This document shows positions 1 through 64,000 of a stretch of DNA of 64,000 nt, one piece after another. Below the pieces are notes generated by a model. The model was not told the origin of the DNA, did no database searches, and saw only the letters and a list, made by a program, of their open reading frames with translations. Within the stretch, counting starts at the first letter, position 1, and every line of letters starts with the position of its first letter. Made by a program: the position numbers and the translations under genes. Where the stretch lies: positions 145,984 through 209,983 of the forward strand of contig CAIWCD010000048.1 in the NCBI GenBank assembly GCA_903911145.1, read 5' to 3'. The stretch comes from an uncultured delta proteobacterium (GTDB taxonomy: Bacteria > Myxococcota > Myxococcia > Myxococcales > 40CM-4-68-19).

Positions 1-1
1 C

Positions 2-73
2 GACTATGGCTGGTTCGTCGGGGCGTTCGGTGCAGCGGGGCTCTATCTGGCTCTCGAGAAGTTGAACGCGTGA
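2..73 (+). CDS. C-terminal end of an upstream protein (possibly a permease)
   Basis: The window opens inside a reading frame that encodes 23 residues and ends in TGA at 71-73. The visible tail is aromatic and hydrophobic (it includes WFVGAFGAAGLYLAL) and looks like a final transmembrane helix. Its stop overlaps the ATG of the next gene by one base, so the two are probably co-transcribed and coupled. A tail of this kind occurs in NCS1-type nucleobase permeases, but too little is present to name it. Confidence 0.5.
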   Translation, partial: DYGWFVGAFGAAGLYLALEKLNA

Positions 74-1656
74 TGGGGGAGTGGCGTCGAAACGTGACGG
101 GCGGCGCGGCGGGCGCGATGATTCCGGCGGTCGTCGCGATCGCGCTCGTCCTGCCAGCAGCAAGCGGCTGGGCCGCGCCCAGTGCGGTCGAGCGGATTCG
201 GGCGAAGGGCGAGCTGACGTACGCGGGGGATCTGCAGGGTGGCGAGCCGTATGTGTTTCGCGATCCGCGCGACCCGTCGCGGCTCTTGGGATTCGAAGTC
301 GAGCTCGCCGATGCGCTCGCGGCCACGCTCGGTGTGCACGCACGGTTTGTGCAGAACGATTGGCACAATCTCGTTCCGTCGCTCGAGCGTGGCGATTTCG
401 ACATTGCACTCAACGGACTCGAAGACACGCCCGCGCTGCGCGCTCGCACGGCGACGACGCAAGGCTACGCGGGCTTTCGCGAGCAGCTCGTCGTGCGCAA
501 GGGATTCGCAGCGCGCTCGCTTCCGGCGCTGCGGGGGCAGCGGGTCGGCACGCTGTCGGAGTCGTTGGCACACCAACTGTTGCGCCAGAGCGGCGTCGAG
601 CTCGTGCTCTACGAGGGGCAGGAGGAGCCCTACAGCGATCTGGTGCAGAGCAGACTCTCTGCAGTGCTGCTCGATTCGGTGATCGCCTCGCGCTACGGAC
701 TCAACAAGCCGACGCTGGAACTGGCCGACGGAGATGTCTCGCGCGGGACGTATGTGATCGCGGTGCGCCAGGCGGAGCCTGAGCTGCGCGATGCGCTCGA
801 CAGCAGCCTTGCGCAACTGCGCGCGAGCGGACGACTGGGGGCAATCCTCGCGCGCTGGAAGATCGAAGACGCATCGATCGCGAGCACCGGCTCATTGACG
901 CCACAGGCCGGCACGAGCGAAGCGCGCGCGACCACGCCCAGTGCGGCCGAGAGCAACCCGGCTCAAACGCCCGAAGAACTTCCGCATGCCAGATTCGATC
1001 GCGCTCAGATCCTTCTCTTCATGCGCGGCGCAGCAATCACGCTGCTTGTCACCTTCCTCGCAATGGCCTTGGCCGCACCGCTCGGCCTCTTGCTCGCGCT
1101 GCTGCGCCTCTATGGAAGCGCGCCGCTGCGCGTCTTTGCAAACGCCTACGTCGAGCTGCTGCGCGGCACGCCGGTGCTGCTCCAGCTCTACCTCCTCTAT
1201 TACGGCCTCTCGTCGTTCATTCACTTCAGCGCGATCGGCGCGGCCGTGCTTGGCCTCGGGATGAACTACGGCGCGTACGAAGCCGAGGTCCATCGCGCGG
1301 CCCTCGGTGCCGTCCCCGCTGGACAGACCGAAGCGGCGCTCGCGCTCGGGATGTCGCGCTGGCAACTTCTGCGGCTCGTGCTCCTTCCGCAGTCGCTGCG
1401 CACCGCGCTTCCCGCGATGACGAACGACCTCATCGCGCTCTTGAAAGACAGCTCGCTGATCTCGGTGATCACGGTGGTCGAACTGACCAAGCAGATGACC
1501 ATCACGGCGGTCGATGTGCGCTCGTGGGCACTGCCGGGACTTGTCTGCGCCGGCTTCTACTTCGCGATGAGCTGGCCGCTCGGACGCATCGCCAATCGAC
1601 TCGAGGAGCGGCTCGCACAGGGGCCGCGCGAGCAGGCCGCGAAAGGCACGCCATGA
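73..1656 (+). CDS. Fused amino-acid ABC transporter: substrate-binding domain plus permease
   Basis: The 527-aa product is a fusion of two parts of a polar amino-acid importer. A hydrophobic signal segment (about residues 12-35) leads into a bacterial family-3 solute-binding domain (about 38-265). An Ala/Ser/Thr/Pro-rich linker (about 266-312) follows, then a HisM/GlnP-type inner-membrane permease (about 314-511). The permease carries the LLRGTPVLLQLYLLYYGL segment and an EAA-type loop (ALGAVPAGQTEAALALGMS) that docks on the ATPase. The ATG at 73 overlaps the upstream stop, with a GTG at 70 as the alternative. The stop overlaps the ATPase gene by 4 nt, so the two genes encode a complete importer. 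Which amino acid it carries cannot be read from the sequence. Confidence 0.92.
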   Translation: MGEWRRNVTGGAAGAMIPAVVAIALVLPAASGWAAPSAVERIRAKGELTYAGDLQGGEPYVFRDPRDPSRLLGFEVELADALAATLGVHARFVQNDWHNLVPSLERGDFDIALNGLEDTPALRARTATTQGYAGFREQLVVRKGFAARSLPALRGQRVGTLSESLAHQLLRQSGVELVLYEGQEEPYSDLVQSRLSAVLLDSVIASRYGLNKPTLELADGDVSRGTYVIAVRQAEPELRDALDSSLAQLRASGRLGAILARWKIEDASIASTGSLTPQAGTSEARATTPSAAESNPAQTPEELPHARFDRAQILLFMRGAAITLLVTFLAMALAAPLGLLLALLRLYGSAPLRVFANAYVELLRGTPVLLQLYLLYYGLSSFIHFSAIGAAVLGLGMNYGAYEAEVHRAALGAVPAGQTEAALALGMSRWQLLRLVLLPQSLRTALPAMTNDLIALLKDSSLISVITVVELTKQMTITAVDVRSWALPGLVCAGFYFAMSWPLGRIANRLEERLAQGPREQAAKGTP

Positions 1657-2417
1657 CGACGACCGGCATGCGCGCGCCGATTTGCGCGGTCGGCCTGCGC
1701 AAGAGCTACGGAACCCGAGAGGTCCTTGCGGGAATCGACGCGCAAGTCGTCGCAGGCGAGACGATCGCGCTCGTCGGCCCGAGCGGCGGCGGCAAGAGCA
1801 CGTTCCTGCGCTGCCTCAACGGACTGCACGCCTTCGATGCCGGCACGCTCGAAGTCGCGGGTCTCAGCATCGCGCCCGCGACGCACGTCTCCTCGCCGAG
1901 TCTGCGTCCTCTGCGCGCGCGCGTCGGGATGGTCTTCCAGGGGTTCCATCTCTTCCCTCACCTGAGCGTGCTGGAGAACATCTGCCTCGGTCCGCTGCAT
2001 GTGAAGCGCGAGTCACGCGATCGCGTCGAGGCGCGCGCACTCGAGTTGCTCGCCCGGGTCGGACTGCGCGATCGAGCCCTCGCGCAGCCGTCGATGCTCT
2101 CGGGTGGCCAGCAGCAGCGGGTGGCGATCGCGCGCGCGCTGGCGATGCAGCCCGAAGTTCTACTGCTCGACGAGCCGACCTCTGCGCTCGACCCCGAGAT
2201 GCGTGGCGAGGTCCTCGCGGTGCTTCGCGATCTCGCGCACGACGGGAACACAACGATGCTGATCGTGACGCACGAAATGGGCTTCGCACGCGCGGTGGCG
2301 TCACGCGTCTGGGTGTTCGATGGAGGGAAGCTCGTCGAGGATGGCCCGCCAGACGAGGTTTGCGGAAACCCGCGCAGCGAGCGGGCGCGCGCGTTTTTCG
2401 GGGCAGCACCAAGCTGA
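1653..2417 (+). CDS. Amino-acid ABC transporter ATP-binding protein (GlnQ/HisP type)
   Basis: This 254-aa ATPase energises the fused binding protein/permease encoded just upstream. Walker A is GPSGGGKST (residues 42-50), the Q-loop glutamine is in VFQGFHLFPH, the signature LSGGQQQR is at about 149-156, Walker B is VLLLDEP with the D-loop TSALD, and the switch histidine is in VTHEMGFA. Length and motifs are standard for the polar amino-acid family. The ATG at 1653 makes a 4-nt ATGA overlap with the preceding stop, which favours it over upstream in-frame starts. Confidence 0.95.
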   Translation: MTTTGMRAPICAVGLRKSYGTREVLAGIDAQVVAGETIALVGPSGGGKSTFLRCLNGLHAFDAGTLEVAGLSIAPATHVSSPSLRPLRARVGMVFQGFHLFPHLSVLENICLGPLHVKRESRDRVEARALELLARVGLRDRALAQPSMLSGGQQQRVAIARALAMQPEVLLLDEPTSALDPEMRGEVLAVLRDLAHDGNTTMLIVTHEMGFARAVASRVWVFDGGKLVEDGPPDEVCGNPRSERARAFFGAAPS

Positions 2418-2482
2418 TCGCGAGGCGCCGCAGAAGACCTGCGATGCACACCCCTGGCGTCACGAACTCACCGCTGCTCACA

Positions 2483-2513
2483 TTGACGAGACGGAGAGCG
2501 TGGTGCGTAATTT
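2483..2513 (+). promoter_or_regulatory. Candidate sigma-70-type promoter for the gene at 2523
   Basis: TTGACG (2483-2488) is followed after 19 nt by TAATTT (2508-2513), inside an AT-rich patch ending in seven T residues. The predicted transcription start falls only a few bases before the ATG at 2523 and no Shine-Dalgarno sequence is visible, so the message would be nearly leaderless. The T-run could instead belong to a weak terminator for the transporter operon. Confidence 0.35.
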
Positions 2514-2522
2514 TTTTAACCT

Positions 2523-3290
2523 ATGAATACTCCTCGCCTGCCCTCGCTCCTGGTTCTCGTTCTCGCGGCATCCGTCATGGACGGCACCTGCGGTCCTGCC
2601 GATACCGGAACCGGAAACCCCGATCCGATCACCACCGGAGGTGGCAGCGCTGGATCGTCGGGCGGAGGCACTTGCACGTTGGGCACGCCGGACGCCTGTG
2701 GCAGTTGCTCAGTCTCCTGCCCGGGCCCGGACGACGCGCGCACGCAGCGCACCTGCTCCTCGGCGACAGCGTCCGGCCAGTGCGGGATCACCTGTCTGGG
2801 AAACGCATACGACGTGAACGGTGACGTCAACGATGGCTGCGAGGCCGTCGACAACGATGGAGCGGGCCACACGATTGCCACCGCGCGGGCGTTCAATCTG
2901 GCCAGCGCCAACCCGCTGAACTTCACCGCGGGCGCGCTCTTGAGTGACACGCGCCTGCACGCCGACGCGCCAACATCGCGCGTGTGGCCCACTGCTGACG
3001 TCTACTCCCTCACCGCTCCCAACTCTGGAAACGGAGATCAGCTGAGCGTCGTGGCCTGCCTCGGGATCCCCTCGCTGCCCTCCGACAACGAGTTCCAGAT
3101 CTGCATCACCGACGCGAACGCGGCGAGCTTCTCCAGCGCCAACTGTGGACAGGCCCATGGTGGAGAGAGCGCGAGCCAGTGCGTCGCACCGCCCGACGGC
3201 TCGACGCGCGGCGGGCCGTTCTTCATCCAGATCACCAAGCTCACGGGCTCGCGCTCACCCGACAAATACGCGCTCTGGATGTCGAACTAG
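2523..3290 (+). CDS. Secreted Cys-rich protein of unknown function
   Basis: The 255-aa product begins with a hydrophobic export signal (about residues 7-18), then a low-complexity Gly/Ser/Thr/Asp linker (about 24-48) and a Cys-rich segment (about 50-110) that includes the pattern YDVNGDVNDGCEA. The C-terminal half looks like a beta-rich domain. Similar Cys-rich segments with an NGDxNDGCE motif are common in myxobacterial secreted and cell-surface proteins. The cysteine near residue 23 (DGTC) does not fit a lipobox well, so lipidation is doubtful. No enzymatic motif is visible and no function is assigned. It stands alone between the transporter and convergent lpxB. Confidence 0.75.
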   Translation: MNTPRLPSLLVLVLAASVMDGTCGPADTGTGNPDPITTGGGSAGSSGGGTCTLGTPDACGSCSVSCPGPDDARTQRTCSSATASGQCGITCLGNAYDVNGDVNDGCEAVDNDGAGHTIATARAFNLASANPLNFTAGALLSDTRLHADAPTSRVWPTADVYSLTAPNSGNGDQLSVVACLGIPSLPSDNEFQICITDANAASFSSANCGQAHGGESASQCVAPPDGSTRGGPFFIQITKLTGSRSPDKYALWMSN

Positions 3291-3308
3291 CGGTCAATCG
3301 CTTGCGGA

Positions 3309-4586
3309 TCAGCGGATGACTGACTCGCCGGTCAGTAATCCGCTGATCTCCTCGGCCACTCTGCGCGCGACGTTCGCAGCGCCCGCGGGAGCAATCTCGT
3401 CGCGCACCGCCAGCAACGCCGCCCGCATCCCCTCGCGCACGCCCCCGCGAGCAAGCAGAGTCTGTGCACTCTCTGCGATCGTCTCGGGCGTGCAGGCCGC
3501 TTGAATCAACTCAGGAACGATTCCCCGCTGCGCGAGCAGGTTCGGCAGCGCGATGAACTTCACGCGGACGAGCATTCGCGCGATCGCATAACTGAGCCAC
3601 GAGAGTCGATAGACCACCACTGTCGGACAGAGCTGCAGCGCGGATTCGAGAGTCGCGGTGCCTGACGCGACGACGGCAGCATCACTGGCCGCGAGCAGTT
3701 CGGGCGCGCGTCCCTCGAGAAACGCCAGCGGGAGCTTCGCATCGCGCGCCGAATCTCGCAGCGCGGCAAGGTCGATCGTGGGCGCGACGGGAACGGCGAA
3801 CTGAAGCGAAGGATCTCGCGCGGCGAGCAGCTGGGCCGCGCCCAGCAAGGGTTTCCAGAGTCGGGCGATCTCCTGCTTGCGCGACCCAGGCAGGAGCGCG
3901 AGCAGCGGCCGTGCGGGGTCAAGACCGAGCTCGCGCTTCCGCGCAGGCCGCGCGCGCGTGTCATCGTCGAGAGAATCGCGATGATTGGTATGCAAACCAT
4001 CTTGATCCACGGCGAGTCGGTCGGCGAGCGGATTTCCCACGTAGATCGCCTCGACGCCGTGCTCTGCGTAGAAGGCTCGCTCGAAGGGAAGAATGACGAG
4101 CATGCGCAGAATGTCGCGTGCGATCTGGCGGACGCGATAGGTGCGCCAGGCCCAGACGCTCGGGCCGATGAAGTAGGCGACCGGCACGTTCACGCGCTTC
4201 AATCGGCGCGCGAGGCGCAAGTTGAAATCGGGACTGTCGATGAGGAGCGCGAGGCGTGGTCTGCGTTTGCGCGCCGCCGTGGCGAGCGTTGAGAGCGCGC
4301 GCAGAAGACGTGGGATCGCAGGCAGCACCTCGACAAGGCCCATCACGCCGAGCGTCTCCGCGCGCACGAGCGCCTCGCAACCTTCGGCGCGCATGAGCGG
4401 TCCGGCTGCCCCGAAAGCACGCAGGCCGGGCGCCATCAACTTCAGCTCCCGCAGCACTGCAGCGCCATGCAGATCTGCCGAAGCCTCCACCGCGACGACG
4501 AGCAGTTCACCCGACAGGGATCTCGTCTCGCCCGCGCCAGGAGCGGCCGCGCGCATCACCGAATCTGCGCGCGCGTCTCCCGACAT
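3309..4586 (-). CDS. lpxB: Lipid-A-disaccharide synthase LpxB
   Basis: LpxB joins UDP-2,3-diacylglucosamine to lipid X, forming the tetraacyl disaccharide of lipid A at the inner membrane. The 425-aa product has typical family signatures: EASADLHGA near the N-terminus, YFIGPSVWAWR in the middle, and LALLPGSRKQEI opening the C-terminal domain. The ATG at 4586 overlaps the preceding stop by one base (TGATG). An unusual segment of about 15-20 residues, including DQDGLHTNHRDSLDDD, lies between the two GT-B halves just before the LLPGSR motif. It contains one copy of the dispersed palindrome described elsewhere in this window. Confidence 0.95.
   Translation of the reverse strand: MSGDARADSVMRAAAPGAGETRSLSGELLVVAVEASADLHGAAVLRELKLMAPGLRAFGAAGPLMRAEGCEALVRAETLGVMGLVEVLPAIPRLLRALSTLATAARKRRPRLALLIDSPDFNLRLARRLKRVNVPVAYFIGPSVWAWRTYRVRQIARDILRMLVILPFERAFYAEHGVEAIYVGNPLADRLAVDQDGLHTNHRDSLDDDTRARPARKRELGLDPARPLLALLPGSRKQEIARLWKPLLGAAQLLAARDPSLQFAVPVAPTIDLAALRDSARDAKLPLAFLEGRAPELLAASDAAVVASGTATLESALQLCPTVVVYRLSWLSYAIARMLVRVKFIALPNLLAQRGIVPELIQAACTPETIAESAQTLLARGGVREGMRAALLAVRDEIAPAGAANVARRVAEEISGLLTGESVIR
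3983..4001. repeat. Dispersed palindromic repeat, copy in lpxB
   Basis: The core TTGGTATGCAAA lies at 3985-3996, with GAT/ATC flanks making an imperfect palindrome. It is in frame and encodes part of a segment (GLHTNH) that appears to be extra relative to other LpxB proteins. It belongs to the same family as the copies at 19593, 29236, 32556, 48096, 48123 and 57502. Confidence 0.6.
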
Positions 4587-4954
4587 CACGCCTGCGCCAG
4601 ATCCGGCGGCGGTGGTGTGCCCCCCTCGGGCGCGCCGCCGTTGGCATCCCACTCGAGAGAGAGATCGTGCGGCCGCATCGCGAGCTTCACTTTCTCGAGG
4701 AGCCAGATCGCTTTGCCGGGCAACGGATCCACGGAGGCGATGCAGATGTGGACATCCTTCGCGAGCGCGTTCGGATGCAGTTCGCGCATCTTCCCGTCGA
4801 GCGCGAACGAGGCGTAGGCGTTGAGCTTGTCCTCGAGGAGCTGCACTGCGCGCGGCTTCTCCCACTCGCCGCGCCCGACCTCGAGCATCAATCGCCATTC
4901 GCGCTCGCCGCGAACCTTCACCACTGCGTCGATCACTCCGGCCTGGGAAAGCAT
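4586..4954 (-). CDS. Small conserved protein, DUF6572-like
   Basis: This 122-aa product begins MLSQAGVIDAVV and contains KLNAYASFALDGKM and a hydrophilic, Pro/Gly-rich C-terminus. The start of a beta-rich fold followed by LLEDKLNAYASF resembles proteins annotated as DUF6572, whose function is unknown; the match is from memory and is not secure. The ATG at 4954 is preferred because the upstream in-frame extension is Arg-rich and unlike the rest. Its stop overlaps the lpxB start (TGATG) and it follows lpxI by 19 nt, so it is part of the lipid A operon. Confidence 0.7.
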   Translation of the reverse strand: MLSQAGVIDAVVKVRGEREWRLMLEVGRGEWEKPRAVQLLEDKLNAYASFALDGKMRELHPNALAKDVHICIASVDPLPGKAIWLLEKVKLAMRPHDLSLEWDANGGAPEGGTPPPPDLAQA

Positions 4955-4973
4955 GCGGCTCCTCTGCGCGTTG

Positions 4974-5801
4974 TCATATTCCCTCGACCGCGATCTTCGC
5001 GGCATCGGCCGCGCGCACGAACTCCGCACGATCGAGCACGAGCGTGCGACCCGCTTCCAGCGCGAGCGCGGAGCATCCGGCGGAGACGAGCGCGGAGATC
5101 GTCGCGGGTCCGACCGCGGGAAGATCGAACCGCTCGTCCTGGCCCGGCTTGACCATCTTGATCACCGCGGCTCCATCTCCGCCGCCGCGTGAAAGTTCGC
5201 CGCCGCGCGCGATGCAGGCGTCCGTTCCTTCGACCGCTTCGACCGCGAGCACGACGCCGCGCTTGACCACCACAGTCTGCCCGAGATCGAGCGCGCCCAG
5301 GCTGAGCGCGGCTTTGCGGCCCACCTCGACATCGGCGCGCTGCTCGTCGGTGAACGCGCGCTTGCCGATCGGACCTGCCGACGCGAGCAGCTCTCCACAA
5401 TGAGGCAGTGGAGAAATGATGCGCACGCCCTCCTCTTCCAGCGCCGCCGCGATCGCCCGCAGCGCCGCGTCGTCACCGAAGCTGCGCAGGCGCGACAATA
5501 CTTTGAGTCCCAACCAATCCGGCCGCACGTCGAAGAGACGTACTTTGCGAATGCCGCCGCAGAAGATCGCTTCAGTGCAGCCGCCTTCTCTCATCGCCTC
5601 GACGATGCGCCCGAGCTGGCCGAGCTTGACCCAGCTGAGCTTCGCGACGTGCTGCGCGAGCGAAGGATCGGCCTCGCCCTCGTGTGCCGCGGCAATCACG
5701 CGACGACCGGTGCGCGCAACCGCCTGCGCGACGAGGATCGGAAAGCGGCCCGACCCGGCGACCAGCCCGAGCGGCGCGACTTGAGCCGCGCCCGTACTCA
5801 C
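4974..5801 (-). CDS. lpxI: UDP-2,3-diacylglucosamine pyrophosphatase LpxI
   Basis: LpxI hydrolyses UDP-2,3-diacylglucosamine to lipid X and UMP, the step before LpxB; it replaces the unrelated LpxH used by enterobacteria. The 275-aa product opens with LGLVAGSGRFPILVAQAV and contains FCGGIRKVRLFD and GDDAALRAIA, all typical of this family (DUF1009). The GTG start at 5801 gives a 4-nt GTGA overlap with the lpxA stop and places the conserved N-terminus at residue 10. The reading frame continues upstream only as an Arg-rich shadow of lpxA. Confidence 0.93.
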   Translation of the reverse strand: MSTGAAQVAPLGLVAGSGRFPILVAQAVARTGRRVIAAAHEGEADPSLAQHVAKLSWVKLGQLGRIVEAMREGGCTEAIFCGGIRKVRLFDVRPDWLGLKVLSRLRSFGDDAALRAIAAALEEEGVRIISPLPHCGELLASAGPIGKRAFTDEQRADVEVGRKAALSLGALDLGQTVVVKRGVVLAVEAVEGTDACIARGGELSRGGGDGAAVIKMVKPGQDERFDLPAVGPATISALVSAGCSALALEAGRTLVLDRAEFVRAADAAKIAVEGI

Positions 5802-6571
5802 CGCGCGATGCCTCGCTCGCTGCCGTCGAGAAACGCGACGAGATGATCGATCTCGCTGTGCCCGCCGTGCTCGGCACGCACGCGGCTGACCGCCTCGCGC
5901 AGCCCGAGCTTCGAGCGATAGAGGATCTTGTAGGCACTCTTCACGCGCGCCATCGCGTCGCCGTCGAAGTTCGCGCGCGTCAGGCCAACCGTGTTCAAAC
6001 CCACGACCTCGGCGCGATCTCCCTGCACCGTCACGTACGGCGGCACATCCTGCGTCACCATTGCGCCGCCGGAGACAAAGGCGAGCCGTCCGACGCGAGT
6101 GAACTGGTGCACGGCAGTGAGACCGCCGAAGATCACTCGATCCTCCACGCGCACGTGCCCCGCGAGCGCACAGCTGTTGGCGAGGATGCAATGGTCGCCG
6201 AGCTGCACGTCGTGCGCGACGTGGCTGTTGGCCATGAGGAGACACGCGTTGCCGATCTTCGTCAGGCCGCCGCCTTGCGTGGTCCCGATGTGCACGGTGG
6301 AGAATTCGCGGAACTGGTTGTGGTCGCCGATCTCCAGCCGCGTCGGCTCGCCTGCGTACTTGAGATCCTGCGGGACGCCGCCGATGCAGGCGTGCGGGAA
6401 GATGATGTTCCCAATCCCGATCGTGGTGCGGCCCTCGATCACCGCGTGCGAGCCGACGCGCGTCTGTCGTGCGATGCGCACGTGTGGGCCGATGACGGCG
6501 TAGGGACCGACCTCGACGGAGGAGTCGAGCTCAGCGTGCGAATCGATGATCGCTGTCGGATGGATGCTCAT
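5798..6571 (-). CDS. lpxA: UDP-N-acetylglucosamine acyltransferase LpxA
   Basis: LpxA transfers a 3-hydroxyacyl chain from acyl carrier protein to the 3-OH of UDP-GlcNAc, the first step of lipid A synthesis. The 257-aa product starts MSIHPTAIIDSHAELD, has left-handed beta-helix hexapeptide repeats (about residues 5-185), the GGVPQDLKYAGEPT loop, and the NSHVAHDVQLGDHCI segment carrying the expected catalytic histidine. The helical C-terminal domain is present. The ATG at 6571 overlaps the fabZ stop by 4 nt. Confidence 0.97.
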   Translation of the reverse strand: MSIHPTAIIDSHAELDSSVEVGPYAVIGPHVRIARQTRVGSHAVIEGRTTIGIGNIIFPHACIGGVPQDLKYAGEPTRLEIGDHNQFREFSTVHIGTTQGGGLTKIGNACLLMANSHVAHDVQLGDHCILANSCALAGHVRVEDRVIFGGLTAVHQFTRVGRLAFVSGGAMVTQDVPPYVTVQGDRAEVVGLNTVGLTRANFDGDAMARVKSAYKILYRSKLGLREAVSRVRAEHGGHSEIDHLVAFLDGSERGIAR

Positions 6572-7029
6572 GGCGCGTCCTTCTTGTCGGCGAGCGTAGC
6601 GAGCATTTCGCACTCGCTCGCGAGCTGGCCGTCGACTTTCGCCTCGGCGGTGAACTTGAAGATCGATCCCTTGCGGCGCACGAGCGCGACGTGCAGGTCG
6701 AGGCGATCGCCCGGGATGACCACGCGGCGGAACTTCACGTTGTCGAACGCGGCCAGGTACATCACCATCGTCGCCGGATCGAAGGCGCTCAGGTTGTGCG
6801 CGAGCAGAGCGCCCGCCTGCGCCATCGCCTCGAGCTGCAGCACGCCCGGCATCACTGGTTGGCCGGGAAAGTGTCCCTGAAAGAAGGGCTCGTTCACCGT
6901 GACGTTTTTGTACGCGTGGATGCGCACGCCCGGCTCGACAGCGACGACGCGATCAACGAGCAGGAACGGATAGCGATGCGGGAGCGCGGCGATGATCTGC
7001 CTGATGTCGAGCGCAAAAGCGGTGTCCAA
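6568..7029 (-). CDS. fabZ: 3-hydroxyacyl-ACP dehydratase FabZ
   Basis: FabZ dehydrates 3-hydroxyacyl-ACP in fatty acid elongation and competes with LpxA/LpxD for the same substrate pool, which explains its usual place among lpx genes. The 153-aa hot-dog protein has LPHRYPFLLVDRV near the N-terminus, the catalytic His in FFQGHFPGQPVMPGV, and the catalytic Glu in LQLEAMAQAGA. It sits 33 nt after lpxD and overlaps lpxA by 4 nt. Confidence 0.97.
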   Translation of the reverse strand: MDTAFALDIRQIIAALPHRYPFLLVDRVVAVEPGVRIHAYKNVTVNEPFFQGHFPGQPVMPGVLQLEAMAQAGALLAHNLSAFDPATMVMYLAAFDNVKFRRVVIPGDRLDLHVALVRRKGSIFKFTAEAKVDGQLASECEMLATLADKKDAP

Positions 7030-7062
7030 GGCGGCAAGCTCCTCGCAAGAAGGAGGCGTTCT

Positions 7063-8142
7063 CTACCTTGACCTGCGCTCGGCATCCAGCGCGGCCTCGA
7101 GCTCGCTGACGCGCGAGGAGAGACGCTTGACGTCGCGCACGAGTTCCGCAAGGCGCGGAAGAGAGGCGGAGAGCCGCAGCCAGTCGCGGTGATCGATGGC
7201 CGGCGAGCCGCTCATGGTGGCGCCATCCGGCACGTCGCGCGAAACACCGCTCTGGGCGCCGATGCGCGCGCCGTCTCCGATGTGCAGATGGCCGACGACG
7301 CCGACCTGCCCCGCGAGCACGACACCCGCGCCCAGCGTGGTGGAGCCCGATACGCCGCTCTGCGCGACGAGAAGCGAGAGCGGCCCGACCTGCACGTTGT
7401 GCGCGACCTGCACGAGGTTGTCGATCTTCGCGCCACGCCCAATCACCGTCTCGCCGAGCGTCGCGCGATCGATGCAGGTGCAGGCGCCGATCTCGACGTC
7501 GTCCTCGATGCGCACGATGCCGGCCTGCGGGACCTTGCGGTGCATCGGACCGGGATTTTCGGGATCTCCCTCGAGGTCGAAGGCGAAGCCGAAGCCGTCC
7601 GAGCCGATCACGCAGTTGGGCTGAAGCGTGACGCGATCGCCGAGGATACAGCGCTCGCGCACGACCGCGCCCGCGTGAAGCAGACAGTCAGCGCCGATCT
7701 GCGCGAACGCGAGCACCTGAACGCCGGGACGCACGATTGTGCGCGGACCGATCGTGGCGTGCGGACCGATGACAGTGCCCGCGAAGATCTGCGCAGTCGG
7801 ATCGACCGTCGCATCCGGGTGAACGAGCGCGTGCGGGGAGATGCCGGCGACCGCGACTGGCGCGGGATGGAAGAGCGCGCTCGCCTTCGCGAACGCGACG
7901 TACGGCTGCGCGGCGATCAGCGCCGTCGCAGTTGCCGGCACCAGCGCCGCGTCATCTTCCGAGACGATCACGGCACCGGCCCGCGTCGCGAGCAGCTGCT
8001 TCTTGTAACGGGGATTCGCGTAGAAGGCGCACTTGTCCGCGCCGGCCGATTCGAGTGATGCGACGCCCGTGATCTGCTGCTGCGCACTCGCTGAGTGCCG
8101 CGCAGAAATCCGCGACGAGAGCTCAGCGAGCGAGAACTCCAC
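7063..8142 (-). CDS. lpxD: UDP-3-O-acylglucosamine N-acyltransferase LpxD
   Basis: LpxD adds the N-linked acyl chain to UDP-3-O-acyl-glucosamine. The 359-aa product has an N-terminal uridine-binding domain (about residues 1-100, with CAFYANPRYKKQL), a long hexapeptide-repeat beta-helix (about 105-310, including IGSDGFGFAFD and the expected catalytic His in VQVAHNVQVG), and a C-terminal helix ending in a short coiled coil. Length is close to the family norm. It lies between skp (24 nt upstream) and fabZ. Confidence 0.96.
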   Translation of the reverse strand: MEFSLAELSSRISARHSASAQQQITGVASLESAGADKCAFYANPRYKKQLLATRAGAVIVSEDDAALVPATATALIAAQPYVAFAKASALFHPAPVAVAGISPHALVHPDATVDPTAQIFAGTVIGPHATIGPRTIVRPGVQVLAFAQIGADCLLHAGAVVRERCILGDRVTLQPNCVIGSDGFGFAFDLEGDPENPGPMHRKVPQAGIVRIEDDVEIGACTCIDRATLGETVIGRGAKIDNLVQVAHNVQVGPLSLLVAQSGVSGSTTLGAGVVLAGQVGVVGHLHIGDGARIGAQSGVSRDVPDGATMSGSPAIDHRDWLRLSASLPRLAELVRDVKRLSSRVSELEAALDAERRSR

Positions 8143-8166
8143 GGCGGGCGCCTTCGCTGCTGCTGG

Positions 8167-8721
8167 CTACTTCTTGCTCGACTTGACCGTCTTCGCGTCA
8201 GATCCCGCAGCCGCGAACTTGTCGTTGTAGCGGCGAACGACCTCGTTGGTGACGTCGGCCGAGTTGGGCGCGTAGAGCAGCGCCTGCTTGTCGAGGACGA
8301 ACGCCAGCCCTTCGCGCTCGCTCACCTCGGCGATGACCTGCAGCATCCGCTGCGAGATCGAATCCATCGCCGCCTTCTCCTTCTTGCTGATGCTCTCCTG
8401 AAGCTCCTGCGCGCTCTGCTGCGTCTCGAGATACGCCTTCTTCAGCTCCTCCTGCTTCTTGTGCTTGGCGTCCTCGGAGAGCACCGAGACCTGCTTCTGG
8501 TAATCAGCGTCCATCTTCTGCAGCGCAGACTGCTTGGCGTCGACCTGCGCGCGGGCCGCATCGACCTCGCCCTGCAGCTTCGACTTCGCCGCCTTGCCCT
8601 CCTCGACCTCCTGAACCGCGCGCTGCACATCGACGTAGCCGATCTTGATCGACTCGGCGCGAGCGGCGTGACCAACGAGAAGAGCGGCAGGAAGAACGAG
8701 AGAGACGAGGAGGCGGCGCAT
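8167..8721 (-). CDS. skp: OmpH/Skp-family periplasmic chaperone
   Basis: Skp holds unfolded outer-membrane proteins in the periplasm and passes them to BamA. The 184-aa product has a signal peptide (MRRLLVSLVLPAALLVGHAARA), then KIGYVDVQRAVQEVEEGKA, and a long Lys/Glu/Gln-rich coiled coil (about 45-130) as in the family. It heads the lpxD-fabZ-lpxA-lpxI-lpxB run. In related genomes bamA lies directly upstream; here a plus-strand block of about 6 kb lies between them. Confidence 0.9.
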   Translation of the reverse strand: MRRLLVSLVLPAALLVGHAARAESIKIGYVDVQRAVQEVEEGKAAKSKLQGEVDAARAQVDAKQSALQKMDADYQKQVSVLSEDAKHKKQEELKKAYLETQQSAQELQESISKKEKAAMDSISQRMLQVIAEVSEREGLAFVLDKQALLYAPNSADVTNEVVRRYNDKFAAAGSDAKTVKSSKK

Positions 8722-8850
8722 GGGGATCTCGCTGATGGGATGAAAAGGCGGCGCAAGCTAGGCGGCCTTGGCGGTGGCGTCAATTGGACTTTGAACGCGG
8801 AGCTCCGCTTGATTCTGGTGAATTGAGTTCGCGCAACATAGGGTGCGGAC

Positions 8851-9768
8851 ATGCGACAGCTTTCCATCGCGGCCCTCGTCTCTGTTGCTGCCTGTGCGAT
8901 CACGCCGCCGCGCACCCTCCCTCAAGCAGCGTGGACCCGGGGGTCGCTGATCTATGTGGTGATCGCCGACGCAAACGACAACGAGGCCAACAAGGTCGGC
9001 ATCAAGTCCGACATCGAGGAGGATCTGCAGGCGGCCGGATTCCGCGTCGAGGTGGGGCCGAAGAGCGCGGGAGAGCTGAAGCTGCAGATCAACATCGAGG
9101 GAGGCTTCTCAACGACAACTGTCCTGCTCGAGCAGGACGGCCAGCAACTCGACCGCTTCACGTTTGATTGGCTGGGGCTTCCCTGCAACTCAATCACCAG
9201 CCCCTCAGCAAGTATGCACTGCGTCGCGCGTGAGATCGTCGCGCGAATCGTTGAATCGAAGGCGGTCGCATCCCGCGTCGTCGACTCAACCGAGCCCGCT
9301 GCGGCTCCCGTGAAGGCCAGGCCGCCCCCAGCTACACCAGTCGTTGCGCACGCCGCAGCGGCGCTCTCCGGCAAGCTGGCCGTGCTCGAGTTGCGCAATT
9401 TCGCGAAGGACCTCACGCACGAGAACGCGCAGTACTTCACTGACATGCTGCGCAGCGCGGCGCTCAAGGCGCAGCCGCAGCTCGAGGTGATGACGCGCGA
9501 GAATCTCGTGGTGCTGCTGCAGGCGAGCGGCAAGCGGCTCGAGGAGTGCGAGGGCGAGTGTGAAGTCGAGACCGGTCGGCGCATCGGGGCCGATCTGATC
9601 ATCAGTGGGGAGCTGCAGAAACTCGGCTCGCTCTACAAGCTCTCGCTGCGGCTGCACGACACGCATGAAGGTCGGCTTCTGGCGTCGACGCAGGCGAGCG
9701 GGAAGACAATTGAAGAGCTCGACGAGAGCGCACAGAGCGCGTCCGAAAAGCTGGTCGCGCAGCGCTAG
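8851..9768 (+). CDS. Lipoprotein with FlgO/CsgG/LpoB-like domain
   Basis: The 305-aa product has a lipoprotein signal (lipobox VAAC, residues 12-15). An N-terminal beta-rich region follows, then an Ala/Pro linker (about 147-172) and a C-terminal alpha/beta domain (about 178-300). That domain carries LAVLELRNF, TDMLRSAAL, VMTRENLVVLL and ADLIISGELQKLGS, the pattern seen in FlgO/CsgG/LpoB-type TolB-N-fold domains. Proteins of this kind are usually periplasm-facing lipoproteins. The exact role is unknown. The stop codon TAG lies within a CTAG shared with the decayed bamA 3' end that begins at 9765, suggesting this gene was once the convergent neighbour of bamA. Confidence 0.75.
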   Translation: MRQLSIAALVSVAACAITPPRTLPQAAWTRGSLIYVVIADANDNEANKVGIKSDIEEDLQAAGFRVEVGPKSAGELKLQINIEGGFSTTTVLLEQDGQQLDRFTFDWLGLPCNSITSPSASMHCVAREIVARIVESKAVASRVVDSTEPAAAPVKARPPPATPVVAHAAAALSGKLAVLELRNFAKDLTHENAQYFTDMLRSAALKAQPQLEVMTRENLVVLLQASGKRLEECEGECEVETGRRIGADLIISGELQKLGSLYKLSLRLHDTHEGRLLASTQASGKTIEELDESAQSASEKLVAQR

Positions 9769-9880
9769 AAGAAATTCCCGATCGTAAATCCGAACTGGTA
9801 CGCGTCGTCCTGAGCGCGCCGCCACTCGAGGTGTTGTGCTGGAAGAAGTGTTCGTTCTCTCCGTAGACGTTACCCGCGTC
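9765..9880 (-). pseudogene. Decayed copy of the bamA 3' end
   Basis: Two blocks match the intact bamA tail on the same strand. 9765-9812 matches 14887-14934 with 2 differences in 48, and 9813-9880 matches 15035-15102 with 2 differences in 68. The 100 nt between them in intact bamA are missing. In protein terms the copy still reads DAGNVYGENEHFFQHNTSSGGAL. Beyond 9880 the similarity fades. The remnant has no start, barrel or POTRA region and cannot be functional. Confidence 0.85.
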
Positions 9881-10085
9881 ACCGAAAGCGAGCCGCGTGG
9901 CGATCGTCGACCGCGACACGCGACGCCGGCAATTGGCTTGCTCCGCCGCAACTCGCAACGCTGGGCCGAGCAGCCTCGCATCAAGCTTGTCGAGTCGATT
10001 GGACGGCGCCGCCGTGATCGGGCATGAAGCGCGCTTGTCGATCGGAAACGACGACGCGGTACAGAGTCGCTGCACAGGGGAACTC
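9769..10085. other. 317-nt stretch without an intact gene
   Basis: The first 112 nt are the bamA remnant. The remainder (9881-10085) holds no conserved reading frame that I recognise. It separates the lipoprotein gene from the protease gene and presumably carries the promoter of the protease cassette. No clear -35/-10 pair or hairpin stands out. Confidence 0.6.
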
Positions 10086-12806
10086 ATGTCCGTTCAATTG
10101 CGTTGCTGCGCCACGCTGGCGTTCGTGGCCGTCGCGCTTTTCTTCGGCGGTACGGCGCCTGCGCTGGCCGAAGCGCCGACGCCGCCGGAGATCCAGGCGC
10201 TGCTCGATAAAGTGCACGCAGGAAGCGCGCTCACGCCGGGAGAGCAAGCGACGCTGCGCGCATGGTCGACATCACACCTGCTGCAGTCGGACCCGAACTA
10301 TCGCCCGGGCGCGCCGCCGAGCGACGATGCGCAGGCCACTGGCATCCCCGACGACATCCGCCAGATCATCGTGCGCGCGGAGCAGGGCGAGCAGACCTCG
10401 GCCGCGGAGCAGACGCGCCTCAAGAGCTGGGCAGCGGCATTGAATGCGCACAAGGCCGACAATCTGCAATGGATCCTGCGCGTCGGTTCGATCCTGCGCG
10501 GCACAGTGCCAGACCCAGGTGCAGCTGCGCACGCGCCGTCGGGCCCGGCAGACAAGCGCGTCCTCGGCGAGGTACGCCTCGACGTCACCCAGCACCGCAA
10601 AGGCATCGTCCGCGACGGCAGCGGCGAGATGAACATCTCGGGAAAGATCACGATCCCGTGCGTCTTCCTCGTCGCCGAGAACCGCCCGTCGACGCAGCCG
10701 GGCGCGCATGCGTTGTCGATCCGCTTCGAGATCGATCACGACCGCATGCCGACCGGCCAGCTTGTCTCCCACGTGTCCTCGACGAGCCGGGAGCGCAGCG
10801 AAGATGCGACCACGACCACGATGATCCAGCGCGGCGCCGGACTCGCCGACAACATCTTCGGCGGCGAGCTGTTCTTCGATCCCGCCCTTCCGCGGCCATA
10901 CATACGCACGCTGCAGAACCTGTCTGGCCAATCGTCGGCAGTGGCGACAACGACGACTCACACAGACAAGGGAGATCGGCACGACACGACGCATGGAACG
11001 TCGCGCGCTGCAGCCGCCCTGCTCGACCCATCGCTCGATGCGATGCGTATGGACCTGCCGTGGGCGACAGGAACGTTCGCGACGAATGATGCTCCGGCGG
11101 CGGTCGCCGGATCGCGCTGGGGCACGACTGGCGCGATGAGGCAGTTGCCGCCCGCCATCCGCGCCGCTGTCGAAGGCACCAGCTTCAGCATCGACGCCGC
11201 CGCCATCCGCGACCATCTGCGCGCCGGCCGCAACTTCGAGGTATCGGGCACGATTAAATACCAGCTCGATCTGGACGTCGGCGGCACGCACAATGTCGAT
11301 GAATCGACCGTGACGTTCACCTTCGCGATCGCGCCGCCGCCCGGGAACCTCTACATCGCCCCCGTTGACGAGGAGAAGTGGAAGTCGTGGATCCCCGATA
11401 GGCCCTGGCTGACCGACGCCGACGACGCGAAGATCTTCGGTCTTCAACCAAAGAGTCTCGATGGCGCCCTCGAACTGTTCGTCTCGTATCCAGGCGATGC
11501 GACGAAGTGCAAGCTGCAGATCGATCTCGCCGACGTGAAGGACCTCGCGGGCCTTTCGTCGAACTATCCGGTGCACGCCGCGCAGAAGAAGAGCCTGCGC
11601 ATCGCGCCAGACCAGACCGGTCTCGATGTGCTCGACGAGGGGCAGCGCGCAGTCACGCACGATCGGGTCTCGACGATTGCATTCAAAGTCGTCCCCACGA
11701 CGCCCGGCGGCTGGGGCAAGGTCACCGCAAAGTGCACGGAGGACGGCACCGAGGCGCGCCGGAAAGCGAACGATCGCACCAGCGTCGAGCTGCCGCGCGA
11801 CGACGACAACAACCACATCGCCGACGCATACCAGGACGCGCACGACGGGTTTGCGGGTGACGCGAACGGCGACGACGACGCGCAGCCGACCGGCCAGGCC
11901 TCCGACGGCGACGGCCTCAGCCGCTACGAAGAGTATCGGGGCTTCATCGTGCGCAAGTTCACGTCGGGCGCGGAGAAGAAGTGGGTACAGACGGACCCGA
12001 AGACGAAAGATCTGTTCGTCTTCGACCCCGACTTTCTCGTCAAGGAGCACTACGAGACGCACGGCAACCCGATCGGCGCAACGCTCCATTACGTCGATAA
12101 AACGATGATGAACTGGTCGGCGAGCTACGACACCAACTGGGACCGTCCCGGCGACGCCGACCACCGCTGGCTCAACACCAACACACCGGCCGATCTGATG
12201 GCGCACCGGCAATACGTGATCGTGGTTGTCGAGGACGAGACGATGCCCAACGGATGGGCCGGCGTCACCTATCCCGACGACGACGAGATCGCAGCGAACC
12301 ACGCGCTCTACCCTCTCTGCGTGAAGCACGCGATGAAGTGCCGCAACAGCGCTCATATCTCCATCGTCAAGCAGCGTGCGACGCTGCACCGCTGGGTCGA
12401 GCACTTCATGAACGCGGTGGAGCACAGCAACGAGAACATTTACTTAATCGCCAAGCAGCGGCTCACGCCCGCGGTGGTCGACGCATGGATCGAGTCGGAG
12501 ATCGACGCGACGGTGATTCATGAGATCGGGCATACCGTCGGCGCCGAGCACCACGGGCCGCAGAGCCACCTCGGCGCGCACGGCTGTGCCATGCGATATC
12601 CGCAAGGGCAGGAGGATATTCTCGAGATGCTGTTGCATACGGCGCCGTTGCGCGTGGGCTATTGCCACGATGGCGACGAGGGCAACGTCGCCGACGCGAC
12701 CTGGCCCAACCCCGCACCCTCCGCCTTCTTCTTCTCGCCGACGCCGACCGTCGGGCCGTCGCACGACGACTGCTGGCACCACATCAACATCAACTCGGAG
12801 CGCTGA
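10086..12806 (+). CDS. Secreted metzincin-like zinc metalloprotease
   Basis: The 906-aa product has a signal peptide (about residues 1-31, ending APALAEA). Near the C-terminus lies HEIGHTVGAEHHG (from residue 812), the HExxHxxGxxH zinc site of metzincins, with a candidate Met-turn shortly after (GCAMRYP). Acidic Ca-binding-like loops resembling EF-hand or thrombospondin type-3 repeats occur near 570-615 (DDDNNHIADAYQDA and DGDGLSRYEEY). The large N-terminal region is not recognised. The ATG at 10086 is the start that begins the signal peptide. It is probably co-transcribed with the next gene (2-nt gap) and perhaps with the OmpA gene 46 nt further on. Confidence 0.8.
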   Translation: MSVQLRCCATLAFVAVALFFGGTAPALAEAPTPPEIQALLDKVHAGSALTPGEQATLRAWSTSHLLQSDPNYRPGAPPSDDAQATGIPDDIRQIIVRAEQGEQTSAAEQTRLKSWAAALNAHKADNLQWILRVGSILRGTVPDPGAAAHAPSGPADKRVLGEVRLDVTQHRKGIVRDGSGEMNISGKITIPCVFLVAENRPSTQPGAHALSIRFEIDHDRMPTGQLVSHVSSTSRERSEDATTTTMIQRGAGLADNIFGGELFFDPALPRPYIRTLQNLSGQSSAVATTTTHTDKGDRHDTTHGTSRAAAALLDPSLDAMRMDLPWATGTFATNDAPAAVAGSRWGTTGAMRQLPPAIRAAVEGTSFSIDAAAIRDHLRAGRNFEVSGTIKYQLDLDVGGTHNVDESTVTFTFAIAPPPGNLYIAPVDEEKWKSWIPDRPWLTDADDAKIFGLQPKSLDGALELFVSYPGDATKCKLQIDLADVKDLAGLSSNYPVHAAQKKSLRIAPDQTGLDVLDEGQRAVTHDRVSTIAFKVVPTTPGGWGKVTAKCTEDGTEARRKANDRTSVELPRDDDNNHIADAYQDAHDGFAGDANGDDDAQPTGQASDGDGLSRYEEYRGFIVRKFTSGAEKKWVQTDPKTKDLFVFDPDFLVKEHYETHGNPIGATLHYVDKTMMNWSASYDTNWDRPGDADHRWLNTNTPADLMAHRQYVIVVVEDETMPNGWAGVTYPDDDEIAANHALYPLCVKHAMKCRNSAHISIVKQRATLHRWVEHFMNAVEHSNENIYLIAKQRLTPAVVDAWIESEIDATVIHEIGHTVGAEHHGPQSHLGAHGCAMRYPQGQEDILEMLLHTAPLRVGYCHDGDEGNVADATWPNPAPSAFFFSPTPTVGPSHDDCWHHININSER

Positions 12807-12808
12807 CG

Positions 12809-13522
12809 ATGCGAACGCAACCGACCTTGCTTGCCGCCACCTTCATCGCTGCGATGGCCTTGACGACCGTCGCCTCGGCCCACCTCGTCACGCCGCTCGA
12901 CGAAAAAGAGGGCAAGCGCTTCGACGAGGCCGCTGGTATCGCCTCGCGCGCGGGCTACGCCGATGCGGCCGTCTTCTGGCACGGCGCCGGGGAGTGGGAT
13001 TCGCTCTTTCTCCTCGAAGGCACGCACGGCAAGGACCTGCGCGGGCAGTTGCTGGTGATCGCGCCGGCCGGCAGCACGAGCACAGGCATCGTCGATCTGC
13101 AGGCAACCGAGCGCGTCAATCGCCTCGACGTGATCGTCACGCGCCTCTTCGATAAGCCCGAGGTTCTCGATGTGGCGATCACCGGCAGTCCATTCCAACT
13201 CGAGACGTCGACGATGCGCACGATCCATTACGTCGTCAGCACCGGGGAGAAGCCGTCGCTGCGCGGCACCGTCTGGGGCTCCATCGCCTCGTCGACGGCC
13301 AAGGGGGACAAGTCGTGGGAGTCGAAGCGCGTGGTGACGCTCGTCGCCGATCACGCGGCGAAGACGCCTACGATTGTCGTCACCACGAAGGAGGAGACGA
13401 TCGAGCGTCCGATCCCCGGCATCGGCGGCGCGGATCGCAAGGAGACTCGCAACGCCACGCCACCGGCGACGAAGCGCTTCGAGCTCTCCGGCGCCAGCGG
13501 GCCGATGGTGGAGCTCAAGTAG
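12809..13522 (+). CDS. Secreted protein of unknown function in the protease cassette
   Basis: The 237-aa product has a clear signal peptide (MRTQPTLLAATFIAAMALTT then SAH) and a mostly beta-strand-like exported domain with no cysteines and no catalytic motif that I recognise. The ATG lies 2 nt after the protease stop, so the two are almost certainly translated from one message. It could be a partner, inhibitor or substrate-binding accessory of the protease, but this rests on gene position only. Confidence 0.75.
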   Translation: MRTQPTLLAATFIAAMALTTVASAHLVTPLDEKEGKRFDEAAGIASRAGYADAAVFWHGAGEWDSLFLLEGTHGKDLRGQLLVIAPAGSTSTGIVDLQATERVNRLDVIVTRLFDKPEVLDVAITGSPFQLETSTMRTIHYVVSTGEKPSLRGTVWGSIASSTAKGDKSWESKRVVTLVADHAAKTPTIVVTTKEETIERPIPGIGGADRKETRNATPPATKRFELSGASGPMVELK

Positions 13523-13568
13523 CTGGCTTTCTCGTTCTTCGATTCGAACAGCGCGAACGGAACTCCGC

Positions 13569-14714
13569 ATGACCATGCGCATCGCACTCCTCCTCGTCGT
13601 AACCTCCGGCGCCGCACTCGCGCACGATCTGCCCGACGACGTACCGCCGCCCCCTGGATGTGTCGCGCCCCGCATCGAGGCCCACGACTACGACTTCTCC
13701 GAGGTGCGCGGACCGGCCACAGGAGCAGGCACTGCCAATCTCAAGGTCTTCGGCCACAAGCTCTCCGGCCAATGGCAATGCCCGGGAAAGATCCCGTTTG
13801 TCGCGTGGGCCGAGCTGCTGCGCGCCAAGGGCTGGGACGTCCTCGGCGTGAATGACCAGAGCCTCTACGCGCATATCGGCGACGCGCGATATCTCAAGAG
13901 CACGCAGGGCTTCGAGCTGATCGAGCGGGCCGAGCCGCGGGCGCTTTCGCTGCCATCTCCGGCCGAGAAGCCGGAGCCGCTGACGGCAGACGCGGAGCCG
14001 CCCTATGCCACGATGCTCTCCGGCCTGGCGTTGGTGAAGCGCGAGATGGTCGCCAAGGGCTCCGCCGAGATCACCAATGCCCGCACGGGAAATGCATTTC
14101 TGCATCCGCCCTTTCTGCGGCTCACCTATCGGATTCCCCACGGCTCGACCGATACGCTCTCCGGCACCGAGGTCGAGGCGGCTTATGAGCAGGCGCTCGC
14201 GAAGGCGGGCTGGGAGATCCTGCATCGCTCCGACGGCGGGACGCTGATCGCCCATTACACCAAGCTCGGCCGCGATGTCTGGCTCAAGGTCACGCCTGGC
14301 CCGGAGAGCTCTGTGGAGATCGGGGATGTCGGCGCGCAGGAGGCGCAAGCAAAACTCGCAGCGGAGCTCGAGCGCGTTGGACACGTCGCAATCTATGGCC
14401 TCTATTTCGATACCGGATCACCGACGCTCAAGCCGGAATCGACGGGCACGCTGGAGCGTATTCTCGCTCTGCTCACGGCAGCCCCGGCGCTGCACGTCGA
14501 GGTGCAGGGGCATACCGACAACTCGGGGCATAATCCGGGCAACCAGCTGCTCTCGGAGGCGCGCGCAAAGACCGTGCGGGACTGGCTGGTCGCGCACGGC
14601 ATTGCGGGCGAGCGGCTTACCGCCAGGGGATATGCCGACACGCAGCCGGTCGCGGACAACCAGACGCCAGAGGGCCGCGCGCTCAATCGGCGAGTAGAGC
14701 TGGCGAAGCGCTAG
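13569..14714 (+). CDS. OmpA-domain envelope protein
   Basis: The 381-aa product starts with a signal peptide (MTMRIALLLVVTSGAALA). An unrecognised region (about residues 20-270) is followed by an OmpA-like peptidoglycan-binding domain. That domain has YFDTGSPTLKPES, VEVQGHTDNSG, LSEARAKTVRDWL and RGYADTQPVADN, ending NRRVELAKR. The domain binds diaminopimelate in murein and would tether the protein to the cell wall. A second ATG at 13575 is an alternative start. It closes the protease cassette and converges on bamA. Confidence 0.88.
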   Translation: MTMRIALLLVVTSGAALAHDLPDDVPPPPGCVAPRIEAHDYDFSEVRGPATGAGTANLKVFGHKLSGQWQCPGKIPFVAWAELLRAKGWDVLGVNDQSLYAHIGDARYLKSTQGFELIERAEPRALSLPSPAEKPEPLTADAEPPYATMLSGLALVKREMVAKGSAEITNARTGNAFLHPPFLRLTYRIPHGSTDTLSGTEVEAAYEQALAKAGWEILHRSDGGTLIAHYTKLGRDVWLKVTPGPESSVEIGDVGAQEAQAKLAAELERVGHVAIYGLYFDTGSPTLKPESTGTLERILALLTAAPALHVEVQGHTDNSGHNPGNQLLSEARAKTVRDWLVAHGIAGERLTARGYADTQPVADNQTPEGRALNRRVELAKR

Positions 14715-14769
14715 ACGCAGGTGAACCGAGCTGACGAAGACCTCGCCATCGGACCGAGGACCGCCTCCT

Positions 14770-14873
14770 GACCGAGCTCTCACCGCGGAGGCGCGAGCTC
14801 AGCGGTCGGCACGGCGGCGTCAAGGAGGACGGCCGGCTGATACAGAGGAGAACAGCTTCGTCTCTCTGCGTCC
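14770..14873. terminator. Hairpins between convergent OmpA-domain gene and bamA
   Basis: Two inverted repeats lie in the 172-nt gap. GACCGAGCTC (14770-14779) can pair with GAGCT plus CGGTC (14795-14807, with a three-base bulge). GGACG (14827-14831) pairs with CGTCC (14869-14873), enclosing a near-complementary CAGAGGAGA / TCTCTCTG pair. No T-run follows, so these are only candidate bidirectional terminators. Confidence 0.35.
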
Positions 14874-14886
14874 GGCCCGCCGCCAG

Positions 14887-17406
14887 CTAGAAGAAATTGC
14901 CGATCGTAAATTCGAACTGGTACGCGTCGTCCTGCGCACGCCGCGTGAGCGGGAAACCGAGCTCGAAGCGCAACGGCCCCAGAGGAGAGAACCAGCGCAC
15001 GCCCGCGCCGACGCTGTGGAACAGACCGAGAGGCAGCGCGCCGCCACTCGAGGTGTTGTGCTGGAAGAAGTGCTCGTTCTCTCCGTAGACGTTGCCCGCG
15101 TCGTAGAACGCGACGCCGCGCACGCCGGCGGCTTCGACGAGCGGGAACTCGAGCTCCCAGTTGGAGATGATCTCCTTGTTGCCGCCGACCGCGAAGTCGA
15201 CGACGCCCGCGCTGGGCGTGAGCGAATTGGCGATGCGCACGGTCGGCGCGATTGAGTAGAGGTTGTAGCCGCGCAGCGAGTTGATGCCGCCCTCGAAGAA
15301 CTTCTCGCTGATGGCGAGCGGCGCGTTCACGGGATCGGTGGTGCGGATGTAGCCGAAGTTGACGTTGAACTTGAAGACCACTCCGCCGCCGAGCGGGAAG
15401 TAGCGGCGCTCGATCGCGCGGAAGCGCTGGAAGAGATTCTGGCTGCCGAGGAATGCGGGCGCGAACTCCGCGGAGCCGGACTCGAGGTGTCCCTCGGTGG
15501 GGAAGAGCCGGTTGTCGCGGCGGTCGTAGTTGAAGCTGAAGCGGACGCTCGACGTGCGGCCCGAGAGGAACTGGTTCTGCAAGAGCTGCGAGCTCGTCGT
15601 GGTCGCCTGCACGTCGAGCTGCTCGAGCGTGTAGGTCATGAAGAAGTGGAAATCCTCGAGCCAGTGCGAGACGTGCGTGAAGTTGGTGAAGTCGTAGCCC
15701 GCCGTCAGCGCGCCGCCGATCGTGTCGCGCTGGAAGCCCGTGTAGATGAGCTGCGAGCGGTAGAGATCGACTGAGCCGGTCCAGAAGGTGTCGAAGAGGT
15801 ACGGGTCGAGATAGCTCAACTGCACGAGCTGGCGGATGCTCGAGAGCTGCAACGAGAGGCTGCCGGTGGTGCCATAGCCGAGCAGGTTGTTCTGCGAGAC
15901 CTGCGCGGTGCCGAAGAATGATTCGCCGCCGGTGAAGCCAAAGCCAACCTGGAACGTACCGGTCAGCTTCTCCTTGATCGCCACCTCGAGGATCATCTTG
16001 TCCTCGCTCGAGCCGCGGCGCTGGTTGATTTCGACGGTCTCGAAGAAGCCGAGCGCGTTCACGCGCTGCTTGGAGATGCGGATCTTGGTGGAGCTGAAGA
16101 GCTCGCCCTCGTCGATGCGCATCTCGCGCCGCACGACCTTGTCGCGCGTCTTGCTGTTGCCGACCACCTCGATGCGCTCGATGGTGACGACGTTGCCCTT
16201 CTGCATCTCGTAGGTCAGATCGACCGTCTTCTTCTCTGCGTCGACGGCGGTGAGCGGAGAGACGTTCGCGTAGGCGTAGCCCTTGTCCTTGTAGACATCG
16301 CTGAGCGCCTGCATGTCCTTTCCGATCTGTCCGCGATTGAAGCGGTCGCCGGCCTTGAGGACAATCTTCGAGAGGAGCAGGTCGCGCGTGTCGAGCATGT
16401 CGCCGCTGACGTCAATCTTGCCGACGTTGTAGGGCTCACCCTCTTCGATCGTGAAGGTGATGAAGATGTAGCGCTTGTCGGGCGAGAGCTCGATCGCGGG
16501 CTTGCCGAACTTCACGTAGAGGAAGCCGCGGTCGTAGTACATCGACTGCAGGATGTAATCGTCGCGCTGGAACGCGTCTTCGCGGTACGTGCCCGCGCCG
16601 CTGAAGAACGAGAAGAGCCCGCCCTCCTGCGTGATCATCTGCGCCTTGAGTTCAGCGGACGGGATCGACCTGTTTCCGACGAAGCGGATCTCGCGGACCA
16701 TCACCTTCGCGTGCTCGTTGATGACGAAGACGACCTCGACCTCGTTGTTCGGCTTCTGGTCGATGCGGCTCGAGACCTCGGCGAGGAAGAAGCCCTTCTC
16801 GATGTACTTGTCCTGGATCTTCTTCACCGAGCGGCGCACCGCCTCCTGATCGAGGATCTGGTACTGGCGCACTTCGATGTTGTTGTCCTTGTTCAGATCC
16901 TCAGCGGAGATCTCGTCGTTGCCCTCGAAGCGGACGAGATGCACCGCCGGTTTCTCGCTGACGATGACGGTGACCACATTGCCGACCTGAGGCACGGGCA
17001 GAGGCGAGACGTCGATGCGGACGTCGTTGAAGTAGCTCATCCGCCAGATTGCGATCACGGCCGACTTGATCTTCGCCTTGTCGTAGGTGTCGCCGGCCTT
17101 GAGCGGCAGCGCGTTGCGCACAGCGTCTGTCTCGACGCGGCGGTTGCCCTGCACAGCGACGCGCGCGATCTCGCCCTCGTCGGGAGCGGGGAGTCCCATC
17201 GCAGAGGCTGCCTCGCCATCGACCTCTGCGGAGGCGCGCGGACCTGCATCGGTGGCCTCGCTTGCAGCAGGCGAGGGAGCAGAAGCAGCAGCCGAAGAGC
17301 CCGCGTCAGCAAACGCAACCGCTCCGTCGTCCGCTCGGCTTGAGTGGAGGGGGAGCGCTGCGGCCGCCAGGAGGGCCCAGATTGCGAGGAGAACGGCGGG
17401 TCGCAT
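14887..17406 (-). CDS. bamA: Outer-membrane barrel assembly factor BamA
   Basis: BamA inserts beta-barrel proteins into the outer membrane. The 839-aa product has a signal peptide (about 1-25), an Ala/Ser/Glu-rich spacer, POTRA domains (about 80-475, starting IARVAVQGNRRVETDAV) and a C-terminal 16-strand barrel. The barrel carries the conserved INSLRGYN loop and ends in the aromatic signature FEFTIGNFF. It converges on the protease/OmpA cassette and is divergent from the methylase gene. In related genomes it is followed directly by skp; here a block of about 6 kb intervenes, with a decayed copy of its own tail at 9765-9880. Confidence 0.97.
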   Translation of the reverse strand: MRPAVLLAIWALLAAAALPLHSSRADDGAVAFADAGSSAAASAPSPAASEATDAGPRASAEVDGEAASAMGLPAPDEGEIARVAVQGNRRVETDAVRNALPLKAGDTYDKAKIKSAVIAIWRMSYFNDVRIDVSPLPVPQVGNVVTVIVSEKPAVHLVRFEGNDEISAEDLNKDNNIEVRQYQILDQEAVRRSVKKIQDKYIEKGFFLAEVSSRIDQKPNNEVEVVFVINEHAKVMVREIRFVGNRSIPSAELKAQMITQEGGLFSFFSGAGTYREDAFQRDDYILQSMYYDRGFLYVKFGKPAIELSPDKRYIFITFTIEEGEPYNVGKIDVSGDMLDTRDLLLSKIVLKAGDRFNRGQIGKDMQALSDVYKDKGYAYANVSPLTAVDAEKKTVDLTYEMQKGNVVTIERIEVVGNSKTRDKVVRREMRIDEGELFSSTKIRISKQRVNALGFFETVEINQRRGSSEDKMILEVAIKEKLTGTFQVGFGFTGGESFFGTAQVSQNNLLGYGTTGSLSLQLSSIRQLVQLSYLDPYLFDTFWTGSVDLYRSQLIYTGFQRDTIGGALTAGYDFTNFTHVSHWLEDFHFFMTYTLEQLDVQATTTSSQLLQNQFLSGRTSSVRFSFNYDRRDNRLFPTEGHLESGSAEFAPAFLGSQNLFQRFRAIERRYFPLGGGVVFKFNVNFGYIRTTDPVNAPLAISEKFFEGGINSLRGYNLYSIAPTVRIANSLTPSAGVVDFAVGGNKEIISNWELEFPLVEAAGVRGVAFYDAGNVYGENEHFFQHNTSSGGALPLGLFHSVGAGVRWFSPLGPLRFELGFPLTRRAQDDAYQFEFTIGNFF

Positions 17407-17551
17407 GCGAGGGCGCGGACCCTAGTACAAGTCGCGCGGAGCGACAACGAGAGATCGTGGGCGAATCACGAATGAGCGGTGCGGCGGTCAAGTTTTCTGA
17501 ACCCGCGGCCGAAAAATGGAGAGCGTCGGATCTGCGTGCTACCGAAAATGC

Positions 17552-18427
17552 ATGTCCGCAACTCTCCGCCTTCGTCCTGCAGCATCCCGGCAGTCATCGC
17601 TCGTCCGCACGCTCGACACCGCGCCACTTCGCGCGAGCCCGTTCCTCAAGTGGGTCGGCGGCAAGGGGCGCCTGTTGCCGGAGTTGCTGCGGCATCTGCC
17701 CACGCGGATGAAGCGCTACCACGAGCCGTTCGTCGGCGGCGGCGCGCTCTTCTTCGCGGCGCAGCCCAAGCGCGCGAACTTGAGCGACACCAACGCGGAG
17801 CTGGTGCACTGCTACCAGGAGGTGCGCGATGACGTCGCCGGCGTCCTCGACGCGCTCGCCCACCACGTCTATGAGCGCAAGCATTTCGAGATGGTGCGCG
17901 CACTCGATCCTCTTTCGCTCTCTCCGTCGGCGCGTGCGGCCCGCTTCATCTTCCTCAACAAGACCTGTTTCAACGGCCTCTATCGCGTCAACCGCTCGGG
18001 CAAGTTCAACGTCCCGTTCGGCCGCTACACCGCTCCGCGCTTCTGCGATCCCGCGACTCTATTGCGCGCGAGCCACGCGCTTCAGAATGTCGAGATCGCG
18101 CACCGGACGTACGCCGAGGCCGCACTGGCAGCGGGTCCGGGCGATTTCGTCTACTTCGATCCGCCGTACGATCCCGTCTCGCCGACGGCCAACTTCACGG
18201 GCTACACCGCGTCGCCGTTCGGCTGGCAGCAGCAAGAAGAGCTCGCCGCCGTCTGCGGAATCCTCAACCGCCGCGGTGTGCGTTTCCTGCTCTCGAACTC
18301 CGCGACGCCGCGCATCCGCTCGCTCTACTCGCAGTTCGAGCAGCGCATCGTGCGCGTCGGCCGCGCCATCAACAGCAAGGCCGATGCACGCGGCAGCGTC
18401 GACGAGATCCTCGTCTTCAATCGCTAA
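17552..18427 (+). CDS. dam: D12-class N6-adenine DNA methyltransferase (Dam-like)
   Basis: The 291-aa product methylates adenine in DNA and is of the Dam/DpnM class, whose usual target is GATC. Motif I is FLKWVGGKGRLLPEL near the N-terminus, followed by YHEPFVGGGALFF, FIFLNKTCFNGLYRVNRSG, and the catalytic DPPY in FVYFDPPYDPV. No restriction gene is adjacent, so it looks like an orphan methylase. The start is uncertain: ATG 17552 is chosen as closest to the conserved domain, with ATG 17516 in the same frame; neither has a good ribosome site. It converges with the pseudogene downstream, their stops overlapping. Confidence 0.9.
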   Translation: MSATLRLRPAASRQSSLVRTLDTAPLRASPFLKWVGGKGRLLPELLRHLPTRMKRYHEPFVGGGALFFAAQPKRANLSDTNAELVHCYQEVRDDVAGVLDALAHHVYERKHFEMVRALDPLSLSPSARAARFIFLNKTCFNGLYRVNRSGKFNVPFGRYTAPRFCDPATLLRASHALQNVEIAHRTYAEAALAAGPGDFVYFDPPYDPVSPTANFTGYTASPFGWQQQEELAAVCGILNRRGVRFLLSNSATPRIRSLYSQFEQRIVRVGRAINSKADARGSVDEILVFNR

Positions 18428-18781
18428 GACGATCGAGCGCATCGGGCTTCGAACCGTCCTGGCAGATCGAAGCAGTCAGTGGCGAGAGACTGGGAAGCAG
18501 AACGCGTCTCCGCCGTCGAGAGTTGAAACGTGAATGTCTCGGCGCGGGAGTCGGAGCACCCGGACGTGGCAACGCGAACAGTAACGCCGTCGCGCAGCGT
18601 GGCGGATTCACCTTTCTGCTCGTCGAACGAGTAGCCCTTCAAACTTCACCGCGAGCAGCCGGCGGATCGGTCCAGATGCCGTGCAGTCTGAGGGGCGCAT
18701 CTCGCCTGCGTCGGTTGGCGCCGCAGCAGCCGCAGAAGAGATGAGTGCAGCAGCGAGCGCGAGCCTGATGGAGGAGTACAT
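18424..18781 (-). pseudogene. Frameshifted small secreted protein gene
   Basis: Two reading frames join into one plausible exported protein. Frame one starts at ATG 18781 with a signal peptide (MYSSIRLALAAALISSAAAAA) and continues through DCTASGPIRRLLAVK. Frame two, entered near 18642, continues GYSFDEQKGESATLRDGVTV and ends at 18424 after about 70 residues. A single extra T in the TTT at 18641-18643 would explain the break. This could be true decay or a sequencing error. The rest of the gap to lolD (18782-18894) holds nothing that I recognise. Confidence 0.55.
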
Positions 18782-18894
18782 CGCACGATCAGTTCGCTGC
18801 GATCACGACCAGCGCCACAGTGAGCCCGGTCGCGCGAAGAATCGCGAATCGCGCGCGGTCGCAGTCCCGTCACCTCGCACTGGAGACGAGTCGC

Positions 18895-19620
18895 TCACGC
18901 CGCGTCGATCACCAGTCCCTCGTGCAGCCGCAGCCGCCGCGGCATTCGCTCGGCGAGGCGCTGGTTGTGCGTCACGACGATCGCCGCGATTCCCAGCTTC
19001 TGATTGAGCTCGGTGAGCAGCTGATGAATTCCCTCGCCGGTCGCCTCGTCGAGATTTCCCGTCGGCTCGTCGGCGAGAAGAAGGCGCGGACGCAGGACCA
19101 GCGCGCGCGCGAGCGCGACACGCTGCTGCTCGCCGCCCGAGAGTTCGCCCGGCTTGTGCTCGATGCGATGGCCGAGGCCGACGAGCTGCAGGACTTCGCG
19201 CGCAGCGGCGAGCGCTTCCTCGCGCGGCTTGCGTAGAATGAGCGCGGGCATCGCCGCGTTCTCGAGAGCGGTGAACTCTGGGAGCAGATAGTGTGATTGG
19301 AACACGAACCCGATCGTCTCGTTGCGAAAGCGGGCGAGCTCCTCTTCGCTGAACGCCGTCGCGTCCCGCCCCTCGAAGAGCACAGCTCCCTGCGTCGCCG
19401 GATCGAGCGTGCCGATGACGTGAAGAAACGTGCTCTTGCCCACGCCCGAAGGACCGACGAGCGAGGCCATCTCGCCTGCGTGCAACGAGAATGAGGCGCC
19501 GCGCAGAACGTGAATCTCCTTCTGCCCAAGCCAGTAGCTCTTATGGACTGCACGCGCCTCGAGCAGCGCCAGCGCGGGCGCGGACGAGATGCTTTGAGTG
19601 CCAATGATCGGCTCGCCCAT
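18895..19620 (-). CDS. lolD: Lipoprotein-releasing ABC ATPase LolD
   Basis: LolD drives release of outer-membrane lipoproteins from the inner membrane with LolC/E. The 241-aa product has Walker A (GPSGVGKST), Q-loop [11 protein letters not shown], signature LSGGEQQR, Walker [13 protein letters not shown] and switch His in VVTHNQ, all in the MacB/LolD style. It follows lolC after 3 nt. The N-terminus before the core ([10 protein letters not shown]) is extended by about 20 residues, and one copy of the dispersed palindrome is translated there as IIGTQSIS. A later start is not excluded. Confidence 0.93.
19593..19604. repeat. Dispersed palindromic repeat, copy in lolD N-terminus
   Basis: The core TTTGAGTGCCAA has GATGC on the left and TGATC on the right, forming an imperfect palindrome. 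It lies in the non-conserved N-terminal extension of LolD and is read as IGTQS on the minus strand. Confidence 0.6.
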
Positions 19621-19623
19621 CGC

Positions 19624-21639
19624 TTAGTCCTCCCTCAAGCCATCGACGGGTGACAGGCGGCTCGCCTTGATCGCCGGATAGAGCGTCGCGAGGTACGTGA
19701 GGCAGACCGAGACGCAGGCCACGAGCGCGAACTGGCCCGCGTCGACCAGGACGGGAAGGTACGAGATGTAATAGACGTCGGAGTCGAGCCGCAGCCCGAA
19801 GCGCTGCACGAAGCTGCACGAGGCGAGGCCCATCATCAGTCCGATGGCCGTGCCGATGCTGCCGATGGTCACGCCCTCGATCACGAAGATCTTCATCACC
19901 GACGCATCGCGCGCGCCCATCGCCTTGAGGATCGAGATCTCCTTCGTCTTCTCGAGGACGAGCATGATCAGCGTTGAGAGGATGTTGAAGCAGGCGACGA
20001 GCACGATGAACGTGAGGATGATCGCCATCGCGAGCTTCTCGAGCTTGAGCGCGGAGAACAGGTTGCGATTGAGGTCCGCCCAATCCTTGCTGCGGAACGG
20101 GAAGCCCTTGAGCGCAGCGACCACCTTCCGCCCGACGCCGCGCGCCTGATCAACGTCGCGAAATTTCATCTCGAGACCGACGATGTTGTCCTTCATGCGG
20201 AAGAACGACTGTGCCTCGGTGAGCGCGATATAGGCGAACTTCGAGTCGTACTCGTACATCCCCGAGTAGAGAATGCAGGCGACGCGGAAGGCCTTCTGCC
20301 GCGGGATGGGACCGGTCGGGCCCATCTCGCCGAGCGGCGTGATCACGCTGATCACGTCGCCGACCCAGATGCGAAGTGAGTGGCTCATCTCCTTGCCGAC
20401 GCAGATGCCCGGCATCTTCGTCAGCGCGGAGGGATCGATCTTCGAGGCGCTTCCCTCCTCGGGATGATCGCGGCGGCGGCCGAAGGTCGAGTCGAGATAC
20501 TCCTGGTAGTCGTCGCCGGAGAGCTGATCGCTGACGCCCGCGTGCGGCGCGACCGCGGTCATCGGGATGTTCTGCGGAGTCTCGACCCACGCGAGATCTC
20601 CCGCGATGACCTGCTTGGGCAGTTCGCTCACAGTGCCGACAGACGCGACGTCGATGCCTTTCAACTCCGCACCGGACGGACTCCCCTTGTTGTTCGCGAT
20701 GATCACTTCATTGAGGATGAACGGCGTCGCGCCGACGACATCGGGGACCGCGCGCACGGTCGGGATGACGGTCTTCCAATCGGAGAAGTCGTCGGTGAAC
20801 TTCAAGAGCATCGCGTGCGCGTTGGTGCCGATGATCTTCTGTTTGAGATCGGCTTCGAAGCCGCTCATCACCGAGAGCACCACCGTGAGCGCCCAGACGC
20901 CGACCGCAACGCCGGCAATCGAGATGAACGTCATCACGAGTGTCGCGGGGCGGCGCTTTGCCTGTCCGGGAAGAAGGCGCGCATTTAGAACGCGCGTTCG
21001 AATCCAGTAGCCGATGAGAAGTGCCAGGCTGCCGAGGCCTGCGCAGGCACCGACTTTGTGCCAGAGCGTCAAGTCGCGCGCGCCCGCGTGCCAGTCGGTG
21101 AGAATGCCCGCGCCGAAGAGCGCACCGGGAACCGAGAGGCCGATCCAGAGCAGCATCAGCGCGGTCTGGCGCGTCAGGCGCAGATGCGTCCGCGCGATTC
21201 CGATCTCATATGCAAACGCAAGATCGGGCTTCTTGCCCGCGCCGATGAGCAGGCCCGCGGACGCGCCCCAGAGGCCGAGGAGAAATGCGCTCGCGCCCAC
21301 GAATAGCGCCCAGACGAGCATCTCCGGCTTGTCCGCATAGAAGCGGTCGTACGAGAACGACGGCGGCTTGACGAGGAAGAGAATGCCGAACGCGATCGGC
21401 ACGAGCAGGAGCGCGGAGACGAACTGTTCGCGCGAACGCAGGCCGCCGAAGAAACTCGCGACGAACCCGGCGGCGAGCAGGCCGAGCGCCTCGACGCCGA
21501 ACGAGATTGCCAGCACCGCATCGGGCGAGAGGAGGGTCTTTTCGCCGACGAAGTGACGCAGGCCAAGCTGCGCGCCGAACGCAAGCAGCGCGACCACGAG
21601 GGCCGACGCCGCGGCGCCGAAGGAGAAGCGGGTCTTCAA
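19624..21639 (-). CDS. lolC: Lipoprotein-releasing permease LolC/LolE with N-terminal membrane extension
   Basis: This is the membrane partner of LolD. The core (about residues 230-671) shows the expected FtsX/MacB layout: TM1 (FISIAGVAVGVWALTVVLSVMSGFE), a large periplasmic domain, then three TM helices including CFNILSTLIMLVLEKTKEIS and ILKAMGARDASVMKIF. The family is normally about 400 residues; this 671-aa protein adds roughly 220 residues with about five further hydrophobic helices at the N-terminus. The ATG at 21639 overlaps the lysS stop by 4 nt. Only one LolC/E gene is seen, so a homodimer (LolF-like) is likely. Confidence 0.88.
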   Translation of the reverse strand: MKTRFSFGAAASALVVALLAFGAQLGLRHFVGEKTLLSPDAVLAISFGVEALGLLAAGFVASFFGGLRSREQFVSALLLVPIAFGILFLVKPPSFSYDRFYADKPEMLVWALFVGASAFLLGLWGASAGLLIGAGKKPDLAFAYEIGIARTHLRLTRQTALMLLWIGLSVPGALFGAGILTDWHAGARDLTLWHKVGACAGLGSLALLIGYWIRTRVLNARLLPGQAKRRPATLVMTFISIAGVAVGVWALTVVLSVMSGFEADLKQKIIGTNAHAMLLKFTDDFSDWKTVIPTVRAVPDVVGATPFILNEVIIANNKGSPSGAELKGIDVASVGTVSELPKQVIAGDLAWVETPQNIPMTAVAPHAGVSDQLSGDDYQEYLDSTFGRRRDHPEEGSASKIDPSALTKMPGICVGKEMSHSLRIWVGDVISVITPLGEMGPTGPIPRQKAFRVACILYSGMYEYDSKFAYIALTEAQSFFRMKDNIVGLEMKFRDVDQARGVGRKVVAALKGFPFRSKDWADLNRNLFSALKLEKLAMAIILTFIVLVACFNILSTLIMLVLEKTKEISILKAMGARDASVMKIFVIEGVTIGSIGTAIGLMMGLASCSFVQRFGLRLDSDVYYISYLPVLVDAGQFALVACVSVCLTYLATLYPAIKASRLSPVDGLRED

Positions 21640-23381
21640 GCCGGAGTCCCGGGCTGCGTGACTTCATCGTCGCCATCGGAGAGCGAGGCCGCGTCCGCCT
21701 GCGGCTTGAGCAGAGGGAAGAGCACGACGTCGCGAATCGAGGCGGCATCGCAGAGGAGCATCGCCAGGCGATCGATGCCGATCCCCTCTCCTGCAGTCGG
21801 CGGCATTCCGTGCTCAAGCGCGCGCACGAAGTCTGAGTCGTACGGCATCGCTTCCGCATCGCCGAGCGCCGCGGCCGCAACCTGCGCCTGGAAGCGCGCT
21901 TCCTGATCGCGCGGATCATTCAGCTCGGAAAAAGCGTTCGCGATCTCCATTCCGCCGGCGTACGCCTCGAAGCGATCGACCAGTCGCGGCTCGCGATCGC
22001 GCTTGCGCGCGAGAGGTGAGACCTCGAGCGGGAAATCGATCACGAACGACGGGCGATCCTTCGGCAGCTCGTGCTCGACGAGCGCCTCGAACGCCCACGC
22101 GATCTTCCCGCCGAGAGAGTGCGCGTGCGACAGCTTGCGCAGAAGCTCCGGCTCGCCCTTGGCGGCGTCGCTCCACGCCGAGGCCGGAAGGAGCGCGAGC
22201 CGATCAAGCAGCGCCTTGAGGAACGCATCCCGCTCGAGAGCGGGCGACAACTGCATCTCATAGAGCGCGCGACCGATCGTGCCGAGATCGTTCGCCGCCA
22301 GGAGCTTCTCCGCCACCTTCTCGACCATCGAAACCCGCGGCCACGGCGCGGTATAATCGATATTCGTGCCTTGATATGGAACTATCGCGGAGCCGCTCAC
22401 AGCAAGGGCGAGCTGCGATATCATCGCCTCCGTCAGCGCCATTAAATCTTCATAGGTGGCGTACGCCTGGTAGAACTCGATCGACGTGAACTCAGGGTTG
22501 TGCCGACGATCGATTCCCTCGTTGCGGAAGATGCGGCCGATCTCGTAGACGCGCTCGAAGCCGCCGACGACGAGGCGCTTGAGATGCAGCTCGGTCGCGA
22601 TGCGCAGTTTCAGATCGAGATCGAGCGCGTTGTGGTGCGTCGCGAAGGGACGCGCAGTCGCGCCGCCGGCCTCCTCCGGCTTGTGCAGCACCGGCGTCTC
22701 CACCTCGAGATATCCGCGCTCGTCGAGGAACTTTCTCATCCCCGTGATCAGCCGGGCGCGCTTGCGAAACGCCTCGCGCACCTCGAGATTGACCGCGAGA
22801 TCGACGTAGCGCTGCCGATAGCGCGTCTCCTGATCGGAGAGGCCGAACCAGCTCGACGGCATCGGGCGCAGCGCCTTGGTGAGGAGCTGAAACCCGGGAC
22901 GCTCGGTCTGACCGGCAGAGAGAGGAACGGGCGTCGAGCCGATCTCCCCCGCGGCAATCGAGAGCTCGCCCGTCTTGGTACGCAGCGCCCTGCCCCATGC
23001 GCATGCGATGTCGCCGAGGTCGAGCAGCTTGAGCGACTCATAGGCCGCGTCGCCAACCTTGTCCTTGCGCACGAAGATCTGGAGGTCGCCCGCGCCGTCG
23101 CGCAAGCCGATGAACGTGACCTTGCCCATCGAGCGCAGCGCCACCACGCGACCCGCCACTGCATACGTCTCGGTGTGATTCGCCTCGAGCGCCAGCGCGT
23201 CGTGCTGCGCGTGGCGCTCCTTGATCATCTGCGTGCCGTGCGGCGAGGGAACTTGATTGTTGTACGGGTGCGCCCCGCGCTCGCGCAGCGTCGCCACCTT
23301 GCCTTCGCGCAGCTTGATCTGATCCTCGATCGAGCTGGTGTGGCCCTCCTGCTTCGTCTCGGCGCTCTTCGTGTCGGTCAT
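21636..23381 (-). CDS. lysS: Lysyl-tRNA synthetase, class II
   Basis: LysS charges tRNA-Lys. The 581-aa product has an N-terminal OB-fold anticodon-binding domain (about residues 55-175, with GKVTFIGLRDGAGDLQIFV) and a class II catalytic core. The core has motif 2 in FERVYEIGRIFRNEGIDRRHNPEFTS and motif 3 in GEGIGIDRLAMLLC. The C-terminus is slightly extended and acidic. It shares a 4-nt overlap with lolC; lysS-lolC-lolD is a common order in this group. Confidence 0.97.
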   Translation of the reverse strand: MTDTKSAETKQEGHTSSIEDQIKLREGKVATLRERGAHPYNNQVPSPHGTQMIKERHAQHDALALEANHTETYAVAGRVVALRSMGKVTFIGLRDGAGDLQIFVRKDKVGDAAYESLKLLDLGDIACAWGRALRTKTGELSIAAGEIGSTPVPLSAGQTERPGFQLLTKALRPMPSSWFGLSDQETRYRQRYVDLAVNLEVREAFRKRARLITGMRKFLDERGYLEVETPVLHKPEEAGGATARPFATHHNALDLDLKLRIATELHLKRLVVGGFERVYEIGRIFRNEGIDRRHNPEFTSIEFYQAYATYEDLMALTEAMISQLALAVSGSAIVPYQGTNIDYTAPWPRVSMVEKVAEKLLAANDLGTIGRALYEMQLSPALERDAFLKALLDRLALLPASAWSDAAKGEPELLRKLSHAHSLGGKIAWAFEALVEHELPKDRPSFVIDFPLEVSPLARKRDREPRLVDRFEAYAGGMEIANAFSELNDPRDQEARFQAQVAAAALGDAEAMPYDSDFVRALEHGMPPTAGEGIGIDRLAMLLCDAASIRDVVLFPLLKPQADAASLSDGDDEVTQPGTPA

Positions 23382-23423
23382 GGGAGCGCGCCTTCTAGCA
23401 GCCTGTGTGTTAGCAGTTCAATC

Positions 23424-23951
23424 ATGGCGGAGCGGACGTCAGACGAGGCAGCGGCGCGGGTGATCAAGCGCAGCGCCTGGCTGGCCACCGCGGCGATGGT
23501 CGCCGTCCCTGTTCCCGGTGCGGATCTCGCAGCGACCTTCACGGTCTGGGGCGGCATGATCCGTCGCATCGCGCGCTGCTACGGCGAATCTGTCTCGAAG
23601 AAGGACGCGATCCGGCTCGCCTCCGAACTGCTGCGCGGCGTCGTGCTCACGCTCTTCGCCTGGTACGGCAGCGCGAAGACGGCGACGTTGGTGCTCAAGT
23701 TCATCCCCTTCGCGGGTACGTTCACGGCCTATCTCGTCGACGCCGGCATAGCGGCGTTTGGCGCCAAGCGCATCACGGCCGCGCTCGGGACCGCGGCTGC
23801 GGCCTACTACAAGAGCGGCAAGACGATCGCGCCGGAGACACTGAGCGAGCACGTCGCGCGGGTCGCCAAGGATCCGGAGATTGTCGCTGAGGTGCTGGGC
23901 CACATTCCGTTGGGCAAGTTCGTGAAGACCATCCAGTCCGAGCGCGCGTAG
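23424..23951 (+). CDS. Small membrane protein, DUF697-like
   Basis: The 175-aa product has hydrophobic stretches (WLATAAMVAVPVPGADLAATFTVW; LLRGVVLTLFAW; KFIPFAGTFTAYLVDAGIAAF) separated by short charged segments. Small proteins with a PxPGAD segment and a terminal IPxAGTxxA helix resemble DUF697-type membrane proteins. No function is known and the match is tentative. The ATG at 23424 is chosen because the open frame before it is a shadow of lysS. It is 13 nt upstream of mtgA. Confidence 0.65.
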   Translation: MAERTSDEAAARVIKRSAWLATAAMVAVPVPGADLAATFTVWGGMIRRIARCYGESVSKKDAIRLASELLRGVVLTLFAWYGSAKTATLVLKFIPFAGTFTAYLVDAGIAAFGAKRITAALGTAAAAYYKSGKTIAPETLSEHVARVAKDPEIVAEVLGHIPLGKFVKTIQSERA

Positions 23952-23964
23952 GAACGACTCTCGC

Positions 23965-24768
23965 ATGGCCGCCGCACGCCGCTCCGCAAAGCCGCGCCGC
24001 AAGAGCGCACCAACAAGTTCTCGTTCATCCCTGCTCGGTCGGGCCGCGCTCATCTTCGTGCTCGGCGCGCTCTGCAGCGCGGCCCTTTTCTGGCTCACGC
24101 TCCCCGATGTTGCGCGCCTGCGAGATCACTTCCCGGAGAGCACGGCGCTCATCGATGCGCGCGCCGCCGAGTCCCGCACGCATGGCCGCGCCGCTCGCCG
24201 CTCGCAGCATGTCGTCGCCCTCGATCGCATCTCTCCCTGGCTCGTGAAGGCCGTCGTCGACAGCGAAGACGCGCGCTTCTTCCTGCACAGCGGAATCGAT
24301 CTCGTCGAGACACAGTCGGCACTTGAGCACGCGCTCGCCGAGGGAAGACTCGGCCGCGGCGCATCGACGCTGACACAGCAACTCGCGAAGAATCTCTGGC
24401 TGGGCGAGGAGCGCTCGCTCTTGCGCAAAGCGCGCGAGGCGGCGATGGCGTTTCGTCTCGAGTCGCTCGGCAAGGAGAGAATTCTCGAGCTCTATCTGAA
24501 CGTCGTCGAGTGGGGAGACGGCGTCTACGGCGCGGAAGCGGCCGCGCGGCGCTGGTTCGGCGTGAGCGCGGCGGAGCTCTCTCCCGAGCAGGCCGCAGTG
24601 CTGACGGCGATGCTTCCCGCGCCGCGCAAACGAAATCCGCACAGGCCCAGCGCTCACTTGCGGCAGCGAGCAGCGCAGGTGCTCGAGCTGTTCGGCGTCT
24701 ACCAGCAACTGAGCGCCACGGAGCTCGCCGCTGCGCGCAGCCGCTTGCACGCACTGCTCGGAAAGTGA
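23965..24768 (+). CDS. mtgA: Monofunctional peptidoglycan glycosyltransferase MtgA
   Basis: MtgA polymerises lipid II into glycan strands at the inner membrane. The 267-aa product has one N-terminal TM helix (about residues 25-45) and a GT51 domain. Motifs are VDSEDARFFLHSGID (catalytic Glu), GRGASTLTQQLAKNLWL, KERILELYLNVVEWGDGVYGAEAAA and TAMLPAPRKRNP. No transpeptidase domain follows, as expected for the monofunctional type. It lies between the small membrane protein and a lipoprotein on the same strand. Confidence 0.93.
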   Translation: MAAARRSAKPRRKSAPTSSRSSLLGRAALIFVLGALCSAALFWLTLPDVARLRDHFPESTALIDARAAESRTHGRAARRSQHVVALDRISPWLVKAVVDSEDARFFLHSGIDLVETQSALEHALAEGRLGRGASTLTQQLAKNLWLGEERSLLRKAREAAMAFRLESLGKERILELYLNVVEWGDGVYGAEAAARRWFGVSAAELSPEQAAVLTAMLPAPRKRNPHRPSAHLRQRAAQVLELFGVYQQLSATELAAARSRLHALLGK

Positions 24769-24788
24769 ATCTAAGAGGAGGGACTCTC

Positions 24789-26072
24789 GTGAAACTTCGA
24801 CAACGCATCGGTCTCGTCTCGATCGCGCTCGGATGCGCAGGCTGCTTCGGCTTCAGCGCGATCAGGCAGGCCCCCAACGTGAACGTCCCGCCCGCGTTGC
24901 AGCGCGATGCGATCCGCGTGCGCGTGAGCGGTCCGGCCGACGGTGCGCTGCTCCCGACATTGCGTTCCTTCTTCCACGGCGCGCGATTCACCTACGTCGA
25001 CGAGGTTTCGCAACCATCGGGTCCGACCGACGTGCCGATCTGCAAGCTCCCGCGCGCCCCAGAGACGAATCTGCTGATTCAGCTCCGAGAAGAGATGAAG
25101 CCGTTCCCCTGGACCCCGGGGCCCAAGTGCCTGCGCAGCTCCTGCACGTGGGGCACAGGGGGGAGTCCAAAGACGCTCGACGGGCTCTTCCCTCACCAGA
25201 TCTGCGGCTGTGACGAGTATGGGCCCGACCCGCGCACCGACCCGGTCAACCAGGGGCTTCAATCGTCGATCGCGCTCTACACGACGAAGGGGTGCGACGA
25301 GGGCGTGCCGTTTGCGCGATACAGCACCGATCTCTGGGTGTCCTATGCCGACGCCGCGCAGAAGGTTGAGAGCGCGCTGCGACTGCTCTTTCCTGCATGG
25401 AACGGCACAATCATCTCTGAATCCGAGAGTGGCGCGGAGGTCGCGCTCGCAGACGATGAGCACCCGCGCGAAGACGCGTCGGTCGAGATCGGAGACACCG
25501 CGCAAGCTCAGCGTGAGGGATATGTCGAGGCGATTCACGACCGCACGGCGAGCGTGCGCTTCTATCGGAGCCGCTCGCCCACGGAGGGTCCGCAGCAGGT
25601 TGCCATTGGCAATCGCGCATACGCGTTCGCCATCGCGGCTCCTGAATTTGAGCTGATCGCAGATCGACTTGCCGGAGCCGGGCTCCAGTTCGGATTCTTT
25701 CCCGTCTCGAGAGGCTTCCTGCTCAGCGGCACTCTCTCGCTCTTTCACGGGATCGGCCGCAGCTCGACCGCATCATCTGGATATCGCGGACAGCTGAGCG
25801 GCGGCTACGCGGTCTGGATCGCGCCGACGACAGCTGCGCTCTACGCGCAGGTCGGAGGCGGTGGCGGCGAAGTCTGGCCTGCCGCGCAGAAGGGGTTCGC
25901 AGACGTCGAGATCGATCTCGGAGTGAAGTGGCGCATCCGCGACGCTGCGGTCCTCGACGCATCGATCGGATACGCGCTCGGAACCACGACGAAGCTTTCG
26001 GATCAGGGACAGTCGTTTGCCTGGAGTGGTGCCGCAGTCCGGCTGGGCGCGGCGTTTGATATCTCGCCCTGA
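24789..26072 (+). CDS. Predicted lipoprotein of unknown function
   Basis: The GTG start at 24789 is supported by a strong purine-rich ribosome site (AAGAGGAGGG, 24773-24782) and by a following lipoprotein signal (LVSIALGCAGC). The 427-aa mature protein has a segment with several Cys pairs (about residues 80-150) and a C-terminal beta-rich region (about 290-427) with alternating Gly and aromatic residues that could be an outer-membrane barrel. I do not recognise a family. It follows mtgA by 20 nt. Confidence 0.7.
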   Translation: MKLRQRIGLVSIALGCAGCFGFSAIRQAPNVNVPPALQRDAIRVRVSGPADGALLPTLRSFFHGARFTYVDEVSQPSGPTDVPICKLPRAPETNLLIQLREEMKPFPWTPGPKCLRSSCTWGTGGSPKTLDGLFPHQICGCDEYGPDPRTDPVNQGLQSSIALYTTKGCDEGVPFARYSTDLWVSYADAAQKVESALRLLFPAWNGTIISESESGAEVALADDEHPREDASVEIGDTAQAQREGYVEAIHDRTASVRFYRSRSPTEGPQQVAIGNRAYAFAIAAPEFELIADRLAGAGLQFGFFPVSRGFLLSGTLSLFHGIGRSSTASSGYRGQLSGGYAVWIAPTTAALYAQVGGGGGEVWPAAQKGFADVEIDLGVKWRIRDAAVLDASIGYALGTTTKLSDQGQSFAWSGAAVRLGAAFDISP

Positions 26073-26125
26073 TTCACGCGGCTGCGGAACACGCTGGGTC
26101 AGTGCTGATGGGATGCGCTCCAGAA

Positions 26126-26157
26126 CGACCGTACACATTGTACGAAATGTACGGTCG
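26126..26157. terminator. Perfect 10-bp inverted repeat between convergent genes
   Basis: CGACCGTACA (26126-26135) pairs with TGTACGGTCG (26148-26157) across a 12-nt loop that itself contains another GTAC. It sits between the convergent lipoprotein and slipin genes, where a bidirectional terminator is expected. No T-run follows, and the three regularly placed GTAC tetramers would also suit a protein-binding site. Confidence 0.5.
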
Positions 26158-26201
26158 CTCGAATGGAGAGCCGGCAGGCCGCGCCCATCAAGGCTTTGCG
26201 G

Positions 26202-27044
26202 TCACTTCGCGACCGGCATCGAGGGCACCGTCGGCGCAAAGCGCGGATCGAGCTGCGTCGTCGCGTGCGGCGCGGGGCGCGGCCCAGCCGGGTGCGAGCC
26301 GGTATCCTGGTTGCCCATGAAGTGGCGGAGCAGATCGATCGGCACCGGAAAGATGGTCGTGCTCGATTTGTCGCCCGCGATCTCGACGAGCGTCTGCAGA
26401 TAGCGCAGCTGCAGCGCGGCCGGGTGTGCGTCGATCACGTCGGCGGCCATGCCGAGCTTCTCAGCGGCCTGGAACTCGCCTTCGGCCGCGATCACCTTCG
26501 CGCGCCGCTCGCGCTCAGCACCGGCCTGGCGGGCCATCGCGCTCTGCATGTCGGCTGGCAGATCGAGCTGCTTGACCTCGACCGCCGTCACCTTGATCCC
26601 CCACGGCTCGGTGTGCTGATCGAGGACGATCTGCAGCTCGCGGTTGATCTTCTCGCGCTGCGCGAGCAGCTCGTCGAGTTCGAGCTTTCCGAGCGTCGAA
26701 CGCAGCGTCGTCTGCGCGAGTTGCGACGTCGCGTAGAGATAGTTCTCGACCTGGATGACCGCCTTCTCCGCATCGATGACGCGGAAGTAGAGCACCGCGC
26801 TGACCTTGAGCGAGACGTTGTCGCGTGTGATCACGTCCTGCGCGGGCACATCGCGCGTGACTGTGCGCAGATCGACCTTCACGAGGCGGTCGAGCATCGG
26901 GACGATCCAGTTGAGGCCAGCGCGCTTGACGCCACCGAAGCGACCGAGACGGAAGATCACGCCCGCCTCGTACTCCTGGATGATCTTCAGGCCGGAGATG
27001 ACCCAGAGCAGCAGAATCGGAATCAGGATGAACAAGCCAGGCAC
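26202..27044 (-). CDS. Slipin (SPFH/stomatin-family membrane protein)
   Basis: Slipins scaffold membrane microdomains and pair with NfeD. The 280-aa product has an N-terminal membrane helix ([15 protein letters not shown]), an SPFH/Band-7 domain (about residues 22-190) with [13 protein letters not shown], and a helical coiled region including [21 protein letters not shown] Pro-rich tail ends the protein. The NfeD gene lies 45 nt upstream on the same strand, the classical stomatin/NfeD pair. Confidence 0.93.
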
Positions 27045-27089
27045 GGTGAGCCTCCAGAGAGAAATCGACGACGCGGAAAGTTTGGGCGG

Positions 27090-28544
27090 TTACTTCGCTT
27101 CGTGTTCAGGCGCGACACGGAGCACGAGGTTCTCAACAGCGAGAACCCTCGCGCGAGTTCCGGGAGTGAGCTGCACCTCAGCGCACGCGCGCCAGAGTTC
27201 GCCGTTCACGAGAATCGTTCCTTCGCACGCGTCGCTCGCCGCATCGGGGCGCGCGTCGAAGGCTTCGCGCACCGTGCCGATCTGGCCGAGGAGAACCTGC
27301 GCTCCCGAGATGAGCTTGCCGTGCGCGACGCGGGAGACGTTGAAGACGATCGTCCAGGCGATCACTGCGAGCGCGAGAGCAACGGGCGCCACTTCACGCC
27401 AGCCGATTCCGAAATCACGATCGGCATAGAAGCCGTTTCCGATGTGGCCGACGAGCAGGAGCGAGCCGATGACGATGCAGATAATTCCCGCGACGATGAA
27501 TGCACCGTGGCCGCCAGCATAGAGTTCAGCGGCGAGCAGACCGACGCCGAGCGCGAGCAGCGCGACTGCGCCAGCGCTGATCGGGAGCATCTGGAACGCG
27601 ACGCCCGCGATCAGCAGACAGATGACGCCGACGACGCCCGGAATGATCGTGCCCGGGTGATAGAGCTCGGCGAGAATGCCCAGCACGCCGAGCATGCCGA
27701 TGAGATAGGCGATCTGGGGATCGGCGAGGAAGTGGACGAGGCGATCCTTCACCGACCAGTCGAGAGGATGCAGCTCGGCTCCCGCCGTGTGCAGCGTGCG
27801 CTTGTTGTCGCCACCCGCGCCGCCCAGATCGATCACGCGGCCGTCGAGCTTCTGCAGCAACTCGGGCAGATCCTCGGCGATCAGATCGATCACCTTGCGG
27901 TTCAGCGCCTCGGCCGCAGTGATGCTGACGCTCTCGCGCACGGCCTGCTCGGCCCACTCGACATTGCGCGAACGACGCTCCGCGATGCCGCGAGCCATCG
28001 CTGCCGTGTCGTTCTCAATCTTCTGCGCAAGCACCGCGTCCTCCGATGCACTCTTGTCGTCGCGCTTCTTCGTCTGGGGCGACCCGCCGCCAACGTCGAT
28101 CGGGTGAGCCGCACCGATGTTCGACGAAGGAGACATCGCCGCGACGTTCGCTGCGAGCGTGAGAAAGACGCCGGCAGACCCGGCATGCGCGCCCGGTGGT
28201 CCAACCCAGAAGATGATCGGAATCGTGCTGCTGAGCTCTGCCTGCACCATGTCGCGCGTCGCTGACAGCAGTCCGCCCGGCGTATCGAGCCGGACGATCA
28301 ACGCTTCGGCCCCCATGTCGCGCGCCAGGCCAATCGCATCAACCAGATGCGCGCCGCTGCCAACATCGATCGAGCCGATGATGTCCGTGGTGGCGATGAT
28401 CGGCCGCGCGACGGGCGCGGGATCTGCGCGCAACGCAAGCGCGGTCACAGCCGAGACCAGTCCGACGATCGCGAGCTGGGCGAATCGCGGAAGGTCGCGC
28501 CCAGAGCGGCTGCGCGCGATCGGACCGCGGCGCCGGAAACTCAT
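27090..28544 (-). CDS. nfeD: NfeD-family membrane serine protease
   Basis: Long-form NfeD proteins cleave the hydrophobic tail of their partner stomatin. The 484-aa product has an N-terminal membrane segment, a ClpP-like protease domain (about residues 45-260) with RLDTPGGLLSATRDMVQ and the nucleophile in PPGAHAGSAGVF, four or so TM helices, and a C-terminal OB-fold domain (about 410-484). The ATG at 28544 overlaps the uracil-glycosylase stop by 4 nt. It stands directly upstream of the slipin gene. Confidence 0.92.
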   Translation of the reverse strand: MSFRRRGPIARSRSGRDLPRFAQLAIVGLVSAVTALALRADPAPVARPIIATTDIIGSIDVGSGAHLVDAIGLARDMGAEALIVRLDTPGGLLSATRDMVQAELSSTIPIIFWVGPPGAHAGSAGVFLTLAANVAAMSPSSNIGAAHPIDVGGGSPQTKKRDDKSASEDAVLAQKIENDTAAMARGIAERRSRNVEWAEQAVRESVSITAAEALNRKVIDLIAEDLPELLQKLDGRVIDLGGAGGDNKRTLHTAGAELHPLDWSVKDRLVHFLADPQIAYLIGMLGVLGILAELYHPGTIIPGVVGVICLLIAGVAFQMLPISAGAVALLALGVGLLAAELYAGGHGAFIVAGIICIVIGSLLLVGHIGNGFYADRDFGIGWREVAPVALALAVIAWTIVFNVSRVAHGKLISGAQVLLGQIGTVREAFDARPDAASDACEGTILVNGELWRACAEVQLTPGTRARVLAVENLVLRVAPEHEAK

Positions 28545-29416
28545 TTCGCCGCCTTCGGCTCGAGCCCGAGCTTCGTCATGACCTGCTGCAGATCGCTCCA
28601 GACCTTGCCCTTCTCGCCCGGCGAACGCAGCAGATAGGCCGGGTGGAAAGTCGGCATCAGCGGCACGCCCGCATATTCGCGCCACGTGCCGCGCAGACGG
28701 GAGATCGGCGTTTCGTCGCGCAGGAGCGCCTGCGAGGCGAACTTGCCGAGAGTGACGATCGCCTCGGCATGCAGCGACGCAAGCTGCCCCTTGAGGAACG
28801 GCTCGCAGGCGCCGAGTTCATCGGGCTCGGGGTTGCGGTTGTTGGGCGGACGGCACTTGACGGTGTTGCAGATGTAGACGTCGTCGCGCGAGACACCCAT
28901 CGCTTCGATCATCTTCGTCAAGAGCTGGCCGGCCTTGCCGACGAAGGGGATGCCCTGCATGTCCTCGTCCTCGCCCGGCGCTTCTCCGACGAAGACCAAG
29001 CGCGCCTTCGGGCTGCCGACACCGAAGACGATGTTGTGGCGACCCTTGTGCAGCTTGCAGCGCGTGCACTCCCCGATCTCGGCGCGGACCTCGTCGAGCG
29101 TGGCGAGCTTGAGCGTGCGGCCGGCAGAGACTGCGGCGGAGGTTGCGGCAGCGGGAGCGGCGGCAGGTGCGGCGGCAGGTGGATGTTTCGCAGCAGAGGG
29201 TCGCGGCATCGGGATCTCGGGAGCGGCGCTGGTGGTTTGAGTGCCAATCGTTTGAGTGCCAATCGTTTGAGCACCAACGATCGGCACAGCCGGCTTCGCC
29301 GTCGAAGCGCTGGCATTGCGCAGGCCCGCGTCGTCAGCCCAGGAGAGATGCGCGCGCAGATCGGCGACCAGTTCGGCCAGCGCCGCGTTCGGGCTCTCTG
29401 TCTCTTGGTCAGGCAT
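28541..29416 (-). CDS. Family-4 uracil-DNA glycosylase with Ala-rich N-terminal extension
   Basis: This enzyme removes uracil from DNA. The 291-aa product contains a C-terminal UDG domain (about residues 110-285) with iron-sulfur-type cysteines (ECTRCKLH, then CNTVKC and GACEPF), the catalytic motif GEAPGEDED, and the HPAYLLR motif. The first 110 residues are an Ala/Pro/Thr linker. This includes a threefold tandem copy of the dispersed palindrome, translated as IVGAQTIGTQTIGTQT. It is 12 nt after coaBC and overlaps nfeD by 4 nt. Confidence 0.93.
   Translation of the reverse strand: MPDQETESPNAALAELVADLRAHLSWADDAGLRNASASTAKPAVPIVGAQTIGTQTIGTQTTSAAPEIPMPRPSAAKHPPAAAPAAAPAAATSAAVSAGRTLKLATLDEVRAEIGECTRCKLHKGRHNIVFGVGSPKARLVFVGEAPGEDEDMQGIPFVGKAGQLLTKMIEAMGVSRDDVYICNTVKCRPPNNRNPEPDELGACEPFLKGQLASLHAEAIVTLGKFASQALLRDETPISRLRGTWREYAGVPLMPTFHPAYLLRSPGEKGKVWSDLQQVMTKLGLEPKAAK
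29236..29277. repeat. Tandem array of three dispersed palindromes in the UDG linker
   Basis: TTTGAGTGCCAA occurs at 29236-29247 and 29251-29262, and TTTGAGCACCAA at 29266-29277, spaced exactly 15 nt apart and joined by TCG. The 15-nt period keeps the frame, adding the pentapeptide IGTQT repeatedly. The last copy is followed by CGATC, restoring the GATC flank of the single copies. Confidence 0.75.
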
Positions 29417-29428
29417 CGATGCTCCTCG

Positions 29429-30727
29429 TCACTCGCGCGACAGTCGGGAAGCGACGAGATCCCAGATGCCATCGGCGACGGCAAGCTTGGGGCCGCCCAA
29501 CTCGACGCGGGAGCCATCGCGCCCGAGCACGACGACGCGATTGTCCTTGGCTGCAAACCCCTGCCCGGCTGCGCTCACGTCGTTGGCGACGATCAGATCG
29601 AGCTGCTTGCGGGCGAGCTTTTCGCGCGCGTGTTCCTCGAGGTGCTCCGTCTCGGCAGCGAAGCCGACGAGGAGCGGACGCGGCGTCGCCTGCGCATAGC
29701 GTGCACCGAGACCCGCGAGGATGTCAGGCGTGCGCACGAGCCGCAGCAACTCGTCGCCATCCGGCTTCTTCACTTTATGCGACGCGCGCTCGGCGGGCCG
29801 CTGATCGCTGACGGCCGCGGCCATCACGATCGCGCGCATCTCGCCCGCCCGCACATCGACCACCGACGCCATCTCGGCGGCGCTCTCTGCCCGCACGAAC
29901 TCGACACCCGCAGGTGGTTCGATCTCGGTCGCACCAGCGACGAGCAGCACGCGCGCACCGCGATCGCGCGCAGCCTGGGCGAGCGCGAATCCCATCCGGC
30001 CCGTGCTCGGGTTGGAGAGGAAGCGGACGGGATCGAGATGCTCGCGCGTCGGCCCTGCGGTGACGAGAACGGGAACTCCCTCAAGATCCCACGCACGCTG
30101 CTCGATGAGGTGGGGCGCGGCCGCGACGCTCCCTGTGGCCAGCGCATCGACGATGCGCGGAGTCTCCGGAAGGCGGGCAACAAGAGCGCAGGCGGCCGCG
30201 ACGATCTCGCTCGCCTCGGCCATGCGCCCCGGCCCGACGTGCGCGCGCTCGGCCATCTCGCCGACGCCCGGCCCCACGATATTTGCACCGCGCGCGATCA
30301 GCGTCGCGAGGTTCTCCTGCACCGCTGGACTGGCCCACATCTTCTCGTTCATCGCGGGCGCGAGCAGCCAGCGCGCAGGAGGGATCGCGAGCAGCGTCGC
30401 GGTCACCACGTCATCAGCAAAGCCACCACGCAGGCGCGCGAGCAGGTCGGCCGTGGTCGGCGCGACGATGACGAACTCGGCCGAATCGGCGAGCGCGATG
30501 TGTCCGGCAGCCAGCTCCTGCGCGGCGTCGAAGAGATCGGTCGCAGGAGCACGGCCGGTGAGCGCCTGAAACGTGAGCGGCGCGACGAACCTTTGCGCCG
30601 CTGGCGTCATCGCGCAGCGCAGCTCAGCGCCCGCCTTGGCGAAGAGCCGCGCGACCTCGCACGCCTTGTACGCCGCGATTCCACCGCCCACGCAGAGCAG
30701 CAGCCGACGCCCTTGCAGTTCCGACAT
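29429..30727 (-). CDS. coaBC: Bifunctional phosphopantothenoylcysteine decarboxylase/synthase CoaBC
   Basis: CoaBC joins phosphopantothenate with cysteine and decarboxylates the product, two steps of coenzyme A synthesis. The 432-aa product has an N-terminal flavoprotein domain (CVGGGIAAYKACEVARLF, active His in AGHIALAD, PAMN motif) and a C-terminal synthase domain (about residues 205-425, with FLSNPSTGRMGFALA and VGFAAETE). Near the C-terminus, 29547-29557 (TTGGCTGCAAA) is a near-match to the dispersed palindrome. It starts the run coaBC-udg-nfeD-slipin. Confidence 0.96.
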   Translation of the reverse strand: MSELQGRRLLLCVGGGIAAYKACEVARLFAKAGAELRCAMTPAAQRFVAPLTFQALTGRAPATDLFDAAQELAAGHIALADSAEFVIVAPTTADLLARLRGGFADDVVTATLLAIPPARWLLAPAMNEKMWASPAVQENLATLIARGANIVGPGVGEMAERAHVGPGRMAEASEIVAAACALVARLPETPRIVDALATGSVAAAPHLIEQRAWDLEGVPVLVTAGPTREHLDPVRFLSNPSTGRMGFALAQAARDRGARVLLVAGATEIEPPAGVEFVRAESAAEMASVVDVRAGEMRAIVMAAAVSDQRPAERASHKVKKPDGDELLRLVRTPDILAGLGARYAQATPRPLLVGFAAETEHLEEHAREKLARKQLDLIVANDVSAAGQGFAAKDNRVVVLGRDGSRVELGGPKLAVADGIWDLVASRLSRE

Positions 30728-30796
30728 GCGCTCTCTCTCGCACAGGCGGAGCCCCGACTCCAGCGGGACGCAAGTCCGACGCCGCGCGCGCCGCGC

Positions 30797-31576
30797 CTAC
30801 TCGAGATAGACGCTGTTGTTCTGCGGACGATCCCGATCGTAGAGCACGACGAACTGCTTCGCTTCGCAGAGTTCCTGCATCGCGCCCGCGTCCATCGAAC
30901 TGGCCTGCCCCTGGTACGCGCGATCCGCGACGGTGAAGCGCCAGACGACGCGCAGCGGGCTGCGGCCATTGATCTTCGTCGAGCGATCCGGGCCGGCGCG
31001 GATCACGTCGGCCAGCGCCGGCTTGCCGTTCGTGAACGCAGCACGCGCCCGGCCTCGCGACAACGCCGCGCCAATCACGGCGCGCATTCCGTAGAACGTG
31101 AACAGGAGCACGACGAGCGGCAGGTATCCGATCGGTGAACGATGCGTGCCAACGACGCGCGCCCAGGCCGGGTGAGGCTTTGCGTATTCAATCAGCACCG
31201 AGCCATCGTCGGGATCTGCGGGAGGCACTGGCTCGGTCGCGATCGACTCCGTCTCGAAGCGCTGTCCCTCCGCAAGAAAGCCAAAGCGAAGCACGCGTGC
31301 GGGGTGGCCAGGAGTGCCGCGCCGGTGCGCTTTCATGACGTAGTTGCTCGGCGTATCGGAGAGCAGTTGCGCGCGTTGCGTCTGCCGCGTGAGCGCGATG
31401 GCGAGGTCCTCGGGAATCTGCCAGCAGATCGGAATCGCGAGCAGAGCGCTCACGACCGCCACCAGAGCCATCGCGCGAATGCCAGGCTCGCCGCCGAGAT
31501 CAAACAGAAGCGCGCGCACCCGCTCTGTTGGTTCGCGCGGAGCAGGAGGGACGGCATCGATCGAAGTCAGAAGCAT
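30797..31576 (-). CDS. Membrane protein, DUF3592-like
   Basis: The 259-aa product has hydrophobic helices near residues 38-55 (MALVAVVSALLAIPICW) and 150-170 (GYLPLVVLLFTFYGMRAVIG). Each is followed by a small soluble beta-rich segment; the last ends in VVLYDRDRPQNNSVYLE. The pattern of two TM helices with a conversion-to-value Tyr-Asp-Pro end resembles DUF3592 proteins, whose function is unknown. It is 69 nt upstream of coaBC and divergent from the histidine kinase. Confidence 0.6.
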   Translation of the reverse strand: MLLTSIDAVPPAPREPTERVRALLFDLGGEPGIRAMALVAVVSALLAIPICWQIPEDLAIALTRQTQRAQLLSDTPSNYVMKAHRRGTPGHPARVLRFGFLAEGQRFETESIATEPVPPADPDDGSVLIEYAKPHPAWARVVGTHRSPIGYLPLVVLLFTFYGMRAVIGAALSRGRARAAFTNGKPALADVIRAGPDRSTKINGRSPLRVVWRFTVADRAYQGQASSMDAGAMQELCEAKQFVVLYDRDRPQNNSVYLE

Positions 31577-31607
31577 CCGCTCACGTTACCTCGCGCGGGC
31601 CTCATGT

Positions 31608-32552
31608 ATGGTGCCGAGCGTGCCCGCCTCGAACCTGCGCCAGCCCGCCTCTCCCGGACTTCTTGCCGCCCTCGGAGCACGCCGCCTCGCCGCGCTTCTC
31701 TACAGCGGCTCGGCCGTCTTTCTGCTCTCGACCATCGCGCTGGTCATCGGACTCTATCGGCACATCGATCTCGGCCCGCTCGAGTACGCCGCGGTGGTGC
31801 TGCTCGCCGGCTTCGGTGTGCTCTCGGCGCTACTCTTGCGTCGTCGCCTCGCCGACGTCTCGAGCGCACTCGAACGGACGCAGCGCACCTCGACGGTCGG
31901 TCTGCTGACCGCAGGTTTCGCGCACGAGATGAAGAACGCGCTCACCGTCGTACTCGGCTTCGCGGAACTCGCGCGCACGGCGGCCGAGCGTCCGCAAACC
32001 CAGGCTGGGAGCGGTCCGGATGCGAAGGTGGTACGCCATCTGCGCGAGCTCGAGGCCGAGACGCGCCGCACCGTCGCGCAGCTGCAGGCCTTCCTCACCT
32101 ACGCGGGAGGAGCGCGCCTGCCCCATCTTCCACGCGACGTGAACGTGCTGGTGAAGGAGTCGCTTTCGATGGTGCGGCCGATGGCGCGGATGAAGGAGCT
32201 GCTCGTCGAGGAGGTTCTCGCCGAGCCGCCTCGCGTGAACGCCGATCCCTTTGCCATCTCGCAGCTGGTGCTCAATCTCCTGCTCAACGCGCTCGATTTC
32301 GCGAAGAGCCAGATCACGATCTCGACCGCGCGCAGTGCGGACGGGAGCGCCGAGATCGTTGTACAGGACGACGGGCCGGGCGTTCCTGCCGACGATCGCC
32401 ATCGCATCTTTCAGCGGTTCGTGACCACACGGCCGGGCGGCAACGGTCTGGGTCTGTCGACGGCGCGGGAGATCGCGAAGGAGCATGGCGGCACGCTCAC
32501 GCTCAGCGAAGGCCCGGGCGCACGTTTCGTCGTCAGGCTGCCCGCTGCCTGA
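31608..32552 (+). CDS. Sensor histidine kinase (small, membrane-anchored)
   Basis: The 314-aa product autophosphorylates on histidine and passes phosphate to an unknown response regulator. Two TM helices (about residues 25-75) with almost no periplasmic loop are followed by a HisKA dimerisation domain (GFAHEMKNALTVVLGFAELA, His at the HExKN position) and an HATPase domain. The N-box is LLLNALDFAK, G1 is VVQDDGPGVP and G2 is GGNGLGLSTA. No response regulator is adjacent, so it is an orphan kinase. ATG 31608 is the chosen start. Confidence 0.9.
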   Translation: MVPSVPASNLRQPASPGLLAALGARRLAALLYSGSAVFLLSTIALVIGLYRHIDLGPLEYAAVVLLAGFGVLSALLLRRRLADVSSALERTQRTSTVGLLTAGFAHEMKNALTVVLGFAELARTAAERPQTQAGSGPDAKVVRHLRELEAETRRTVAQLQAFLTYAGGARLPHLPRDVNVLVKESLSMVRPMARMKELLVEEVLAEPPRVNADPFAISQLVLNLLLNALDFAKSQITISTARSADGSAEIVVQDDGPGVPADDRHRIFQRFVTTRPGGNGLGLSTAREIAKEHGGTLTLSEGPGARFVVRLPAA

Positions 32553-32555
32553 TCG

Positions 32556-32567
32556 TTTGCATTCAAA
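32556..32567. repeat. Dispersed palindromic repeat, intergenic copy
   Basis: TTTGCATTCAAA, preceded by GATCG, fills the 15-nt gap between the stop codons of the convergent histidine kinase and cmk. This is the one copy that is not inside a gene. Confidence 0.6.
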
Positions 32568-33272
32568 CTAATTGAGTCGCCCGCGAGCGAGCTGGACGCA
32601 GCGCTCGATGACGGCGTCGAGCTCCATCCCTGTCGTGTCGACGAGCAGTGCATCCTCGGCAGCCTTGAGGGGAGAGAGCGCTCGCTCGCTGTCCGCGCGA
32701 TCGCGCCGCTGCTGATCGGCAAGCACTTCGGCGAGCGGGATCTCGATGCCTTTCTCGGTCAGCTCGCTGTGGCGGCGGCGGGCGCGCGCTTCGTCTCCGG
32801 CAGTGAGGAAGAACTTCACCTCGGCGTCTGGGAAGACGACCGTGCCGATGTCGCGCCCCTCGAGAACTGCGCCTGTTGCGGCGCCGCGACCGAGCGACCG
32901 CTGCAACTCGAGCAGCCTCTCGCGCACCACCGCGCGCGCCGAGACCACGCTCGCGCCCCGGCTGATCTCAGGGGTGCGGATCGCCTCGGTAACATCGTGG
33001 CCACGCAGCAGCACGCGCTGCGCCTCGCTCGGCGCATCAGGCGGCGGCGCGACGAACTGCAACGAGAATCCGTCGTCGAGCAGACGGCGCAAGCCCTCGT
33101 CGTCGTCCCAGTCGATGTTTGCGCGCCGCGCCGCAAGAGCGAGCGTCCGGTAGATCGCGCCGGTGTCGACCATCGTGAAGCCGAGTCGGCGCGCGAGTTG
33201 GCGGGCGACCGTGCTCTTGCCTGCGCCGGCCGGCCCGTCGATGGCCACGATGGGAACGCGGTGCGGGCTCAT
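32568..33272 (-). CDS. cmk: Cytidylate kinase
   Basis: Cmk phosphorylates CMP and dCMP. The 234-aa product has the P-loop GPAGAGKST (residues 13-21), TMVDTGAIYRTLAL, GRDIGTVVFPDAEVKFFLTA and RRHSELTEKG with the LID-type Arg cluster RRDRADSERA. Length and order match the family. It is followed by the histidine kinase in the opposite direction with only 15 nt between them. Confidence 0.96.
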   Translation of the reverse strand: MSPHRVPIVAIDGPAGAGKSTVARQLARRLGFTMVDTGAIYRTLALAARRANIDWDDDEGLRRLLDDGFSLQFVAPPPDAPSEAQRVLLRGHDVTEAIRTPEISRGASVVSARAVVRERLLELQRSLGRGAATGAVLEGRDIGTVVFPDAEVKFFLTAGDEARARRRHSELTEKGIEIPLAEVLADQQRRDRADSERALSPLKAAEDALLVDTTGMELDAVIERCVQLARGRLN

Positions 33273-33315
33273 GCGGGGCGTTCACTACCGCGAGCGAACG
33301 CGGGGCAGCAAGCGC

Positions 33316-34320
33316 TCATGTCGCGAGTGGCGCGCCCGCGTCGATGATGGGCCCGAGCTTGCGAAACTTCTGGTAGCGATCTTCGACGAGCTGTTCCGGA
33401 GTCAGGTGCGAAAGCGCCGCGAGCTGCCTGCGCAGTGCAGCGCGGACATTCTCTGCGGTGAGCGCTGGATCGCGATGGGCGCCGCCCGGAGCTTCATCGA
33501 CGAGCTCGTCGACCACGCCGAATTCAAACGCGTCGCGCGCCGTCACCTTGAGCGCCTCGGCCGCCTTCTGCCCCTTGCTCGCGTCACGGTAGAGAATCGC
33601 CGCGCAGGCCTCGGGAGAAATCACCGAGTACCAGCTGTACTGCAGCATCAGGATGCGATTGGCCACGCCGATCGCCAGCGCGCCGCCCGACCCGCCTTCG
33701 CCGATCACGACGCTCACACACGGCACGCGCAAGCCTGCCATCGTCTCGAGACAGACAGCGATCGCCTCGGCCTGTCCCCGCTCCTCGGCGTCGATGCCCG
33801 GATACGCGCCCGGGGTGTCGATGAAGCAGATCACCGGACGGTTGAAGCGCTCGGCGAGCTTCATCAGCCGCAGCGCCTTGCGATAGCCCTCGGGCCGCGG
33901 CATGCCGAAATTGCGCCGCTTGGTGTGATTCTCTTTGGCCGACCGGCCCTTCTGCTGCCCGAGCACGAGCACGGGCTGGCCATCGAAGCGACAGAAGCCG
34001 CCGACGAGCGCGTGATCATCCGCGAAGCTGCGGTCGCCGTGGAGCTCGAACCAGTCGGTGAAGAGCCGATCCACATAGTCGAGCGTGTAGGGCCGCGACG
34101 GGTGACGAGAGAGCTGCACGACCTGCCAGCGCGAGAGGTTGGCGAAGATCTCCTGCTGCAGCTTGCTGCAACGCCGCTCGAATCGATGCAGCTCAGTCTC
34201 GAGCGCGGCATGCTCGCCGTCGCCATCGTGTGCGTGGTGGGCGGCGGAGCGACGCAACTGCGCGAGCTTCTCCTCCAGCTCCAGCAGCGGCTTCTCGAAG
34301 TCGAGCGCGAAGGTCCTCAT
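33316..34320 (-). CDS. accA: Acetyl-CoA carboxylase carboxyltransferase subunit alpha
   Basis: AccA with AccD transfers carboxyl from biotin to acetyl-CoA, making malonyl-CoA. The 334-aa product begins MRTFALDFEKPLLELEEKL, contains DRLFTDWFELHGDR, NFGMPRPEGYRKALRLMKLA, FIDTPGAYPGIDAEERGQAEA and VIGEGGSGGALAI. ATG 34320 overlaps the miaA stop by 4 nt and gives the normal N-terminus. accD is about 15 kb away at 49652, so the two subunits are not in one operon. Confidence 0.97.
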   Translation of the reverse strand: MRTFALDFEKPLLELEEKLAQLRRSAAHHAHDGDGEHAALETELHRFERRCSKLQQEIFANLSRWQVVQLSRHPSRPYTLDYVDRLFTDWFELHGDRSFADDHALVGGFCRFDGQPVLVLGQQKGRSAKENHTKRRNFGMPRPEGYRKALRLMKLAERFNRPVICFIDTPGAYPGIDAEERGQAEAIAVCLETMAGLRVPCVSVVIGEGGSGGALAIGVANRILMLQYSWYSVISPEACAAILYRDASKGQKAAEALKVTARDAFEFGVVDELVDEAPGGAHRDPALTAENVRAALRRQLAALSHLTPEQLVEDRYQKFRKLGPIIDAGAPLAT

Positions 34321-35372
34321 CGGGCCTTCTCGTACCACTCGCGTAGGCCAGAACAAAGAGCATCGAAGGCCGCGGCCTCTGCGGCGGCCTCCGAAATCGA
34401 CGACGCATCGGCGTGCGGAAGAGGAGGCCAGGAGAGCGCGGCTCCCGTTTCGTCGAGCGTCGGTGCGTCCTTCTTGAACCAGGTTCGCTGGCGCTTGGCG
34501 TACTGGCGCGTGCGCGCGGCAGTTGCAAGACAGGCCGCATCCAGCGCGGCCGGCGTGGCTCCCGCCGCGATCGCCGCGCCCGCCTCGGTGTAGCCGATGA
34601 TGCCCAGCGCCTTCGCCGCCGTGGGGATCTGCGTCGCGCGCTCAAGCAGCGTGCGCGTCTCGCGGATGATCGGAGGCTCGCGCCCGGCACTGTCGTGCGC
34701 AGCAGGCTCCGGCGTGAAGAGCGCGCGCGTGCGCTGCTCGATGCGCTGCCACAGCAGGGGCCGCGGCGGATCGAGGAGCACGACGCGCGCGCGATACCTG
34801 CGCTCGGCAAAGCGATGCGCGCGGTGGAGAGCCGAGATCGTCTGGCCGGTCGCTGCGTGCACCTCGAGTGCGCGTTCGATGCGCACCCGATCGCCAGGAA
34901 GAATCCGCGCAGCCGCCTCAGGGTCGATCTGCGCAAGCTCGGCGTAGAGCGACGGCAGACCCTCTCGTTCGATCCGCTCGCGCAGCTTCGCGCGGAATGA
35001 GTCGTCTCGCCCCGGTGCATCCACGAGCCCGCACACGAGAGCGCGAATCCAGAGGCCCGTACCGCCGACGACCAACGCCCGTTTCCCACGCGAGAGAACA
35101 TCCGCGATCGCAGCGTCGGCGCGCGCGATGAATGTAGCTGCGTCGAGCTGCTCTTCGGGTGCCGCGATGTCGAGCAGATGATGAGGTGCCAGCGCGCGCT
35201 CGTCCGCGCTGGGCTTGGCTGTGCCGACGTCGAGGCCGCGATAGCACTGCTGGCTATCCGCCGAAATCACCTCCGCGTCGAGGCGCTGCGCGAGGCCACA
35301 GGCGAGCGCGGTCTTGCCCGACGCGGTCGGCCCGACGACGAGCACCAACTGCGGACGCACAGAGTCGGTCAT
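34317..35372 (-). CDS. miaA: tRNA dimethylallyltransferase MiaA
   Basis: MiaA prenylates adenosine 37 of tRNAs that read codons starting with U. The 351-aa product has the P-loop VVGPTASGKTALA, ISADSQQCYRGLDVGTAKP, VVGGTGLWIRALV and the Arg-rich C-terminal motif RTRQYAKRQRTWFKKD. ATG 35372 overlaps the Rsm22-like stop by 4 nt; the open frame further upstream is an Arg-rich shadow. Confidence 0.97.
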   Translation of the reverse strand: MTDSVRPQLVLVVGPTASGKTALACGLAQRLDAEVISADSQQCYRGLDVGTAKPSADERALAPHHLLDIAAPEEQLDAATFIARADAAIADVLSRGKRALVVGGTGLWIRALVCGLVDAPGRDDSFRAKLRERIEREGLPSLYAELAQIDPEAAARILPGDRVRIERALEVHAATGQTISALHRAHRFAERRYRARVVLLDPPRPLLWQRIEQRTRALFTPEPAAHDSAGREPPIIRETRTLLERATQIPTAAKALGIIGYTEAGAAIAAGATPAALDAACLATAARTRQYAKRQRTWFKKDAPTLDETGAALSWPPLPHADASSISEAAAEAAAFDALCSGLREWYEKAR

Positions 35373-36550
35373 GCGCCCGGAACGATCCGCTCGATGGTGC
35401 CGCCAGCGCCGAGGCGCAGCCCGTCGCCCTTCTCGCTCAACCCGCGCAGGCGCACGCAGTCGCCGCGCGAGGCCTCCTCGAAAATCGCGTTGGCCTCGGT
35501 CGCGTCGCGATCGAGGCGGGCCACCGCGAGGCGACCTCGCTCGGCGCAGACGAACAGTCGCTTCTTGCCCTTCTCGTGAGGAGGCACGCCGACCACGCGA
35601 AAGAGATCTGCTGCGGGAGTTGGCACCTCGCGCGACAGCAGGAGCGGCGCGAAGGAGAGCGGCGCCTCGGCGTGCAGACCCAGTTCGCGCGAGAGCTGCA
35701 GCAGATGCGGCGGCGCGTCCCACGACACCTCTGCAGTGCACCAGTCGCGCGGATTCACCAACGCGGGGCAGGCCTGCTGGGTCAAGCAGGGAGCGAGCGC
35801 GCGAAGCGGCGAGACGCCGGCCGGCGGAGCGAGCAGCCGATCGCGCACCTCGAGCAGTGCCCTGCCGGTCTCGCGCAGCGCGGGCTCGACGACGAGCAGC
35901 GCTCCCGCCTGCGCCAGATGCGCGTCGCAGAGCTTGCGCAGAAACGCCGCGCGCTCATCGAGAGTGAGTGGAAGCTCCGAGAGCAGATGGGCCGCGCTGA
36001 TGAGATCGTAAGCACCAAGCGAAGCATCGAGTGGCGTCGCAGAGAGATCTGCCCGCCTCGTCGTCAGAGTGAAGTTCGGGCGATGCAGCGCCAGCGCGCG
36101 CGCTTCACCAAGCGCTGCTTCGCTCTCGTCAACGAGGAGCGCCTCGACACGAACACCGCGCGCCACGAGATGGTCGGCCAGCGCGATCGCCGCCGGGCCG
36201 GGGCCAGCGCCGAGGTCGAGAATCCGCACAGGAGTCGTGCGGCCGGCGAGCGAAAAAGGCAGAGCGGAAAGAGTGAGCGCAGCCCGCACGCGCGCGTAGC
36301 TCTGCGGCCACCACCAGAGCAGATAGGCGCCAAGATGAACCGGGCGATCGTAGGTCGCAGCGCGGGCAAGCAGCCGCTCGCCGACGAGACCTTCGTGTAG
36401 TTCGGACACCATCCCAGCGGCGCGCTTGAGTTCGCCCGGTCCCAGACGATCCTCGGGCCCGCCCGAAAGCTTGAGCAGCGCTCGCGCACGAGAGAGCAGA
36501 CGCGGAACGTGCGCGCGCAGATCCGATGCAGAGCGTGCGTCAAGCTTCAT
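35369..36550 (-). CDS. Rsm22-like small-subunit rRNA methyltransferase
   Basis: The 393-aa product has a SAM-binding core (ILDLGAGPGPAAIALADHL, then VDESEAALGEARAL) and the three-cysteine segment ACLTQQACPALVNPRDWC. This fits the mitochondrial/bacterial Rsm22 family, thought to act on the small ribosomal subunit. A C-terminal beta-domain ends the protein. Its start overlaps the rluD stop by 4 nt and its stop overlaps miaA, so four RNA- and lipid-related genes are tightly coupled. Confidence 0.85.
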   Translation of the reverse strand: MKLDARSASDLRAHVPRLLSRARALLKLSGGPEDRLGPGELKRAAGMVSELHEGLVGERLLARAATYDRPVHLGAYLLWWWPQSYARVRAALTLSALPFSLAGRTTPVRILDLGAGPGPAAIALADHLVARGVRVEALLVDESEAALGEARALALHRPNFTLTTRRADLSATPLDASLGAYDLISAAHLLSELPLTLDERAAFLRKLCDAHLAQAGALLVVEPALRETGRALLEVRDRLLAPPAGVSPLRALAPCLTQQACPALVNPRDWCTAEVSWDAPPHLLQLSRELGLHAEAPLSFAPLLLSREVPTPAADLFRVVGVPPHEKGKKRLFVCAERGRLAVARLDRDATEANAIFEEASRGDCVRLRGLSEKGDGLRLGAGGTIERIVPGA

Positions 36551-37689
36551 CGCCGCGTCCCGTCGCTGCGCCTTCGTCCGCTGCGGTCGCTGCTCTTCTT
36601 CTCGACGCGCGGCGCGATGTCCGTGCCCGCGATCGCACGCGCACCCGCTCCTGGCGCGGCCCTCCGCTCATCATCGCCTTCGCCGCGCAGCGTGTGCGCG
36701 CGCGCCGTCAATGCGGCAGCATCGATTCCCAGCATCGCGAAACCGGCACGAAGCTCCTCGGGAAGCGGCGCCACGCAAGCGACGCGCACGCCCGTGATCG
36801 GATGCTGAAACTCGAGCACCCACGCATGCAGCGCCTGGCGACCGATCGCGCGCGCAGCCTCGCGCAGAGGGGCCGTGAGACCAAGACGCCCCTCTCGCTT
36901 CGTGCCGCCGTAGAGAGCATCTGCGAGGAGCGGATGCCCTGCATCGGAGAAGTGCGCGCGGATCTGGTGCGTGCGGCCGGTGAGCAGATCGACCTCGAGG
37001 ACGCTCGCGCCCGCGCCACCAACGGATTCGCTCGTCGCACGCGCCAGCACTCTCCAGCGCGTCACCGCACGCTTGCCGCTCTCAACGCGCGAACTGAATC
37101 GCTTGCGTTCGACCGGGTGTCGTCCATAGAGCGTGTCGAGTTCACCGCTCTCGGCGGGCTGTCCGTGGACGATCGCGAGATAGCGCTTCTCGACGTCGCG
37201 CGCCTTGAACGCAGCCTGCAAGCCGGTGAGCGCCGCCTCGCTCTTGGCGACCACGAGGCAGCCGGACGTGTCCTTGTCGAGACGATGCACGATGCCGGGC
37301 CGCAGCTCCCCGCCGATCCCGCGCAGATCCGCAATGTGGTGCAGAAGCCCGTGCACGAGCGTCGCCCCTGCGCCACCAGCACCAGGATGGACCGAAATCC
37401 CGGCGGGCTTGTCGAGCACGAGCAGATGCTTGTCTTCGTAGAGCGGGCGCAGCTTGAGGTCCTGGGCGACGAGCGCGACCGCTCTGGGCGCGGGGATCTC
37501 GACGGTGACGAGCGACCCAGCGCGCACACGCAGCGAGGCCTTCGCGGGCAGCGAATCGACCTTCACCTGCCCCTCATCGATGAGCTGCTGGGCGCGCGCA
37601 CGCGACAACTCGGACGCATGCGACGCGACGAACTGATCGAGCCGCGCGCCAGCCTCCGCAGCCTCGACCGTGAAGCTCCTCGCCTTCAC
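36547..37689 (-). CDS. rluD: RluA/RluD-family 23S rRNA pseudouridine synthase
   Basis: The enzyme converts uridines in 23S rRNA to pseudouridine. The 380-aa product has an N-terminal S4 RNA-binding domain (about residues 12-75, with GARLDQFVASH) and a catalytic domain carrying HRLDKDTSGCLVVAKS, whose Asp is the catalytic residue, and LLTGRTHQIRAHF. A basic, Ala/Arg-rich tail of about 60 residues is unusual. RluD (positions 1911/1915/1917) is the likeliest member, but target sites cannot be read here. Confidence 0.92.
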   Translation of the reverse strand: MKARSFTVEAAEAGARLDQFVASHASELSRARAQQLIDEGQVKVDSLPAKASLRVRAGSLVTVEIPAPRAVALVAQDLKLRPLYEDKHLLVLDKPAGISVHPGAGGAGATLVHGLLHHIADLRGIGGELRPGIVHRLDKDTSGCLVVAKSEAALTGLQAAFKARDVEKRYLAIVHGQPAESGELDTLYGRHPVERKRFSSRVESGKRAVTRWRVLARATSESVGGAGASVLEVDLLTGRTHQIRAHFSDAGHPLLADALYGGTKREGRLGLTAPLREAARAIGRQALHAWVLEFQHPITGVRVACVAPLPEELRAGFAMLGIDAAALTARAHTLRGEGDDERRAAPGAGARAIAGTDIAPRVEKKSSDRSGRRRSDGTRR

Positions 37690-37955
37690 CAGATCTTCGA
37701 CGGCGTGCGCTCCTGGCGCTTCAAGATCACGTCGACCAGCGCCCTCTCGAAGAAGTGCGTCGCCGCGTAATATTCAGGTTTGAGGCTCGCCTCGTAGTTC
37801 GCCCTGCCCTCTTCGATCTCCTCGGCGAGCAGCGTGAAGAGGGTGTCGTTCTCGATGCCCTCCTTGATCTTGGCCGTGTTGTAGGCCGCGATGTCCGAAG
37901 CGATGAAGCGCGCGCGGCGATTGGCGGCTTCCGGCGTGTCGATGAGAGTTGCCAT
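37686..37955 (-). CDS. Conserved small protein of unknown function
   Basis: An 89-aa hydrophilic, mostly helical protein (MATLIDTPEAANRRARFI, then AAYNTAKIKEGIENDTLF). It has no signal peptide, cysteine or known motif. Its stop overlaps rluD by 4 nt and its start lies 10 nt after the stop of the HNH gene, so it is translated with both. The ATG at 37955 is preferred over a longer frame starting at 38036 whose extra residues are Arg/Ser-rich. Confidence 0.75.
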   Translation of the reverse strand: MATLIDTPEAANRRARFIASDIAAYNTAKIKEGIENDTLFTLLAEEIEEGRANYEASLKPEYYAATHFFERALVDVILKRQERTPSKIW

Positions 37956-37965
37956 GCGTGGGACT

Positions 37966-38568
37966 CTACTCGCCCGACAGCTCTGCGTTCCAGTACGCAA
38001 GCTCGGCCAGAGAGAGAAAAGGCAGCCACTGCGCATAGAGCGGCCCGCGATTGGGAGTCGGGCGCAACAGCGGCGTCCACTTCGGACGCACCGGCAATTT
38101 CATCAGACGCATGCCCGCCTCCTCTGGCGTGCGCCCGCCTTTGCGCAGATTGCACGGCACGCACGAACAGACCACGTTCTCCCAGCTCGTCACGCCGCCC
38201 TTCACGCGCGGAATGACATGATCGAGGTTGAGCTCGGCGCGCGAGGGATGTTTGCCGCAGTACTGGCAGGTGTTCTTATCGCGCGCATAGATATTCAGGC
38301 GCGAGAAGCGGACCTTGGCGCGCGGCAGATGATCATAGGCCTGCAATAGAATCACGCGCGGAACCTTGAGCCGCCGTGACGACGTGCCGATCGACTCTTC
38401 GTTGAGTGCCGCCGACAGCTGCGCCCAGCTCTCGAAATCAAACGTCTGATACTGCTCGTCCACCGCCCGCGCGGCCCCGCGATACAGCAGGATGATCGCC
38501 CGCCGCACGCTGGTGACGTGAATCGGCTGATAGTTGCGATTGAGCACCAGAACACTGGATGAAAGCAC
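37966..38568 (-). CDS. HNH endonuclease domain protein
   Basis: The 200-aa product carries a zinc-bound HNH fold: CQYCGKHPSRAELNLDHVIP with the catalytic His, then CVPCNLRKGGRTP. The N-terminal region (VLVLNRNYQPIHVTSVRRA) matches a widely conserved family of housekeeping HNH proteins in this lineage, not a restriction enzyme with an adjacent methylase. The GTG start at 38568 is supported by an AGGAGG ribosome site 6 nt upstream. A target is unknown. Confidence 0.85.
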   Translation of the reverse strand: MLSSSVLVLNRNYQPIHVTSVRRAIILLYRGAARAVDEQYQTFDFESWAQLSAALNEESIGTSSRRLKVPRVILLQAYDHLPRAKVRFSRLNIYARDKNTCQYCGKHPSRAELNLDHVIPRVKGGVTSWENVVCSCVPCNLRKGGRTPEEAGMRLMKLPVRPKWTPLLRPTPNRGPLYAQWLPFLSLAELAYWNAELSGE

Positions 38569-38734
38569 GTGCGTCCTCCTCTGCTCGCGCGATGTCCATC
38601 GAAGGCCAGCCGATTCAACTCTCTGCTGATGATAACGTCGCTGCCTCGGCAACGCGAGGCAGACAGGCGCTCTTGCCGAATGCACTGCTTGCGGCCGGGG
38701 TGAACGCGCGCGCGTCGTTCGTCAATCACGGTGG

Positions 38735-38758
38735 ATTAACAATTAATCGCTTGTTAAT
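38735..38758. promoter_or_regulatory. AT-rich inverted repeat upstream of the HNH gene
   Basis: ATTAACAA (38735-38742) and TTGTTAAT (38751-38758) form a perfect 8-bp palindrome around TTAATCGC. It overlaps the lytic transglycosylase stop and stands in the 185-nt space upstream of the HNH gene. It is strongly AT-rich in a GC-rich genome, so it could be an operator; a weak terminator is the other option. Confidence 0.35.
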
Positions 38759-41405
38759 GCGCCACTGCGGCCCGGACGGGAAACTGCTGCGCGACACCGG
38801 GCAATCGAGCCGCGCCCGCGCCATAGAGATAAAGGTATGCGCCATAGCTGCGCAGGCAGCGCTTCACATAGCCACGCGTTTCGTCGAGCGGGATCTCCTC
38901 GACGAAGGCATCCATCGACTCGTTGCCGCGCGCCTTCAACCAGTTCCCGACATTACCGGGCCCGGCGTTATAGGAGGCATAAGCGAGCGCGGGGTGATTA
39001 AAATGGGAGACGAGCTCGCCCAGATAACTTCCGCCAATGCGGATATTGACCGCCGGGTCATAGAGCTGCTGGGTATTAAATCCTTTCAGCTTGAGCTTCT
39101 TCGCGACGCCACGCGCGGTCGCCGGCATCACCTGCGTCAGCCCGATCGCGCCCACCGTCGAGAAGGCCCGGGGATCGAGCGCGCTCTCCTCGCGCATCAA
39201 GGCCTGCAGCAGATCGGGAGGAATGCTGGCAGCGCCGGTGCTCTTGACGATCAGATCGCGAAACGCGAGCGGATAGGCGAGCGCCGCCGCGCGCAGAGCG
39301 AGCGGGAGCCGCGGACGGCGCAGGAGCTCGCGCAGCTCGACACGGACAATCTGGTGCGCCGCGCGAGGCTCGCCTGCGCGCGAGAGGAGGTCAGCGAGCA
39401 GCGTGAGCGGCTCGAATCCAGCGGCCCCGGCATCGCGCGCGGGCTGCCGATCAACCGCAGCCAACTCGCGCTGCGTCTCGGTCGTGAAGCCCAGACGCAA
39501 CAGCGCAATCCCGGCAGCGAGATGCGGATCCTGCGCGAGCGCTCCAGCGTGCAGAGGCGCGCTGCGCGCGGTCGCGAGCGTGCGAGGGATCTCGGCGGCA
39601 TCGGAGGACTCAAGCTGCGCGGACGCCTGCGGATCAAGTTGGGCATAGCGGAGGCGCGCGAGCAGGCCGTAGTACGTCAGCGGCCGCTCCGTGATGAGCC
39701 AGAGCAGGTCGGTCCGGGCCGCCGTCAGAGCGGTCGCGCGCGCCGATTCGCTCTGCGCATCCTCGGGCTCGAGAAGTGTGCGGGCGCGCCAATAACGGGC
39801 CCGCTCCTCACCTGTTCCATCCGCATCGGGACGGGCCGCAAGCTGATCGAGAACCGCGAGTCCATCGCGCGCGTGGCCCTCTGTGCGCATCGACCAGAAG
39901 AGCTGGAAGATCGCTTCGGGGCGCGTATCGGCAGCCTGGAACTGATCGACGAGCCGCTGCAGCAGCGCGCGCGCGCCCGTGTTGTCCCCGGCCTTGCGCC
40001 GCACGAGCGCCTGGTTCAGCAGCGCATCATCGGCGAGCGAGGAGGTGGGAAAGCGCGTCGCGAGCGCGTCCCAGAGCGCCTCGGCGTCCGGCTTGCTCGC
40101 GAGTGTCTCGAGCTGCGCGAGGAGAAAGAGCGCACGCGCGCGAACATCGGGATCGGCGCAGCGCAGCACCACGGGCGCGAGGTTCTCGCGCGCCTTCGTG
40201 TAGTCGTGCAGACGGCGCAGAGCGCGGCCTTGCGTGAGGCGCGCGCGGCAGGCGAGCGGATCCGCGGGAGATGCCGGCGGCCGAGAGATCTCTTCGGGAG
40301 TTGGCTCGTGCTGCACGGGAAGCGCACCCGGCGCGAAGATCTTCACGGCCGCCGCGAGCAGTCCTCCGGGCGTGCGATCGCCCGGGCAACCGAGCGTGCA
40401 GAGCGAAGGCAGCGGCAGATGCGAGACCTGATCGAGCGCCTCTTTCGAGCGCTGCGCATCGAGGAGAATCTCCGCTCGGTGAACGAGCTTCTCGAGCGGA
40501 ACCGGTGCCGCGCCCGCGCCCAGCGCACGATCGCGCGCCTGCGCCGACGACGACGCCGAAGAGAGCGGATGCTCGACCCACGCCGCGCGGTAGTGCGCAC
40601 GCGCAAGATCCTTCGCGAGAGCGGCCTCCTGCGCCTGTCCCGCGAGCAGCTGCGCAGAGGCGACATCCGCGCGCACGCGACCGTCAAAAATCGGCTGCAG
40701 CGTCTCTTCCACGCGCGCTGCGGTGGCCGGTCCCGCGGGGCGCAGCTTCATCTGCTGGCGCGCCCGCTCAAGCAGCGCCTGATCCGCATCGACATAGCGA
40801 AGCGAAACCTGGCCGAGCAGCAGCTCTCCGCGCGCGCTGTCTCCGGCATCGATCGCACAGAGCGCCGCCAGGTGCGTCGCGCGATCGGCGAGCGGTCCGC
40901 CCTCGAGAACGAGCTGTTCGAACAGCTTGCGAGCGGCCGCCGACTGTCCTGAGGCACGCAGCGCCAGCGCGCGCAGCCAGCGGGTCGGAGAGTCCTTTGG
41001 CGCGGCAGGGAGCAGCGCCAGCGCCTGCGCCGCCTTGCCGCTCTGGAGCGCCACCAGCGCGGCTTTGCTCTTGCCGGATGCAAAGTACGGAGCGAGCTCG
41101 TGCTCACCGATCGCCGGTCCGCGCAACGCATCCGGGACCTCGACCGCCGCGTCGTCGACCGCGTCCTGCGCGAGCGACACCTCATCGCCCGCGGCATTTT
41201 CTGGCGAGACCGAATCCTGATCGGGGCGAATCATCTCCACGCTGTTCGGCGAGGCACTGCCCGCCGCAGGAGTGTTCGTCGGCGCGGGCGCTGGCCCTCG
41301 TTGCGCATTGCCGCCATCGTTGGCCTGCGCCCGAGCCCCCGCAACGAGCGCAAGAGAGAGCAAGACGCCAAATGCGCACCACATCGCCCAGCGTGTCCGC
41401 TTCAT
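38754..41405 (-). CDS. slt: Soluble lytic murein transglycosylase (Slt70-like)
   Basis: The enzyme cleaves glycan strands of peptidoglycan in the periplasm. The 883-aa product has a signal peptide (about residues 1-26), a long alpha-helical TPR-like region (about 90-690), and a C-terminal SLT domain. The catalytic Glu lies in LMREESALDPRAFS, followed by GAIGLTQVMPAT and ALAYASYNAGPGNVGNWL. Length is greater than E. coli Slt (about 645). The usual Ala/Asp-rich acidic linker follows the signal. Confidence 0.94.
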   Translation of the reverse strand: MKRTRWAMWCAFGVLLSLALVAGARAQANDGGNAQRGPAPAPTNTPAAGSASPNSVEMIRPDQDSVSPENAAGDEVSLAQDAVDDAAVEVPDALRGPAIGEHELAPYFASGKSKAALVALQSGKAAQALALLPAAPKDSPTRWLRALALRASGQSAAARKLFEQLVLEGGPLADRATHLAALCAIDAGDSARGELLLGQVSLRYVDADQALLERARQQMKLRPAGPATAARVEETLQPIFDGRVRADVASAQLLAGQAQEAALAKDLARAHYRAAWVEHPLSSASSSAQARDRALGAGAAPVPLEKLVHRAEILLDAQRSKEALDQVSHLPLPSLCTLGCPGDRTPGGLLAAAVKIFAPGALPVQHEPTPEEISRPPASPADPLACRARLTQGRALRRLHDYTKARENLAPVVLRCADPDVRARALFLLAQLETLASKPDAEALWDALATRFPTSSLADDALLNQALVRRKAGDNTGARALLQRLVDQFQAADTRPEAIFQLFWSMRTEGHARDGLAVLDQLAARPDADGTGEERARYWRARTLLEPEDAQSESARATALTAARTDLLWLITERPLTYYGLLARLRYAQLDPQASAQLESSDAAEIPRTLATARSAPLHAGALAQDPHLAAGIALLRLGFTTETQRELAAVDRQPARDAGAAGFEPLTLLADLLSRAGEPRAAHQIVRVELRELLRRPRLPLALRAAALAYPLAFRDLIVKSTGAASIPPDLLQALMREESALDPRAFSTVGAIGLTQVMPATARGVAKKLKLKGFNTQQLYDPAVNIRIGGSYLGELVSHFNHPALAYASYNAGPGNVGNWLKARGNESMDAFVEEIPLDETRGYVKRCLRSYGAYLYLYGAGAARLPGVAQQFPVRAAVAH

Positions 41406-41474
41406 CGCGGGAATCTCCCACCGCGATCTGCGAGCGTCAAAGAATCGCGAGCAGATTGATGCGGCGACGTCGCT

Positions 41475-44054
41475 TCAGCGCCCGAACGACTGGAGCTGGA
41501 AGCTGAAGCGCACCGACGGCTGGCTCAGCAGCGTTCCGTCGCGAAAGGGAAGATCGACGCCGAGCGAGAGTCCCGCGCAGCCGCAGGGCGGGCTCCACGC
41601 GAACGAGACGGTGTGGACGAGATTGGCGGTTCCGGCAACGAGCGTGCCTGGATGCCAGCTCAAGTCGTAGCCGAGCTTTGAACCTTTCGCGTCGATCGGG
41701 ATTGCCCAGGCCGCGCCTGCAGCGATGGTGCCGTTGAAATCTCCCGGCTCGGCGGCGAGCAGCGTCGCGGCAAACAGCTCGTCGATGCCGGCGCGAATCC
41801 GATCTCCGGCAGCTCCGCGCAAGATCGTCTCGGTCGTGTGCAGGTCATCCCCGCGCGCATCGTGCACAGCCGCCGTCGCCTGCGCGTACGAGACGAGATG
41901 GAGATGCCAGTCCCAGTTGAGCGCGCCACTCATCGAGAAATAGGGCAGCGAGAGCGAGAACGCGCCCGTCGCGTCGGCGAGTCGTGCTGCGCCCGCATGA
42001 TCCCAGAGGACGAAATCCTGCTGCAGCGTGAGCGAAGCAACGCGGGTGGGCGGCGCGTGCGGCGAGGGCTTGCTCCAGAGCGACTGGCGCAGCGCAATCG
42101 ACGTCTCGAACTCGCCCGTCGTGGGAGCGGCGCCATCGATCTCGTCGAGGCCGCGACGCAGCGCGGGCACGCCCAGAGCGGCCGAGCGCATCGCCGCACC
42201 GAGCGGTCGCGCCGTGCCAGGAGGAACTCCCTGCTCCGATTCGAGCGGCATCGCGGCATAGCTGAGCCCTCCCGAATCGGCAGAGTCCCCAATGGGTGGA
42301 CCGCCGCCGAGCAGCGCCGGAGCGATCGCGCGCGCGAAAACCTGCGGCTCGATCGTGTGCAGCAGCGTCCCGAAATTCCTCTCGAGAAGAAGGCTCGCCT
42401 CCGCGCCTGCGAGCGGCTGGAGTCGGCGCACGTTGCGCGCTTCGTCTCCGAGGAAGAACCACGCGTCAGCGCGCGCGCCCGCGTAGACCTTCCCTCGCAG
42501 CGCGAACTCTTCGGGCAGCGCAATAGAGAGCCTCGGAGAGACATCGAGGCGCAGGGTGGGCGGGCGAGAGAGATCGCCGCTGCCCTGCACCACCGCCGGC
42601 GTCGCTCCGAGATCGGTCGGCGAGAAGCCCGTGGCCTTCTGCTCTGCCGACGAGACCGCCGTCGCGACACTCACCGCGCTCGCCTCGGCCGAATACGCAA
42701 TGGGTCCGAACATCGTCGGCAGAAGCTGCAGAAACGGAGACGGCAGACGCGTCGGCGTCGCGCGCGCTTCAGCCCCGAAGAGGCGCCGGTCAGGCTGCGC
42801 GCCACTGGCGACGCGGAGATCCTGCAGGTAGGTCGCGTCGAACCCGAGCGCGAGCGTGCCGAGGTTGGCAAAGAGGCCGAGGTCGCTGCGCAGCGAATCG
42901 AGATAGCGCTCGAGCTGCGTCGGCTCTGTGTCCGCGATGAAGACTGCGTCGCTCGCGAGCTTGCCCTGCGCGACCAGTGTCGCACCGGAGAACTCGCTGC
43001 GTTCGGCGAATCGCAGCGTGCCACGAATCCCCGCAAAGCCGCGCCCAGAGCCATTTGGATGCTCGCCGGCAAACACTGAGGACGGGCTCTGTGCCAGCGA
43101 GTTCGGCGCCGCGAAATCCCCGAGGAGGTCGAGTGCGATCTCGCCGCTCGTGCCTTCGGCGGGAGCGCCGCGCAGTTCGAGCCCGAGCCGCGGCCCGCGC
43201 ACATTGCGGCTCGCGAGGTCCGAGCCGTGATCGCTGCCGAAGCTGCCGGTGAAGAGCCCCGGCGTGATCGTCGCGTCCCAGCTGCGGCCCAGCGTCAGAT
43301 AGATCGGCTGCGCGATGCGAAATCCGGTGGAGCTCGAGTAGCCAAGCTGCGGCGCGAGGAGCCCCGACTGGCGGGTTTCGAGTGGCAACGCCAGAGGAAG
43401 AAACGGGAGCGTCAAGCCAAGAAAACGAATGTGCGGACGAGAGAGATAGGCGCGATCTCCCTCGACGAGCACCTCCGGCGAGTCGATCTCGTAGTCGGGT
43501 CGCCCCACGCAATCGCAGGGCGTGACCGTGGTGTCGCCGAGCAGCGTCCTCCCGTCGTCGAGCTTGATCGCCCGCGCTGCGTGCAGCGTCGCCGCGTTGT
43601 GGCCGAGACCGCGCGCCGCTTTCGGATCGTCGAGCAGGTGCAGTTGCGGGCTCCAGAACTGCTTCACGTAGAGAACCGCATCGTCGAGATCGGTGGCGTG
43701 CGCGACCACATCGATGCGCGCGCTGTTCGCGATCGCCACCTCGGTTCCCTGGACTGCGAGCACCGGGCCGTCGAGGAAGAGCGCCTGCGCCGCATTGACG
43801 AAGCGCGCGCGGGACGCATGCAGAATCCCTTCGCGCCGCTCGACGAGAACGTGGCCCTCGAACGTCCAGTCGCCCGTGCCGCTGTCGTACCAGAGGCGAT
43901 CGGAAGTGACGTCGAACGGAACCGCACCCCCGAGGCCGTCCGCGGCGTGGTGCGCGGGAGCGTCGCTGCTCGGCGCCTCACCTCGCGCGCTGAACGCACA
44001 CGCGAAGAGCGCGATCGCACAGAGGCGCACTCCGAGTCGGCTCGAGCAGATCAC
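41475..44054 (-). CDS. lptD: LPS-assembly outer-membrane protein LptD
   Basis: LptD with LptE inserts LPS into the outer leaflet of the outer membrane. The 859-aa product has a signal peptide (about 1-25), an N-terminal OstA/LptA-like jellyroll (about 45-160, with VTSDRLWYDSGTGDWTFEGHV), and a large barrel ending in the aromatic strand SVRFSFQLQSFG. One Cys pair (CDC near 180) is present, unlike the four-cysteine pattern of E. coli. It lies downstream of an AMIN-domain gene on the same strand. Confidence 0.94.
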   Translation of the reverse strand: MICSSRLGVRLCAIALFACAFSARGEAPSSDAPAHHAADGLGGAVPFDVTSDRLWYDSGTGDWTFEGHVLVERREGILHASRARFVNAAQALFLDGPVLAVQGTEVAIANSARIDVVAHATDLDDAVLYVKQFWSPQLHLLDDPKAARGLGHNAATLHAARAIKLDDGRTLLGDTTVTPCDCVGRPDYEIDSPEVLVEGDRAYLSRPHIRFLGLTLPFLPLALPLETRQSGLLAPQLGYSSSTGFRIAQPIYLTLGRSWDATITPGLFTGSFGSDHGSDLASRNVRGPRLGLELRGAPAEGTSGEIALDLLGDFAAPNSLAQSPSSVFAGEHPNGSGRGFAGIRGTLRFAERSEFSGATLVAQGKLASDAVFIADTEPTQLERYLDSLRSDLGLFANLGTLALGFDATYLQDLRVASGAQPDRRLFGAEARATPTRLPSPFLQLLPTMFGPIAYSAEASAVSVATAVSSAEQKATGFSPTDLGATPAVVQGSGDLSRPPTLRLDVSPRLSIALPEEFALRGKVYAGARADAWFFLGDEARNVRRLQPLAGAEASLLLERNFGTLLHTIEPQVFARAIAPALLGGGPPIGDSADSGGLSYAAMPLESEQGVPPGTARPLGAAMRSAALGVPALRRGLDEIDGAAPTTGEFETSIALRQSLWSKPSPHAPPTRVASLTLQQDFVLWDHAGAARLADATGAFSLSLPYFSMSGALNWDWHLHLVSYAQATAAVHDARGDDLHTTETILRGAAGDRIRAGIDELFAATLLAAEPGDFNGTIAAGAAWAIPIDAKGSKLGYDLSWHPGTLVAGTANLVHTVSFAWSPPCGCAGLSLGVDLPFRDGTLLSQPSVRFSFQLQSFGR

Positions 44055-44102
44055 GGCGCGCCGATTCTGCAGCAGGCAGCGGCCATCATGCGATCCACCT
44101 CG

Positions 44103-46010
44103 TCATGGACGCCGCACGAAGGTGACGCGGAGGACCCCTTCCTCCTGCTGCAGTCGCGTCGTCGCCGGCGCGCGCAGCTCGATGCGCAACTCGACGCCGT
44201 CCGCGACCATCGAGGGAACAACGCGCTCGACGTCGCCGCCGAAGAAGCTGGTGTCGAGAGGACGGCGGTTGTTGGGAAGCGGAATCGTCGCGCCCGAGAT
44301 GCGCAGCCGCGCGCCGTGCGCATCCTCGTTCACCTCAACCTCGAGCGGGCGATCGCTGCGGATGATGACCGTCCCGCCCGCTGCAGGATGAAACCCGATG
44401 CCCGTGATGTTCGCGAGTGGCTCATGACGATGCCGCGTCGGCGCACGGGAGGCTGCGCGCGGAGTTCCCATCGCCTCGGCATGCGGCTCCGCCTGCGCGA
44501 CCGCGCTGGGAGCGGTCGGGAGCTCCGCTGGAACAACGGGAGCTGCCGGAGCCTGCGCAGCCTTCTCGCGCTCGCGCCGCGAACTCCCCGCGAGAGCAAT
44601 CGTCGGAAGCCCTGCACGTCGCTCCTCTTCGCTCTCGACGTGCTTCGCCGATTCGGCCGCACGCGCCTTCTCTTCCGCAACGCGCGCCAACTCCGCCGCA
44701 CGAGCCTTCTCTTCCGCAACGTGCGCCTGCTCGGCCGCAACGCGAGCCACCTCGGCCGCACGCGCCTTTTCTTCCGCAACGCGCGCCTGCTCGGCTGTAC
44801 GTGCCTTCGCTTCCGCTACGCGAGCCTGCTCGGCTTCACGCGCTTGCTCGTCCGCGACGCGAGCCGCCTCGGCCGCACGCGCCTTCTCTTCCGCAACGCG
44901 CGCCTGCTCGGCTGTACGCGCCTTCGCTTCCGCTACGCGGGCCTGCTCGGCTGTACGCGCCTTCGCTTCCGCTACGCGGGCCTGCTCGGCTGCACGCGCT
45001 TGCTCGGCCGCAACGCGAGCCACCTCGGCCGCACGCGCCTTCTCTTCCGCAACGCGCGCCTGCTCGGCTGTACGTGCCTTCGCTTCCGCACGCGCCTTCT
45101 CGTCCGCAACGCGCGCCTGCTCGGATGCACGCGCTTGCTCGTCCGCGACGCGAGCCTGCTCAGTCGCACGCGCCTGCTCGGCCGCACGCGCTTTCTCTTC
45201 CGCAACGCGAGACTGCTCGGTCGCACGAACCTTCGCTTCCGTAGCCCGGGCCTGTTCGGCTACACGCGCTTGCTCGTCCGCAATACGCGCCTGTTCGATC
45301 GCACGCGCCTTCTCTTCCGCAGCGCGCGCCTTCTCTTCGGCGACGCGAGCTTGCTCGGCTGCACGGGCCTGCTCTTCGGCGACGCGAGCCTGCTCGGCCG
45401 CTTGCCTCGCCGCGGCACCTGCGTCGGGCCGCGGAACAGTGGACGCATCAGCGCGCGCAAGCAGCGTCGGCGTCTGCGCAACCGTTGTCGGTGGCGTTGA
45501 GGCAATGAGCGGCGGGCGCGTCAGATGGGAGCACTCGGCTGCTGCGAGCAACTCCTCGAGCGCACGACGCGGCGGCGGCACGTGCTGCACGCGGACCGCC
45601 AGCAGGCGCCCCTCTCCGCGAACTTCAAAATCGGTCTCGCCCGCAAGCTCGATCACCACGCGCGTCGTGCGCGCGCCTGCTCGCACGGCCCCGATGCGCA
45701 GCACGGTTCCGTCCTGGATGAGCTGCTCCTGGATCGATCCGCCGAGCTCGGTGTCGGCGAAGTCGAGCACCACGCGAGGAGGAGACGAGAGCCGCATTGT
45801 CGTGAAGCTGAGCGGACGATCGGAACCCACATCGATCACCGTCGCGTCGACGTCAGCGCGCGCGTGCAGAGAGAGAAGTTGACCCTGGCGGCCTTTGTCC
45901 TGGGCCGCAACGGCCGACGGACTTGCCGCAAACGGCGCGGCAAGCGCGAGCAACATCGCAGTGAGCGCAAGCCGCCAAGCTCGCGAAGAACGCGGCTTCA
46001 GACTCGTCAT
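44103..46010 (-). CDS. Envelope protein with two AMIN-type domains and a tandem coiled coil
   Basis: The 635-aa product has a signal peptide (about 1-36) and an N-terminal AMIN-type beta-domain (about 45-150). A long Ala/Glu/Arg-rich coiled coil (about 205-460) is built from 12-13-residue units such as ARVAEEKARAAE. A Pro/Ala linker and a second AMIN-like domain follow (about 530-635, with GIGFHPAAGGTVIIRSDRP). AMIN domains target periplasmic proteins to septal peptidoglycan or secretin complexes. No amidase or secretin domain is present. The ATG at 46010 overlaps the upstream hydrolase stop (TGATG). Confidence 0.8.
   Translation of the reverse strand: MTSLKPRSSRAWRLALTAMLLALAAPFAASPSAVAAQDKGRQGQLLSLHARADVDATVIDVGSDRPLSFTTMRLSSPPRVVLDFADTELGGSIQEQLIQDGTVLRIGAVRAGARTTRVVIELAGETDFEVRGEGRLLAVRVQHVPPPRRALEELLAAAECSHLTRPPLIASTPPTTVAQTPTLLARADASTVPRPDAGAAARQAAEQARVAEEQARAAEQARVAEEKARAAEEKARAIEQARIADEQARVAEQARATEAKVRATEQSRVAEEKARAAEQARATEQARVADEQARASEQARVADEKARAEAKARTAEQARVAEEKARAAEVARVAAEQARAAEQARVAEAKARTAEQARVAEAKARTAEQARVAEEKARAAEAARVADEQAREAEQARVAEAKARTAEQARVAEEKARAAEVARVAAEQAHVAEEKARAAELARVAEEKARAAESAKHVESEEERRAGLPTIALAGSSRREREKAAQAPAAPVVPAELPTAPSAVAQAEPHAEAMGTPRAASRAPTRHRHEPLANITGIGFHPAAGGTVIIRSDRPLEVEVNEDAHGARLRISGATIPLPNNRRPLDTSFFGGDVERVVPSMVADGVELRIELRAPATTRLQQEEGVLRVTFVRRP
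44640..45410. repeat. Tandem coding repeats of the coiled coil
   Basis: This block inside the AMIN protein gene is built from imperfect repeats of 36-39 nt encoding ARVAEEKARAAE-like units. A 39-nt unit recurs nearly exactly around 44900-44990. Such repeats expand and contract by slippage, so the coiled-coil length may vary between strains. Confidence 0.85.
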
Positions 46011-47311
46011 CAGAGCGCCGCTCCACCGGCCAACGCCGGCTGCGAGACGGGCATGCGGACCGCGCTGGGCAAGGCCTGGGCGCTCTTCGCGTAGAGAATC
46101 AGCTCGCGGATCGCCTCGCAGCACTGCCGCACATCCGCGCCCATCGTCAGCTCGAGATGGCTGTTCTCGGCGACCGAGCGCCAGAGTTTGTACTCGCTGC
46201 CCGCGGCGCGCGCGACGGACGCGGTGCTGTCGCGCGAGGCGAGCCGATCGAGATCGCCATAGAGGATCGCCAGCGGCACGTCGATGTGCTTGAACCCCTC
46301 GTGATAGTCGAAGCCGTTGCGCAGGCAGCTCATGCGCCCATCGCGGATCCAGCGCGCGAACTCCTCGATCACCCGCCGCGGCTCCTTCTCTCCGCCGCGC
46401 TGCAGGAGCCACTGGATCTCCTCGTGCGCGACCCGCGAGGGATTGACGACCGAGCCCATCCGCTGCGCGAGCAACTGCAGGCGACCAAGGCGTGCGAGAT
46501 TCTTCGGTGTCGCAAGTCGAGCGAGTTTCGCCAGCATGCTGTCCATCGGGATGTGACGAAAGCGATGCCGCTCGGGAGCAGTTCCCGGCGCGGCGAGACG
46601 ATCCGCAGTGGAGGCGAGCAGACGCACGCGGCGCAGCGTCCGGGCAGCGGCGTGTCGCGCGTGATCGGCCTGCGTCGCCGCGACGAAGAGCGCATCGACG
46701 ACCGCGCCGACGACCGGAGGACCGAGATGCGCGAGCAGCCGAAGCGCCGGAAAGCCGCGCCCGAGCTCGCTTGGCGCACCGAGCGTCGCGAGCGCGAGCA
46801 GATCGTCATGCTGCGCGGCGTAACCGTAGCCGAGGATCCCGCCCATCGAATTTCCGATCAGCGAGATGCGCGCACGGCCAGTGCGCTGCTTGACGGCCTG
46901 CACGCCCGCCGGGAGATCGTCGATGAGATAGCTGTCGAGGTCCCACTCCCAATCGAGATCGCGCGGAGGAGAGCGCCCAGCAAGCGCCGCGCGTTCGATC
47001 TGCAGTTCGCGCGAGGAGAGACCGTGCCCGCGCAGTTCGAGGATGTGCACGTCCGCGCCATCGAAGAGCAGGTGCTTGACGAAGTTTCCGCAGGAGAACG
47101 CGTGGCGATTCTGGGACCAGCCCGGCACCAGCAGCAGCGGCTCATTCAAGAGCGGCTGCGCCCACGCCTGCGGCACTGGACGATAGCGCGTGATCTGCAG
47201 CACCCATCCATCCGCGGTGGGCGCGTCGTAGATCTCGCGCACGTACAGCGACTTGACGGGAACGTCGTCAAATGGCGGCGGCGCTGCGCTCAGGGACTCT
47301 CCGCGTCGCAT
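46010..47311 (-). CDS. Alpha/beta hydrolase (PHA-synthase-like architecture)
   Basis: The 433-aa product has a hydrolase fold with the nucleophile elbow GNSMGG, an oxyanion-type LLLVPGWSQNRHAF loop, the acid-type segment LAILYGDLDRLASRDS and a C-terminal His in ENSHLELTMG. A long helical cap region lies between. The overall layout resembles class III poly-3-hydroxybutyrate synthase/lipase-like proteins, but PHA synthases use Cys as nucleophile, so a hydrolase is more likely. The substrate is unknown. It sits upstream of the AMIN gene, with overlapping start and stop. Confidence 0.75.
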   Translation of the reverse strand: MRRGESLSAAPPPFDDVPVKSLYVREIYDAPTADGWVLQITRYRPVPQAWAQPLLNEPLLLVPGWSQNRHAFSCGNFVKHLLFDGADVHILELRGHGLSSRELQIERAALAGRSPPRDLDWEWDLDSYLIDDLPAGVQAVKQRTGRARISLIGNSMGGILGYGYAAQHDDLLALATLGAPSELGRGFPALRLLAHLGPPVVGAVVDALFVAATQADHARHAAARTLRRVRLLASTADRLAAPGTAPERHRFRHIPMDSMLAKLARLATPKNLARLGRLQLLAQRMGSVVNPSRVAHEEIQWLLQRGGEKEPRRVIEEFARWIRDGRMSCLRNGFDYHEGFKHIDVPLAILYGDLDRLASRDSTASVARAAGSEYKLWRSVAENSHLELTMGADVRQCCEAIRELILYAKSAQALPSAVRMPVSQPALAGGAAL

Positions 47312-47418
47312 CGGGCCGAATATCTACAAGCGGGATCGACGGGGGGCAATCTTTCAAGAGCGGGAGATGGGCGTTCGGCGTCGGGCTTTGGGAAAAGCCG
47401 CAGCTCGCACGCATCGGC

Positions 47419-48897
47419 TCACCGCGAGAGTTTTTCGGAGGGCATGGCTTCGCGAGGCCGGTTGGCGAGTGCCGCGAGCAGCTCGCCCACGAGGTAGAGC
47501 GAGCCGCAGGCGATCACTGTCCCGCTCGGCTGAGCGGCGCCCCGCGCGGCTGCGAGCGCATTCACCGATGAGTCGTAGGCGAAGCACGGCAGCGCAGGAG
47601 CAAGCTCGTAGACCTTCGCGGCGATCACCGTCGCAGGGAGCGCGCGCGGCGAATCAGGAGCGCAGAGGTGGATCGCGGCAGCGAGCGGCAAGAGCGGCGC
47701 GAGCGTCTGGGCGAGATCCTTGTCGGCAAGTGCACCGAAGACGAGCTGCAGCGGCTGTCCCGCAAACTCCTCGCGCAGCGTTCGCGCGAGCGCCTGCGCG
47801 CCATGCGGATTGTGCGCGCCATCGAGAAAGACGCTCGGCTGTGTCGCCGCGAGCTGCATCCGGCCCGGCCACTGCGCGGTCAGAAGCCCCTGCTCGACGT
47901 GCTCGGGCGACACGCGCAACCCTCGCCGCGCCGCGAGTTCGAGGAGCGCGCAGGCGAGCGCCGCGTTCTCGCGCTGGTGGTGCCCGCGCAGCGAAAGTCC
48001 GGAGCGAGAATCTCTCGCGAGCCGCTCTTCGTGCGTCGCAGGAATCGTCGCCCGCACGGTCCAGGCGCGGTTCGCGTCGCCATCCCTCGAGATCGTTTGC
48101 ATACCAACGATCTCGGAATTGCTTTGAACACCAAGCATCTCGGGCGCGATCGCGCGCAGCCCGCTCTGGTAACAGAACGGCTTCTCGTCGCGGCTCTCGA
48201 ATCGGTAATCGCGTCCCGGCCGCCACAGCAACGCGCCCGCGCGCGCCGCAGTCTCCTCAAGCACTTCCGCTGCCGCCAGGGCCTGGCCTGCGCTCGCGAC
48301 CGGAATTCCCGGTTTGATGATTCCGGCCTTCTCCGCGGCGATCTGCTCGAGCGTGTCGCCGAGATGCTGCGTGTGCTCGAGCGCAAGCGGCGCGATCGCA
48401 CAGGCGAGCGGCGAGACCACGTTCGTCGCATCAAGCCGCCCGCCGAGGCCGACCTCGATCACCATCACGTCGACCGCTTCCTGCGCGAACACGAGGAAGG
48501 CCATCAGCGTGACGAGTTCGAAGAAGGTCAGCCCATCGCCATCGGTCGCGCCTGCCGGCCCTCCGGAGCAGGCCCACGGCACGCGCGCGAGGATCTCCGC
48601 CAGCAGCGCGGCCGCGCGCTCTTCCGGGATCGGCATGCCTCCGATTCGGATTCGCTCGCAGAAGTGGACGAGATGCGGCGAGGTGTACAGCCCGGTCTTG
48701 AGCCCGGCCGCGCGCAGAGCGGACTCGGTGAACGCGCAGGTCGAGCCCTTCCCGTTCGAGCCCGCGACGTGCAGCACGGGAGCTGCGCGATGCGGCTCGC
48801 CGAGTAACGCCAGCGCATCCTCCATGCGCGCAAGGCCCAGCTTCATCCCGAAGTTGCTGCGCGCGAAGAGGGTCTGCTTGAGCTCTGAAAAATTCAT
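47419..48897 (-). CDS. folC: Folylpolyglutamate synthase / dihydrofolate synthase FolC
   Basis: FolC adds glutamate to folates. The 492-aa product starts MNFSELKQTLFARSNFGMK, with the P-loop VAGSNGKGS (residues 45-52), a YTSPHLVHFCERI segment, VIEVGLGGRLDATNVV and VFLDGAHNPHGA. A stretch of roughly 40 extra residues (GLRAIAPEMLGVQ through MQTISRDGDANRAW) contains two copies of the dispersed palindrome. The ATG at 48897 overlaps the upstream methyltransferase stop (TGATG). accD-methyltransferase-folC is an operon. Confidence 0.94.
   Translation of the reverse strand: MNFSELKQTLFARSNFGMKLGLARMEDALALLGEPHRAAPVLHVAGSNGKGSTCAFTESALRAAGLKTGLYTSPHLVHFCERIRIGGMPIPEERAAALLAEILARVPWACSGGPAGATDGDGLTFFELVTLMAFLVFAQEAVDVMVIEVGLGGRLDATNVVSPLACAIAPLALEHTQHLGDTLEQIAAEKAGIIKPGIPVASAGQALAAAEVLEETAARAGALLWRPGRDYRFESRDEKPFCYQSGLRAIAPEMLGVQSNSEIVGMQTISRDGDANRAWTVRATIPATHEERLARDSRSGLSLRGHHQRENAALACALLELAARRGLRVSPEHVEQGLLTAQWPGRMQLAATQPSVFLDGAHNPHGAQALARTLREEFAGQPLQLVFGALADKDLAQTLAPLLPLAAAIHLCAPDSPRALPATVIAAKVYELAPALPCFAYDSSVNALAAARGAAQPSGTVIACGSLYLVGELLAALANRPREAMPSEKLSR
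48091..48134. repeat. Two dispersed palindromes in folC
   Basis: The first copy is the clearest palindrome in the window: GATCGTTTG, then CATA, then CCAACGATC (48091-48112; core 48096-48107). The second core, TTTGAACACCAA, is at 48123-48134. Both lie in an insertion of the FolC protein and are in frame, read on the minus strand as IVGMQTIS and MLGVQSNS. Confidence 0.75.
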
Positions 48898-49655
48898 CAG
48901 GCCGTTGCGCGGATGACCGCGGGCGTGTTGATGCCGAACGGGCGCGCGTCGTAGCCGCCGAAGAGCTCGACCTTCGAGAAGCCCGCATCGAGGAGGAACT
49001 GCCGCAACTCGCCAGCGGTGTAGACGAGGTAGCGCAGGTGTTTCTCGACGCGCACGCCCTCGTGCAGGAACGACATCTTCGCGTGCTGCTCGCCCGCGAT
49101 CGGCTCGAACCAACGCTCGATGCGCAGCGGGCCGAAAGTGCTGTTGACCTCTTCGATGTCCTCGCTGTCGCTCGCCGCACGCGCCTCGTGATCGCGATGC
49201 ATGCACTCGATCAGAATCTGTCCACCGGGCCGCAGAGCCGCGCGGGCATTGGCCAGGAGCGCTCTCGTCATCTCGCGCGAGCCGAACGAGATCGAATTGT
49301 AGAGCAGCACCACAGCATCGAAGATCGGGCGCAGAGGAAGCTTGCCGCCGTCGGCCCTCACCCACAGCGGCTGCGCGGCATCCTCGGCGAGCACGTTGAT
49401 TCCGCGCGCACGCGCACCGCGCAGCATCGGCTCCGCGAGATCGACGCCGCACACGCGCATTCCACGGCGCTGCAACGGAACCGCGTGGCGCCCATCGCCG
49501 CAGCAGAGGTCGAGCACGCGCGAGCCCTCACGCAACGCGAGCAGCGAGACGACCGCCGCGACCTCGCTCTCCGTGCGCACGGGATGGAGCATGCCCGCAT
49601 AGAGCTCGCGGTAGCGCTCGTCGAAAAAATCGACCCAGACTTCGTAACTGCTCAC
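48897..49655 (-). CDS. Class I SAM-dependent methyltransferase
   Basis: The 252-aa product has a seven-strand methyltransferase core: SRVLDLCCGDGRHAVPL (motif I), VCGVDLAEPMLRGARARG (motif II) and FDAVVLLYNSISFG. The C-terminal half carries a beta-sheet insert with an IERWFEP segment. Substrate and target are unknown. Its stop overlaps the folC start, and its start overlaps the accD stop by 4 nt, so it is the middle gene of accD-methyltransferase-folC. Confidence 0.85.
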   Translation of the reverse strand: MSSYEVWVDFFDERYRELYAGMLHPVRTESEVAAVVSLLALREGSRVLDLCCGDGRHAVPLQRRGMRVCGVDLAEPMLRGARARGINVLAEDAAQPLWVRADGGKLPLRPIFDAVVLLYNSISFGSREMTRALLANARAALRPGGQILIECMHRDHEARAASDSEDIEEVNSTFGPLRIERWFEPIAGEQHAKMSFLHEGVRVEKHLRYLVYTAGELRQFLLDAGFSKVELFGGYDARPFGINTPAVIRATA

Positions 49656-50521
49656 CCGAGCAACTCGACGAGCTGCGCAAGCTTCGCCCGCAGCTCCTTG
49701 CGAGGCACGATCGCGTCGACCATTCCGTGCTCGAGGAGAAACTCGCTGCGCTGGAATCCCTCGGGCAGCTTCTGTCGCAGCGTCTGCTCGATCACGCGCG
49801 GGCCGGCGAATCCGATCAGCGCCTTCGGCTCGGCAAGAATCACATCGCCCAGGAAAGAGAACGAGGCCGCCACGCCGCCTGTCGTCGGATCGAGCAGCAC
49901 GGAAATGTACGGCTGCTTCACGGCCCGAAATCGCGCGAGAGCTGCAGAACTCTTCGCCATCTGCATCAGCGAGAAGATCGCCTCCTGCATGCGCGCGCCG
50001 CCCGACGCGGAGAAGACGATCGCGGGCACGCGCAACTCGGTGGCCCGCTCGAAGACGCGCGTGACCTTCTCGCCGACGACCGCGCCCATCGAGCCGCCGA
50101 GGAAGCCGAAATGGAAGGCGCCGATCGAGACATCGCGGCCGCCGATTTTTCCCGTGCCGGAGAGAAACGCCTCGTGCTCACCCGACGTGCGCGCCGAGGC
50201 CTTGAGCCGATCCTTGTATTTCTTGCTGTCGGTGAAGTTCAGCGGATCGGTGCTCTCGAGGCCGCGATCCATCTCGACGAACGTGCCCTCGTCGAGGACC
50301 AGAGAGAGCCGCTGCCGCACGCCCATCGGGAAGTGGTGGTCGCACTTCGGGCAGCAGGAGAGAGCCTTCTCGACATCGCCCTTGAAGACGATCTCCTCGC
50401 AGCCGTCGCACTTGATCCAGAGCCCCTCCATGCGCGCGCGCTTGTCGGGCGTCGGCAGCTTGCGCGAGGGAACTTTCTGGTACCAGGCGGCAACGCCGCT
50501 CGTCTTTGGATCGCCGGTCAT
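49652..50521 (-). CDS. accD: Acetyl-CoA carboxylase carboxyltransferase subunit beta
   Basis: AccD is the beta subunit of the carboxyltransferase that makes malonyl-CoA. The 289-aa product has an N-terminal Cys4 zinc ribbon (WIKCDGCEEIVF and SCCPKCDHHF) and the crotonase-fold domain with FFSASGGARMQEAIFSLMQM and VLLDPTTGGVAASF. It lies 10 nt after the mechanosensitive channel gene, and overlaps the methyltransferase by 4 nt. Confidence 0.97.
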   Translation of the reverse strand: MTGDPKTSGVAAWYQKVPSRKLPTPDKRARMEGLWIKCDGCEEIVFKGDVEKALSCCPKCDHHFPMGVRQRLSLVLDEGTFVEMDRGLESTDPLNFTDSKKYKDRLKASARTSGEHEAFLSGTGKIGGRDVSIGAFHFGFLGGSMGAVVGEKVTRVFERATELRVPAIVFSASGGARMQEAIFSLMQMAKSSAALARFRAVKQPYISVLLDPTTGGVAASFSFLGDVILAEPKALIGFAGPRVIEQTLRQKLPEGFQRSEFLLEHGMVDAIVPRKELRAKLAQLVELLG

Positions 50522-50531
50522 TCGCGCTCCT

Positions 50532-52505
50532 CTACTCTTCGTCGTCGAGACCGAAGAAGGTCTGGATACCAGCGAGGATGCGGCTGCGCTCGGCAGCGAC
50601 GCGCCCTGGCCGATCGTCGGGACCGAGGTTGTCGCGCACCGACTGGAGCTGCACGCGCCTCTTCGCCATCACCGCGCTGATGCTCTCCGTCAGCTCGGGC
50701 CGGTTCTTGACGAGCTGGTGGAACATGTCGCGATCGATCCGGTAGCACTCGACGTCGGTCGCCGCCGAGATGGTCGCCGTGCGCGGCTCGCCCGTCATCA
50801 CGCCCATCTCTCCGAACACATCGGGCGCGGAGAGGCGCGCGACGAGTTTCTCGAGCGGCGGCTCATCTGCGCGCGAGACCTTCACGCGCACCTCGGCCTG
50901 CCCCTTCGTCAGCACGTAGAGCCAGTGCGCCACCGCGCCCTGCCGCGTGATCACCTCGCCGCGGCTGAACGGCGCCATCCGCATGCGCCGCGCGAGTTCG
51001 AGTCGCTCCTCGTGGTCGAGGCACTGCAGCATCTCGATCGCCTCGAGGACAGAGACGCGCACTGCAATCTCGCGCGCCTCCTTGCGCTCCTTGTGCTCCT
51101 TGTCGTCGTTCGAGATGAAGAGCGCGGCGCCCGGAAGCGCGAGTGGAATCTGCGCACGCTTGAGGGCCGCGAAGATGCGCACGCGCACCGCGCTGTTGGT
51201 CGAATCGCGCGCGCCTTGATCGGTGAGCCAATAGCGCACGCCGTAGGTCGCCGTCCCGTCGATCGAGCCCGGCTGGCCGAGGTCGAGGCAGAGGCAGGTC
51301 GGGGCCGGCTCGGTCGCCACGCGCACGATGGGCGCGGACTGCAGCGCATCGTCCACGGCACGCAGCACATCCTCTGGCGGGAATCGATAGTCGACGTGGA
51401 AGTAGATCCATTCGCGGTGCTGGCGCGGATGATCCTCCTTCTGCCCGAGCACCTGGATCTGCTCTCCGAGCAGTGACGCGTTCGCGAGAATGAGCGTGTC
51501 CCAGTTGGTCGTCTCGAGCACCGTCGAGCGCCAGCGAATCGCCTTCACCTTGCCCTGCTGCCCATCGCGAAGCTGCAGCCAGTCGCCGACCTTGATGCTG
51601 TCGTCGATCTGCAGCGCGACCCCGCCAATCACGTTCGCGAGCGTCGCCTGCAGCGAGAGGCCGAGGACTGCCGTGACGACAGCGGAGGTCGCGACGATGC
51701 TGGAGAGATCGAAACCGGCGCGATGGATGATGGCGACGAACGTGAGCAGGTAGACGCCGCCGACGGCGAGCGCGCGATAGATGTCCGGAAGCTCGATGCT
51801 GGCCGCGGTGAGCGCGAGATCGAACAGAAGAATGGAGAGGACATCGACGACCGCGAGCACTTCGCAGACGTCGGCGAGAAACCAGGTGCGGCGGCTCCAA
51901 CCCTCCGCACCGACACCATGGAGAAGCGCGGCGACGCAGAACGCACCGACGTAGCAGGCGACGTAGAGCGTCGCTCGCCCGAGCCGCCGCCGCTTCTTCG
52001 GCACCAGCCGGTTCACCAGCAGCGCAAGGAAGGTGATGATCCCGATCAGGATCGGCGGGGTCCAGGGCGAGGCGTAGCCCAACAGCGTGCGGGCCCGCGC
52101 ATCAGGTGCAGGGAACGCGGCGCCGTCCTTGAGCACCGGATCGACGACCGCCGCATGACCTGCAGGCGAAGAGGCAAACGCTGTCGTCGCCGCTGCAGCC
52201 CCGGCCGCGACGGCGATGGTGGCACCGGACGTATTGGAGCTCACCGCGCCAGCGACGGCCGCGTGCTCCCGCTCGTCTCGGCTGTCGGCCTGAGGATGCG
52301 CCTGCTCGGTCGTCGTGCGATCTGCGGCCTGCGCATCGACCTGGGCGACGCGCTGATCGTTCGCAGCAGCCGAGGCCCCGGTCTCATGCTGGACGTCTGC
52401 GCGCGCGCCGGTGGCGAGGAGCGCGCACAAGGAGGCGAACAGCAATCGCGAGAAGCGCCGCGGGCGGCGCGCACTGTCAAATCGAGTAGACGTCGTCGAG
52501 CTCAC
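50532..52505 (-). CDS. MscS-type mechanosensitive channel with C-terminal cyclic-nucleotide-binding domain
   Basis: The 657-aa product is predicted to open under membrane tension and to be modulated by cNMP. A signal peptide (about 15-37) and an Ala/Asp-rich spacer precede TM helices (about 145-280). An MscS core follows, with LGLSLQATLANVIGGVALQ and GDWLQLRDGQQGKVKAIRWR. The C-terminal cNMP domain (about 510-610) carries a phosphate-binding cassette (FGEMGVMTGEPRTATI) with the key Glu and Arg. Its start overlaps the phosphodiesterase gene by 29 nt. It is the first effector of the cyclic-nucleotide module. Confidence 0.88.
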   Translation of the reverse strand: MSSTTSTRFDSARRPRRFSRLLFASLCALLATGARADVQHETGASAAANDQRVAQVDAQAADRTTTEQAHPQADSRDEREHAAVAGAVSSNTSGATIAVAAGAAAATTAFASSPAGHAAVVDPVLKDGAAFPAPDARARTLLGYASPWTPPILIGIITFLALLVNRLVPKKRRRLGRATLYVACYVGAFCVAALLHGVGAEGWSRRTWFLADVCEVLAVVDVLSILLFDLALTAASIELPDIYRALAVGGVYLLTFVAIIHRAGFDLSSIVATSAVVTAVLGLSLQATLANVIGGVALQIDDSIKVGDWLQLRDGQQGKVKAIRWRSTVLETTNWDTLILANASLLGEQIQVLGQKEDHPRQHREWIYFHVDYRFPPEDVLRAVDDALQSAPIVRVATEPAPTCLCLDLGQPGSIDGTATYGVRYWLTDQGARDSTNSAVRVRIFAALKRAQIPLALPGAALFISNDDKEHKERKEAREIAVRVSVLEAIEMLQCLDHEERLELARRMRMAPFSRGEVITRQGAVAHWLYVLTKGQAEVRVKVSRADEPPLEKLVARLSAPDVFGEMGVMTGEPRTATISAATDVECYRIDRDMFHQLVKNRPELTESISAVMAKRRVQLQSVRDNLGPDDRPGRVAAERSRILAGIQTFFGLDDEE

Positions 52506-53241
52506 AGACTTGAAGGTAGTCCTTCCCCATCGCCGCGACGGCCTGCTTCAGCTCGGCCGAGACAGACGGCTTGAGGTGGTAGAGATAGATCTGCGCGCCG
52601 CGCCGGTCGAGCTTCTCGAGCTCCGCACAGAGCGTGCTTGGCGTCAGATGGCCGGAGAGATCCGCGAGCCACTGCATCGAATCGGGGAAGCTCAGCTCGA
52701 CGAAGACGGCCTTCAGATTCGGCGTCGCGTTGATCGATTTCCAGAGCTCTTCGGTCGGCCCGGTGTCGCCGCTGAACGCGACCGCACCCTGCGCCGTCTC
52801 TAGAATATACCCCACTGAAGATACGGGGTGATGGACGGGGATCGCCGTCACCTGCATCCCCTGCAGCGCGAACTTCGTGCGCAGCGGGATCTGCTCGAAG
52901 GCGATCGATGGCGCCTGCGTCGAAGGGATGGCGCGGAAGTCCGGCCAGAGGCGGTTGTTGAAGACGTCCTCACCGAGGCACCGCAGCGTCTCGTCGGGGC
53001 CGTGCACGCGCACGGGCGTCTCGCGCCGACCGACGAGCAGATCGGTCATCAGCGGCAGATCCTTCACGTGATCGAAGTGGCTGTGCGTGAGCAGGATGTC
53101 GTCGATCGCGAGGATCTCCTCGAGTTCGAGCACAGAGGTGATCGAGCCGCCATCGAGGCAGAGCTTGTCGTCGATGAGGAAGCAGGTCGTGCGGTGGTGG
53201 GGAAGCTCGCCACCGTGGCAGCCGAGAACGCGGATCTTCAC
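52477..53241 (-). CDS. Cyclic-nucleotide phosphodiesterase, class II metallo-beta-lactamase-fold
   Basis: The 254-aa product hydrolyses 3',5'-cyclic nucleotides. It starts MKIRVLGCHGGELPHHRTTC and carries the metal-binding HSHFDH motif (in DDILLTHSHFDHVKDL), a later VHHPVSSVGYIL, and GDTGPTEE. Together these fit the class II (CpdP/PDE1-type) phosphodiesterases, not plain beta-lactamases. The start overlaps the Crp-like gene stop by 4 nt, while its end overlaps the channel by 29 nt. It probably resets cAMP made by the cyclase two genes upstream. Confidence 0.88.
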   Translation of the reverse strand: MKIRVLGCHGGELPHHRTTCFLIDDKLCLDGGSITSVLELEEILAIDDILLTHSHFDHVKDLPLMTDLLVGRRETPVRVHGPDETLRCLGEDVFNNRLWPDFRAIPSTQAPSIAFEQIPLRTKFALQGMQVTAIPVHHPVSSVGYILETAQGAVAFSGDTGPTEELWKSINATPNLKAVFVELSFPDSMQWLADLSGHLTPSTLCAELEKLDRRGAQIYLYHLKPSVSAELKQAVAAMGKDYLQVCELDDVYSI

Positions 53242-53873
53242 GCGTTCTTCTCGAGGAACTGGAGATACTTCTTCGCCTTGCCCGCGTCAGGCACGAGCAC
53301 GCCCTCGGGCACCAGCATGATCACGCGGGACTTGACCGCCTTCTCGATCGCCTGCGCGACCGCGTCGGGAGTGAGCCCGAGACGCCCATGCAGATCGTCG
53401 AGCTTCACCGCGACCAGCGCGCCCTTCGAGGTTGCCCGACCGCGCCGCTGCGACGCGCGAACGAGATGCTGCACCACGCGGCTGGTCGGATTGTGCAGCA
53501 GCAGATCCTCGATCTGCTCGTCGGCCTCCTGCAGACGCCCAGAGAGCTTCTTGATCAGGCGCGCGGCGATCTCGCCGTTGCCGCGGATCATCGCTTCGAA
53601 GTTGCGCGGGTCCACCACCAGCAGGCGGCCATCCTCGGCCATCACCGCACCGGCCGAGCGCGGCTGGTTGTTCAAGAGCGCCATCTCGCCGAAGAACTCT
53701 CCCGGCCCCAGCGTCGCGAGCACCAGCTCGCCGGTCTGGAGCGACTTGGTGATGTTCACGCGGCCGGACTGCACCACGTACATCTCGTGGCCCGGCTCGC
53801 CGTCGCGAAACAGGACGTGTCCCTTCGGAAACTCGCGTCCGAATCTTTGGCTGAGCTGGTCTTCGCCGGACAT
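53238..53873 (-). CDS. Cyclic-nucleotide-binding protein (Crp-like)
   Basis: The 211-aa product has a cNMP-binding domain (about residues 10-110), with a phosphate-binding cassette FFGEMALLNNQPRSAG that retains the Glu and Arg. A dimerisation helix follows, then a C-terminal region (about 150-205) that resembles a degenerate Crp winged helix (VKLDDLHGRLGLTPDAVAQAIE). It may be a regulator that lost tight DNA binding, or a genuine transcription factor. It overlaps the phosphodiesterase gene by 4 nt. Confidence 0.85.
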   Translation of the reverse strand: MSGEDQLSQRFGREFPKGHVLFRDGEPGHEMYVVQSGRVNITKSLQTGELVLATLGPGEFFGEMALLNNQPRSAGAVMAEDGRLLVVDPRNFEAMIRGNGEIAARLIKKLSGRLQEADEQIEDLLLHNPTSRVVQHLVRASQRRGRATSKGALVAVKLDDLHGRLGLTPDAVAQAIEKAVKSRVIMLVPEGVLVPDAGKAKKYLQFLEKNA

Positions 53874-53903
53874 GAGCCCTCGGGAAATTGCGCGGACCGA
53901 TTT

Positions 53904-53932
53904 TGCTATCAGAGCGGTCCTACGGCGGTCAA
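53904..53932 (-). promoter_or_regulatory. Candidate promoter of the Crp-like/phosphodiesterase/channel genes
   Basis: On the minus strand, TTGACC (53927-53932) is followed after 17 nt by ATAGCA (53904-53909) in the 72-nt gap after the cyclase gene. The -35 is good and the -10 is poor. The spacing to ATG 53873 is suitable. Confidence 0.3.
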
Positions 53933-53945
53933 TGAATCGCGTTCG

Positions 53946-56477
53946 TCACTTGTGCTGCATCTTGAATACGCCGTTCCACTCCTCGCCCGGCGGATGGGCA
54001 GCCAGCGCCTCGAGACGCTCGAGAAATAGCTTCGCCGGACCATCGTGCGCCGATTGCGTGAGGCACTGCTCAAACGCCGTGCGCGCCTCTGCGAAACGAC
54101 GCTCGCGATAGTGCGCGAGCCCCAGCGCGAACCCGTCGAGCAGCGCGCGATCACCCGCAGGCGAGACGCCCTTGCCGCGCAACTCGAACAGCCGCACCGG
54201 CTCCTTCTTTCCCTTCACCGCGACGAAATCGAGTTCGCGCACCGCCAGGCAGTCCGGACCTCCCGCCGCGCGCGCAGCAGTGAGCGTCGCCTCGGAGATG
54301 AGCACGTGCGTGCCGTACTCCTTGTTCAGCCCTTCGAGGCGCGAGGCGAGGTTCACGTTGTCGCCCATCACTGTGTAGTTGAAGCGCTGCGACGAGCCCA
54401 TGTTGCCGACGACCATCGGCCCTGAGTTGATGCCGATGCCGATGTCGATGTCGGGCAGATCCGGCTGCTCGATGCGCCAGGTTTCCTTGAGACGCGCGAG
54501 CGCCGACATCATGTCCAGCGCGGCCTCGCTCGCTTCAAGCGCATTGCGCGGGTTGTGAACGGGCGCGCCGAAGAAGGCCATCAACGCGTCGCCGATGTAC
54601 TTGTCGAGCGTCCCGCTGCGGGCGAAGACGATGTCCGTCATCGGCGTCAGATACTCGTTCATCAAGTGGACGAGCTTGGCCGGCGTGAGCTTCTCCGAGA
54701 TCGAAGTGAAGCCGCGGATGTCGCTGAAGAGGACGCTGATCTCCTTCTCCTCGCCTCCGAGCTGCAGCTTCTCCGGCTGCCCGAGCATCTCCTCCATCAC
54801 CTCGGGGTTCAGATAGAGCTGGAACGCGCGCCGCAGCTGCCGCTTGTCGCGTTCCTCGGTGAAGAATCGGAAGACAGTGACGAGGATGAAGATCGCGCCC
54901 ATCTCGACCATCGGGAGCGCGGTGAAGACGTCGTAGCCGAGACGGAAGAGAAGGAACGAGGCGAACCAGAGCAGCACGCCAGACAGCGCAACGACGAGCA
55001 GCGAATACTTCACCTGCACGCGCGCGAAGATGAAGGAGAAGAAGATACCGAGGGCGAGCAGCGCGATCGCCTCCATCGCAGAGATGAAGACGTCGCGGCG
55101 CAGGAAGCGGCGATCGAGCATCGTCTGCAGCGCGTTGCAGTGCGTTTCGAGTCCGGCTGTCATTCGCATGAAGGGCGTCACGCGCTGATCGAACGTGCCC
55201 TGCGCCGTCGCCCCGACCATGACGATCTTGTTCTTCAGCGCACCCGGAGGCGTGCGGCCGTCGATGATGTCGGCGACGGAGTAGTTCGTGAAGGTGCCGT
55301 CGCCGCCGTAGTAGTTGATGCGCATCAGGCCGCGCGCGTCGGTGGGGACGGTGAGCTTCCCGTCGAAATCAATGCCGTCGATGATGCCGAGCCCCGTCTC
55401 GTCGGTGACGACCGGCACGATGCGCTCTGGCTTCACGTCGAGCGCAAGTGCGAGCAGCGTGACCTCGAGCGACGGGAGGATCCTGCCACCCACCTGCATC
55501 GCGAGGGCGGTGTTGCGGATGACGCCGTCCTCGTCGGGCAGCGCGTTGAAGAAGCCGAAGCCCGCGGCCCCGGCGGCGATGGGAGACATCGGCGGCGCGA
55601 GCGCTGCGTAGGTCTTGAGTTGCGAATGCTCAAGCGACGTCGCGCGCGTGATGGTGCCGCTGGTGTAGCGAAGCTCCGGCGCGGCGATGGCGCTGCGCGA
55701 AATGCGGGCGACCCCTTCCTTGATGTCTGCCTCCTTGAACGCCGACATCTCGGGCGCAGTCAGCGCGACGAAGCCGATCACCACGTTGGCCGCGTGCGCG
55801 AGCGATGCGCCGAGAACGTGATCGGGATCCTGCCCGAGCAACTCCGCGTCGAGTTCCTTCGCCAGACCCTCATCCTGTTTTGCGAGCAGCTCGAAATCGC
55901 TCTGGGCCGCTCCCAGCTTGGTCTTCCCGTCTTCGAGTCGCCCGCGCGCGGTGCGGTAGATCGGGTCGCCGGTCGGCTTGATGTCGTGCGAGAGCGACTC
56001 GAGCGCAGAGGCCGCGCCGGCCACATCCGCGGCGGCCTCGGAGAAATGATCGACCGCGACCTTGCCCTTCCCTTCTGCGAGCGAGACCTCGGCGAAGCGG
56101 CTGCGGAACCGCTTGGCACCCGCGAACTGCGCGCCGAGATCCTGATCCGAGAGCGCCATATCGAAGCCGACCACCTGCGCCCCTTCGGCAGAGAGCTTGT
56201 CGACCAGCTGCGCGATGACGCGGCGGTCCCAGGGAAAGCGGCCGAACCGCGCGATCGAGGCCTCATCAACTGCCGCGACCACGATGCGCCCATCGTGCGC
56301 AACGGGGCCGCGCTGGTGGAACTTCACGTCCTCGAGCGCCGCCTCCATCTTCGTCAGCACGGGGATCTCCGTGCGTGACGCGAGCTGGTACGCGTAGAGC
56401 AGCGCGAAGAGGAGCCCGGTGAAGAGCCCGATGCGCAGCGCGGTGATTCGCTTCACCCAAGCCAGAATGCGGAGCAT
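53946..56477 (-). CDS. CHASE2 adenylate cyclase
   Basis: The 843-aa product makes cAMP. An N-terminal TM helix (about 7-30) precedes an extracytoplasmic CHASE2 sensor (about 35-450), followed by about three TM helices (about 465-535) and a class III cyclase domain (about 575-760). Metal-binding Asp586 and Asp630, purine-selecting Lys626 with Thr702 (the K/T pair of cyanobacterial-type adenylate cyclases), and transition-state Asn709 and Arg713 are all present. The pattern favours ATP over GTP. A TPR-like tail of about 70 residues ends the protein. ATG 56477 is chosen because the upstream extension is Arg-rich shadow. Confidence 0.92.
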   Translation of the reverse strand: MLRILAWVKRITALRIGLFTGLLFALLYAYQLASRTEIPVLTKMEAALEDVKFHQRGPVAHDGRIVVAAVDEASIARFGRFPWDRRVIAQLVDKLSAEGAQVVGFDMALSDQDLGAQFAGAKRFRSRFAEVSLAEGKGKVAVDHFSEAAADVAGAASALESLSHDIKPTGDPIYRTARGRLEDGKTKLGAAQSDFELLAKQDEGLAKELDAELLGQDPDHVLGASLAHAANVVIGFVALTAPEMSAFKEADIKEGVARISRSAIAAPELRYTSGTITRATSLEHSQLKTYAALAPPMSPIAAGAAGFGFFNALPDEDGVIRNTALAMQVGGRILPSLEVTLLALALDVKPERIVPVVTDETGLGIIDGIDFDGKLTVPTDARGLMRINYYGGDGTFTNYSVADIIDGRTPPGALKNKIVMVGATAQGTFDQRVTPFMRMTAGLETHCNALQTMLDRRFLRRDVFISAMEAIALLALGIFFSFIFARVQVKYSLLVVALSGVLLWFASFLLFRLGYDVFTALPMVEMGAIFILVTVFRFFTEERDKRQLRRAFQLYLNPEVMEEMLGQPEKLQLGGEEKEISVLFSDIRGFTSISEKLTPAKLVHLMNEYLTPMTDIVFARSGTLDKYIGDALMAFFGAPVHNPRNALEASEAALDMMSALARLKETWRIEQPDLPDIDIGIGINSGPMVVGNMGSSQRFNYTVMGDNVNLASRLEGLNKEYGTHVLISEATLTAARAAGGPDCLAVRELDFVAVKGKKEPVRLFELRGKGVSPAGDRALLDGFALGLAHYRERRFAEARTAFEQCLTQSAHDGPAKLFLERLEALAAHPPGEEWNGVFKMQHK

Positions 56478-56534
56478 GGCGAGAACGTATACCGAACTCT
56501 TCCTTGCGCGAGTCTTTGCTATAAGGTCCGGCCC
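56478..56534. promoter_or_regulatory. Divergent promoter region between cyclase and lipoprotein genes
   Basis: This 57-nt gap must serve both directions. Toward the lipoprotein, TGCTATAAG (56518-56525) is an extended -10 motif only about 10 nt before ATG 56535, suggesting a very short leader; an AAGG there could alternatively be its ribosome site. Toward the cyclase, TATACG near 56490 is a possible -10. No Crp-type palindrome is visible. Confidence 0.35.
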
Positions 56535-56927
56535 ATGCGACGGCTCGCTTCCGCTCTTCTCGTTTCGCTCGCCCTCGGCTGCTCGCCGATCGAGCCGCCG
56601 GTGATCGATGCATCGGCGCTCCCCAACACGACCGACACGACCGGCCCCTACGAGATCACCGCGCGCGTGCACGCGCGACGCTCGATCGACGCGGTGACGC
56701 TGGTCTGGCGCGATCTTCCCGCCGATGCGATCGACGCGAAGCGGCTGCCGATGACGCAGGATTCAGCGGGCGTCTATCACGCGAGCATTCCCGGCCAGGG
56801 GGTGGGCGCGCAGATCGCATTTCACGTCGAGGCGACCGACAGCGCGGGAGACACCTCGGCCGCTCCAGTCGCGGGTTCGACGGCGCAGTGCGGAGACGAA
56901 TACTGCTTCGACGTCCTCGCGCCATGA
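56535..56927 (+). CDS. Small lipoprotein of unknown function
   Basis: The 130-aa product has a lipoprotein signal with lipobox LALGC (cysteine at residue 16). The mature domain looks like a single beta-sandwich ([10 protein letters not shown], then [11 protein letters not shown]) with two cysteines near the C-terminus that could bridge. The stop overlaps the purM start by 4 nt, an odd partner for a purine gene. Similar small beta-domains are common in myxobacterial exported proteins; function is unknown. Confidence 0.8.
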
Positions 56928-57970
56928 GCACGAATCCGGGAGCGAGCGCGAGCGGCGCAACCTATCGCGACGCTGGCGTGGACATCGAAGAGGGCGACGC
57001 GCTCGTCGAGAGAATCAAGCCGCACGCGCGCCGCACGATGAGGCCCGAGGTGCTCGCGGGCATCGGTGGATTCGGCGGACTCTTCGAGTTGCCCAAGGGC
57101 TACACGCAGCCTGTGATGGTCGTGGGCACCGACGGCGTCGGCACCAAATTGAAGATCGCGTTCGAGAGCGGGCGGCACGAAACCGTCGGCATCGATCTCG
57201 TCGCGATGAGCGTCAACGACGTGGTCGTCTGCGGCGCCGAGCCTCTCGTCTTTCTCGACTACTACGCAACGAGCGGGCTGCGCGCCGCGGACGCAGAGAA
57301 GGTGATCGCGGGGATCGCAGAGGGCTGCGTGCAGGCTGGCTGCGCGCTGATCGGCGGGGAGACGGCCGAGTTGCCCGGCTTCTACAAGGACGGCGAATAC
57401 GACCTCGCGGGATTCTGCGTCGGCGTCGTCGAGAAGGCGCGCATCCTCGACGGATCGCGCGTGCGCGGCGGCGATGCCGTGCTCGGGCTCGCCTCGAATG
57501 GTTTGCACTCAAACGGTTATTCGCTCGCGCGCAAAGTGCTCCTCGAGCAGGCCGGACTTGCGCTCTCGGGCGAGCTGCTCGAACAGCTGCTCGCGCCCAC
57601 GCGCATCTACGTGAAGGACTGCCTCGCGCTGCGCGGAGTTCTCGACGTACACGCCTTCGCGCACATCACGGGAGGCGGGCTGGCGGGAAATCTTCCGCGC
57701 GTGCTCCCCGTCGAAACGCGCGCGCGGCTCGACGAGAGTGCGTGGCCGCGCCCGGAGATCTTTGCGCGCATCGCCGCACTCGGAAACGTCGCGCCCGACG
57801 AGATGCTGCGCACGTTCAACTGCGGCATCGGCATGTGCGTCGTGCTTGCAAAAAGTGACGTCGCGCGCGCGCAGGAGTTCCTCTCTGCACGCGGCGTTCA
57901 GTCGTTTGAGATCGGCGCGATCGAAGCAGCGCCTGGTCTGGCCGAACCAGAGGTGGTGTTCGCGCGATGA
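56924..57970 (+). CDS. purM: Phosphoribosylformylglycinamidine cyclo-ligase PurM
   Basis: PurM closes the imidazole ring to make AIR in purine synthesis. The 348-aa product has [59 protein letters not shown] and [18 protein letters not shown], all in the expected order. ATG 56924 forms the 4-nt ATGA overlap with the lipoprotein stop. Residues NGLHSNGYS are a family-conserved motif but are encoded with AT-rich codons matching the dispersed palindrome. Confidence 0.97.
57502..57513. repeat. Dispersed palindromic repeat, copy in purM
   Basis: TTTGCACTCAAA lies in a conserved PurM motif (NGLHSNGYS), where the codons GGT-TTG-CAC-TCA-AAC are unlike the GC-rich codons around. Here the palindrome matches protein sequence conserved elsewhere, so this copy may be chance or recoding and not an insertion. 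Confidence 0.4.
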
Positions 57971-58701
57971 CGTCCGCTCGGCCGCTGCGCCTCGGCGTGC
58001 TCGCCTCGGGATCGGGCAGCAACCTGCAAGCGCTGCTCGACGCGTGCGCGCGCGGGCAGCGGGATGCGAGCGATCCCGCAGCGCTCAACGCCGAGGTCGC
58101 GGTCGTCATCTGCAACATCGAAGGCGCGCGCTGCATGAAGCGGGCGGCCGAGGCCGGTGTGCCTGCGATTCTGCTCAAGCACAGCGGCGCGCCCTCGCGC
58201 GAAGAGTACGACGCGCGCCTCGTCGCCACGCTGCAGCGCCACGAGGTCGAGCTGGTCTGCCTCGCGGGCTTCATGCGGCTGGTGACGCCGGTGCTCCTGC
58301 GCGCGTATCCCGATCGCGTGCTCAATATCCATCCATCTCTGCTGCCTTCGTTCCGGGGGCTGCACGCCGTCCAGCAGGCGCTGGATGCGGGCGCGCGCAT
58401 CGCTGGCTGCACCGTGCACTTCGTCGATGAGGGGACCGACACCGGCCCAGTGCTCATCCAGGCAGCGGTTCCAGTGCTCGACGGCGATACCGAAGAGACG
58501 CTCTCCCAGCGCATCCATGCACAGGAGCACGCCTGCTACGTGCGCGCGGTGCAGCTGATCGCGGGAGGTTTAGTCGACTGGACGAATGGCTCTGCGAAGC
58601 GTCGCACGACCGTCCGCCTGAGCGCAGGATTGCCCAGTGAAAGCTCGTCGCGACTCGTCTGGCCACCGCTCGCGGAACGGCGCGCAGGAGGGATCGCGTG
58701 A
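57967..58701 (+). CDS. purN: Phosphoribosylglycinamide formyltransferase PurN
   Basis: PurN transfers a formyl group from 10-formyl-tetrahydrofolate to GAR. The 244-aa product has [13 protein letters not shown], the catalytic Asn and His in [12 protein letters not shown], and the catalytic Asp in [11 protein letters not shown]. It is about 35 residues longer than the usual 200-210, with a Ser/Arg-rich C-terminal tail. Start overlaps purM by 4 nt, stop overlaps the FAD gene by 4 nt. Confidence 0.96.
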
Positions 58702-60110
58702 CGCCGCCCAAGTCCAACGCGCTCATGCTCGCTGGCGCCAAGCGCGTCTACGACGTGATCGTCCTCGGCGCGGATCTCGGTGGAGCTGCCGCCGCGGCGC
58801 TGCTCGCCAAGCGCGGGCTGCGCGTCTGCATCGCGACACTGGGGCCGGCGGCGGTTGCTCGAGAGAGCAATGGGTGGCTCCTGCCGAGTGCGCATCCGGT
58901 CGTCGCGCCGCTGCGCCAACTCTCCGGCGGCAGCGCAGCGCTCGATGAGCTCGGGCTCGGTCAGGATCTCCAGCGCCTCGCCTCTCCCGGCACCAGTGCG
59001 ATCCAGCTGCTCAGCGCACGACTGCGGCTCTCCTTGCCGGCCGAGCCTGCGCGCCGCCGGACCGAGTTGCGGAGGGAGCTCTCCGCGGAAGAGGCGGCGC
59101 AGGTCGAGAGCCGACTCGACGCGCTCGAGCAGCTTGGACGCCCGTGGGATCCTTTTCTCGTCGCGCCTCCGCCCTATCCGGCGCGCGGATTCTTCGAGCG
59201 TCGTCGCTTGCGCAAAATGATGCCGATTGCGCCACCGCTCCCCGACGGACTCGTCGGCGCTGCACTCGATGCGCTCGCTCCATTTGCGGCCGCACTCGTC
59301 GGCGAGAGCGCTCCCGAGGCCCACGCGCGCGAGGCCTCGGCACTCCTGCGTGCGCCGCTTCGCATCTGGGGAGGAGCCGCGCAGCTCGCCGATCTCTGCC
59401 GCAAGAAGGCGCAGGAGGCCGGCGCGGATCTCATGATCGACGAGGTCACGCACCTGCAGCTCGAGCGAAAGGGCGTCGTGCTGCAGATGGGTGGCGCCGA
59501 GGTCCGCGCCTCGAGCTGCATCATCGCCTGCACGAGCGAGCAGCTCGTGGGCATCTGCGCGGGAGGCGGTCGCAGCGAGCGCAAGCTGGCCACAGAGGGT
59601 GCGCTCGCAGTGGCGCGGCAGATCGCGCTCTGCCACTTCGTCGTGCACGCCGATGGACTCCCGCTGGCGCTCGAGGACGCGGCGCTCCTGCTCGGACAGG
59701 AGGCCGGCCCGCTGCTGGTCACGTCGCTGCCCGCACGCCGCGCCAAGGGCGAAACGAAGGGAGAGCGCATGCTGACCGTCGCTCGCGTGGTACCCGCCGG
59801 GACCACCGACAGCCAGGCGCTCCTCGACACGGTGCGTGCGTCGCTCGAACCGGTGCTGCCCTTCTTCGATCGCCACATCGTCCACGAGTCGGCGGATCTC
59901 TCGCCCGCAGGCCTGCACCGGATCCTCGCGCCCGATCCCGAGGGAAAGCCGATCGGTCTGCGGCCCGACAGCGACGTGCACCACCGTGCTCTGTTTGCGT
60001 CCAACGCCGTGTACCCAGGCTTCGGCCTCGAGGGCCAACTCGTCGCCGCGCGAACCTGCGCAAACAGCGCGATGGAGCTCTCCGGGCGCAAGCAGGTCGC
60101 GGCGGTCTAG
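58698..60110 (+). CDS. FAD-dependent oxidoreductase (phytoene-desaturase/amine-oxidase-like)
   Basis: The 470-aa product has an N-terminal dinucleotide-binding fold (YDVIVLGADLGGAAAAALLAKRG, a variant GxGxxG with Ala and Asp), a helical middle and a C-terminal FAD-closing segment (ALFASNAVYPGFGLEGQLVAAR). This resembles NAD(P)-binding amine oxidases and carotenoid-type desaturases, but substrate motifs are not readable. The 4-nt overlap with purN makes it part of the purine operon, though no purine role is obvious. Confidence 0.7.
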   Translation: MTPPKSNALMLAGAKRVYDVIVLGADLGGAAAAALLAKRGLRVCIATLGPAAVARESNGWLLPSAHPVVAPLRQLSGGSAALDELGLGQDLQRLASPGTSAIQLLSARLRLSLPAEPARRRTELRRELSAEEAAQVESRLDALEQLGRPWDPFLVAPPPYPARGFFERRRLRKMMPIAPPLPDGLVGAALDALAPFAAALVGESAPEAHAREASALLRAPLRIWGGAAQLADLCRKKAQEAGADLMIDEVTHLQLERKGVVLQMGGAEVRASSCIIACTSEQLVGICAGGGRSERKLATEGALAVARQIALCHFVVHADGLPLALEDAALLLGQEAGPLLVTSLPARRAKGETKGERMLTVARVVPAGTTDSQALLDTVRASLEPVLPFFDRHIVHESADLSPAGLHRILAPDPEGKPIGLRPDSDVHHRALFASNAVYPGFGLEGQLVAARTCANSAMELSGRKQVAAV

Positions 60111-60212
60111 AGCAAATCTCCGGTCGACGAGTCACGCTCAAGTTCGATCGTTTGCGCCGATCTGATCCGCATTGAGCAGTGACCACAATGCTGTCTCTGC
60201 TACGTTCCGCGC

Positions 60213-63200
60213 ATGGGCCAGCAGTGCGCGTTCACGCGGATCCCCCAGGCTTGCATGTGCATGCTCGTGCTCGCTGGCTGCACGATGGCGCCCCCGCCGA
60301 TCAGCCGCACGATCGCGGGCCCCGATGCGGAGGCAGGAGTCAACCAACACGAGATGAGCCTCTTCGATGCGGGCGGCCCGTGCGTCGCTTACCCGCCATC
60401 CCACGCAACCGAACTGCTGGCCGCGACGTGCACGCCAGGGCCGCAGGCGACAACATGCGTGCCGACTGCCAACGCGATCCCTGTGCCGATTCCGCAGGGC
60501 GAGACGGTCTACCCGAGCAACGCCGGCTGCATCGCGACGACCTATTCGCCCGACTTCTATTTCCAGTTCGAGCCAGGCGCGACCACCGCCGACACCTCAG
60601 GCCATGGGCGCAATCTGATCGGCTTCAATGGCAACGGCTTCTCAACGATCACCTCGGACGCGAACGGCGGGTACCTCGCCTCCTCCCTCGGCGTGAACGA
60701 ATATTTCTCGATCACCAACCCCGACGCAGCAGGTGCAACCCATGGGGGAACGCTCGAGTTGCTCCTGCGCTTCGGCCCGAACGGGGCTGTGGGCGTGCCA
60801 GATCCGCCGCGCTATGGGGTCAGCTACATTCTCGGACTCGGGCCAGCAACGCCTTCATCGTCGAACAGCGCGTTGCGGTTGAGCCTCTACAACTACGCAG
60901 CGCCCAACATCCAGGTGGAGATCGGCCTGATCGACGCGAGCATCGACGGTGGCAGCACTGCGACCGGTACCGCGACGTTCAATTTCTACATGACGGGGTT
61001 CAACGGTCGCGCGTGGACCACTCTGCTCGACGGCCAGTTCCACCACTTCGGCATCGTCGTCGATCTCGTTCATGCGCAGATTTCGCTCGCGATCGACGGC
61101 AAGGTGCAGGACGGCTGGACACAGCCGCTCCCCACGGCATCCGCGCTCACTGGACTCAACCACCATCTGTCGCTGGAACCAGTCGAGGCGGGCGTCTTCT
61201 CCTGGGCGTTCAACGGGGAAGCGTTCCGCGGCGATCTCGACGAGGTGGCGTGGACGCCGTCCGCGCTCCCGCTGACCCTGCTCGCGCAGCACGCACAGGG
61301 GGCGTCAGCGCAGACCCACTACAAATTCACGGACCAATGCCTGGCGCCGCCGCCGGTCTTGCCTTCGACCGATGCCCGTGTGGTCGCGACCGATTTCGCC
61401 CCTACTGTCGATGGGACCGAGCCGCCCACCGATCCGTGGCTTCCCTATCTCGACGGCGGCAAGACCACGTTCGTCACCTCTGTCCCCTCGCAACTCGCAT
61501 CCGAGCAACTCCTCTCGTTCCCCCTTCCGCGCTACGCACGGGGAAACACGGTGCCGCGAATGGATCATTGGCTCGATCCAACCTACTTCGCATGGCTGCC
61601 CGAGTTCGAAGGCAAGCGAGCCTTGGCCGACCAGGAACGAGAGGGGGTCCTGACCGAGCTGACACGCCACTGGAACTTCCACAGCTACATCAACGACGCG
61701 AGCAGCGCGGCAGACTGGGCCGTTGTCGCCAGCGAAGGCGCCCACTCACTCTCGTTCCACACCTTCCTCGTCAACTCCGACGTCAACGCGTTTCTCACTT
61801 CGGGAGGAACCTACTCGGGTCAATTCACGCGCGCGGCCGCGGCCGCGTTCCGCCAAGCGGGTGCCGCCAAAGGGAAGACCCTCTCCGACAACTTCGCGAG
61901 CCGCAACCCGACTCCGTTTGTGGTGGACGACGCGCTCATCGTCGAAGACGGCGAGTCGATCACTCTGCCGAACTGCACGTACGCCTGGCTCTCGGGTGGC
62001 TCGCCGGACTTCGCGGCGTTCCACTCTGGCTACGACTCTGGCGGCGCGTGCGCTGCCAACTCGAATTCCGCCACGTGTGCCGCCGAGCTCGCACAGTACC
62101 AGGCCGACACCATCAACCTCCTGCGCCAAGCGTATTACGACGGCATCGCCTCGGCACTCCCGCGAGCATATTTCCCGAACGTGCGCTTCAGCTGGTACTG
62201 GCTCGACGGATACGCCGCATACCAACGGTCGGTGTGGTCTTTGGGCGGGCGCGATGCCGCCGAGGTGCAGCCAGGCCAGCTCTTCGAGTCGCCGGGGTTC
62301 AAGCAGCGACTCTCGACCAGCGACGAGTATTGGCGGAACCCGACCTCGTGGGACACGCTCAACGCGCATGCGGACTGCGACCTGACCTGGCTCGACGTCG
62401 CGCGCGAACCGGAGGAGGCCGCCGGCGACTACCTGACCTCACCGTTCGTGAGCGGAGGCTGGTCGCAGAATCCCGCTGAGGACACGCGCCCACCGCAGAT
62501 GCTCAGCCTGGAGAAGTTCCTGCTCGCGGCTGGCGCAATCTCGTTCCACCCTGGCGTCTTCGCCACCGCGCGGATTGATGACGGCGTCAACCATCCCACG
62601 GACCCAAGCGACGCGCGTGAGTACATCTGGCAGGCGGCCGCGGCCTCCTACGGGCAGGCACTGGCGAGCAAGGTTGAATCACGAATGCGCAGCAGCAAGA
62701 TCGTCTGGGAGACCGACGAAATGGGCGGTCACCACATCTACCACCAGGCAGGAGATCCCTCGAACCTGGTCGGTGTCCGGCAGCAGTTCGACGAGGCCGA
62801 TGCTCCGCTGCAGCGGTACTTGATCTCCACCGGCCTCGAGGGATTCGCAAATGGGGTCGGCGGGCAGTGGCGCCGCAGCGGCGACGTGACCTTCGCGCTC
62901 AACAGCGGCGGCCCGACGGTGACGCTCCCAGCCCGCAGGCAAGGCAGTTTCTATTCGCTCGACCTCGACGGCGCGAGTCCTGTGCTGATCCAGTACGACG
63001 CCTGGCACGAAGACGGCGCATTCAACTATTGGAAGCAGGGCTTCTCGTTCGAGGCGGAGGGGCAGGACGCCGTGCAGGATGGGAGCGGCGGCGCCCACCT
63101 CGTTGCCGCGACAGAAGCACCCGGAATCGGCGAGTTGGACTTCCGAGACTTCACCAGCTTCCTCACAGCGCAGCCCTCGAGCGCGCAGAGCTGGTCCTTC

Positions 63201-63923
63201 GCGCAGGCGCCGCGGGCCGGTTACCTGTTCGAGCCGCGCTCGGCGTGGGGCACAAGCACCTGGTACGTCTGGGTCCGTGCGCGCAACCACGGTGCGAACG
63301 CAGCCCCTGTCTACGTCAGTCTCGACGAGCAGCCACCAGTCGAACTCGGTTGCATCTACGGAAGCGATTGGCAGTGGGTGCAAACCGACGTGTTGACCGG
63401 ACAGGCGGCCGCGCTCATCGGCGTGTCAATGGACGTCACCCACACGCTCTGGGTCGCGCCTGGCAGCGGCACGCTCGACATCGACCAGGTCAAGCTGGTG
63501 GCCGAAGCCGACCATATGGAGTGCCCGCTCGCGGCGACCTGCGGCTGTGGAGCAGCGGGCATCGACGGGGGCCCCGACGCCGGAGAACCGGATGCAGGTA
63601 GCGTCGATGCGGGGCAGGACGCAGGCGAGCCGGATGCAGGTAGCGTCGATGCGGGGCAGGACGCAGGTGAGCCGGATGCAGGCGCCGTCGGTGCCGGGCA
63701 GGACGCAGGTGCAGGAGATGCCGGTTCGGTCGATGCAGGCAATGACGGCGGGCAGCCGATTCTTGATGGCGGCGCTGTTGCGGATGGGGGTGCACCGGTC
63801 GGCGTCGCAAGCGGCTGCGGCTGCAACTCGACGCAAGACAAGGGCGCAGCGATTGCCCCGGCCGCGATGCTGCTCGCTGGCCTCGCGCTCATCCGTCGAC
63901 GCAGGCGTGCTTCGAACGGCTAA
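60213..63923 (+). CDS. Large lipoprotein with LamG-like domain, Asp/Ala-Gly stalk and MYXO-CTERM tail
   Basis: The 1236-aa product has a lipobox LAGC (cysteine at residue 23) and a LamG/ConA-like domain (about residues 105-370, ending FRGDLDEVAWTPSALP). A large unrecognised domain (about 390-890) contains GH-like aromatic patches, then a beta-sandwich CBM-like domain follows (about 960-1110). A Gly/Asp/Ala stalk (about 1118-1190) leads to a MYXO-CTERM-type tail with GCGC, a hydrophobic helix and five Arg. Both a lipobox and a MYXO-CTERM tail in one protein is unusual. No catalytic residues are assigned. ATG 60213 is the only start near the lipobox. Confidence 0.85.
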   Translation: MGQQCAFTRIPQACMCMLVLAGCTMAPPPISRTIAGPDAEAGVNQHEMSLFDAGGPCVAYPPSHATELLAATCTPGPQATTCVPTANAIPVPIPQGETVYPSNAGCIATTYSPDFYFQFEPGATTADTSGHGRNLIGFNGNGFSTITSDANGGYLASSLGVNEYFSITNPDAAGATHGGTLELLLRFGPNGAVGVPDPPRYGVSYILGLGPATPSSSNSALRLSLYNYAAPNIQVEIGLIDASIDGGSTATGTATFNFYMTGFNGRAWTTLLDGQFHHFGIVVDLVHAQISLAIDGKVQDGWTQPLPTASALTGLNHHLSLEPVEAGVFSWAFNGEAFRGDLDEVAWTPSALPLTLLAQHAQGASAQTHYKFTDQCLAPPPVLPSTDARVVATDFAPTVDGTEPPTDPWLPYLDGGKTTFVTSVPSQLASEQLLSFPLPRYARGNTVPRMDHWLDPTYFAWLPEFEGKRALADQEREGVLTELTRHWNFHSYINDASSAADWAVVASEGAHSLSFHTFLVNSDVNAFLTSGGTYSGQFTRAAAAAFRQAGAAKGKTLSDNFASRNPTPFVVDDALIVEDGESITLPNCTYAWLSGGSPDFAAFHSGYDSGGACAANSNSATCAAELAQYQADTINLLRQAYYDGIASALPRAYFPNVRFSWYWLDGYAAYQRSVWSLGGRDAAEVQPGQLFESPGFKQRLSTSDEYWRNPTSWDTLNAHADCDLTWLDVAREPEEAAGDYLTSPFVSGGWSQNPAEDTRPPQMLSLEKFLLAAGAISFHPGVFATARIDDGVNHPTDPSDAREYIWQAAAASYGQALASKVESRMRSSKIVWETDEMGGHHIYHQAGDPSNLVGVRQQFDEADAPLQRYLISTGLEGFANGVGGQWRRSGDVTFALNSGGPTVTLPARRQGSFYSLDLDGASPVLIQYDAWHEDGAFNYWKQGFSFEAEGQDAVQDGSGGAHLVAATEAPGIGELDFRDFTSFLTAQPSSAQSWSFAQAPRAGYLFEPRSAWGTSTWYVWVRARNHGANAAPVYVSLDEQPPVELGCIYGSDWQWVQTDVLTGQAAALIGVSMDVTHTLWVAPGSGTLDIDQVKLVAEADHMECPLAATCGCGAAGIDGGPDAGEPDAGSVDAGQDAGEPDAGSVDAGQDAGEPDAGAVGAGQDAGAGDAGSVDAGNDGGQPILDGGAVADGGAPVGVASGCGCNSTQDKGAAIAPAAMLLAGLALIRRRRRASNG
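63577..63740. repeat. Tandem repeats encoding the DAG-rich stalk
   Basis: A 42-nt unit encoding AGEPDAGSVDAGQD is repeated about twice exactly, followed by diverged copies. The stalk probably holds the protein's domains away from the cell surface, ahead of the MYXO-CTERM tail. Confidence 0.85.
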
Positions 63924-63950
63924 AGTCATCGCCACTGGCGCCAGGAGAAC

Positions 63951-64000
63951 TTGATCAACGAAACTTCGCACCGGCCGCATCTTGACAGCGCTGCGCAACT
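63951..64000 (+). CDS. Possible start of a gene running off the window
   Basis: A TTG at 63951 follows an AGGAG site (63943-63947) at a workable spacing and opens a frame LINETSHRPHLDSAAQ that runs to the window end. It could also be chance; 17 codons are too few to judge. Confidence 0.25.
   Translation, partial: MINETSHRPHLDSAAQ

Follow-up and report, generated by a model that had tools for sequence, protein, structure and literature searches.

A decayed copy of the bamA 3′ end beside a protease/OmpA cassette: probable scar of an insertion in two steps between bamA and skp

The window analyzed here is a 64,000-nt stretch of a contig from an uncultured delta proteobacterium of the order Myxococcales (assembly GCA_903911145.1, contig CAIWCD010000048.1). 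It carries an intact bamA gene and, on the far side of a three-gene cassette, a second and incomplete bamA 3′ end. The question that this locus raises is how a direct repeat of a gene end came to lie on both sides of lineage-specific DNA. The features discussed below are collected in Table 1.

Table 1 Features of the bamA-skp interval. Positions are those of the window.
Feature	Position	Strand	Remarks
skp/ompH-like periplasmic chaperone gene	8167..8721	-	OmpH family; directly beside bamA in the original arrangement
Putative lipoprotein gene, 305 aa	8851..9768	+	DUF3280/DUF2380-type C-terminal domain (Pfam); lineage-specific addition between skp and bamA
bamA 3′-end remnant, pseudogene fragment	9764..9897	-	codons ~763-794 and 824-839 and the stop codon; internal loss of 100 nt
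Deletion junction GCGCGCCGC	9814..9822	.	parents in bamA: GCACGCCGC 14936-14944, GCGCGCCGC 15036-15044
Cassette gene 1, secreted metalloprotease-like protein	10086..12806	+	large; HEIGHTVGAEHH zinc-site-like motif
Cassette gene 2, 237-aa protein	12809..13522	+	no relative detected
Cassette gene 3, OmpA-domain protein	13569..14714	+	Pfam OmpA
bamA, intact, 839 aa	14887..17406	-	TIGR03303 and Omp85 matches; source or partner of the copy (14887-14934, 15035-15102)

The second bamA 3′ end

The bamA gene of the window encodes POTRA repeats and an Omp85 barrel with an intact C-terminal strand, and is 65-68% identical to its family relatives. The 3′ end of this gene recurs as two blocks, 9765-9812 (two differences in 48 positions against 14887-14934) and 9813-9880 (two in 68 against 15035-15102), which together are identical at 112 of 116 positions and differ at four. 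Local alignment of the repeat with the bamA tail gave a score of 133, whereas 200 shuffles that preserved dinucleotides scored 21 on average and 29 at most. A comparison of 9700-10100 with the whole 5.3 Mb genome returned only the region itself and the bamA tail, and no third copy of the tail was found in that genome. The remnant lies on the strand of bamA (minus), in direct orientation, between the lipoprotein gene and the cassette. Its first bases are exactly the bamA stop codon, which has a CTAG in common with the stop of the lipoprotein gene. On both points, the near-identical but internally deleted copy and the shared stop, the locus is as the sequence-only reading had described it. To the left, the similarity gains a single base (9764 = 14886). 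To the right, it begins to fade at 9881 and continues, much weakened, as far as ~9897, with nine mismatches in the 17 ungapped positions of 9881-9897. Past 9891 the similarity is at the chance level of the shuffle comparison, and the weak stretch may reflect decay or chance.

The 100 nt of bamA at 14935-15034 are without a counterpart in the remnant. In bamA, two near-identical 9-mers, spaced by exactly 100 nt, flank the missing segment, and one of them stands at the deletion junction. Deletion between short near-repeats is the usual signature of slippage. Because 100 is not a multiple of three, the reading frame of the remnant is shifted. The minus-strand frame that runs through it (9602-10087) has no match in Pfam, and searches for an RNA family and for a tRNA at the remnant found neither. 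A functional role for the copy was considered and rejected on the grounds of the frame-shifting loss together with these three negative searches. Judged from its sequence, the remnant is most likely now without function, and the frame 9602-10087 should be annotated as a pseudogene remnant and not as a gene.

The similarity of the remnant to its parent also bears on its age. Against the bamA of G001, which is the nearest relative and the only other genome of the genus in the comparison set, the remnant is identical at 89 of 116 positions. Since it matches the bamA of its own genome far more closely, the event postdates the divergence from G001. Where the two differ, the window's bamA carries the state found in most relatives at three sites; at the fourth (codon 836), bamA has GGC and the remnant the commoner GGG. 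Of these four differences, three are synonymous, as compared to 18% expected at random, a comparison that involves only four sites. At this sample size, the site states and the synonymous bias are compatible with both a displaced old tail and a plain copy.

An assembly artefact, or two strains mixed in the assembly, could conceivably underlie such a repeat, and the assembly does consist of 53 contigs. We regard this as highly improbable, as the copy has diverged and lacks an internal segment, the contig spans 298,823 nt, contamination is stated as 0.24%, and the gene order beyond bamA (a dam-type methylase) and beyond skp (lpxD and fabZ) is that of the relatives. A broad habit of such duplications in the genome was likewise considered and rejected, as ~0.7 Mb of the genome's own sequence yielded only a handful of other close direct repeats. 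Those inspected comprised one island at a tRNA-Arg gene and two short repeats of unassigned type. Elsewhere in the window, 44620-45401 contains an imperfect direct-repeat array of ~780 nt with 72-78% identity.

The bamA-skp site in relatives

In all eight readable family relatives, bamA and skp are direct neighbours, ~40-500 nt apart with no gene between them. These relatives are G002 to G007 and G011, in which both genes are on one contig, and G001, which was read from a contig beginning inside bamA. Neither the lipoprotein gene nor the cassette was found at the site in any of the eight, and the bamA-skp gaps of G001, G004, and G007 contained no bamA-tail remnant above chance. As in the window, skp is followed downstream by lpxD and fabZ, and the dam-type methylase beyond bamA is conserved as well. 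The locus shares its genes and their order around the insertion with the bamA-skp-lpxD-fabZ envelope cluster of Gram-negative bacteria, but differs from it in that ~6 kb of added genes part bamA from skp. Because bamA and skp are adjacent in all eight relatives, the whole interval from ~8850 to 14886 is an addition of the window's lineage. The 500-nt bamA-skp gap of G007 (L070, ~9633-10138) contains palindromic repeats of the type CCCGGGCTTCAGCCCGGG.

These comparisons bear directly on the gene order skp - lipoprotein - bamA, which the sequence-only reading had proposed as ancestral while naming relatives without the lipoprotein gene as an outcome that would speak against it. At this site the gene is missing in all eight, and the order finds no support as the ancestral one. 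It is still the likely state just before the cassette, as judged from the scarless abutment of the lipoprotein gene with the remnant. No genome with the intermediate state, i.e., the lipoprotein gene without the cassette, was found among the relatives.

The lipoprotein gene is a member of a dispersed family. Its C-terminal domain type is strongly expanded both here and in G001, with about 20 matches in either genome, and is rare in most relatives. In G006 and G007, full-length relatives are flanked by thiC on one side and a peptidase S46 gene on the other, and the window's genome has kept a related gene at the same locus (C35:44842-45228, with thiC at 42331-43794 and the S46 gene at 45435-47522). 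The gene at the bamA-skp site is thus itself lineage-specific, probably added before the cassette, and comes from a family that has full-length members next to thiC. Its C-terminus aligns with relatives as far as the last residue, which indicates that two natural gene ends meet at the shared CTAG.

The cassette between the two bamA ends

The metalloprotease-like protein was found in none of the 11 other genomes of the family. Distant relatives (~25-35% identical) have a patchy distribution elsewhere in the phylum, and none was found in phage, plasmid, or viral records or contigs. Comparison with the PDB gave weak matches to snake-venom metalloproteinases at residues 805-837. No Pfam or NCBIfam model covers the protein, which has the HEIGHTVGAEHH motif. 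For the OmpA-domain protein, the one clear relative is 49% identical over 361 aa and belongs to G012, a genome of another family. No G+C shift marks the cassette as foreign, and no recombinase or integrase gene is present among the cassette proteins between the repeats.

An intact gene end at one side and a 3′ fragment as a direct repeat at the other is the layout of tyrosine-recombinase islands in gene 3′ ends, and the same genome has an island of this kind, in its normal form, at a tRNA-Arg gene. By analogy, an element could have integrated site-specifically at the bamA 3′ end, with both tails as attachment sites. The bamA locus differs from such islands in that there is no recombinase gene between the repeats, and the repeat was longer than 200 nt before the deletion, far above the usual length of an attachment core. 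In addition, the protease is in no viral, phage, or plasmid record. Mainly because the recombinase is not present, we consider site-specific integration very unlikely. The tRNA-Arg island itself (G000 contig C13, 57473-70081; L143 and L144) is probably an element that integrated at a tRNA-Arg (CCG) gene, with 60-nt flanking direct repeats that are 98% identical and a phage-type integrase at 68581-70107.

Proposed course of events

Our current hypothesis, which we hold to be probable, is that the interval is a scar left by two successive insertions between bamA and skp, and that the stranded bamA tail later decayed. In the first step, a lipoprotein gene of the dispersed family would have been added between bamA and skp, tail to tail with bamA and with the CTAG in common. 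A copy that has its start exactly at the bamA stop and adjoins the lipoprotein gene exactly at its natural end is most easily accounted for if this junction predates the cassette. In the second step, a segment with the genes for the protease, the 237-aa protein, and the OmpA-domain protein would have recombined into the 3′ part of bamA, bringing its own bamA end, so that bamA would stay intact and the old 3′ end would be stranded beside the lipoprotein gene. Candidate routes would be one homologous crossover paired with an illegitimate join at the opposite side, or the integration of a circle. The third step can be read from the repeat directly, in that the presumed stranded tail lost 100 nt between the 9-nt near-repeats and gathered substitutions. 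The earlier suggestion that the cassette arrived with a duplication of the bamA tail is, in this form, the best reading of a cassette that is placed between two tails and whose protease is absent from family relatives.

The first of these routes resembles homology-facilitated illegitimate recombination, in which, as outlined in PMC3240628, a crossover in common sequence on one side is accompanied by an illegitimate join on the other. A process of the kind outlined there would keep bamA intact, bring in new genes, and strand the old tail. The present case differs from that outline in that neither a donor DNA homologous on one side nor a pre-insertion relative was found, and the route is one that we infer. 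The join at ~9881-9897 is not sharp. The abrupt loss of similarity there, which gives no clean joining point, and the indistinct G+C content of the cassette count against the two-step reading, as does the failure to find a genome with the intermediate state.

Alternatively, the genome's own bamA tail could have been copied beside the lipoprotein gene, by tandem duplication or as templated filler DNA at a break, independently of the arrival of the cassette. The high identity of the copy is consistent with this, the majority states of bamA at three of the four differing sites are those expected if the remnant is a decaying copy, and filler DNA could take the form of two blocks that meet at a short repeat. 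However, a copying event needs a chance start exactly at the bamA stop and, in addition, a chance join exactly at the natural lipoprotein stop, and the excess of synonymous differences, although the numbers are small, also argues against it. We therefore consider internal duplication unlikely. A further idea is that the bamA 3′ end is a recurrent landing place, at which envelope genes of other strains enter by recombination within this conserved end of the gene and swap the bamA tail each time, but we would give it very little credence.

What the locus shows is genome rearrangement of an ordinary sort and not a new genetic system; the scar is a useful example and an aid to annotation, and leaves the general view unchanged. 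As an identifiable scar, it documents how envelope genes were added in one lineage next to a gene that is essential for outer-membrane assembly, while that gene itself stayed unbroken.
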